The notes under the pieces are model-generated. The model ran no database searches. It saw only the letters and a list, made by a program, of their open reading frames with translations, and was not told the DNA's origin. The translations under genes and the position numbers were made by a program. This document shows positions 1-32,754 of a DNA stretch of 32,754 bases, piece by piece. The stretch is from assembly GCA_012270545.1 (NCBI GenBank), contig JAAXID010000047.1, forward strand, positions 1 to 32,754, read 5' to 3'. The first letter of the stretch is position 1; every line of letters starts with the position of its first letter. The stretch is from Anaerolineae bacterium. Its GTDB lineage: Bacteria > Chloroflexota > Anaerolineae > Aggregatilineales > Phototrophicaceae.

Positions 1-1312
1 GAAAGGCGTCCAGATGCGGGCTGCGCGAGCCGCTGCCGTAGTCATCGGCCACCACATAATAGATATCGTCCTGATTCTCGGACATCCGCTCGACATATTC
101 GTCCAAGGTATGAAACTTGCTGGGGTCATCGTCATGCGTCGTCTGGAAGAACATAAGCGGCTCCAGATCGCCCCGCTCCACGTTCTCCACCACCAGCCCC
201 TGCTTCAGATAAGCGCCGAACTCCTGAAAGATCGTCAGGTACTTGTCGCGGTCGTTCTTCGCCATCCGCTTCAGCTCGGATAGCACCCGCCGCGTGATCG
301 TCTTCTTCAAGCTCGCCATCACTCGCGTCGCCTGAATGCTCTCCCGCGTAACGCTAAGCGGCAGGTCCTCGCTATCGACCACGCCTTGCACGAAGCTCAG
401 ATACTCCGGCAGCAAATCGCGATTGTACTCTTCAATGAGCACCTTGCGCGCATACAGCTTCAAGCCCGGCTCGGCACGCGGACTGAACATGTTCCGCCCT
501 CCGCTCCCCGGCAGGAAAAGCAGCGCATAAAACTGCATGGGCACATCGGCGCGCATGTGGATATGATGGCTCGCGCCGGCGAAATTCATCGTCAGCATCT
601 TGTAGAAGCTGTCATATTCTTCGTCTTCCACTTCAGACGGTCCCCGTCGCCAGATCGCCTGCTGCTTGTTGGTCGGCTCTTCGTCATCGCCCACGTAAAT
701 CGGGAAGGCGACATAATCCGAATGCCGCCGGATGATGTCCTTGATGCGGAAGCTGCGCGTAAACTCCAGCTCGTCATCCTTGAGGTGAATCACCACCTCG
801 GTGCCGCGCAGGTCTTTGTCAGTCGTCTCCAGCGTGTAATTCGTGCCGCCGGTCGCCGACCATTTGACCGCCTCGTCCGCGGGCCGAAAGGAGCGCGAAA
901 TCACATCCACCTGCTTCGCCACCATGAAAGCCGAGTAGAAGCCAACGCCGAATTGCCCGATGATTGCAGCGGCATCATCCGGCTTGTCCGCCATCGCCTC
1001 CATGAAAGCCTTCGCGCCCGATTTCGCGATCGTGCCCAGCCCGGCGATGATCTCGTCGCGATTCATGCCGATGCCGCTGTCGCTGACCGTCAGCGTCTTC
1101 GCCTCTTCATCCAGCTCAATGTGTATCGCCAAATCGGCTTGCGCATCCAGCACATCGTCATTGGTCAGCTGCTCAAACTGCAGCCGATTCAGCGCATCCG
1201 ACGCGTTTGAAATCAACTCGCGCAGGAAGATCTCCTTCTCGGTGTACAGTGAGTGAATCAGGATATTCAGCAGCTGCTGCGTTTCCGCCTGAAAACTGAA
1301 TTGTTCGCTCAT
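1..1312 (-). CDS. htpG: Molecular chaperone HtpG (Hsp90 family), C-terminus truncated by window edge
   Basis: Minus-strand reading (absent from the ORF track because it runs off the edge): MSEQFSFQAETQQLLNILIHSLYTEKEIFLRELISNASDALNRLQFEQLT..., ...VSDSGIGMNRDEIIAGLGTIAKSGAKAF..., GQFGVGFYSAFMVA, LPLSVTRESIQ, ...IYYVVADDYGSGSRSPHLDAF. Confidence 0.97.
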   Translation of the reverse strand, partial: MSEQFSFQAETQQLLNILIHSLYTEKEIFLRELISNASDALNRLQFEQLTNDDVLDAQADLAIHIELDEEAKTLTVSDSGIGMNRDEIIAGLGTIAKSGAKAFMEAMADKPDDAAAIIGQFGVGFYSAFMVAKQVDVISRSFRPADEAVKWSATGGTNYTLETTDKDLRGTEVVIHLKDDELEFTRSFRIKDIIRRHSDYVAFPIYVGDDEEPTNKQQAIWRRGPSEVEDEEYDSFYKMLTMNFAGASHHIHMRADVPMQFYALLFLPGSGGRNMFSPRAEPGLKLYARKVLIEEYNRDLLPEYLSFVQGVVDSEDLPLSVTRESIQATRVMASLKKTITRRVLSELKRMAKNDRDKYLTIFQEFGAYLKQGLVVENVERGDLEPLMFFQTTHDDDPSKFHTLDEYVERMSENQDDIYYVVADDYGSGSRSPHLDAF

Positions 1313-1652
1313 GGTCCTTCCCGCAATACTTCAGCCCGCCGCCCCCGACATAGACGCGGCGCAACATCGTTAAACAATCGCCCTTGTTTTATCACAGCTC
1401 CGCAAGATGTAAATGAAGACCTTGCGCGCCCTAACCAGTCAGCCAAGGTTCGCCAAAGATTAGAAAGGATCCCATCGTCCCTCGCAGAAGACATGCGGCG
1501 TCAGCGTCGGATAGAGCGCTAGCAGGTGTATCAGGATCGATCGCATCCGCCCATTCTATCCCGAAGCCACAGACAAAAGCAGCTTAGCCAATATGAGCGA
1601 AACTGCTATACTCCACGCTATTGTGCCGAGAGCCAGCCGGAGTAATAAGCCA

Positions 1653-2621
1653 ATGAAAGCCGTCCAAATCATCGCCCGCGGAAAGACCGCCTTCGTCGAA
1701 GCGCCCAAGCCGAGCCTGCAGCCGGGCACCGCTATCATCAAAACCCTGCGTCTGTCCCTCTGCGGCAGCGATGTCCGTCATATCCATTACCTGCCCGCTG
1801 ACCGTTATCCCTCGCCAGTCGGGGAAACGGGCCACGAAATGGTCGGCATCGTCGAAGCCATCGATCCCGCCAACGGCAGCGTCAAAGCGGGTGATACCGT
1901 GCTCTGCCTCGCGCCCGATCACCGCGCCATGCAGGAATACTACCGTGCCCCCATCGACCGCCTGCTGCCTTTCGCCCCCGGCACCCCGCTCGAGCAGGCC
2001 GTCCAGGCGCAGCAATTCGGCACCGTGCTCTTCGCCGCCAAATCGCTGCCCGACCTGCGCGGCAAGACGGTTGCCGTCATCGGTCAGGGATCGGCGGGCC
2101 TCTGGTTCAACTTCGCCCTGCAGCGGCGCCAGGCCGCCAAGATCATCGCCATCGACCGCAAAGCTTACCGCCTCGCCTACAGCAAACGCTTCGGCGCCAC
2201 CGACACCCTTCACAACGCCGATATCGCAACCGCCGACGGCCTGCGCGCGCTCAACGGCGGAGACCTGCCCGATGTCGTGATCGAAGCGGCCGGCGAAGAA
2301 GCGTCGATCCGCCTCGCCATCGAGATCGTCCGCGACAACGGCTTCATCCTCTACTTCGGCGTCCCCCGCTTCGAGACGATGGACTTCCCCATCTTCGATT
2401 ACTTCTGGAAGTCGCTCACCACCCGCTCCAATGTCGGCACCATCAACGAGCCGAATCACGCCAGCACCCGCCAGGCCCTCCAGTGGATCAGCGATGGGAC
2501 AGTCCCCGTCGCTGACATGATCACGCATACCTTCAAGTTCGAGGATGTCTTCGAAGCCTACGAGCTGCATCGCATCCAAGACGAAGGCGCGGTCAAGATC
2601 GTGATTGACATGGAAGGGTGA
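1653..2621 (+). CDS. Zinc-type alcohol/polyol dehydrogenase (MDR superfamily)
   Basis: ORF 1593..2621; more likely start ATG 1653 (MKAVQIIARGKTAFVEAPKP). Contains LCGSDVRHIH, GHEMVGIVEAI, Rossmann VAVIGQGSAGLWFNF. Confidence 0.85.
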   Translation: MKAVQIIARGKTAFVEAPKPSLQPGTAIIKTLRLSLCGSDVRHIHYLPADRYPSPVGETGHEMVGIVEAIDPANGSVKAGDTVLCLAPDHRAMQEYYRAPIDRLLPFAPGTPLEQAVQAQQFGTVLFAAKSLPDLRGKTVAVIGQGSAGLWFNFALQRRQAAKIIAIDRKAYRLAYSKRFGATDTLHNADIATADGLRALNGGDLPDVVIEAAGEEASIRLAIEIVRDNGFILYFGVPRFETMDFPIFDYFWKSLTTRSNVGTINEPNHASTRQALQWISDGTVPVADMITHTFKFEDVFEAYELHRIQDEGAVKIVIDMEG

Positions 2622-5600
2622 TGGGCATGGCTGCGCCGGATAAAGTCTATGAACTTGTTGAAAAATTCGAAAATCGCAAGCCAGCCAATGAAACAGAATT
2701 GCGCCAACAATTCGTTGACAAGCTGTTCTCCGCATTAGGTTGGGATATTACCGATGGCGCGCAAGTCGGCTTGGAAGTCCGCGTCTATGTGGATGAAGGT
2801 GGCGAGATAAAACCCAAACGCCCCGATTATGGTTTCCGCATCGGCAGGACAACACAGTTCTTCGTCGAGACAAAACCACCGCATGTGAATCTAAGAACTG
2901 ACAGCACTCCCGCCTATCAACTTCGTCGTTATGGCTGGTCAGGCAACCTACTCGTCAGCGTATTGACCGATTTCCAGGAATTCTGCGTATACGATTGCCG
3001 CATTCAGCCCAAAAGAAGCGACCCCGCTGATATCGCACGCCTGCGCTATTGGACCTTCCAGCAATATGTCGATATTTGGGGCGACTTCGAGTCGCTATTC
3101 AGCTTTGAAGCCGTAGCCGACGGCGCGCTGCGCAACTGGCTCGAAGACGAGAGAACACGCGGCGCGACCAGCGTCGACCAAGCCTTCCTGCGCGAGATGG
3201 AAAGCTGGCGTGAACTGCTCGCGAAAGACATGGCTCTGCACAATCGCCGCCTCCGCCAGCGCGAGCTCAACCTGCTGGTCCAACGCACCATCGACCGCAT
3301 CATCTTCCTACGCATCGCCGAAGACCGCAACATCGAAAGTTACGGTCGCCTGCAGCGCGCTGCTAGCGAAGGCAAGCAAGTCTACCAAGAACTGAAGACC
3401 CTCTTCCACGAGGCCGACGACAAATACAACTCCGGCCTGTTCCACTTTGGCAGAGAGCAGCGCGGCAGCGATCCCGACCGTCAATCGCTGCACATCCGCC
3501 TCTCCAACGAAACACTGCGAGACATCATCAACAGCCTCTATTATCCCAACAGTCCCTACGAGTTTTCCGTCTTGCCCGCCGATATCCTCGGCCAAGTCTA
3601 CGAGCGCTTTCTCGGCAAAGTGATCGAACTCAGCAGCACAGGTGCAGCGCGGGTTGAAGACAAACCCGAAGTCCGCAAAGCCGGCGGCGTCTACTACACG
3701 CCCAGCTACATCGTCGACTACATCGTCGAGAACACAGTCGGAAAACTGCTGGAAGGGCTGAACCCTGACCAAGCGGCTGAATTGCGCATCCTCGATCCCG
3801 CCTGCGGCAGCGGCTCCTTCCTCGTCGGCGCCTATCAATATCTGCTGGACTGGCACCTGGATTATTACCGCGCGCAGCCGACGCAGTATCGCAACCGCCG
3901 CCGCGAAACCAGCGAAGGCATGATCCTCACCACCGCCGAAAAGCGCCGCATCCTGACCGACAACATCTACGGCGTCGACCTCGACCAAAACGCGGTGGAG
4001 GTGACTAAGCTCTCGCTGCTGCTGAAGATGCTGGAAAACGAGAACGACGCCAGCGGGCGGCAGACCCTCATGTTCGCGGCCGGCGGACGCATCCTGCCCG
4101 ACCTGAGCGGCAACATCAAATGGGGCAATTCCCTCATCGGCAGCGATTTCTACAGTGGCAAACAGATGGATATGTTTACTGACGAAGAGTTGTATAAGGT
4201 CAAGCCCTTCGATTGGGAGAGCCGCGAACAGGGCTTCGGCGATATCGTGGCGGCAGGCGGCTTCGACGCGGTGATTGGCAATCCACCTTATGTGCGCATT
4301 CAGACGATGAGAGAGACCGCTCCCGAAACTGTGTCTTACTACAAGAAGAATTACATTTCAGCGTCCAAAGGCAATTACGACATTTATGTGGTTTTCGCCG
4401 AGAGAGGTTTGCAGTTGCTCAATACGCAAGGCTTGCTGGGTTTCATTCTCCCACACAAGTTCTTTAATGCGAAATATGGTGAGCCGTTAAGAGGCTTAAT
4501 TGCAAAGGGTCAGCATCTCACGCAGGTTGTGCATTTTGGTGCGGAGCAAGTGTTCGCTGGTGCGACAACGTATACGTGTCTGTTATTTCTTCACCAATCC
4601 GGACAATTTGAATTTGAATATGTTAAGGCCCATGATTTAGAGGCTTGGGTCGCGACAAAGGCTGGCGTTGCTGGAACGATTCCATCTATTCGGGCGTCAA
4701 GCGACGAATGGAACTTTGTAGTTGGAAGGGGAGCAGATCTTTTCTACCGTTTCGCTGATCGTTATCCGAAACTCGGCGATTTAACCAATATTTTCGTCGG
4801 ATTACAAACAAGTGCAGATAAAGTCTACATAATGAATCTAGTTGAGGAAACGGAAGAAAATATTGTGCTACGGTCACAGACAGTAAATGCGACGTGTAGA
4901 TTTGAAAAAGACTTGCTTCATCCAGTAGTAAGTGGCACAGATGTAAACAGATATGCTATCTCGAAGACTCGTCAGTATATTTTGTTTCCCTATTATGTAA
5001 TTGATGAGAAAGCGACATTGATACCATTTGACGAATTAAATGACAGATTCCCTCTTACGGCGGATTACCTGTTGAAGAATCGAGAATTACTTGAGAATCG
5101 GGAAAGCGGAAAATTCAAAGATAACTCCTGGTATAGGTTTGGGCGGAGCCAGAACCTAGGAATTCAAGAAAGAATAAAACTATGTATTCCACGCCTTCTT
5201 GAAAGTCTTTATATGAGTTTCGATGAATACGGTGAGTATTTTCTTGATAATGTAGATGTTTGTGGAGTAACAATAAAGCCAGGTCATTTACAATACAGCA
5301 ATTTGTTTTTTCTGGGTTTATTGAACTCTGCACTTTTGAAATGGTATTTTCCGTTTGTAAGTGCGCCATTTCGCGGCAACTGGTTGTCAGCCAACCGACA
5401 GTTCTTGTCTCGACTCCCCATCCGCACAATCGACTTCGACGACCCAGCCGATGTCGCCCGCCACGACAAAATGGTGTCCCTCGTCAACACCATGCTCGAC
5501 CTGCACAAGCAACTTCACAATCTCGCCGGTCCCCACCGCGACATCATCCAAGCCCAAATAGAGGCGGCAGATCGGGCGATTGACGCGCTGGTCTATGAGT

Positions 5601-5647
5601 TGTATGGGCTGAGCGAGGCGGAGATTGCGCTTGTCGAGGGTGGGTGA
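2621..5647 (+). CDS. Type IIG restriction-modification enzyme (Eco57I-like; N-terminal PD-ExK nuclease, N6-adenine MTase, C-terminal TaqI-like specificity domain)
   Basis: ~1008 aa; N-terminal nuclease-like RPDYGFRIGRTTQFFVETKPP; MTase motif I LDPACGSGSFLVGAYQYLL; motif IV GNPPYVRIQ; start overlaps the stop of the upstream gene (TGATG). Confidence 0.9.
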   Translation: MGMAAPDKVYELVEKFENRKPANETELRQQFVDKLFSALGWDITDGAQVGLEVRVYVDEGGEIKPKRPDYGFRIGRTTQFFVETKPPHVNLRTDSTPAYQLRRYGWSGNLLVSVLTDFQEFCVYDCRIQPKRSDPADIARLRYWTFQQYVDIWGDFESLFSFEAVADGALRNWLEDERTRGATSVDQAFLREMESWRELLAKDMALHNRRLRQRELNLLVQRTIDRIIFLRIAEDRNIESYGRLQRAASEGKQVYQELKTLFHEADDKYNSGLFHFGREQRGSDPDRQSLHIRLSNETLRDIINSLYYPNSPYEFSVLPADILGQVYERFLGKVIELSSTGAARVEDKPEVRKAGGVYYTPSYIVDYIVENTVGKLLEGLNPDQAAELRILDPACGSGSFLVGAYQYLLDWHLDYYRAQPTQYRNRRRETSEGMILTTAEKRRILTDNIYGVDLDQNAVEVTKLSLLLKMLENENDASGRQTLMFAAGGRILPDLSGNIKWGNSLIGSDFYSGKQMDMFTDEELYKVKPFDWESREQGFGDIVAAGGFDAVIGNPPYVRIQTMRETAPETVSYYKKNYISASKGNYDIYVVFAERGLQLLNTQGLLGFILPHKFFNAKYGEPLRGLIAKGQHLTQVVHFGAEQVFAGATTYTCLLFLHQSGQFEFEYVKAHDLEAWVATKAGVAGTIPSIRASSDEWNFVVGRGADLFYRFADRYPKLGDLTNIFVGLQTSADKVYIMNLVEETEENIVLRSQTVNATCRFEKDLLHPVVSGTDVNRYAISKTRQYILFPYYVIDEKATLIPFDELNDRFPLTADYLLKNRELLENRESGKFKDNSWYRFGRSQNLGIQERIKLCIPRLLESLYMSFDEYGEYFLDNVDVCGVTIKPGHLQYSNLFFLGLLNSALLKWYFPFVSAPFRGNWLSANRQFLSRLPIRTIDFDDPADVARHDKMVSLVNTMLDLHKQLHNLAGPHRDIIQAQIEAADRAIDALVYELYGLSEAEIALVEGG

Positions 5648-5671
5648 TTCGCCACAAAGGTACTGAGGCGC

Positions 5672-5905
5672 TTAGTCCTTCTGGAATCCCATAGACGGCT
5701 TATAGGGCACTTCAAGGTGTTGGATGATGGCGAGCAGCATTTCGCGGTTCTCCATGATTAACTCGCGGTTTTCCGCCACGACTTCAGTCAAACCCAGCAC
5801 CGCGCTTTCGAAACCATCCACTTTGTCCATCAGACGGTTCTGCGCGCCGCGCAGGCTGCCATATTCTTTCTCGATCCGTTCCAGTCGAACGTCCAAGGTC
5901 GTCAT
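5672..5905 (-). CDS. Small coiled-coil hypothetical protein
   Basis: 77 aa MTTLDVRLERIEKEYGSLRGAQNRLMDKVDGFESAVLGLTEVVAENRELIMENREMLLAIIQHLEVPYKPSMGFQKD; heptad-like pattern, no competing ORF. Confidence 0.6.
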   Translation of the reverse strand: MTTLDVRLERIEKEYGSLRGAQNRLMDKVDGFESAVLGLTEVVAENRELIMENREMLLAIIQHLEVPYKPSMGFQKD

Positions 5906-5988
5906 GTATTCACAACCTCTGTCTTAGTGATGACTCCGCGCATGACCATCAGTATACAAGATAATTCGACTATGGTAAACTGCGGCCC

Positions 5989-6642
5989 ATGAACCTCATC
6001 GACTACGCCAGCATCCTCATCCGCCGCGGCTGGATCATGCTGCTGCTCGCCATCATCACCGCCGCCGGCGCCTTCGCCTTCAGCAAAACCATGGATCCGG
6101 TATACCGCGCCACCCAGAAGGTGCTCATCGTGCCCAGCCGCAGCGACTTCGGCTTAACCCAGGCCGCCAAGCAGACCCTCAACAGCCATGTGGCTTACCT
6201 CAACAGCTCGCTACGGGCCGCCGAAGTCATCGACCGCCTGCAAATGGACATGAGGCCCGAGCAGCTGCGCGCCGATGTCCGCATCGCGCCCGATCTCGAC
6301 AGCCTGATCATCCAGATCGACGCCGAGCACAAAAACCCGGCCCAAGCCGAAAGCATCGTCGCCGCTTGGGCTGAGCTGCTCGTCATCTATCGCAATGATG
6401 AAAACCAGCAAGGCCGCCGCGAAGATCGCATTGTCGCCCGCCTGCAAGACCGCCCCGTCACCACCCTCGCCCGCCCCAATCTGCGCATCAATACGCTGGT
6501 CGGCTTCATCGCCGGTTTCTTCGTCGGCGGGGTCGTCGTCTTCGTGCTGGAATACCTCGAGAGCGCCATCGTCCGCCGCCGCGAAGACCTCGAAGCCATC
6601 GGCGGAATGCCTGTGCTCGCTGCCGTGCCGCCATCGGATTAG
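5989..6642 (+). CDS. Wzz/YveK-type polysaccharide chain-length/capsular biosynthesis membrane protein
   Basis: 217 aa; N-terminal LIDYASILIRRGWIMLLLAIITAAGAFAFSKTMDPVYRATQKVLI, C-terminal TM (LVGFIAGFFVGGVVVFVLEYL), typical two-TM Wzz layout. Confidence 0.8.
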   Translation: MNLIDYASILIRRGWIMLLLAIITAAGAFAFSKTMDPVYRATQKVLIVPSRSDFGLTQAAKQTLNSHVAYLNSSLRAAEVIDRLQMDMRPEQLRADVRIAPDLDSLIIQIDAEHKNPAQAESIVAAWAELLVIYRNDENQQGRREDRIVARLQDRPVTTLARPNLRINTLVGFIAGFFVGGVVVFVLEYLESAIVRRREDLEAIGGMPVLAAVPPSD

Positions 6643-6662
6643 CCTTCCCGCCCGGAGCAACA

Positions 6663-8355
6663 ATGAATATGTCTGCCCCCCCCCCCGACTGAAATTAATG
6701 CTAAATCCAGTTTAGACGCCAGTCACCAGAACACTCTCTACTATGGCGACTGCCTCACCATCATGCGGGAGAAGATGTCGCCCCAAAGCGTCGACCTCGT
6801 CTACCTCGATCCCCCGTTCAATTCCAAGCGTGATTACAACAGCATCTACAAAGACCACACGGGGCGCCCCTTGCCCGATCAGGTCGAAGCCTACACCGAC
6901 ACCTGGTTCCTCGATAACGAGCGGATGCGGACGATCAAAGCGCTGCCCAAGCTGCTGCGCGAGCACGGCGTCGGCGGGCATGAAGCCGATTTTCTGGCCG
7001 GCTTCATCAGCGGGCTGGTCAACGTCCAGGCGGATATGGCGGCGTATTTGGCATACATGACTGAGCGGCTACTGTGGATTAAGTGGACGATGAAGCCAAC
7101 AGCGTCGATATATCTACACTGCGACCCGACAGCAAGCCATTACTTGAAAGTGGTGTTGGATGTGGTGTTTGGGCGGAAGAATTTTCGGAATGAGATTGTG
7201 TGGGAGCGAATAAACTCAAAGGGTAATACATACATCAATCTAGCAAACAATCACGATGTAATTCTCCGCTACTCTAAATCCTCAAAGGCAACTTGGAATC
7301 CGCAATATAGGCCATATTCGCAAGAACAGATTGAACGGCTATACAAATATATTGAAGAGGGTACGGGGAAGCGATACAAATTAGGAGACTTAACGAACCC
7401 CAATAGAAATCGCCCTAATCTAACATACGAATTCCTTGGGATAACTCGCGTTTGGCGTTGGTCAAAAGAGCGAATGCAAAAGGCATATGAAGAAGGCATT
7501 GTAATTCAGAGGAAACCTGGCAATGTTCCTGTACAAAAGAACTACTTAGAGGATGCAAAAGGTAATCCCCTGAGTGACGTTTGGACAGATATAAATTCCT
7601 TAAGATCGAGTTCAAAAGAACGTCTTGATTACGCCACGCAAAAACCAGTCGCTCTGCTCGACCGCATCATCCGCGCTAGCAGCAACCCCGGCGATGTCGT
7701 TTTCGACCCCTTCTGCGGCTGCGCGACAACCATCGAAGCCGCCAGCAACCTCGGCCGCAACTGGATCGGCATCGACATCACCATCCACGCCATCCGCCGT
7801 GTAGCACGCCGCCGCTTGGGCGAGCGCCTGCACCTCATCGACGGCGAGGATTATGTCATCGACGGCGTGCCGAAAAACTGGGAAGGCGCGTTTGAGCTGT
7901 GGAAGCAGGACCCCTACCAATTCCAAAAATGGTGCGTCGAGCTGGTAGAGGGATTCGTGAACGTCAAGAAAACGGCGGACGATGGCATTGACGGGCGCAT
8001 CTATTTCGACATGCCGGGCGTCAAGGTCTTTCAGAGCATGGCGCTGGAGGTCAAAGGCGGGCAGAATGTCGGTCCTGCCGATGTGGGTTACCTGAACAGC
8101 GTATTGCAATATGAAAATGTGCAGCTGGCGGGGCTGATTACGCTCCATCAACCGGGCAATCAGCAAACCAAAAACTTCAAGCAGAAAATGGCGTTGGCCG
8201 GCGACTTGGAGATTGCGGGCAGATTGTACCCGCGCATGCAAATGCTGACGGTGGACGAAATCCTAAATGGCGCGAAGTTCAATATGCCCAGCCCAGCCGG
8301 GCGGACGGGCACGGGTTATGAGCGCGATCTGTTTAACCCGCCGCAAAAGCTGTAG
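6663..8355 (+). CDS. Beta-class site-specific DNA methyltransferase fused to C-terminal Mrr-like endonuclease domain; N-terminus frameshifted as sequenced (C11 tract)
   Basis: ORF 6763..8355 has VDLVYLDPPFNSKRDYN (motif IV), DPFCGCATTIEAASNLGRNWIGIDI (motif I) and C-terminal TADDGIDGRIYF...ALEVKGGQ (D-ExK, Mrr_cat-like). Conserved NTLYYGDCLTIM lies upstream of the called ATG in the same frame; the SD-preceded ATG at 6663 is 1 nt out of frame. Confidence 0.85.
6676..6686 (+). repeat. Poly-C homopolymer (C11) near the 5' end of the MTase-nuclease gene
   Basis: Direct reading: ATGAATATGTCTG-CCCCCCCCCCC-GACTGAAATT. C11 leads to a TGA after GAC; C10 would join the main ORF. Confidence 0.9.
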
Positions 8356-8358
8356 CTT

Positions 8359-9309
8359 TCAATCGGACTCGGCCAAAATATCTGCCAACACCCCGCTGTC
8401 GATATTCCCGCCCGATACCACGCAGACGACCTTCCCGCCGCCCGCCAGGCCAGCCAGCGCCGCCGCCACGGGCGCCGCCCCCGCGCCCTCGGCGATGACC
8501 CGCCCCCGCTCGGCCAGCAGCCGAATCGCCGCCCGCGTCTCGTCCAGCGACACCACCAGCGAGCCATCCAGGAGTTCCCGCGCCAGCGGCCAGATCTCCG
8601 GCAGCACGCTCTTCCCGCCGATGCCATCGACGAAGCTCGGCTCATAGTCGACCTCGACCGGTTCACCCGCCCGCAGCGAAGCGGCCAGCGGCGCCGCCGT
8701 TTCCACCTCAACCGCGTATATGCGCGTCTCCGGCTTCAACGCTCGCAGCGCCGAGGCGATGCCACAGCTCAGCCCACCCCCGCCATACGGGATCGCCACC
8801 GCATCGACATTCGGCAGGTCCTCCAGGATCTCCAGCCCAATCGTGCCATTGCCCGCCATGACGTCGGCATTGTTCACCGGGTGGATAAACAGCCCGTCCA
8901 GCCCCTCGTACTCGCCGGTGACGATCACAGCCCACCAGCGCTCGAAGGGGACCTTGATGACACGCGCGCCCAAGCGCTCAATTGCCGCCAGTTTCGTCGC
9001 CGGCGCATGATCGGGCACGACCACGCTGCAAGGCAGGCCCAGCCGCCGCGCATTCCAGGCGACGCCTTGCGCCATATTGCCCGCGCTCGCCGTGTAAACG
9101 CCCTTCGCCAGCGCCTCCCGCCCCGCCCGAGCCAGCGCATTACCCGCCCCGCGCAGCTTGAAGGAGCCGATTGGCTGCAAGTTCTCCAACTTGAGGCTGA
9201 TCTCGGCCCGCTCGTCATCGACCGGCAGACGCATCAGCGGCGTCCGCACTGCGGCATCGGCGAGGCGCAGCCGTTCCGCGGCCGTCTGAATCGCTTCGAG
9301 GGGAATCAC
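8359..9309 (-). CDS. PLP-dependent threonine/serine dehydratase family protein
   Basis: 316 aa; KLENLQPIGSFKLRGAGNAL (PLP lysine motif), SAGNMAQGVAWNARRLG, PYGGGGLSCGIASAL. Confidence 0.9.
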   Translation of the reverse strand: MIPLEAIQTAAERLRLADAAVRTPLMRLPVDDERAEISLKLENLQPIGSFKLRGAGNALARAGREALAKGVYTASAGNMAQGVAWNARRLGLPCSVVVPDHAPATKLAAIERLGARVIKVPFERWWAVIVTGEYEGLDGLFIHPVNNADVMAGNGTIGLEILEDLPNVDAVAIPYGGGGLSCGIASALRALKPETRIYAVEVETAAPLAASLRAGEPVEVDYEPSFVDGIGGKSVLPEIWPLARELLDGSLVVSLDETRAAIRLLAERGRVIAEGAGAAPVAAALAGLAGGGKVVCVVSGGNIDSGVLADILAESD

Positions 9310-10443
9310 TTAGTCAGCTTGCGCATACTGCGCCAGGTAATCCGGATCGACATCGACGCCGAGTCCCGGCGCCTTCGGCACCCCCACTCGACCGTCTTCA
9401 AGGGCGAACTTCGGATGCGTGAGATTTTCGCGCAGCGCGCTCTCCGAACGGTCCATCTCCAGCATTGCCTCGGGCATCCGCAGCCTTCCCGGCACAATAT
9501 CCAAGGCGCTCACCAGATGCAAGCCCGCGGCGAAAGCGATCCCCGTGCCCCAGCTATGCGGGATAACATTCGTCTGGAAGGCGTAAGCCAGCGCCGCGAT
9601 CCGCTTCGTTTCGGTCAAGCCGCCAGCGCCGCAGATATCCGGCTGCGCGATATCGACGCAGCGGTTGCTCAGCAAATGTCGGAAGCCGGCCAGCAGATAT
9701 TCGCATTCTCCGCCCGCGATCGGAATCGACGCCCGCTGACGCAGCTCGCGGTAGCCCTCGTAGTCTTCAGGCGAAAGCGGCTCCTCGAAGAAACTGATAT
9801 CCAGCTCCTCAATCCGCCGCACGAAACTCAGCGCCTCGCTGAGCGAATAAGCGTGGTTGGCATCCACCATCAACTGCAAATCATCGCCGATCGCCTGCCG
9901 TACTGCCCGCACGTGCTTGACGTCGGTCTCCAAGCCCAGCCCAACTTTCATCTTCAAGGCGCGGAAGCCCTGCGAAGCATAGCGCTGCGCCTCATCAACC
10001 AGCTTGCCGGTCAAATCACCTGTCTCGATGAAGTACATGCCGGTCGCGTAGACCTTGACCCGCTCCCGCCGCCGACCGCCCAGCAGCGTCGACACCGGCT
10101 GCCCCAGCAGCTTGCCGCGCAAATCCCACAAGGCGATGTCGATGGCGCTGATCGCCGCCACCAGCACGCCGCGCCGCGCATAATCCAGGGCGCGCAAATG
10201 CATCTTGTTCCAGACCCGCTCGACCTGCAGCGGATCCTCTCCCAGCACAAGCGGCGTCAAGAAATCGACGCCGGCCTTGACGACGGTCGCGGGACCATAG
10301 CCTTCACCCCAGCCATAACTGCCGTCAGCGGCGACAACCTTGACCATACATATCTGCCGCGAGCGGAATTCAAACTGAGAGAAATAGAAGGGCGTATCGA
10401 GCGCCTGCTCGACCACATAAGTTTCGATTCGTTCGATCTTCAT
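9310..10443 (-). CDS. Mandelate racemase/muconate lactonizing enzyme family (enolase superfamily)
   Basis: MKIERIETYVVEQALDTPFYFSQ..., RALKMKVGLGLETDVKHVRAVRQAIGDDLQLMVDANHAYSLSEAL, FFEEPLSPEDYEGYRELR, IAGGECEY. Likely start 10443 rather than 10467. Confidence 0.9.
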   Translation of the reverse strand: MKIERIETYVVEQALDTPFYFSQFEFRSRQICMVKVVAADGSYGWGEGYGPATVVKAGVDFLTPLVLGEDPLQVERVWNKMHLRALDYARRGVLVAAISAIDIALWDLRGKLLGQPVSTLLGGRRRERVKVYATGMYFIETGDLTGKLVDEAQRYASQGFRALKMKVGLGLETDVKHVRAVRQAIGDDLQLMVDANHAYSLSEALSFVRRIEELDISFFEEPLSPEDYEGYRELRQRASIPIAGGECEYLLAGFRHLLSNRCVDIAQPDICGAGGLTETKRIAALAYAFQTNVIPHSWGTGIAFAAGLHLVSALDIVPGRLRMPEAMLEMDRSESALRENLTHPKFALEDGRVGVPKAPGLGVDVDPDYLAQYAQAD

Positions 10444-10544
10444 TCGCCTGCGCTTTAACTTCGGCAACCAATTCGCTATAGTCTAGCCGATTCTTCGCGA
10501 TTTCGCGCGCGGCATATATCGAGACGGACGCAGTGTACTGACAC

Positions 10545-11357
10545 GTGACCCAACACATATCATTCACCATAGACGACACTGTCAGCCGCATTCTCGCTCA
10601 ACTGACTGACGGATTGCGATCCGTCCTGCGCGAAGAACTCGTCGGCGTTTATCTCTACGGCTCGCTGATCAGCGGCGATTTCGATCCCGACATCAGTGAT
10701 ATCGATCTCGTTGTCGTCATGACCACAGCACTTGATTCGATCAAGTTCAACGCGCTGCACAGGTTGCACCAAAGCGTCGTCGAGCGACATCCGGACTGGT
10801 ACGACCGGCTCGAATTGGCCTACATCTCAGGGGCGGGGCTGCGCGCATTCCGCCACCAGACCAGCACAATCGGCATCATCAGCCCGGGCGAGCCTTTTCA
10901 TCTGATTCAAGCCGGGCATGATTGGCTGATCAGTTGGTACGCCCTACGCAAAGACGGCCTTGCGCTTGTGGGTCCGCCGATACAATCCCTCATTGATGAC
11001 ATCCCGACACATGTATACTTGCAAGCTGTCAGCGAGCACATTTGCCGCTATCGCGATTCTGTCAAGAAGCCGCACAACAAATCCGCGCTCTCCTACATTG
11101 TTTTGACGGTCGCCCGCGGTGCGTACACGCTTAGCCATCGACGAGCGACCTCAAAGATCAAGGCGGCTGTTTGGGCAAAACAGCTTTATCCGCAATGGGC
11201 TGCGCTTGTCGAGAGCGCCTTGCGCTGGCGAGCTAATCCGCATTGCGACCTTCGCACAGCGGAGCAGATCCGCCCCGAAGTAGCAGATTTCGTCAATGAT
11301 ATGCTGTCAAGACTTTCGCTGTTGGATTTCAGCCCCGCGGAGCGCGATCGATCATGA
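10545..11357 (+). CDS. Nucleotidyltransferase, aminoglycoside adenylyltransferase (AadA)-like
   Basis: GVYLYGSLISGDFDPDISDIDLVVV (GSx10DxD nucleotidyltransferase motif) and C-terminal SYIVLTVARGAYTLSHRRATSKIKAAVWA resembling the DUF4111 region of AadA. GTG start. Confidence 0.75.
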   Translation: MTQHISFTIDDTVSRILAQLTDGLRSVLREELVGVYLYGSLISGDFDPDISDIDLVVVMTTALDSIKFNALHRLHQSVVERHPDWYDRLELAYISGAGLRAFRHQTSTIGIISPGEPFHLIQAGHDWLISWYALRKDGLALVGPPIQSLIDDIPTHVYLQAVSEHICRYRDSVKKPHNKSALSYIVLTVARGAYTLSHRRATSKIKAAVWAKQLYPQWAALVESALRWRANPHCDLRTAEQIRPEVADFVNDMLSRLSLLDFSPAERDRS

Positions 11358-11551
11358 AACGAAGTCACGCGCTAACAGGAATATAAGGGCAGCTATTAGC
11401 CGGCTTGCGCTTGTAAAACCAAAACCGCATAATCAGAAATGATTGAGGCATTGCGCAGAATAGCTGCGAACAGCAGTTTCCCGCATGACGGCCAGCCGCT
11501 GCCCGTCGTGCTGACAGCTGCTGCAAGCCGCAACCGAGGTTACTCAGAAGC

Positions 11552-11974
11552 ATGCCCAAACTAGGACTTCAAACGCGAATCCTATTGCAGTTAGCTCCCG
11601 TCCTCGCCTGCCTCACCGCCTGCAACCTCGTGGCGCCTACTCCATTGTCTACGCCCGTGCCAACGCCTGCGATTCCCCAGGTACAGATACTCTTTCCAGC
11701 GCACAATCAGCAAGTGGTCGAGGGCGTCATCTTTGATATCGACATTCACGCCTCGGATCCAGCCGCCGGCGTCCAGCGCGTCGAGCTCTATGTGGACGAG
11801 CAACTGCAGCAGACGAGCGAGAGCGAAATCGGGGACCTGCGCGACTATCGCGTTACCATGAACTGGTTCGCCAAAGAGACTGGCTGGCACAAGTTTGCCG
11901 TGGTCGCCTATCGCGCTGATGGCACAGCCAGCCACCCGCACATCATCGCGCTGCAAGTCGTTCCGCCGGCCTAG
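11552..11974 (+). CDS. Small lipoprotein with Ig-like domain
   Basis: Signal peptide with lipobox LTAC, Pro/Thr linker, then a beta-rich Ig-like segment (VQILFPAHNQQVVEGVIFDIDIHASDP...VQRVELYVD). Confidence 0.6.
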   Translation: MPKLGLQTRILLQLAPVLACLTACNLVAPTPLSTPVPTPAIPQVQILFPAHNQQVVEGVIFDIDIHASDPAAGVQRVELYVDEQLQQTSESEIGDLRDYRVTMNWFAKETGWHKFAVVAYRADGTASHPHIIALQVVPPA

Positions 11975-12031
11975 ATCCCCAGCGAAGCAAATTGGTCAAT
12001 AGTTGAGACTGCGCTACAATTAAGTATTGCT

Positions 12032-13558
12032 TTGAGAATGATCGCCACCCCGGCCACAGCGATGGATATCGAACTGCGGAACATACACAAGCGATTTGGA
12101 CCCATCCACGCCAATAACGACATTAACGTCCGTTTCAGCCATGGCCGGATCGTCGGCATTCTGGGCGAAAATGGCGCCGGCAAATCCACCTTGATGAAGA
12201 TTCTCTCGGGATTTCAGCCGGCCGATCAAGGCGAAATCCTGATCGATGACCAGATCATCGATTACACCGGTCCGACCGCCGCCATCGCCAACGGCATCGG
12301 CATGCTGCAGCAGGACCCCCTCGATGTCGGCGCCTTCACTGTATTGGAAAACTTCATCTATGGTGGCGCCGAGGGCTTTACGTTGCAGCGCGCCCAGGCC
12401 GAAGCGCAGTTGAGCGAGTTAAGCGCGCGTTTCGGCTTTGAGCTGGATCCGCATCAGCCGATCGACAACCTCTTGATCGCGCAGCGGCAGCAATTAGAAA
12501 TCATCCGTCTGTTAGCGCTGGGCGTCGAGACACTGATTCTTGATGAACCGACCACCGGGATATCGGCCGAGCAGAAGGACATCCTCTTTGACGCGCTGCG
12601 TAAGCTGGCGCAGGCCGAAGGCATGATCATTTTGCTGGTTTCGCACAAGCTCGAAGATGTGATCGACCTCTGTGATGAAGTGGTCGTGCTGCGCGCCGGA
12701 CTCATGGTTGGCGAAATGGAGATGCCGGTCAGCGACAAGAATCTGACCAGCGCCGTCATTGCTGAGACCAAACAGCAACTGGTCACCATGATGTTCGGCG
12801 AAGAGCTGGAAGCGCAGAGCCGTCCCCAGTACGAGATTGGCGCGCCCGTCTTCATCGCCGAGGAGCTCGTCGTGCATGACCTGCGCCTCGATATGCAGCC
12901 GATTTCGCTGACCGTCCACGCCGGCGAGGTGATTGGGCTGGCCGGTCTGGGGGGCAGCGGCCAGGAGCTGTTCATGCGCGCCTGCGCCCGCCTCCAGCGC
13001 ATCAACAGCGGTTCGCTGCATTTCGATGGCGACAACATCACCAACGCCAGTTATCGTCAGCTGTTTCGGCGCGGCTGCGTCTTCGGCGCGGAGGGCCGGC
13101 TGGAAGAAGGCTTGATCGCCGGTTTGACATTAACCGAACACACGGCGCTGGTGGCCGACGACAAGCTGCAAATTGACTGGAAATCAGTCGCAGGGCGCAC
13201 GGTCGCGCGCATCGACCATTACCGCATCAAGGGACGCGCCGCCGATACTATCGAGCAGCTTTCCGGTGGCAATCAGCAGCGCGTGCTCATCGGCCTGCTG
13301 CCAGATAATCCCAAGCTGCTCATCCTGGAACAGCCGACGCGGGGCTTGGATGTCGATTCGGCGCGCTGGATCTGGACGCAGCTGTTGGAGCGCTGTGGGC
13401 GGGGCGCAGCCATTATTTTCAATTCTTCCGACCTGGAAGAGCTGGTCACCTTCAGCGACCGCATCTTTGTGTTTTACGCCGGGCGCGTGCATGAGCTGCC
13501 GGATGTGGAGCGCACCAGCATCGATGAGCTGGGGCATCTGATTGGCGGGAGTTTTTGA
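12032..13558 (+). CDS. ABC transporter ATP-binding protein, duplicated domains (nucleoside/BMP-type or sugar class)
   Basis: GILGENGAGKST Walker A, LILDEPTTGISAEQ Walker B, second domain with LSGGNQQRVLIG and LLILEQPTRGLDVDSARWIW. Confidence 0.92.
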   Translation: MRMIATPATAMDIELRNIHKRFGPIHANNDINVRFSHGRIVGILGENGAGKSTLMKILSGFQPADQGEILIDDQIIDYTGPTAAIANGIGMLQQDPLDVGAFTVLENFIYGGAEGFTLQRAQAEAQLSELSARFGFELDPHQPIDNLLIAQRQQLEIIRLLALGVETLILDEPTTGISAEQKDILFDALRKLAQAEGMIILLVSHKLEDVIDLCDEVVVLRAGLMVGEMEMPVSDKNLTSAVIAETKQQLVTMMFGEELEAQSRPQYEIGAPVFIAEELVVHDLRLDMQPISLTVHAGEVIGLAGLGGSGQELFMRACARLQRINSGSLHFDGDNITNASYRQLFRRGCVFGAEGRLEEGLIAGLTLTEHTALVADDKLQIDWKSVAGRTVARIDHYRIKGRAADTIEQLSGGNQQRVLIGLLPDNPKLLILEQPTRGLDVDSARWIWTQLLERCGRGAAIIFNSSDLEELVTFSDRIFVFYAGRVHELPDVERTSIDELGHLIGGSF

Positions 13559-13582
13559 GGGGGAGGCTTGGCACCATGTTTG

Positions 13583-13622
13583 GCGCCGCTATCATCGTTT
13601 CGTGAGAAGGTGATAGGGGCGC
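13583..13622 (+). promoter_or_regulatory. Strong inverted repeat/hairpin directly upstream of the restriction gene
   Basis: Arms GCGCCGCTATCATC (13583-13596) and GGTGATAGGGGCGC (13609-13622) pair over 14 positions with one mismatch and one G:T; ends 4 nt before the GTG start at 13627. Confidence 0.55.
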
Positions 13623-13626
13623 GAGT

Positions 13627-14610
13627 GTGGCAACGGCAGCCGATTTCTACCAGCGTGTACTGGAAAAGAACACATTCTATTACTTTGATGATGCAGTCGA
13701 AGAAAAGTATGATGCTGGACATATCACAGCTATAACTACTATTCTCCTTAATCTACGCGAAATAGTTGTCAACGAAGGCGTGAAGCGCGCAATTTTTGAT
13801 GATGTATTGAAAAAGGAACACGGCCTCACTGCAATTCTTGCATTAAATGGACTATCGCTAGAGAATCTGAAACGGCTTACAACAGTTGCGCGCGCCGTCA
13901 ACGACCCAAATCTGAATGAATTGTTGCACCGTAAGAATTGGAACATCAGAGAGGGTGGCAATCCTAGGGATGTTTCGGAGTTTGCGACCGATAGAATTGA
14001 AAAGCTAGTAAGGACTAATGACGCATTTCGCGCTGGCATGGTAAATCTGTTCTTTGAAGGCGCGTCCAATCCTTATCTCCGTCGGCACTTTCCTCCTTTC
14101 CACCTAAAGAAGCTTAGCATACAGAAGCTTAGTTTCAGCAGTGACGCGATTCTCGATACTCTGGTTCGATATAAGGAAGGCGGGTCTCATTCGGGCCAGA
14201 AAGATACAAACGCCGATCAAAAGATCTCAGCAATTCTTGATTCTTACGGTTTAGAGCATGTAAGTGGGGCCGTTCTAGACCGGCTTCGCAGTACAAATGA
14301 CGATACTGACCGAACGATGGATTTTATTATACCAAACCAAGCTGCGCCAAGAATAATCATTGAGAGTTCCTTCCAAGCGACGACTAGTTCGCATATGGGA
14401 GATAAGGCAAAGACAACGATCAGAAACGGCGAACGTATCCGCGTTCATTATCCGAGTGCGTTGTTTGTCGGATTTGTCGATGGCATCGGTTGGTATGTGC
14501 GAAAGCGGGATCTCCAGCGTATTACTTCAGCTTTCCACGAAGTCTTTACATTTCATGAGGACGAGTTGGACCGCTTCAGTACTTTGCTGAGAAACACGTT
14601 TGCACAATGA
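13627..14610 (+). CDS. Candidate type II restriction endonuclease partner of the adjacent MTase
   Basis: 327 aa, GTG start, overlaps MTase start by ATGA (14607-14610); C-terminal MDFIIPNQAAPRIIIESSFQATTSSHMGDKAKT resembles a degenerate PD-(D/E)xK core seen in type II REases. Confidence 0.65.
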   Translation: MATAADFYQRVLEKNTFYYFDDAVEEKYDAGHITAITTILLNLREIVVNEGVKRAIFDDVLKKEHGLTAILALNGLSLENLKRLTTVARAVNDPNLNELLHRKNWNIREGGNPRDVSEFATDRIEKLVRTNDAFRAGMVNLFFEGASNPYLRRHFPPFHLKKLSIQKLSFSSDAILDTLVRYKEGGSHSGQKDTNADQKISAILDSYGLEHVSGAVLDRLRSTNDDTDRTMDFIIPNQAAPRIIIESSFQATTSSHMGDKAKTTIRNGERIRVHYPSALFVGFVDGIGWYVRKRDLQRITSAFHEVFTFHEDELDRFSTLLRNTFAQ

Positions 14611-15614
14611 ATCTCAATCACATTGCACACGCCGACTGCCTGGATTATCTGCGCGACATTCCTGATGAGAGCGTCGATGTCACTTTTGCCGACCCGCCCT
14701 TCAATCTAAAGAAGAAATACAGCACATATTGGGACAACTTGGACGTGGCGCAGTATGTCGAATGGTGCCACCAATGGTTGCGAGAACTGGTGCGGGTAAC
14801 CAAGCCAAGCGGCAGCATTTTCATTCACAACATCCCCAAATGGCTGAGTTACTATTGCCATGTCCTGAACGATATCGCGGACTTCCGCCATTGGATTGCC
14901 TGGGAGGCGATGAGTACCCCGCTTGGCAAGACGCTGCTGCCGACGCATTACGGCATACTGTTTTACGCGAAGGACTACAGCCAGTTAAAGTTTTACGATG
15001 TTCGCTATCCCCATCACAGGTGCCGCAAATGCAATACGCTGCGCAAAGATTATGGCGGCAAGAAGAAAAGACTGCATCCCTTTGGCCCCATCGTGTCAGA
15101 TGTCTGGACGGACTTGCACCGGATTAAGCACAATAAACGCCGCGACAGGCACCCCTGCCAACTACCTATCCCTCTCCTCGAACGCATTATTTTGATGAGC
15201 ACTGATGAAGGTGATGTTGTGCTGGATCCATTTATGGGGACGGGAACAACTGCCGTTGCCGCGAAGCGACTAGGCAGAAACTACATGGGAACGGATATCG
15301 ACGCGAACTACGTAAAGATTTCAAGCGCCCATGTAGACGCGGTGCAGCCTACGTCCAAGATTGGCGATTCTTGGGTTAGCTTGTATCTGGATCAGGTCGC
15401 CACAATTCGCGACAAGGATTGGGTTGAACTGCAACAATATTTTGATGTGCCGCAGCCGGCGCCAGCCATTGACAGCATCTCAATCGTCTATCGAGAGGGG
15501 AAGTTGAAAGTCATAGAAGATTCAATATATGCTTACGACCGCCCTAAGCCAGTTCAAAACGAGTTGATAGGGATGGGTTTAGAAGACAGCGACGGTGCGC
15601 TTAAGGAACGGTAA
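14607..15614 (+). CDS. Beta-class site-specific DNA methyltransferase (N6A/N4C)
   Basis: HADCLDYLRDIPDESVDVTFADPPFNLKKKYSTYWDN (motif IV), DVVLDPFMGTGTTAVAAKRLGRNYMGTDID (motif I); zinc-ribbon-like RCRKC segment in between. Confidence 0.92.
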   Translation: MNLNHIAHADCLDYLRDIPDESVDVTFADPPFNLKKKYSTYWDNLDVAQYVEWCHQWLRELVRVTKPSGSIFIHNIPKWLSYYCHVLNDIADFRHWIAWEAMSTPLGKTLLPTHYGILFYAKDYSQLKFYDVRYPHHRCRKCNTLRKDYGGKKKRLHPFGPIVSDVWTDLHRIKHNKRRDRHPCQLPIPLLERIILMSTDEGDVVLDPFMGTGTTAVAAKRLGRNYMGTDIDANYVKISSAHVDAVQPTSKIGDSWVSLYLDQVATIRDKDWVELQQYFDVPQPAPAIDSISIVYREGKLKVIEDSIYAYDRPKPVQNELIGMGLEDSDGALKER

Positions 15615-15623
15615 TTGTCCCCA

Positions 15624-16766
15624 ATGAAATCCCCCCGCGCCATCGCCATCCAAATCGCTTTCCTGCTCATCCCCATCGCCATCTCGCTGGCGGTGGGGGC
15701 CGCCCTCGTCATCGCCGTGGGGCGCGACCCGCTGGAAGTCGTCGACGCCCTCTGGAAAGGCGCCTTCAAAGACAGTCGCAAGCTCGGTGGCGTCTTCAAC
15801 TTCTGGATCCCGCTCACCCTGGTCAGCATCGGCTTGGTCGTCACCTTCCGCGCGGGCTTATGGAACATCGGCGTCGAAGGCCAGATGATGATGGGCGCGC
15901 TCTTCGCCAGCTGGGGCGCGCAATACCTTCTGCTGGACGAGAGCCTCGCGCCCCTGCTCCACTTGATGCTGATCGCGCTCGCGGCGCTGGGCGGCATGTT
16001 TTGGGGGTGCATGGTCGGCATATTAAAAATCCGGCTGGGCGTCAACGAGATCTTCGGCGGCGTCGCCCTCAACGCCCTGGTCAACGTCATCTCGATCTAC
16101 CTGATCTCCGGTCCCTGGCAGCCGCGCATCGGCGGCTCGGCGCAAGGCACGGAACCCTTCCCCAGCCCCGCCCTGCTGCCCGAGTTCTCAGCCAGATTTC
16201 CAACCAATATCTTCATGATCGCGCTCGTCATCGCCGCCTTCGTCATCGTCATGATCATGCTCAACGCCACCCGCTGGGGGCTGAACCTGAAAGCAGTCGG
16301 GGCGAACATGCGCTCGGCGCTTTTGCTCGGCGTCGCCACGGAACGCACATCCTTGAGCGCCTTTCTGGTCTGCGGCGCGCTGGCGGGCATCGCCGGCTCC
16401 TACCGCGTTCTCTTCACCTTCGATAATCTCCGTCCGCTGGCATCGGGCGGGATCGGCTTCCTCGGGCTGCTGGTCGTGCTGCTGCTGAGCATCCGCCTGC
16501 TTTGGGTGCCGTTGATCGCCTTCGCCTTCGCCGCCATCTTGACCGGCAGTACACGCCTGCAGATCGCGCTCAAGCTGGATTCGTCGCTGGCTGGCGTGCT
16601 GCAAGGCATGCTCGTACTCTTTGTGATTCTGTTTCATGGTGTGCAGGAGGTCTTCTTCCCGCAGACCTTGGCTGATGACGAGTCCTCAGACCCCTCCCCG
16701 ACGCATCAGGGAGGGGAGTTGCTGTCGTCGCCTGGAAGTCTCCTCCACCGCGATGGGGGAGATTAG
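15624..16766 (+). CDS. ABC transporter permease (nucleoside/BMP-type, BPD_transp_2 family)
   Basis: Hydrophobic multi-TM; GLWNIGVEGQMMMGALFASW, GVNEIFGGVALNALVN; probable ATG 15624 (ORF track begins TTG 15615). Confidence 0.88.
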   Translation: MKSPRAIAIQIAFLLIPIAISLAVGAALVIAVGRDPLEVVDALWKGAFKDSRKLGGVFNFWIPLTLVSIGLVVTFRAGLWNIGVEGQMMMGALFASWGAQYLLLDESLAPLLHLMLIALAALGGMFWGCMVGILKIRLGVNEIFGGVALNALVNVISIYLISGPWQPRIGGSAQGTEPFPSPALLPEFSARFPTNIFMIALVIAAFVIVMIMLNATRWGLNLKAVGANMRSALLLGVATERTSLSAFLVCGALAGIAGSYRVLFTFDNLRPLASGGIGFLGLLVVLLLSIRLLWVPLIAFAFAAILTGSTRLQIALKLDSSLAGVLQGMLVLFVILFHGVQEVFFPQTLADDESSDPSPTHQGGELLSSPGSLLHRDGGD

Positions 16767-16777
16767 AGGGGGGTGAG
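16676..16777 (+). repeat. Dispersed intergenic repeat, copy A (encodes permease C-terminal tail)
   Basis: GACGCATCAGGGAGGGGAG...GAAGTCTCC...GATGGGGGAGATTAGAGGGGGGTGAGG; shares blocks in the same order with 24155-24321. Confidence 0.6.
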
Positions 16778-17800
16778 GTGAACGAAGAATTCCTCAACAC
16801 GCTCGGCAGCATCGTCGGCACCGCTACCCCTCTGGTGATCGCTAGCCTCGGCGAGACCATCACCGAACGCGCCGGCGTCGTCAATCTGTCGCTGGATGGC
16901 AGTTTGGCGTTGGCCGCCGTCCTGGGCTTCGCCGCCGCCTGGACCGCGCAAGAAGCCGGCGTGCTTGATGTCCCGCTGCAGATCGCGCTCGGCATCGCCG
17001 TCGCCATGCTGGCCGGTGCATTGATCGCCGTGCTGGTTGGCTTTTCCAGCATCAAACTGCGCCGCGATCAAGTGGCGGTCGGCTTCGTGCTAACCTTGCT
17101 GGCGGCCGAATTGGCGCGCTTCCTCGGGGCTGACTTCACTCGCATTCCCGGTCCACAAATCACGCGATTCAACATCCCGCTTCTCGAGAATGTGCCTATA
17201 CTTGGTCCCGTATTCTTCCAACAGAATCTGCTCGTTTACTTCAGTTACCTGCTGATGTTCGGGATCTGGTTCTGGCTCTTCCGCAGCAGCGGGGGCTTGA
17301 CCCTGCGCGCCATTGGCGAGCGACCGGAAGCGGCCTATGCCCGCGGCGCCCGCGTGCAGCGCCAGCGCTATTGGTACACTTTCCTCGGCGGCGCGCTGGT
17401 CGGCTTGGCCGGCGCCGCCTACTCGCTCAACGTCAAGCCAGGCTGGTCGAGCCCGCCGGCGATGCAAGGCGACGGTTGGATCGCGCTCGCCATTGTGATT
17501 TTCGGCGGTTGGCACCCATTCCGCGTCGTCTTGGGCGCTTATCTCTTCGCCGCCCTGCGCGCCGTTTCCAGCAATATCCAGACCAACGGCTTGTTCATAT
17601 TCGGTCAGGAGATCAACTTCCCCTTCGTTCTGCTCAATACCTTGCCCTGGCTGCTGATGATTGTGACGCTCCTCATCGTCAGCGGCGGACTCACCGAGCG
17701 CCTGCTGCAGTATATGCCACGCGCCGTGCAGCGCCGCCTGCGCGCCTTCCTCCGCTCCGACCCACCGAAGGCGCTGGGCACACGCTTCGAAGTGGAATGA
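16778..17800 (+). CDS. ABC transporter permease (nucleoside/BMP-type, second permease)
   Basis: TPLVIASLGETITERAGVVNLSLDGSLALAAVLGFAAAW; multi-TM. GTG start. Confidence 0.9.
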   Translation: MNEEFLNTLGSIVGTATPLVIASLGETITERAGVVNLSLDGSLALAAVLGFAAAWTAQEAGVLDVPLQIALGIAVAMLAGALIAVLVGFSSIKLRRDQVAVGFVLTLLAAELARFLGADFTRIPGPQITRFNIPLLENVPILGPVFFQQNLLVYFSYLLMFGIWFWLFRSSGGLTLRAIGERPEAAYARGARVQRQRYWYTFLGGALVGLAGAAYSLNVKPGWSSPPAMQGDGWIALAIVIFGGWHPFRVVLGAYLFAALRAVSSNIQTNGLFIFGQEINFPFVLLNTLPWLLMIVTLLIVSGGLTERLLQYMPRAVQRRLRAFLRSDPPKALGTRFEVE

Positions 17801-17830
17801 GCCGCTGCGTGCATTCCGAGAATCCGTAGG

Positions 17831-17849
17831 GGCGACTCTTGAGTCGTCC
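17831..17849 (+). repeat. Short inverted repeat CGACTC-TT-GAGTCG between permease and NUDIX gene
   Basis: GGCGACTCTTGAGTCGTCC; perfect 6-bp arms with 2-nt centre. Confidence 0.5.
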
Positions 17850-17874
17850 GAAATCAGCCAATAGCGCAAAAGAT

Positions 17875-18345
17875 ATGGGTGTGAAAAAGAAAAAACGACG
17901 GATTAGGCCGCTCGCCCTCTGCGTCTTCCGGCGCGAAGATAAGATCTTCGTTTCACGCGGCTACGATTCGCATACGGGCGAAACCTTCTATCGGCCGATT
18001 GGCGGCAAGATTGAATTTAGCGAGCGCGGCGCAGAAACAGTCGCGCGCGAAGTCAGGGAAGAAATCGACGCCGAAGTCGCCGATCTCTTTTACCTCGGCA
18101 CTCTCGAAAACATTTTCTTTTACGAAGGCGCGCCGCATCATGAGATCATCATGATTTACGATGGCCGCTTCTGCGATCCCGTCATGAATCGTGACGAAAT
18201 CAGCGTTACCGGCGCCGATGATGGCGATATCCTCTACGAAGGGTCTTGGAAGCGCCTTGATTTCTTCCGCGAGCAGGATGCGCCGCCGCTTTATCCTGAA
18301 GGCTTGCTGGATCTGCTGGATTCCGTCGTTGAGAAGAGTCGCTAG
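17875..18345 (+). CDS. NUDIX hydrolase
   Basis: NUDIX box GGKIEFSERGAETVAREVREEIDAEV; ATG 17875 preferred over TTG 17839, which lies in the inverted repeat. Confidence 0.88.
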   Translation: MGVKKKKRRIRPLALCVFRREDKIFVSRGYDSHTGETFYRPIGGKIEFSERGAETVAREVREEIDAEVADLFYLGTLENIFFYEGAPHHEIIMIYDGRFCDPVMNRDEISVTGADDGDILYEGSWKRLDFFREQDAPPLYPEGLLDLLDSVVEKSR

Positions 18346-18454
18346 CGGACTTTCCGCCTGCTACGACGTCTGACGCTCAGAGTCGCGCTTCGTAGTCATT
18401 CTCTTCGAATGGCTGTTATAATGGATATTTGGACTCGCCGAATGAGATTGACCC

Positions 18455-19096
18455 ATGGACATCCGTCTGCCGTTGCCGGCCGCGCTCCGCCATCGAGTCG
18501 AATCTGAAGAATATCCTTGGGCCTACCTCAGCTCGCTCTTGCTCAGTCCACCGGCCGTCTGGACGGTTTGGGTTTACGCTATCGCATGGACGTCCAGCAC
18601 CAACCGGCACCCGAATCTGCTATTCGCTTCGTTATTTGCATTTACTGTCTGCGCCGCGCCGATTCTCTTCGTGTCCTTCATGGTCCGCAACGGACGCATC
18701 GGCGACTTGCATATGCGAGAAAGCCGCGAGCGCTACATCCCCTATTCCATCGCCATTATCGGTGGCGTAATTTGTACAATGATTTTCGGGTATATTGACG
18801 CCGACCCAGTTTTCTACGTTGTAACGCTTGTTACCATAGCCGAACTCGCCCTTATGCTGGTCGGCACCATCTTCATTCACATCAGCTTTCATGCCGCGGG
18901 CATGGCGAGCGTCATCTCAGCCACCACCTTGATATATGGCTTCAGCAATGGACTGGTGTTTCTGCCGCTGCTCTTGCTCGTCGTGCTGGCGCGGCTGGTG
19001 CTGGAGCGTCACAGTCCGGCGCAGATCATCCTCGGCGCCTTGATCGGCGTACTGACGCCTCTAGGGGTAATTGCCGCAATGGGGATGTTAATCTAG
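18455..19096 (+). CDS. Integral membrane protein, PAP2-like
   Basis: 213 aa, multiple TM segments; HISFHAAGMASV and RLVLERHSPAQIILGALIG resemble PAP2 phosphatase C-terminal motifs, divergent. TATAAT-like -10 at 18417-18422 upstream. Confidence 0.55.
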   Translation: MDIRLPLPAALRHRVESEEYPWAYLSSLLLSPPAVWTVWVYAIAWTSSTNRHPNLLFASLFAFTVCAAPILFVSFMVRNGRIGDLHMRESRERYIPYSIAIIGGVICTMIFGYIDADPVFYVVTLVTIAELALMLVGTIFIHISFHAAGMASVISATTLIYGFSNGLVFLPLLLLVVLARLVLERHSPAQIILGALIGVLTPLGVIAAMGMLI

Positions 19097-19103
19097 CCCC
19101 GGG

Positions 19104-20156
19104 TCACGCGCGCCAGATCCGCGCCGTCCCATCCCAAGACCAGGATAAAATACGTGTGCCATCGTTGTTCCAGAGGGCGCCGTTAACCAGATTCCGATGC
19201 CGCAGGCGCCGCGGCGATTCTTCGTCCCAGAGGTAGACATAGATATGCGACCAGGAAAGCACGCGCTCTTCTAGACCATCCCAACGCGCGCCGATCACCC
19301 AGTCGTCATGCCGGAAGACGCGCTGTGACTTGGCGCCATCTACTGACCAGATCTGCACGGTATCATCACCCGACCAGGACATCACCATGGATTCATCGCG
19401 CGACCAGATCGCTCGTTTCACGAAACTGCGGTGCCGCACGCCGCTTAGCGCGCGTCCGCTGATGCTAAATCCGTCCGTCTCATACACTTGCGCCGCGCCA
19501 TTGGCGAACCAAGCTAACAAGCGCGTTTCATCGTCATTCCATTGTAGACCGAGTAGCATGCTCCGCTGTGGCAGCGCGTAATGGCGCTCGTCGCCCGAAT
19601 CGACATCCCAGACGTATATCCGCCCGGCTTCTGACCAGGCGCGGATTTCAGACTCATCCGCGCTCCATACCGCGCCGCCAATTTCCACCGGCGCCTCGAA
19701 ACGCCGCACCATCTCGCCATCTAGGAGCGACAGGATCGCCCCGACGCCCGCCCGCGCGAATGCCAATGCGGCGGTTTCGTCCGCGTTCAGCTCCAGCGCC
19801 AGTGGCAGACCAGCCAGCTCCCAGCTGGCGACCGTCGAGCCATCGTCGGCGTCGCTCAAAAGCACCGTACCCGATTCCTCCGCCGAGAGGATCGCCGCGT
19901 CGTCCAGAACCCACTGCGCGTGCGTCACCGCAGTCCCGCTTTCGTGGTATGTGAGCAGACGCTCGCCATCTTCCGCTGACCAGACGTGTATCGACCCGTT
20001 CCCCTCGGCCGTGAGGATGCGCGTTTCATCCGCGTTCCAGGACGCTGTCCGGACGGCGCTCTCGTGTTCAAGAACCAATTCAGCGCCGCTTGACTGGGCT
20101 GAAGCCGCCAAAACCAAGTGGAACAAGGCGAGAAGAAGAGCGATGACACGAACCAT
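19104..20156 (-). CDS. Secreted WD40-repeat protein
   Basis: Signal peptide MVRVIALLLALFHLVLAASAQ followed by repeated units ASWNADETRILTAEGNGSIHVWSAEDGE..., AVWSADESEIRAWSEAGRIYVWDVDSG..., ALWNNDGTRILSWSWDGTARIW. Confidence 0.85.
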   Translation of the reverse strand: MVRVIALLLALFHLVLAASAQSSGAELVLEHESAVRTASWNADETRILTAEGNGSIHVWSAEDGERLLTYHESGTAVTHAQWVLDDAAILSAEESGTVLLSDADDGSTVASWELAGLPLALELNADETAALAFARAGVGAILSLLDGEMVRRFEAPVEIGGAVWSADESEIRAWSEAGRIYVWDVDSGDERHYALPQRSMLLGLQWNDDETRLLAWFANGAAQVYETDGFSISGRALSGVRHRSFVKRAIWSRDESMVMSWSGDDTVQIWSVDGAKSQRVFRHDDWVIGARWDGLEERVLSWSHIYVYLWDEESPRRLRHRNLVNGALWNNDGTRILSWSWDGTARIWRA

Positions 20157-20262
20157 TGTAGTCACCTCTAAACGCTGGCAACGATACATGCGCCAAGCTT
20201 AGCACAGAATTCTTACATTCTAATGACGGGCTGCGGACGAGGCAGCGGATAGGATCCCGGCC

Positions 20263-21270
20263 TCAGCTACTCTGATTTTCCGCGTCAGTCACCTCAACGC
20301 GCCGTCCTGTCTCGTATGATTCAATCGCCGCGTAAGCCAGCGCCAGAGCGCGATGGCCGGCGCGCGCATGCACTGGTGGTTCAGCGCCACGCTTGAAGGC
20401 TGCGATCATCGGCTCAAGATAGCGATCGAAAGTTCGGTGAAACTCGCGATCCGGGTCGTTGAAATAGCCCGCCTCCCAAATCTCGCCTGTTTCCTCGCCA
20501 GCGCGATGGAAGCTGTAGCGCTTTACCGTGTCGTCAATCGTTATACGGCCTTCCGTGCCATTTACCTCAACCCGGTGCGTTTCGGGATAAGCGTAGGAAG
20601 AGTCGTATGACCCTACCAGACTGCCCACCGCGCCGCTGGCGAACTTCAGCGAAAGCGCCATCGTGCTGAAACCTTTGTCAGTAATATCCGTCATCTCCGC
20701 CTGGAGGGTGGCGATCGGTCCGCACAAATGCTCGAGCATGTCGAAACCGTGGCACTGCGTTTCGATCAGATTCGCCTGAGGGTGTTCGCCGCCACCTTCG
20801 CCACCGAAGCGCCAAGTCGCGAAAACCAGCTCGCCCAGGCGCCCGCCGTCAATCGCCGCCTTCGCCAACTGCACCGGCTTGGCATAACGGTGATTGAAGT
20901 TAATCGCGAAAAAGAGGTCGCGCACCTCGGCCTCTCGCAGCAAAGTCTCCGCTTCTGCCATGTCGAAGACCAGCGGCTTCTCCACCAGCAGGGGATAACC
21001 CGCCCTTATCACCCGCAGCGTCGGCTCGAAATGTCCCATGTTGGGCAAGCTGATGCTGACCAGATCGGGCTTTTCGGTAGCGAGCATCTCGTCCACATCG
21101 AGGTAATAGCGCAGGCTGAACTGCCGGGCGCGCGCTTTGGTGCGTGCTTCCGTGCGCCCGGCAACAGCGCATAATGCCACATCGTCGCGCGCTGCGAAGA
21201 CACGCGCATGCTGATAGCCCCAGCCGCCGGCGCCGACCAGCGCGACCTTGATGCGCTCTCTTTTCGTCAT
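20263..21270 (-). CDS. Gfo/Idh/MocA family oxidoreductase
   Basis: KVALVGAGGWGYQHARVFAARDDV, LVEKPLVFDMAEAETLL motif, overlaps upstream gene stop by ATGA. Confidence 0.92.
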   Translation of the reverse strand: MTKRERIKVALVGAGGWGYQHARVFAARDDVALCAVAGRTEARTKARARQFSLRYYLDVDEMLATEKPDLVSISLPNMGHFEPTLRVIRAGYPLLVEKPLVFDMAEAETLLREAEVRDLFFAINFNHRYAKPVQLAKAAIDGGRLGELVFATWRFGGEGGGEHPQANLIETQCHGFDMLEHLCGPIATLQAEMTDITDKGFSTMALSLKFASGAVGSLVGSYDSSYAYPETHRVEVNGTEGRITIDDTVKRYSFHRAGEETGEIWEAGYFNDPDREFHRTFDRYLEPMIAAFKRGAEPPVHARAGHRALALAYAAIESYETGRRVEVTDAENQSS

Positions 21271-22298
21271 TGTTCAATGACGACCTTGCCAGTGTTGCCT
21301 TCAAAGAAGAGCTCAAAGGCGCGCTGTATCTCGCTGACTGGCAGGCGATGGGTGATGATTTGCCTGAAGTAATCTATGTGATCCCGCAAAAGCGCCAGGT
21401 TGTCGGGCAGTTCGTTATAGCAGAAATACTCGCTGCCGATCACAGCCCGCTCAGGCCCTATCAGGTCGGGCGAAATCGTCAGATCCAGCCCTTCGCCATG
21501 ACCGATGCAGACTAGCGTTCCCCGCTGCGACAGGCTGTCCAGGCAAGCGCGCCGCGCGCTACTCTTCCCGCTGGTGTCGAAGCCAGCATCAACTTCTGAT
21601 AGCCCGTGACGCTTCAAGCCCGCGGCCAATGATCCTTCCGCCACATTAACTGGCAAACCGCCCATTCGCTCGGCCAAAGCCAACCGATAGGGGATGACAT
21701 CCGCAATCACCACCGGCAAATCGAATCCCAGCATGACCTTGAGCATCGCCAGCATGCCCAGCCCAATCGGACCCGCGCCAGCAACAACAGCCGACTCGAT
21801 ATCTTTTCGCAGCAACAGAGCGCGCCGAAGGCCATGCCCGTTGGTGCCCATGATGTCCAGCAGCAGCGTCGCCTCCGTCGGAGTCATATCGCTATCGACG
21901 GCGAAGAAAACATTCTCGTTGACCAGTTCATAGACGCCGAAACCGCCATCGGCATTGAAGCCATAGTCGGCGCGTTTCCGCAGGCACTGATTGGTGAACC
22001 CGAGCGCGCAGCTGCGGCAGTCCCCGCAGAAGTCCATCAAGAAGACCGCGCCCGGCGTTCCGACTGTCGTGGAAGTTCCCGGCCCCACAGCGGCGACGAT
22101 GCCGGCGCCCTCATGCCCCGGCGTCACAGCGCTGCCCTCGTAGAACTGACCGCGCTCCGAGCCGCAAAGCGCATTCGCGCCCACCTGAAGCAGCAGCTGC
22201 CCCACTGCCGGCACCGGCACGTCCTTTTCATGAAAGCTGATAAGTCCGTCGCCCTCGAATTTGGGCACGGTCATGACTTCGGGTATGGTTCGTAGCAT
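21267..22298 (-). CDS. Zinc-binding alcohol/sugar dehydrogenase (MDR superfamily)
   Basis: ALCGSERGQFYEGSAVTPGHEGAGIVAAVG, structural-zinc CGDCRSCALGFTNQC, AVVAGAGPIGLGMLAML. Confidence 0.9.
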   Translation of the reverse strand: MLRTIPEVMTVPKFEGDGLISFHEKDVPVPAVGQLLLQVGANALCGSERGQFYEGSAVTPGHEGAGIVAAVGPGTSTTVGTPGAVFLMDFCGDCRSCALGFTNQCLRKRADYGFNADGGFGVYELVNENVFFAVDSDMTPTEATLLLDIMGTNGHGLRRALLLRKDIESAVVAGAGPIGLGMLAMLKVMLGFDLPVVIADVIPYRLALAERMGGLPVNVAEGSLAAGLKRHGLSEVDAGFDTSGKSSARRACLDSLSQRGTLVCIGHGEGLDLTISPDLIGPERAVIGSEYFCYNELPDNLALLRDHIDYFRQIITHRLPVSEIQRAFELFFEGNTGKVVIEQ

Positions 22299-22316
22299 CC
22301 TGTATGTTGTCCTTGT

Positions 22317-23198
22317 TTAGCGTCCGCCCATGCCGGTGAGCATAAAGCTCTGTGTGATCCGCCGCTGGAATATAACATAGACGATGAGCACCGGAATGCT
22401 CGACATGGAACTGGCGGCCATGATGAGCGCGGGTTCGGAGAATGAATCTCCCGCGCCGTATGCCCCCGCCAGCACCGCCAAGCCCACTGGCAATGTCCTG
22501 TTTTCGACCCGGCTGAGCACGATCAGCGGCCAGAATAGATCGTTCCAGGAGTGCAAAAAGACGAAGATACCCAGAGCGATTAGCGCGTTGCGATTGACCG
22601 GAATCATCAGCTGCCAATAGATGCGAAGGCGGCTCGCGCCGTCGACAGTTGCGGCTTCCTCCAGTTCACGGGGAAAGGTGGAGAAAAACTGGCGCAGCAA
22701 GAATAAGCCGAAGACATTCGGCGCAGCGGGCCAAATCAACGCATGATAACTGTCCAACCAGCCCAGATCGCGCACTAGGAGATAATTGGGCACCATATAG
22801 ATCTGCGACGGTATCATCAGCGTAAATATCACTGCGATGAACAACAGATTCTTGAAAGGAAAATCCAGCCGGGCGAAGCCATAAGCCGCCAGACTGGTCA
22901 CAAAGAGCGTGACAGCCGTGGTGGCGACCGCTATGAACAGGCTGTTCCAGCCCCAGCGCGGCACGTTGATGTCATCGCGCGTCATGATGATTTCGTAATG
23001 TTCCAGGGTGGGCTTCGGCGGGTAAAAATCCGGCGGATAATAAAATGCTTCGGGATTCGTCTTCAGCGATGTCGCCACCATCCAGTAAAAGGGGAAGAGT
23101 ATTGCGATCGCCAGGATAATCAGCAGCACGTATAGCGCGATGCGCGAGATCTGCGCACTCGCGTCGTCGAGACGCGGGGGTTGAGCCTCTGCTTGCAC
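22317..23198 (-). CDS. Carbohydrate ABC transporter permease (MalG/UgpE-like)
   Basis: Multi-TM; EAATVDGASRLRIYWQLMIPVNRNALIALGIF (EAA loop), SWNDLFWPLIVL. Confidence 0.93.
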   Translation of the reverse strand: MQAEAQPPRLDDASAQISRIALYVLLIILAIAILFPFYWMVATSLKTNPEAFYYPPDFYPPKPTLEHYEIIMTRDDINVPRWGWNSLFIAVATTAVTLFVTSLAAYGFARLDFPFKNLLFIAVIFTLMIPSQIYMVPNYLLVRDLGWLDSYHALIWPAAPNVFGLFLLRQFFSTFPRELEEAATVDGASRLRIYWQLMIPVNRNALIALGIFVFLHSWNDLFWPLIVLSRVENRTLPVGLAVLAGAYGAGDSFSEPALIMAASSMSSIPVLIVYVIFQRRITQSFMLTGMGGR

Positions 23199-23207
23199 GT
23201 CCGCTCC

Positions 23208-24131
23208 TTAGTATTCCAGACGGCGTCCGCCAAAGCGGAACTGCAATAAGGTAAATGCCATAATAATGACCGCCAACAGCACCGCCATCGCCGTGGCAAA
23301 GCCCATGCGGAAATAAGTCCAGGCTGCGCGAAACATATAAAAGATCACCGTGAATGAGTCTTGCCCGGGTCCGCCATTGGTGATCACGTAGGGCTGCGCG
23401 AATACTTGGAAATGCGAGATGAGCTGGGTAACCGCGACGAAAAGGATCGTCGGTCGCAGCAAGGGGATGGTAATGTAGCGCGTCATCTGCCAGCCACGCG
23501 CGCCATCGATACGAGCTGCTTCATAAATATCCTGCGGGATATTGCTCAGCCCGGCCAGGTAGATCAGCATCGGGAAACCGAAACCCCACCACAGCGTAGC
23601 AACACTCAATGACGGAATAACCAGATCTGAATCGGCAATAAAGGGAATGGGACCTATCCCGATGCTGTCCAGCAAATAATTGATGATGCCAAATTGCTGA
23701 CCCAGCAGCCAGCGGATCACCAGGCCGACTACTGATGCGCTAAGCACGTATGGGAAAAAAAACAGGGTGCGAAAGACGTTACGTCCACGGATATTCGTAT
23801 TCAACGATATGGCAATGAATATCGGAACGGTGGTCAGCAAGGCGCTGGTCAGGAATGCGAAATAAACGGTATTGCGCAGCGCCACCCACCACAGATCATC
23901 AGTCAACAGCTCGTCATAATTCTCGAAGCCGATGAAAGGTTTCGGACCGAAGATCTCCCAGCGGAAGAAGCTCATCTGCAGGCTGGCGAGGATGGGCCTG
24001 AAAATGAAGATGGCGAACAAAATCATAAAAGGAAGTATGAAGATGTAATTGCCGAGGTACCATTTCCATGTTCGCCAACTCCCGGAAGCGCTTGTCTCCG
24101 GCAGAAGCGATCGCCTAATCTTGCTGAACAT
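23208..24131 (-). CDS. Carbohydrate ABC transporter permease (MalF/UgpA-like)
   Basis: YEAARIDGARGWQMTRYITIPLLRPTILFV (EAA loop); start ATG 24131 (MFSKIRRSLLPET) since the upstream extension lies in a dispersed repeat. Confidence 0.92.
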   Translation of the reverse strand: MFSKIRRSLLPETSASGSWRTWKWYLGNYIFILPFMILFAIFIFRPILASLQMSFFRWEIFGPKPFIGFENYDELLTDDLWWVALRNTVYFAFLTSALLTTVPIFIAISLNTNIRGRNVFRTLFFFPYVLSASVVGLVIRWLLGQQFGIINYLLDSIGIGPIPFIADSDLVIPSLSVATLWWGFGFPMLIYLAGLSNIPQDIYEAARIDGARGWQMTRYITIPLLRPTILFVAVTQLISHFQVFAQPYVITNGGPGQDSFTVIFYMFRAAWTYFRMGFATAMAVLLAVIIMAFTLLQFRFGGRRLEY

Positions 24132-24154
24132 CGGTGTCTTTCCCTGCCTGCCAA

Positions 24155-24321
24155 CCCCATCCCCGGCCTCTCTCGCCATCTCTATGGCGAGCATCCCGAA
24201 GCATCGGGGAAGGGGAGCTTACTCATCGCGGGCAAGTCTCCCCTTCGGTCAGTGTCGGCGGGGCTGTGTCTACGCGCCCCTACGCGACCCAATGCATTGG
24301 GGGAGATTAGAGGGGGTTGCG
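24155..24321. repeat. Dispersed intergenic repeat, copy B
   Basis: GCATCGGGGAAGGGGAG...CAAGTCTCCCC...ATTGGGGGAGATTAGAGGGGGTTG; 18-nt exact core TGGGGGAGATTAGAGGGGG shared with copy A. Confidence 0.6.
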
Positions 24322-24331
24322 ATCCTGTCGC

Positions 24332-25642
24332 CTAGTTGTAGCGATCCAAAATGCGCTGGATACGCGCGTTCGCTTCGGGGAAGACATCAGCCATCGAAAC
24401 TTCACATTCGCTCTCGAAAGCGCGCGCCATGGCGTCAGCGTATTGCGCTTCAATTTCCAGCCAGTTGCGATGCTGGCGATCAAATACGCCGTTTGCCAGC
24501 AAGTTGGCGCCGAAGACCGAAGCGGATGGATACACTTCCGGATCCATGCCTTCAATCTGTGAGATTCGCGCCGGTGGCATACCCGAATGCGCCCAATCCA
24601 AACCTGCATCGGACATATACGCCAGGAAGCGCTTGGATGCTTCCAGCCGTTCGCCTTCCGCCTGAATCGGCAAATAGAAGACGTGTGCGCTCGCCCAAAC
24701 GGCATTATTGCCTTCTTCGCCCAATGCCGGATACGGGAGCGCCATCCAGTTTTCAACGTTCTGGCTCACGAAGTTCCAAGCCCAACTGCCATGGTTGAAT
24801 ATCGCCATGTTAATGGACAAAGCGCGATAACGATCGAAGCCAGCCGGCGGCGGCGCGACGTGATGCTCGCACTCAAGATCCTGGAACCACTGCATGGTGT
24901 CGATGATGGCCGAATCCTCAAGCAGCGCGTGTCCCATATCATCCGCCCAGCTCATGCTGTTCTGCGCCAGAGCCGTCAGAAAGCCGGGACGATACCAAAA
25001 GATGGAAGTGCCCCACTGCACAATATCATTCGGGTCAAAGTCGGGCGACTGCGCGTTGTTGCCGCTGCCATCCAGCGTCAGCCTCTGAGCTAGATCCAGA
25101 TACTCTTCGCGCGTTGTCGCCAGCGAATCACATGGTACGCCGGCCGCCTCAAACAGATCGCAATTGTGCCATTCGCCGTAACCATGGAAGTCCAACGGCA
25201 CACCCATGACCTTGCCATCGAAGGTCAGCGCTTCAATGATGGCGGGCGACACATCGTCAATCGGGATGGGACCGCCGTTGTTGGAATACAGGTCGCTCAA
25301 ATCGCGCAAGACGCCCATGGTGGCGAACTGCGTCATCTCGTATTCGTGCATCAAGAAGATATCGGGCGGATTGCCTGCCGCCAGACCGGCCAGCAGTTTC
25401 GGGAAGTATTGCTGCGTCCAATTCAGGCGCTCCATACGCACCGACACATCAGGGTTTTGCGCTACAAAGTCCTCGATCATCGGGATCATGGTCTCGCCAT
25501 CGGGACCGGTCAAGCCGTTCCAGAAGAGCAACTGGATTTCGCCAGTGCCTGCTTCGCTGACCAGTCCGTCGTCCTGCGCAGCCACGCCGACTGCCGCCGC
25601 CAGCAGCAGCACGATCACCAAAAGTATTCTGAACCTATTCAT
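24332..25642 (-). CDS. Carbohydrate ABC transporter substrate-binding protein (family 1 SBP)
   Basis: Signal peptide MNRFRILLVIVLLLAAAVGVAAQ; IQLLFWNGLTGPDGETMIPMIEDFVAQNPDVSVRME; PDIFLMHEYEM; start 25642 with TGAGGAGATGG upstream. Confidence 0.92.
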   Translation of the reverse strand: MNRFRILLVIVLLLAAAVGVAAQDDGLVSEAGTGEIQLLFWNGLTGPDGETMIPMIEDFVAQNPDVSVRMERLNWTQQYFPKLLAGLAAGNPPDIFLMHEYEMTQFATMGVLRDLSDLYSNNGGPIPIDDVSPAIIEALTFDGKVMGVPLDFHGYGEWHNCDLFEAAGVPCDSLATTREEYLDLAQRLTLDGSGNNAQSPDFDPNDIVQWGTSIFWYRPGFLTALAQNSMSWADDMGHALLEDSAIIDTMQWFQDLECEHHVAPPPAGFDRYRALSINMAIFNHGSWAWNFVSQNVENWMALPYPALGEEGNNAVWASAHVFYLPIQAEGERLEASKRFLAYMSDAGLDWAHSGMPPARISQIEGMDPEVYPSASVFGANLLANGVFDRQHRNWLEIEAQYADAMARAFESECEVSMADVFPEANARIQRILDRYN

Positions 25643-25721
25643 CGTAATCCATCTCCTCAAATAAAATTATCGGACAAGACAACTCTTGCTTCAGGTATTT
25701 GGAATAGACGCCTCCTCGACT

Positions 25722-25736
25722 CTAAGACCGTCTTAG
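25722..25736. promoter_or_regulatory. Perfect 15-bp palindrome CTAAGAC-C-GTCTTAG, candidate operator of the sugar-ABC operon
   Basis: 7-bp arms with a 1-nt centre, ~80 bp upstream of the SBP start codon on the minus strand; no T-run, so not terminator-like. Confidence 0.55.
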
Positions 25737-25890
25737 CATACGAGCATATCGCGCCAAAAATAAAAAACAAGTTTTAAGAGTCGCCGCTTCCTCGTGGCGG
25801 GCCACAAGCTTTGCCGGCAACCCAAACTCCCGGTCGAGGCTCACCGTGGACTATTCCATTAGTCGTCCACAACCCACCATCAGAAATACG

Positions 25891-25981
25891 CGCCGTCTGC
25901 ATGCCCAGCCGCGGCCTGTTGATCTTCGGCTGCGGGCTGTTCCACACCCCCGATCCCCTGCCCGAGGATGTCCCGCTCCTG
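25891..25981 (+). pseudogene. Sulfatase gene fragment (active-site segment only)
   Basis: Ungapped 91-bp match to 27321-27411 with 9 mismatches by eye; encodes AVCMPSRGLLIFGCGLFHTPDPLPEDVPLL, then unrelated TAQN-stop. Confidence 0.8.
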
Positions 25982-26015
25982 ACTGCACAAAACTGACCGC
26001 GCCAAGCGTCGGCGG

Positions 26016-26909
26016 CTAAAAGGATTCGAAAAACAGATAACCCTTGAGTGCGCCCTCGACCAGACGTTTCAGCGAGGGTGAAGCGTCGAGGGCGTCGATC
26101 ATGTCCAATTCCAAGGCATGACACATGATTTCATATTCATCGCCAGCCAGCTTCATACCGGTCTCCACCTGATATACATGGCAGGCTTCATGCACGAGTA
26201 CTGTGGCAAGCTGCTGCACCGGGGGACCCGACGACCCGAAGGCAGCATATCTGCTGATGAACATAATCTTGAGGTGGGGATGCACATAGGCATCGCCTGA
26301 GACCGTATCATACTTCGAGTCCGGCTCGTAACCGATGATCTTGTTGACTGCGTTGCTGACGAAGGCATTCCACTCTGGCTCCTTTTCCATTAGCCAGTCC
26401 AGCGCTTTGTTCACTTGATCAACGATTTCTGCTGACCCTTCTACGCTAACCTCGCGCCCGAAATCAACAAAGGCTTCGGCCGGCATTTCGCTGAGGGGCG
26501 AGCGCACCGTTACTTTACAGCTTCTATGACCCTGAGTGAACAACCAATAGCCGCCTTTGGGGAAGTTCTCCCTTTGTATCCACTGCGGACCGTTTTCGCA
26601 GCTGAGATCTGCGAACTGTGTAGAGACTTGTGTGCCGCCGCCAACGCGCCGGTATGGCACCCAGTTCGCCATATACATTTCGGCTCCTAAGCGGTCGATT
26701 TTCAGCCAATCGCCAACTTCGCCCACGACAACCAGCACTTGTGACGCAACGACAAGGTCCACTCTCGGGCTGCGGATACTTGGCGCGGCTCGCAGGTTTG
26801 TGTTGTAGCTTACACTAATGTAGTATTCATCCGCCTTCTGCGCGGACCCGGTCAGCGCCAGCATGAACATAAGTAGCGCAGCAATTGTGGCTTTCAAACT
26901 AACGCCCAT
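26016..26909 (-). CDS. Secreted protein with SH3-like domain and HExxH metallopeptidase-like motif
   Basis: Signal peptide MGVSLKATIAALLMFMLALTGSAQ; SH3b-like YYISVSYNTNLRAAPSIRSPRVDLVVASQVLVVVGEVGDWLKIDR; ATVLVHEACHVYQVETG (HEACH). Confidence 0.75.
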   Translation of the reverse strand: MGVSLKATIAALLMFMLALTGSAQKADEYYISVSYNTNLRAAPSIRSPRVDLVVASQVLVVVGEVGDWLKIDRLGAEMYMANWVPYRRVGGGTQVSTQFADLSCENGPQWIQRENFPKGGYWLFTQGHRSCKVTVRSPLSEMPAEAFVDFGREVSVEGSAEIVDQVNKALDWLMEKEPEWNAFVSNAVNKIIGYEPDSKYDTVSGDAYVHPHLKIMFISRYAAFGSSGPPVQQLATVLVHEACHVYQVETGMKLAGDEYEIMCHALELDMIDALDASPSLKRLVEGALKGYLFFESF

Positions 26910-27162
26910 TCTCTTCTCCCCGCCGATGGACCATACAGCTTCAGCCATGGGCAGCCCCAGCCGTCAGATCGCACGACAAATATGTCTGATATACCGGCGC
27001 CAGCAAGACGACCCACTGGCTCACGATGGCTTCAGACTGTACGGGGAAGATTAACCCAACGAGCAACTCGTGCCAAGCGCCGGCCCGCATACATGCAGAT
27101 CCTTGCCAGCCATTCCCGCAACTTGTATCATCTCTTTAGAGGCAAACCGCATAGGAAGCTAC

Positions 27163-28500
27163 ATGACCCGCCCCAATTTTCTCTTCATGATCGCCGATGA
27201 CCACCGCCATTCCGCTATCGGCGCATTGGGAACGGAATCGGTCAGCACGCCCACCTTCGACCAGCTGATCGCCGATGGCGCCTGCTTCAGCCAAGCGCAT
27301 ATCATGGGCTCGACCTCGGGCGCCGTCTGCATGCCCAGCCGCGGCATGTTGATGTCGGGCTGCGGCCTCTTCCAGACGCCCGATCCCCTGCCGGAGGATG
27401 TCCCGCTCCTGCCCGAGCTGCTGCGGCAACACGGCTACACAACCTTCGGCAGCGGCAAATGGCATAATCGCCGCGGCAGCTACGCCCGCTGCTTCGGGGA
27501 GAGTGGCAAAGTCTTCTTCGGCGGCATGTCCGACCAGTACGCCATGCCCGTCAATGACTTCGACCCCGCCGGCGAATACCCGCCCGACGAGACCTATATC
27601 GCCAATGGCTATTCCACCACCGTCTTCAGCGACGAAATGATTGATTTTCTCAAGGCGCGCAGCCCGGAAGACGAGAAGCCCTTCTTCGCTTATATCGCCT
27701 TCACCTCGCCCCACGACCCGCGCACGCCGCCGCCGCCCTTTGATACGATGTACGATCCCGCCGACATCGAATTGCCGCCCAACTTCATGCCCGAGCATCC
27801 CTTCGATATCGGCGTTCGCGCTATCCGCGACGAAGTGCTGGCCGGCTATCCACGCGGGGAGGACGAGATCAAGCGCCACATCGCCGATTACTACGGCATG
27901 ATCTCGCACATGGATTACGACATCGGCCGCATCCTGGAAACGCTCGACGCGCGCGGCTTGCGCGAAAACACCATTGTCATCTACACCTCGGATCACGGCC
28001 TGGGCGTCGGCCAACACGGGCTCATGGGCAAGCAGAACCTTTACGACCACAGTATGCGCATCCCCTTGATCATGCGCGGACCCGGGGTGCCCGCCGGCCT
28101 GAGCTGCGGCGCGCTGCTGTACTTGCTCGATCTTTACCCTACGCTGCTTGAACTAGCGGATGTCCCCGTGCCCGATAGCACAGCGGGCCACAGCCTGACC
28201 GCCCTCCTGCGCGAAGTCACCTATATGCACCGCAAGCAGATCTTTTCCGCTTATCAAGGTGTATTCGGTCACCCGCAAGGCGCCCCCTATCAGCGCAGCA
28301 TCAAAGACGAGCGCAACAAGCTGATCCAAACCGTGGTCGATGGTAAGGTCACTTGGCAGTTGTTCGACTTGCAGGCAGATCCCTACGAACGAAACAATCT
28401 GGTTGGCGAGCCCGAATTCGCTTCGGTTGTCAGCAGGCTGCGCAGGAGTCTGCGAGAGCGGCAGGAGCGGGCGCAGGATCCGCTGCTGCGGGATAGATGA
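27163..28500 (+). CDS. Sulfatase (type I, formylglycine-dependent alkaline phosphatase superfamily)
   Basis: MTRPNFLFMIADDHRHSAIG, active site AVCMPSRGMLMSG (CxPSR), TSPHDPRTPPPPF, YTSDHGLGVGQHGLMGKQNLYDHSMRIPLIMRGPG. Confidence 0.95.
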   Translation: MTRPNFLFMIADDHRHSAIGALGTESVSTPTFDQLIADGACFSQAHIMGSTSGAVCMPSRGMLMSGCGLFQTPDPLPEDVPLLPELLRQHGYTTFGSGKWHNRRGSYARCFGESGKVFFGGMSDQYAMPVNDFDPAGEYPPDETYIANGYSTTVFSDEMIDFLKARSPEDEKPFFAYIAFTSPHDPRTPPPPFDTMYDPADIELPPNFMPEHPFDIGVRAIRDEVLAGYPRGEDEIKRHIADYYGMISHMDYDIGRILETLDARGLRENTIVIYTSDHGLGVGQHGLMGKQNLYDHSMRIPLIMRGPGVPAGLSCGALLYLLDLYPTLLELADVPVPDSTAGHSLTALLREVTYMHRKQIFSAYQGVFGHPQGAPYQRSIKDERNKLIQTVVDGKVTWQLFDLQADPYERNNLVGEPEFASVVSRLRRSLRERQERAQDPLLRDR

Positions 28501-28571
28501 GTCAACGCTGGCATAGGAAGAATGCGTCTTTCAGAAGCCAATAAAATTTCGGAAAAGTTAAGTTGCATATT

Positions 28572-28590
28572 GTAATACACCTTGTATTGC
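28572..28590. promoter_or_regulatory. Near-perfect dyad GTAATACA-CCT-TGTATTGC in AT-rich intergenic region
   Basis: 8-bp arms with one G:T position; ~95 bp upstream of the beta-helix protein start. Confidence 0.35.
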
Positions 28591-28683
28591 ACAAAACGAT
28601 AACAGGTGACTGAAAGTAGAAAGTATTTGAAAACAAGGATAGAATCGGATCAGCAGGTATTAATCACAAAGGATTAAATTGGA

Positions 28684-30597
28684 ATGATTGCGCTATCTCT
28701 TCAATTTCGAATTTCTGATTATGTAACTCCGATTATCGCAGCAAAGGCAACTTCTGTCCTCATCGCGCTTTTTCTTTTGCCCATAACGCAGGTTTCCGCC
28801 GGCACTATCAACGTCGGCACCAGCTGTACCCTAAACGCGGCGATCGCGCACGCCAACGACCCCAGCCAAACATCAACTTGCAGCGGCGGCGAGAGCGGCG
28901 CGGACACCATCGTCTTGTCAGCTGACTTTACCGTCAAAGCCGACCCCACCACAGTCACTTCAAGGATTACCATCGAAGGCAACGGTTATACGGTTGCTGC
29001 TGTCTCTTACCAGCATAGGCTTTTTTATGTAGGCAGCGGCGGCCACCTGACTATCAACAATCTGACACTCGTTAAGGGCGGGACCGCGGGGAACGGCGGC
29101 GCCATTTATGTTGATGGCGGCACGCTCAATATCAACTCCAGCATCGTCGACGATAGCGCCGGTGGGAACGGCGGTGGCATTTATGTCAATTCGGGGACAG
29201 TCACCATCACAAACAGCACTGTGCAGAGCGCTCGGCAACTCATTTCAAACGGTGGCGGGATTTATATCAACTCGGGCACAGTCACTATCACAAACAGCAC
29301 TTTTACTCTGAATGACGTGGGATATGACGGTGGCGGAATATACAACAAGTCCGGAAACCTAACGATCACCAACAGCACTTTTTCCGGAAATCAGTCCGGG
29401 ACCCAAGTCTCTGAAGGGGCTCTCGACGCTGGGAGAGGAGCAGCGATTTTTAGCAGCGGCACAACCACGTTAACTCATGTTACCGTCGCAAACAACAGTA
29501 CCACCGTCCCAACTGTTGCCAGCGGCGTGCATATCGGATCGGGAACATTTAAGAGCTACAACAGCTTGATTGCGGGAAGCTCTGACGGTTTAGATTGCGC
29601 TGGCACCCTGGCGGCGAATATCGGCAATATCATCGAAGATGGCTCGACCGGTTGCAATACTTCACAAGCAGCGGACTTCGTTCTTGGGCTCACCAGCTTA
29701 ACGGATGATTCGCTTGCTCCTCACAGGCCGCTAACGTCAAATAGTTCGGCGATCGACGCTGCCGATGCGAATCATTGTGAGGAGTTCGATCAAAGGGGCA
29801 TACGACGAGCCGGACAAGGCAGCGTCTGTGATGTTGGCGCTATTGAATATATAAGCGATTCGAGCTTGCTAAATCCGCCAGAGCCTATCCCGGGCAATGA
29901 CGACCCGGGCGGACCTATTCCGGGTGGAAGCAGACCGGACGAACGTCATGCGAGCGGAAGCGATCCGAGTAGACACGATCAGGGTGAAAGCGGCCCAGGC
30001 GGAATGACAACGACCGGGTCGGCATCCAGTATGGCAGCAGCGACGCCTAGCGTTTCCACCTGCGAATCAATGCTACCCGACAGCATTGTTGTCTTCGGCA
30101 TCACCAGCGGGACGCAGTGTCAGCAGCTTGACGCCGCTGGGATCGGGATACAATGGGTGATCGACGCCGGCTTCATTGATGCGGTGGACATCTGGGGTTA
30201 TCTGAGCACAGGGGTAGAGGTCTGCTTCCGCGCCAGTGGTTCGCTCATCTTCCTCGACGCGGCGACCGCGCCCCGCAGCGACAGTTTACTGCCAGCCTAC
30301 AGCAAAGACGGCATGACCTGCGGCAGGATTGACCGCCCCGGTTCGGTGGTTCTCGTGCCGGGACCAGCACCCGCGCCATTGCCGCCGCCAGCCCAGAATT
30401 TGCAAGGCTGCATGGTCACGACGACCGATATGCTCAACTTCCGCGCCACGCCCGGCGGGGAGATAATCGACATTCTGCCCTTTAACGCAACCTTGACGGC
30501 GCTGTCACGTGTGCCTGGCTGGTTCCAGGTGGATTATCATGGCACTGTCGGCTGGATCAGCGCCGATTATGTCAACCCGCAAGGCGAGTGCGGCTGA
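28684..30597 (+). CDS. Secreted right-handed beta-helix protein (choice-of-anchor Q-type) with Pro/Gly/Ser linker and C-terminal SH3-like domain
   Basis: CTLNAAIAHANDPSQTSTCSGG start, repeats GGGIYVNSGTVTITNSTV / GGGIYINSGTVTITNSTF / GGGIYNKSGNLTITNSTF, SAIDAADANHCEEFDQRGIRRAGQGSVCDVGAIEY end, C-terminal DMLNFRATPGGEIIDILPFNATLTALSRVPGWFQVDYHGTVGWISADYV. Confidence 0.88.
   Translation: MIALSLQFRISDYVTPIIAAKATSVLIALFLLPITQVSAGTINVGTSCTLNAAIAHANDPSQTSTCSGGESGADTIVLSADFTVKADPTTVTSRITIEGNGYTVAAVSYQHRLFYVGSGGHLTINNLTLVKGGTAGNGGAIYVDGGTLNINSSIVDDSAGGNGGGIYVNSGTVTITNSTVQSARQLISNGGGIYINSGTVTITNSTFTLNDVGYDGGGIYNKSGNLTITNSTFSGNQSGTQVSEGALDAGRGAAIFSSGTTTLTHVTVANNSTTVPTVASGVHIGSGTFKSYNSLIAGSSDGLDCAGTLAANIGNIIEDGSTGCNTSQAADFVLGLTSLTDDSLAPHRPLTSNSSAIDAADANHCEEFDQRGIRRAGQGSVCDVGAIEYISDSSLLNPPEPIPGNDDPGGPIPGGSRPDERHASGSDPSRHDQGESGPGGMTTTGSASSMAAATPSVSTCESMLPDSIVVFGITSGTQCQQLDAAGIGIQWVIDAGFIDAVDIWGYLSTGVEVCFRASGSLIFLDAATAPRSDSLLPAYSKDGMTCGRIDRPGSVVLVPGPAPAPLPPPAQNLQGCMVTTTDMLNFRATPGGEIIDILPFNATLTALSRVPGWFQVDYHGTVGWISADYVNPQGECG
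29187..29382 (+). repeat. Degenerate tandem coding repeats (beta-helix rungs, GTVTITNST)
   Basis: Near-identical DNA segments ACAGTCACCATCACAAACAGCACT and ACAGTCACTATCACAAACAGCACT plus CTAACGATCACCAACAGCACT. Confidence 0.75.
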
Positions 30598-30626
30598 CGT
30601 CGTGAGCTCCGCGTTGGAGGTCGGCG

Positions 30627-31874
30627 ATGAGTGAAGAATTGCGAATAAATGGAAGGCGCCTTTGGAACAGCATCATGGAGATGGCGGAGATCGGCGCCAC
30701 GGCCAATGGTGGCAGCCATCGACTCACCCTCAGCGACGAGGACAGGGCCGGTCGCGACCTATTCGCCAGCTGGTGCGCCGAAGCCGGGCTTAGCCTGACC
30801 ATTGATGAAATGGGCGATATGTTCGCGCGGCGCGCTGGCAGGGACAAGGATAACGCGCCGGTCGGCATGGGCAGCCACCTGGATACCCAACCCTACGGCG
30901 GCCGATTCGACGGCGTATTCGGCGTGCTCGCGGGGCTCGAGGTCATCCGCACCTTGAATGACCATGATATCACCACGTCCCTACCGTTGGCGGTCGTCAA
31001 CTGGACTAACGAAGAAGGCGCTCGCTTCGCCCCGGCAATGCTGGCCTCGGGCGTCTACGGCGGCGTCTTCGAGCTCGACTGGGCGCAATCGCGCGCGGCA
31101 GTCGATACTGGCGCGACCGTGCTCGACGAACTCAAGCGCATCGGCTATCACGGCGATCGGTCCATCGGCGAACAGGAATTCACCACCTTCTTCGAATGCC
31201 ATATCGAGCAGGGTCCCATCCTCGATTCCGAAGGCATCGCCGTCGGCGTAGTCAACGCGGCGCAGGGCTTCCGCTGGTACGATATCACATTGGAAGGCTT
31301 CCCTTCGCACACCGGCTCAACGCCGATGGTCGGCCGGCGCAATGCGCTGCTGGGCATGGCGAAAGTCGTTCAAGCGGTCGATGACATCGTGCATGAACAT
31401 GCCCCGCTCGCCCGCGGCACTGTCGGCGGACAGGTCGAAGTCGCGCCCAGCTCCCGCAATGTCATTCCAGGCACGGTCAACTTCACCGTCGACATGCGCC
31501 ATCCCTCAGCCGAAACACTCGCGGCGCTGGACGCCTCCCTGCGCGCAGTCTGTGAGGAAGTCGCTGAGGAAATCGGATTGGATCTATCCTTGGAGCAAAT
31601 CTCCTACACCGAGCCGGTCGCCTTCGACGAAGGCTGCGTCGCCGCGTTGAAGCGCGCTTGCGAAGGCCTCGGCCTATCCCACACCACCATCACCTCAGGC
31701 GCGGGGCACGATGCCTGCTACATCGCCAATCGCTGCCCGACCGCGATGCTCTTCGCGCCTTGCAAAGACGGCATCAGCCACCATGAATCGGAAAGCGCCG
31801 AGCCGGAAGACCTCGAAGCCGTCTGCAACGTCCTCCTGCATGCGGCGCTCGATGTCGCCGGCGTCGCCAATTGA
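30627..31874 (+). CDS. Zn-dependent amidohydrolase, N-carbamoyl-L-amino acid hydrolase/allantoate amidohydrolase family (M20)
   Basis: GMGSHLDTQPYGGRFDGVFGVLAGLEV, NWTNEEGARFAPAMLASGVYGG, FECHIEQGPILDSEGIAVGVV, TSGAGHDACYIA. Confidence 0.93.
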   Translation: MSEELRINGRRLWNSIMEMAEIGATANGGSHRLTLSDEDRAGRDLFASWCAEAGLSLTIDEMGDMFARRAGRDKDNAPVGMGSHLDTQPYGGRFDGVFGVLAGLEVIRTLNDHDITTSLPLAVVNWTNEEGARFAPAMLASGVYGGVFELDWAQSRAAVDTGATVLDELKRIGYHGDRSIGEQEFTTFFECHIEQGPILDSEGIAVGVVNAAQGFRWYDITLEGFPSHTGSTPMVGRRNALLGMAKVVQAVDDIVHEHAPLARGTVGGQVEVAPSSRNVIPGTVNFTVDMRHPSAETLAALDASLRAVCEEVAEEIGLDLSLEQISYTEPVAFDEGCVAALKRACEGLGLSHTTITSGAGHDACYIANRCPTAMLFAPCKDGISHHESESAEPEDLEAVCNVLLHAALDVAGVAN

Positions 31875-31896
31875 AGTCCGCTCAAGACGACAACGT

Positions 31897-32754
31897 ATGA
31901 ACTGGCGCATCGTCATACTCTTGCTCCTGATTGGGCTGGTGCTGCTCTTCGGAATCAGCTTGTACGAACCTTCGAGCGGGGTCGCGCTCAGCGCCCATAC
32001 GCGACTCGAAGCGCCGCCCCAGGACGCCAGCGGATACGCCCGCGCCATCGCAGCCTGGGATTGGCGATTCCCGCGCGACCATGGCGCCCACCCCGAGTTC
32101 CAAACCGAATGGTGGTACTACACCGGCAATGTAGCAAGTGATGAGGGCCGGCGTTTCGGCTTTCAATTCACCATTTTCCGCCGCGCAATTTCGCCGCTCG
32201 CCCAATCATCGGGCTCCGAGTTTCGCGCCAAGGACATCTACATGGCGCACTTCACCGTCAGCGATATCGCCAATGGCGACTTCTACCACGATGCGCGCTA
32301 TGCCCGTGGCGCCGCCGGCCTCGCGGGCGCAACCGTGGAGCCTTTCTATCGCGTCTGGCTCGAAGAATGGGGGGTCATCGCCGATGATGACGCCGCCAAT
32401 AAAACGCATATCACCGCCGCCAGCGCCGACTTCGCCATCGATTTGCACCTTTATCAGATGAAGCTCCCAGCGCTGCAAGGCAAAAACGGACTAAGCCCCA
32501 AGAGCGCCGAGATCGGCAACGCCAGTTACTATTACAGCCTGACCCGGCTGCTCACTGAAGGCGGCATTACCATCGGCGACCAGACCGTCGACGTGAGTGG
32601 ATTCACCTGGATGGATCACGAATTCAGCACTTCCGCCCTGGGTGAAAATGCCCAGGGTTGGGATTGGTTCGGCTTGATCTTTGACGACGGCACCGAACTC
32701 ATGGTTGGGCAGATCCGCCAGGTCGATGGCGGCGTCGAACCCAGCTTCGGCGGC
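31897..32754 (+). CDS. Lipocalin-like/carotenoid 1,2-hydratase (CrtC/AttH) family protein, truncated at window edge
   Basis: N-terminal TM/signal MNWRIVILLLLIGLVLLFGISLYEP; WDWRFPRDHGAHPEFQTEWWYYTGNV; GFTWMDHEFSTSALGENAQGWDWFGLIFDDGTELM; open to window end. Confidence 0.88.
   Translation, partial: MNWRIVILLLLIGLVLLFGISLYEPSSGVALSAHTRLEAPPQDASGYARAIAAWDWRFPRDHGAHPEFQTEWWYYTGNVASDEGRRFGFQFTIFRRAISPLAQSSGSEFRAKDIYMAHFTVSDIANGDFYHDARYARGAAGLAGATVEPFYRVWLEEWGVIADDDAANKTHITAASADFAIDLHLYQMKLPALQGKNGLSPKSAEIGNASYYYSLTRLLTEGGITIGDQTVDVSGFTWMDHEFSTSALGENAQGWDWFGLIFDDGTELMVGQIRQVDGGVEPSFGG

Follow-up and report, generated by a model that had tools for sequence, protein, structure and literature searches.

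A poly-C tract behind the start codon of a methyltransferase-nuclease fusion gene as a candidate translational switch in an Anaerolineae bacterium

The stretch of DNA analyzed here (the window; 32,754 nucleotides) is the whole contig JAAXID010000047.1 (G000:C282) of a 4.0-Mb, 290-contig, 91%-complete Anaerolineae genome. On its forward strand, a wzz-like chain-length determinant gene (5989-6642, stop codon at 6640-6642) is closely followed by a segment that reads GGAG-CAACA-ATG-AATATGTCTG-C11 (6654-6686). The segment contains a Shine-Dalgarno-like GGAG (SD; 6654-6657) placed 5 nt 5' of an ATG at 6663, which itself lies 20 bp downstream of the wzz-like gene, and a homopolymer of 11 cytosines (6676-6686) that begins in codon 5 after this ATG. 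As assembled, the ATG opens a leader frame of only nine codons (MNMSAPPPD; 6663-6692) that ends at TGA 6690-6692. The main frame, encoding a methyltransferase (MTase) fused to a nuclease domain, opens at 6667, directly after TGA 6664-6666, and continues to 8355, its first ATG, GTG or TTG being found at 6763. When the leader was translated for each tract length from C8 to C14, ten cytosines joined it to the main frame in a product of 563 amino acids and 13 cytosines did so in one of 564, and C8, C9, C12 and C14 gave products of 8 to 17 amino acids only. The ribosome-binding site and start codon, the fusion at C10 or C13 and the lack of a canonical start in the main frame before 6763 had all been described in an earlier sequence-only reading of this DNA, and each was borne out. 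The longest other run of C or G in the window is 6 nt, and under a first-order model 0.011 runs of at least 11 are expected per window (about 1.3 C/G runs per genome), so the C11 run is more than a chance feature of composition. The tract is thus long enough to slip, and unit changes in its length toggle an intact product, as in contingency genes.

The wzz-like gene and the fusion gene are presumed to be co-transcribed, because no promoter match was found between them. A switch acting through a promoter spacer was considered and set aside for the window, where no sigma-70-like match lies around the tract; in the sister species G023 described below, one weak sigma-70-like match is located before the corresponding tract. 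The other genus members examined, including those whose wzz is 92 to 93% identical, carry no MTase at that site.

The long frame matches the N6_N4_Mtase domain (PF01555; 6790-7797, E=1.4e-43), with the motifs DPPFNS and FDPFCG, and, further downstream, an Mrr_cat-type nuclease domain (PF04471; 7906-8151, E=1.8e-4) with the motif GIDG...EVK, the score of the latter match being weak (22.1 bits vs a cutoff of 21). Upstream of both lies the conserved N-terminal element LYYGDCLTIM (6736-6765). In an alignment with 17 homologues, the GD of this element (17/17), DPPFNS, the FDPFCG-type motif and the nuclease residues G[IV]DG...(E/Q)VK were kept, the VK being present in 17/17 and preceded by either E or Q. 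A GD element upstream and a DPPY/F motif ahead of an FxGxG-type motif is the arrangement of beta-class DNA methyltransferases, and the weak domain match is accompanied by the D...(E/Q)xK residues of Mrr_cat/PD-(D/E)xK nucleases. All catalytic motifs are intact, and no further stop or frameshift interrupts the 530 codons. The gene fits a single-chain modification-restriction enzyme with a putative nuclease, and we regard its product as DNA-methylating and probably also DNA-cutting. The alignment also confirmed that translation from ATG 6763 would lose the GD element common to 17/17 homologues. The earlier description of LYYGDCLTIM as a conserved element therefore held; the close homologues reach only a short way upstream of it, most of them starting at a nearby Met.

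The enzyme did not fall into either of two familiar classes. Type IIG enzymes, taken strictly, combine an N-terminal nuclease, a gamma-class MTase and a C-terminal target-recognition domain on one chain, whereas here a beta-class MTase with an internal variable region precedes the nuclease, and REase_MTase_IIG was absent from the 25 best PADLOC matches of the fusion enzyme. A Type III (Mod/Res) assignment was likewise rejected, as no res helicase-nuclease gene is adjacent, the neighbors being wzz and a PLP enzyme. PADLOC models of Type II and Type III MTases both match the protein. A separate Type IIG restriction-modification enzyme of 1009 amino acids is encoded 1 kb upstream (2618-5647; PADLOC 1.1e-256), and its gene contains no long C or G homopolymer.

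The contig scan for relatives returned five of them and no sibling strain. In the sister species G023 (contig G023:C105, JAJDWK010000030.1), wzz, the SD-ATG-...-C10 segment and an orthologous MTase follow each other in the same order. The two sequences share 77% DNA identity without interruption from wzz across the junction into the MTase; this identity is lost over about 7190-7612 and returns at 77% beyond it. At the protein level, the flanking enzyme parts share 90% and 83% identity and the middle segment (7190-7612) only 31%; the GC content of this segment is 41% vs 56-58% on either side. This presumed target-recognition region has evidently been recombined or replaced in one lineage. In the flanking parts, the differences from the G023 orthologue concentrate at third codon positions (first:second:third, 18:10:55 in the N part and 39:31:105 in the C part), which indicates that the coding sequence is under purifying selection. 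Since wzz, SD-ATG-C10 and the MTase follow one another in G023 too, with DNA that is 77% identical, the gene and the tract are old at their present site. Both species have retained a C run at this position although the surrounding bases have changed, and it measures C11 in the window vs C10 in G023, with differing downstream frames. At another locus of the genus, lengths of C11, C13 and C14 were found among apparent orthologues.

The comparison with homologues also disclosed a difference in how the two genes would be read. Most close homologues begin M-N-[TKI]-L-[YF]YGD, that is, at a Met equivalent to 6727-6729 and not at the equivalent of 6763, the alternative start weighed in the sequence-only reading. 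In the window gene this Met corresponds to Gln (CAG, 6727-6729). The gene has thus lost the start codon of its homologues, and because CAG stands in place of ATG the enzyme would rely on the ATG of the leader together with the tract. G023 keeps its own MTase ATG, about 45 bp downstream, and no tract length joins its leader to the MTase. There, C10 gives a leader peptide of 8 amino acids, C11 one of 54 that runs out of frame through the MTase start, and C9 or C12 one of 23 to 24 that ends at an ATGA overlapping the MTase start, an overlap that arises automatically from the conserved MN start. We offer only as a suggestion that the G023 tract, if active, would act by coupling or interference. 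A C run does occupy the same place in G023, but since the G023 leader never fuses and the MTase has its own ATG, the switch is not conserved in detail. A search for C9 located 36 to 66 nt from a Y-x-G-D codon motif yielded only the window and G023 as MTase starts.

Runs of at least 10 C or G occur in 32 of the 34 genus genomes, frequently in large numbers within one genome, and some of these runs are very long. We searched these genomes with the pattern GGAG-N3-12-ATG-N0-26-C9+ and, as a control, with the same pattern reversed. The forward pattern was found at about 32 distinct places in 16 of the 34 genomes and the reversed one in at most 3 (overlapping) matches, and the 64 genomes of sister genera held only three such sites, all C9. 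The G-run version was not enriched over its reversed control, so the claim of a genus-wide habit covers coding-strand C runs only. Of the C-tract genes, 19 have one phase of at least 100 amino acids; the assembled sequence reads in that phase in 8 of them and in another phase in 11, mixed phases being what a free-running tract length predicts. In several cases the tract is immediately followed by the signal peptide of the encoded protein, which has no Met of its own. Pfam domains in the tract genes include beta-helix, Pectate_lyase_5, Chlam_PMP, SH3_3, fn3 and GT2 glycosyltransferase; secreted beta-helix or adhesin-like proteins and glycosyltransferases are typical contingency-gene classes.

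Several individual loci deserve mention. Families of secreted beta-helix/Pmp-like/SH3/fn3 proteins (L168-L190, mostly from G030, G013, G026 and G028) share SD-ATG-polyC leaders, several of them near-identical in sequence, in mixed phases. The window's own genome carries a GT2 glycosyltransferase gene with an SD-ATG-C12 start (G000:C117:899-910; L202/L072), out of frame as assembled and in frame with C11, which shares both architecture and genome with the fusion gene. Also in this genome, the gene of a secreted protein is preceded by a promoter-like TTGCAA...TACAAT whose 16-nt spacer contains a C9 (G000:C153, L074:1997-2075), a candidate for transcriptional phase variation. Contig G000:C139 starts with C13 (L073:1-13), and a signal peptide and Pmp-like sequence come directly after it in frame; the assembly probably broke at this tract. 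On G000:C50 (L071:2035-2044), a minus-strand ORF of 584 codons from stop to stop carries, in frame, a tract that reads as G10 in the part encoding its signal peptide.

Two further MTase genes of the genus bear tracts. One, recovered by a G-run search near the Y-x-G-D codon motif, comes from another species of the genus and encodes an MTase fused to an HNH nuclease; its G11 tract lies behind the start, and the gene is in frame, with a product of 543 amino acids (G005:C62, L195:500-2128). The other, from the window's own genome, has a mid-gene G9 and is out of frame, G7 or G10 opening at least 404 codons up to the contig end (G000:C176, L075:1747-2962). These G-tract genes do not look like orthologues of the window gene, and modification genes therefore seem to have gained tracts more than once in the genus.

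In our view, the C11 run is likely to serve as a translational contingency tract, at which slipped-strand changes reversibly switch the frame of a fused restriction-modification enzyme. The phase-variation interpretation put forward in the sequence-only reading is supported by the following observations: (i) an orthologous tract is present in a second, independently assembled species, (ii) genes with SD-ATG-polyC starts are found across the genus in mixed phases, (iii) two other MTases bear tracts, and (iv) the window gene combines purifying selection with intact motifs. Ribosomes would start at ATG 6663, probably on the mRNA of the wzz operon. After slipped-strand errors leaving 10 or 13 cytosines, they would read MNMSAPPP(P)TEINAKSSLDASHQNTLYYGD... 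and produce one polypeptide that unites a DNA methyltransferase and an Mrr-type nuclease domain; at 11 cytosines they would stop after nine codons, so that methylation and cleavage would go off together. We infer that such slippage takes place in living cells and that the enzyme is active. The OFF state would be harmless, methylation and cleavage residing on one chain, and their joint silencing fits a fused gene; the benefit may lie in diversity in phage restriction or methylation. The switch would be one of the genus-wide SD-ATG-polyC set. A more specific joint reading, in which a genus-wide poly-C contingency system operates and the G023 tract steers its leader ORF to coupling at C9 or C12, is possible but rather doubtful.

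The main rival for the window copy is an assembly or sequencing error, with a tract really fixed at C10 and an ordinary intact fusion preceded by a proline-coding leader. Errors are frequent in homopolymers, and in this draft genome several long C/G runs border N gaps or terminate contigs; apart from the tract, the ORF is intact. An error of length is moreover conceivable because three tract genes of the source genome (the fusion gene, the C117 glycosyltransferase and the C176 MTase with G9) were all assembled out of frame. However, a miscalled base would not account for a long C run conserved at the same place in another species or for the excess of SD-ATG-polyC starts in the genus, which separate assemblies show in mixed phases, and a mistake of one C would still leave a tract long enough to slip; we judge this explanation unlikely. 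Production of the enzyme directly from C11, through slippage of the ribosome or of RNA polymerase or by initiation at a non-standard codon, appears less probable again. Slippage during expression on homopolymer runs is known in general, and the main frame, open from 6667, offers CTG 6673 and an ATT after the tract, but the 15 nt that separate GGAG from CTG 6673 are too many for efficient initiation, and programmed slippage would not need the variation of phase seen among the tract genes of the genus. Finally, the lack of any canonical start yielding the full protein as assembled could point to a pseudogene, the frame having been lost in a single event as the enzyme decayed. This is the least probable of the three and very improbable in itself, given 530 codons free of any other lesion, intact catalytic motifs, divergence biased to third positions and a loss of frame that one C reverses.

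A translational switch at the C tract resembles known systems to different degrees. Phase-variable Type III mod genes and their phasevarions occur in Haemophilus, Neisseria, Helicobacter and Moraxella. The window gene shares with them the beta-class MTase domain and the frame-dependent ON/OFF control by a repeat tract, here predicted, but it has no separate res, its nuclease domain being fused at the C terminus. The Pmp adhesins of Chlamydia are phase-variable through poly-G, a likeness that concerns several other tract genes of the genus with Chlam_PMP/beta-helix repeats (by match to the repeat model alone) and not the fusion gene. The closest system in operation is Cj0031 of Campylobacter jejuni NCTC11168, a Type IIG enzyme uniting restriction and modification on a single chain, which is ON with G9 and OFF with G10 and whose OFF state was considered by the authors to be less toxic, both activities being lost together (PMC4889913). 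In both, methylation and cleavage (the latter putative here) are on one polypeptide, a G/C homopolymer lies in the ORF and one base would toggle it; the target-recognition regions vary, between alleles in the case of Cj0031, and many homologues lack the tract (PMC4889913). In contrast, Cj0031 is a 1243-aa Type IIG enzyme with its G9 far inside the gene, at position 2573 (PMC4889913), whereas the 563-aa product predicted here would be a beta-class MTase followed by Mrr_cat, with a C tract at codon 5. A general role as a device in prokaryotes has been suggested for tracts close to the 5' ends of genes (PMC2831843).

In the open-access literature covered, we found no paper with phase variation at homopolymers in Chloroflexi/Chloroflexota as its subject, which is weak evidence of absence, nor one on phase variation in sponge symbionts. 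The window gene belongs to a known kind, and the genus-wide set adds interest. The fused enzyme would be a simple case: with nuclease and protecting methylase on one chain, switching could never leave the former active in the absence of the latter. Phase variation driven by repeats is mainly known from host-adapted bacteria with small genomes; if true, a habit of this sort shared across an uncultured genus of Chloroflexota, on adhesin-like proteins, a glycosyltransferase and self-contained restriction enzymes, would suggest that its members experience comparable, fluctuating pressure, be it from phages or from a host.
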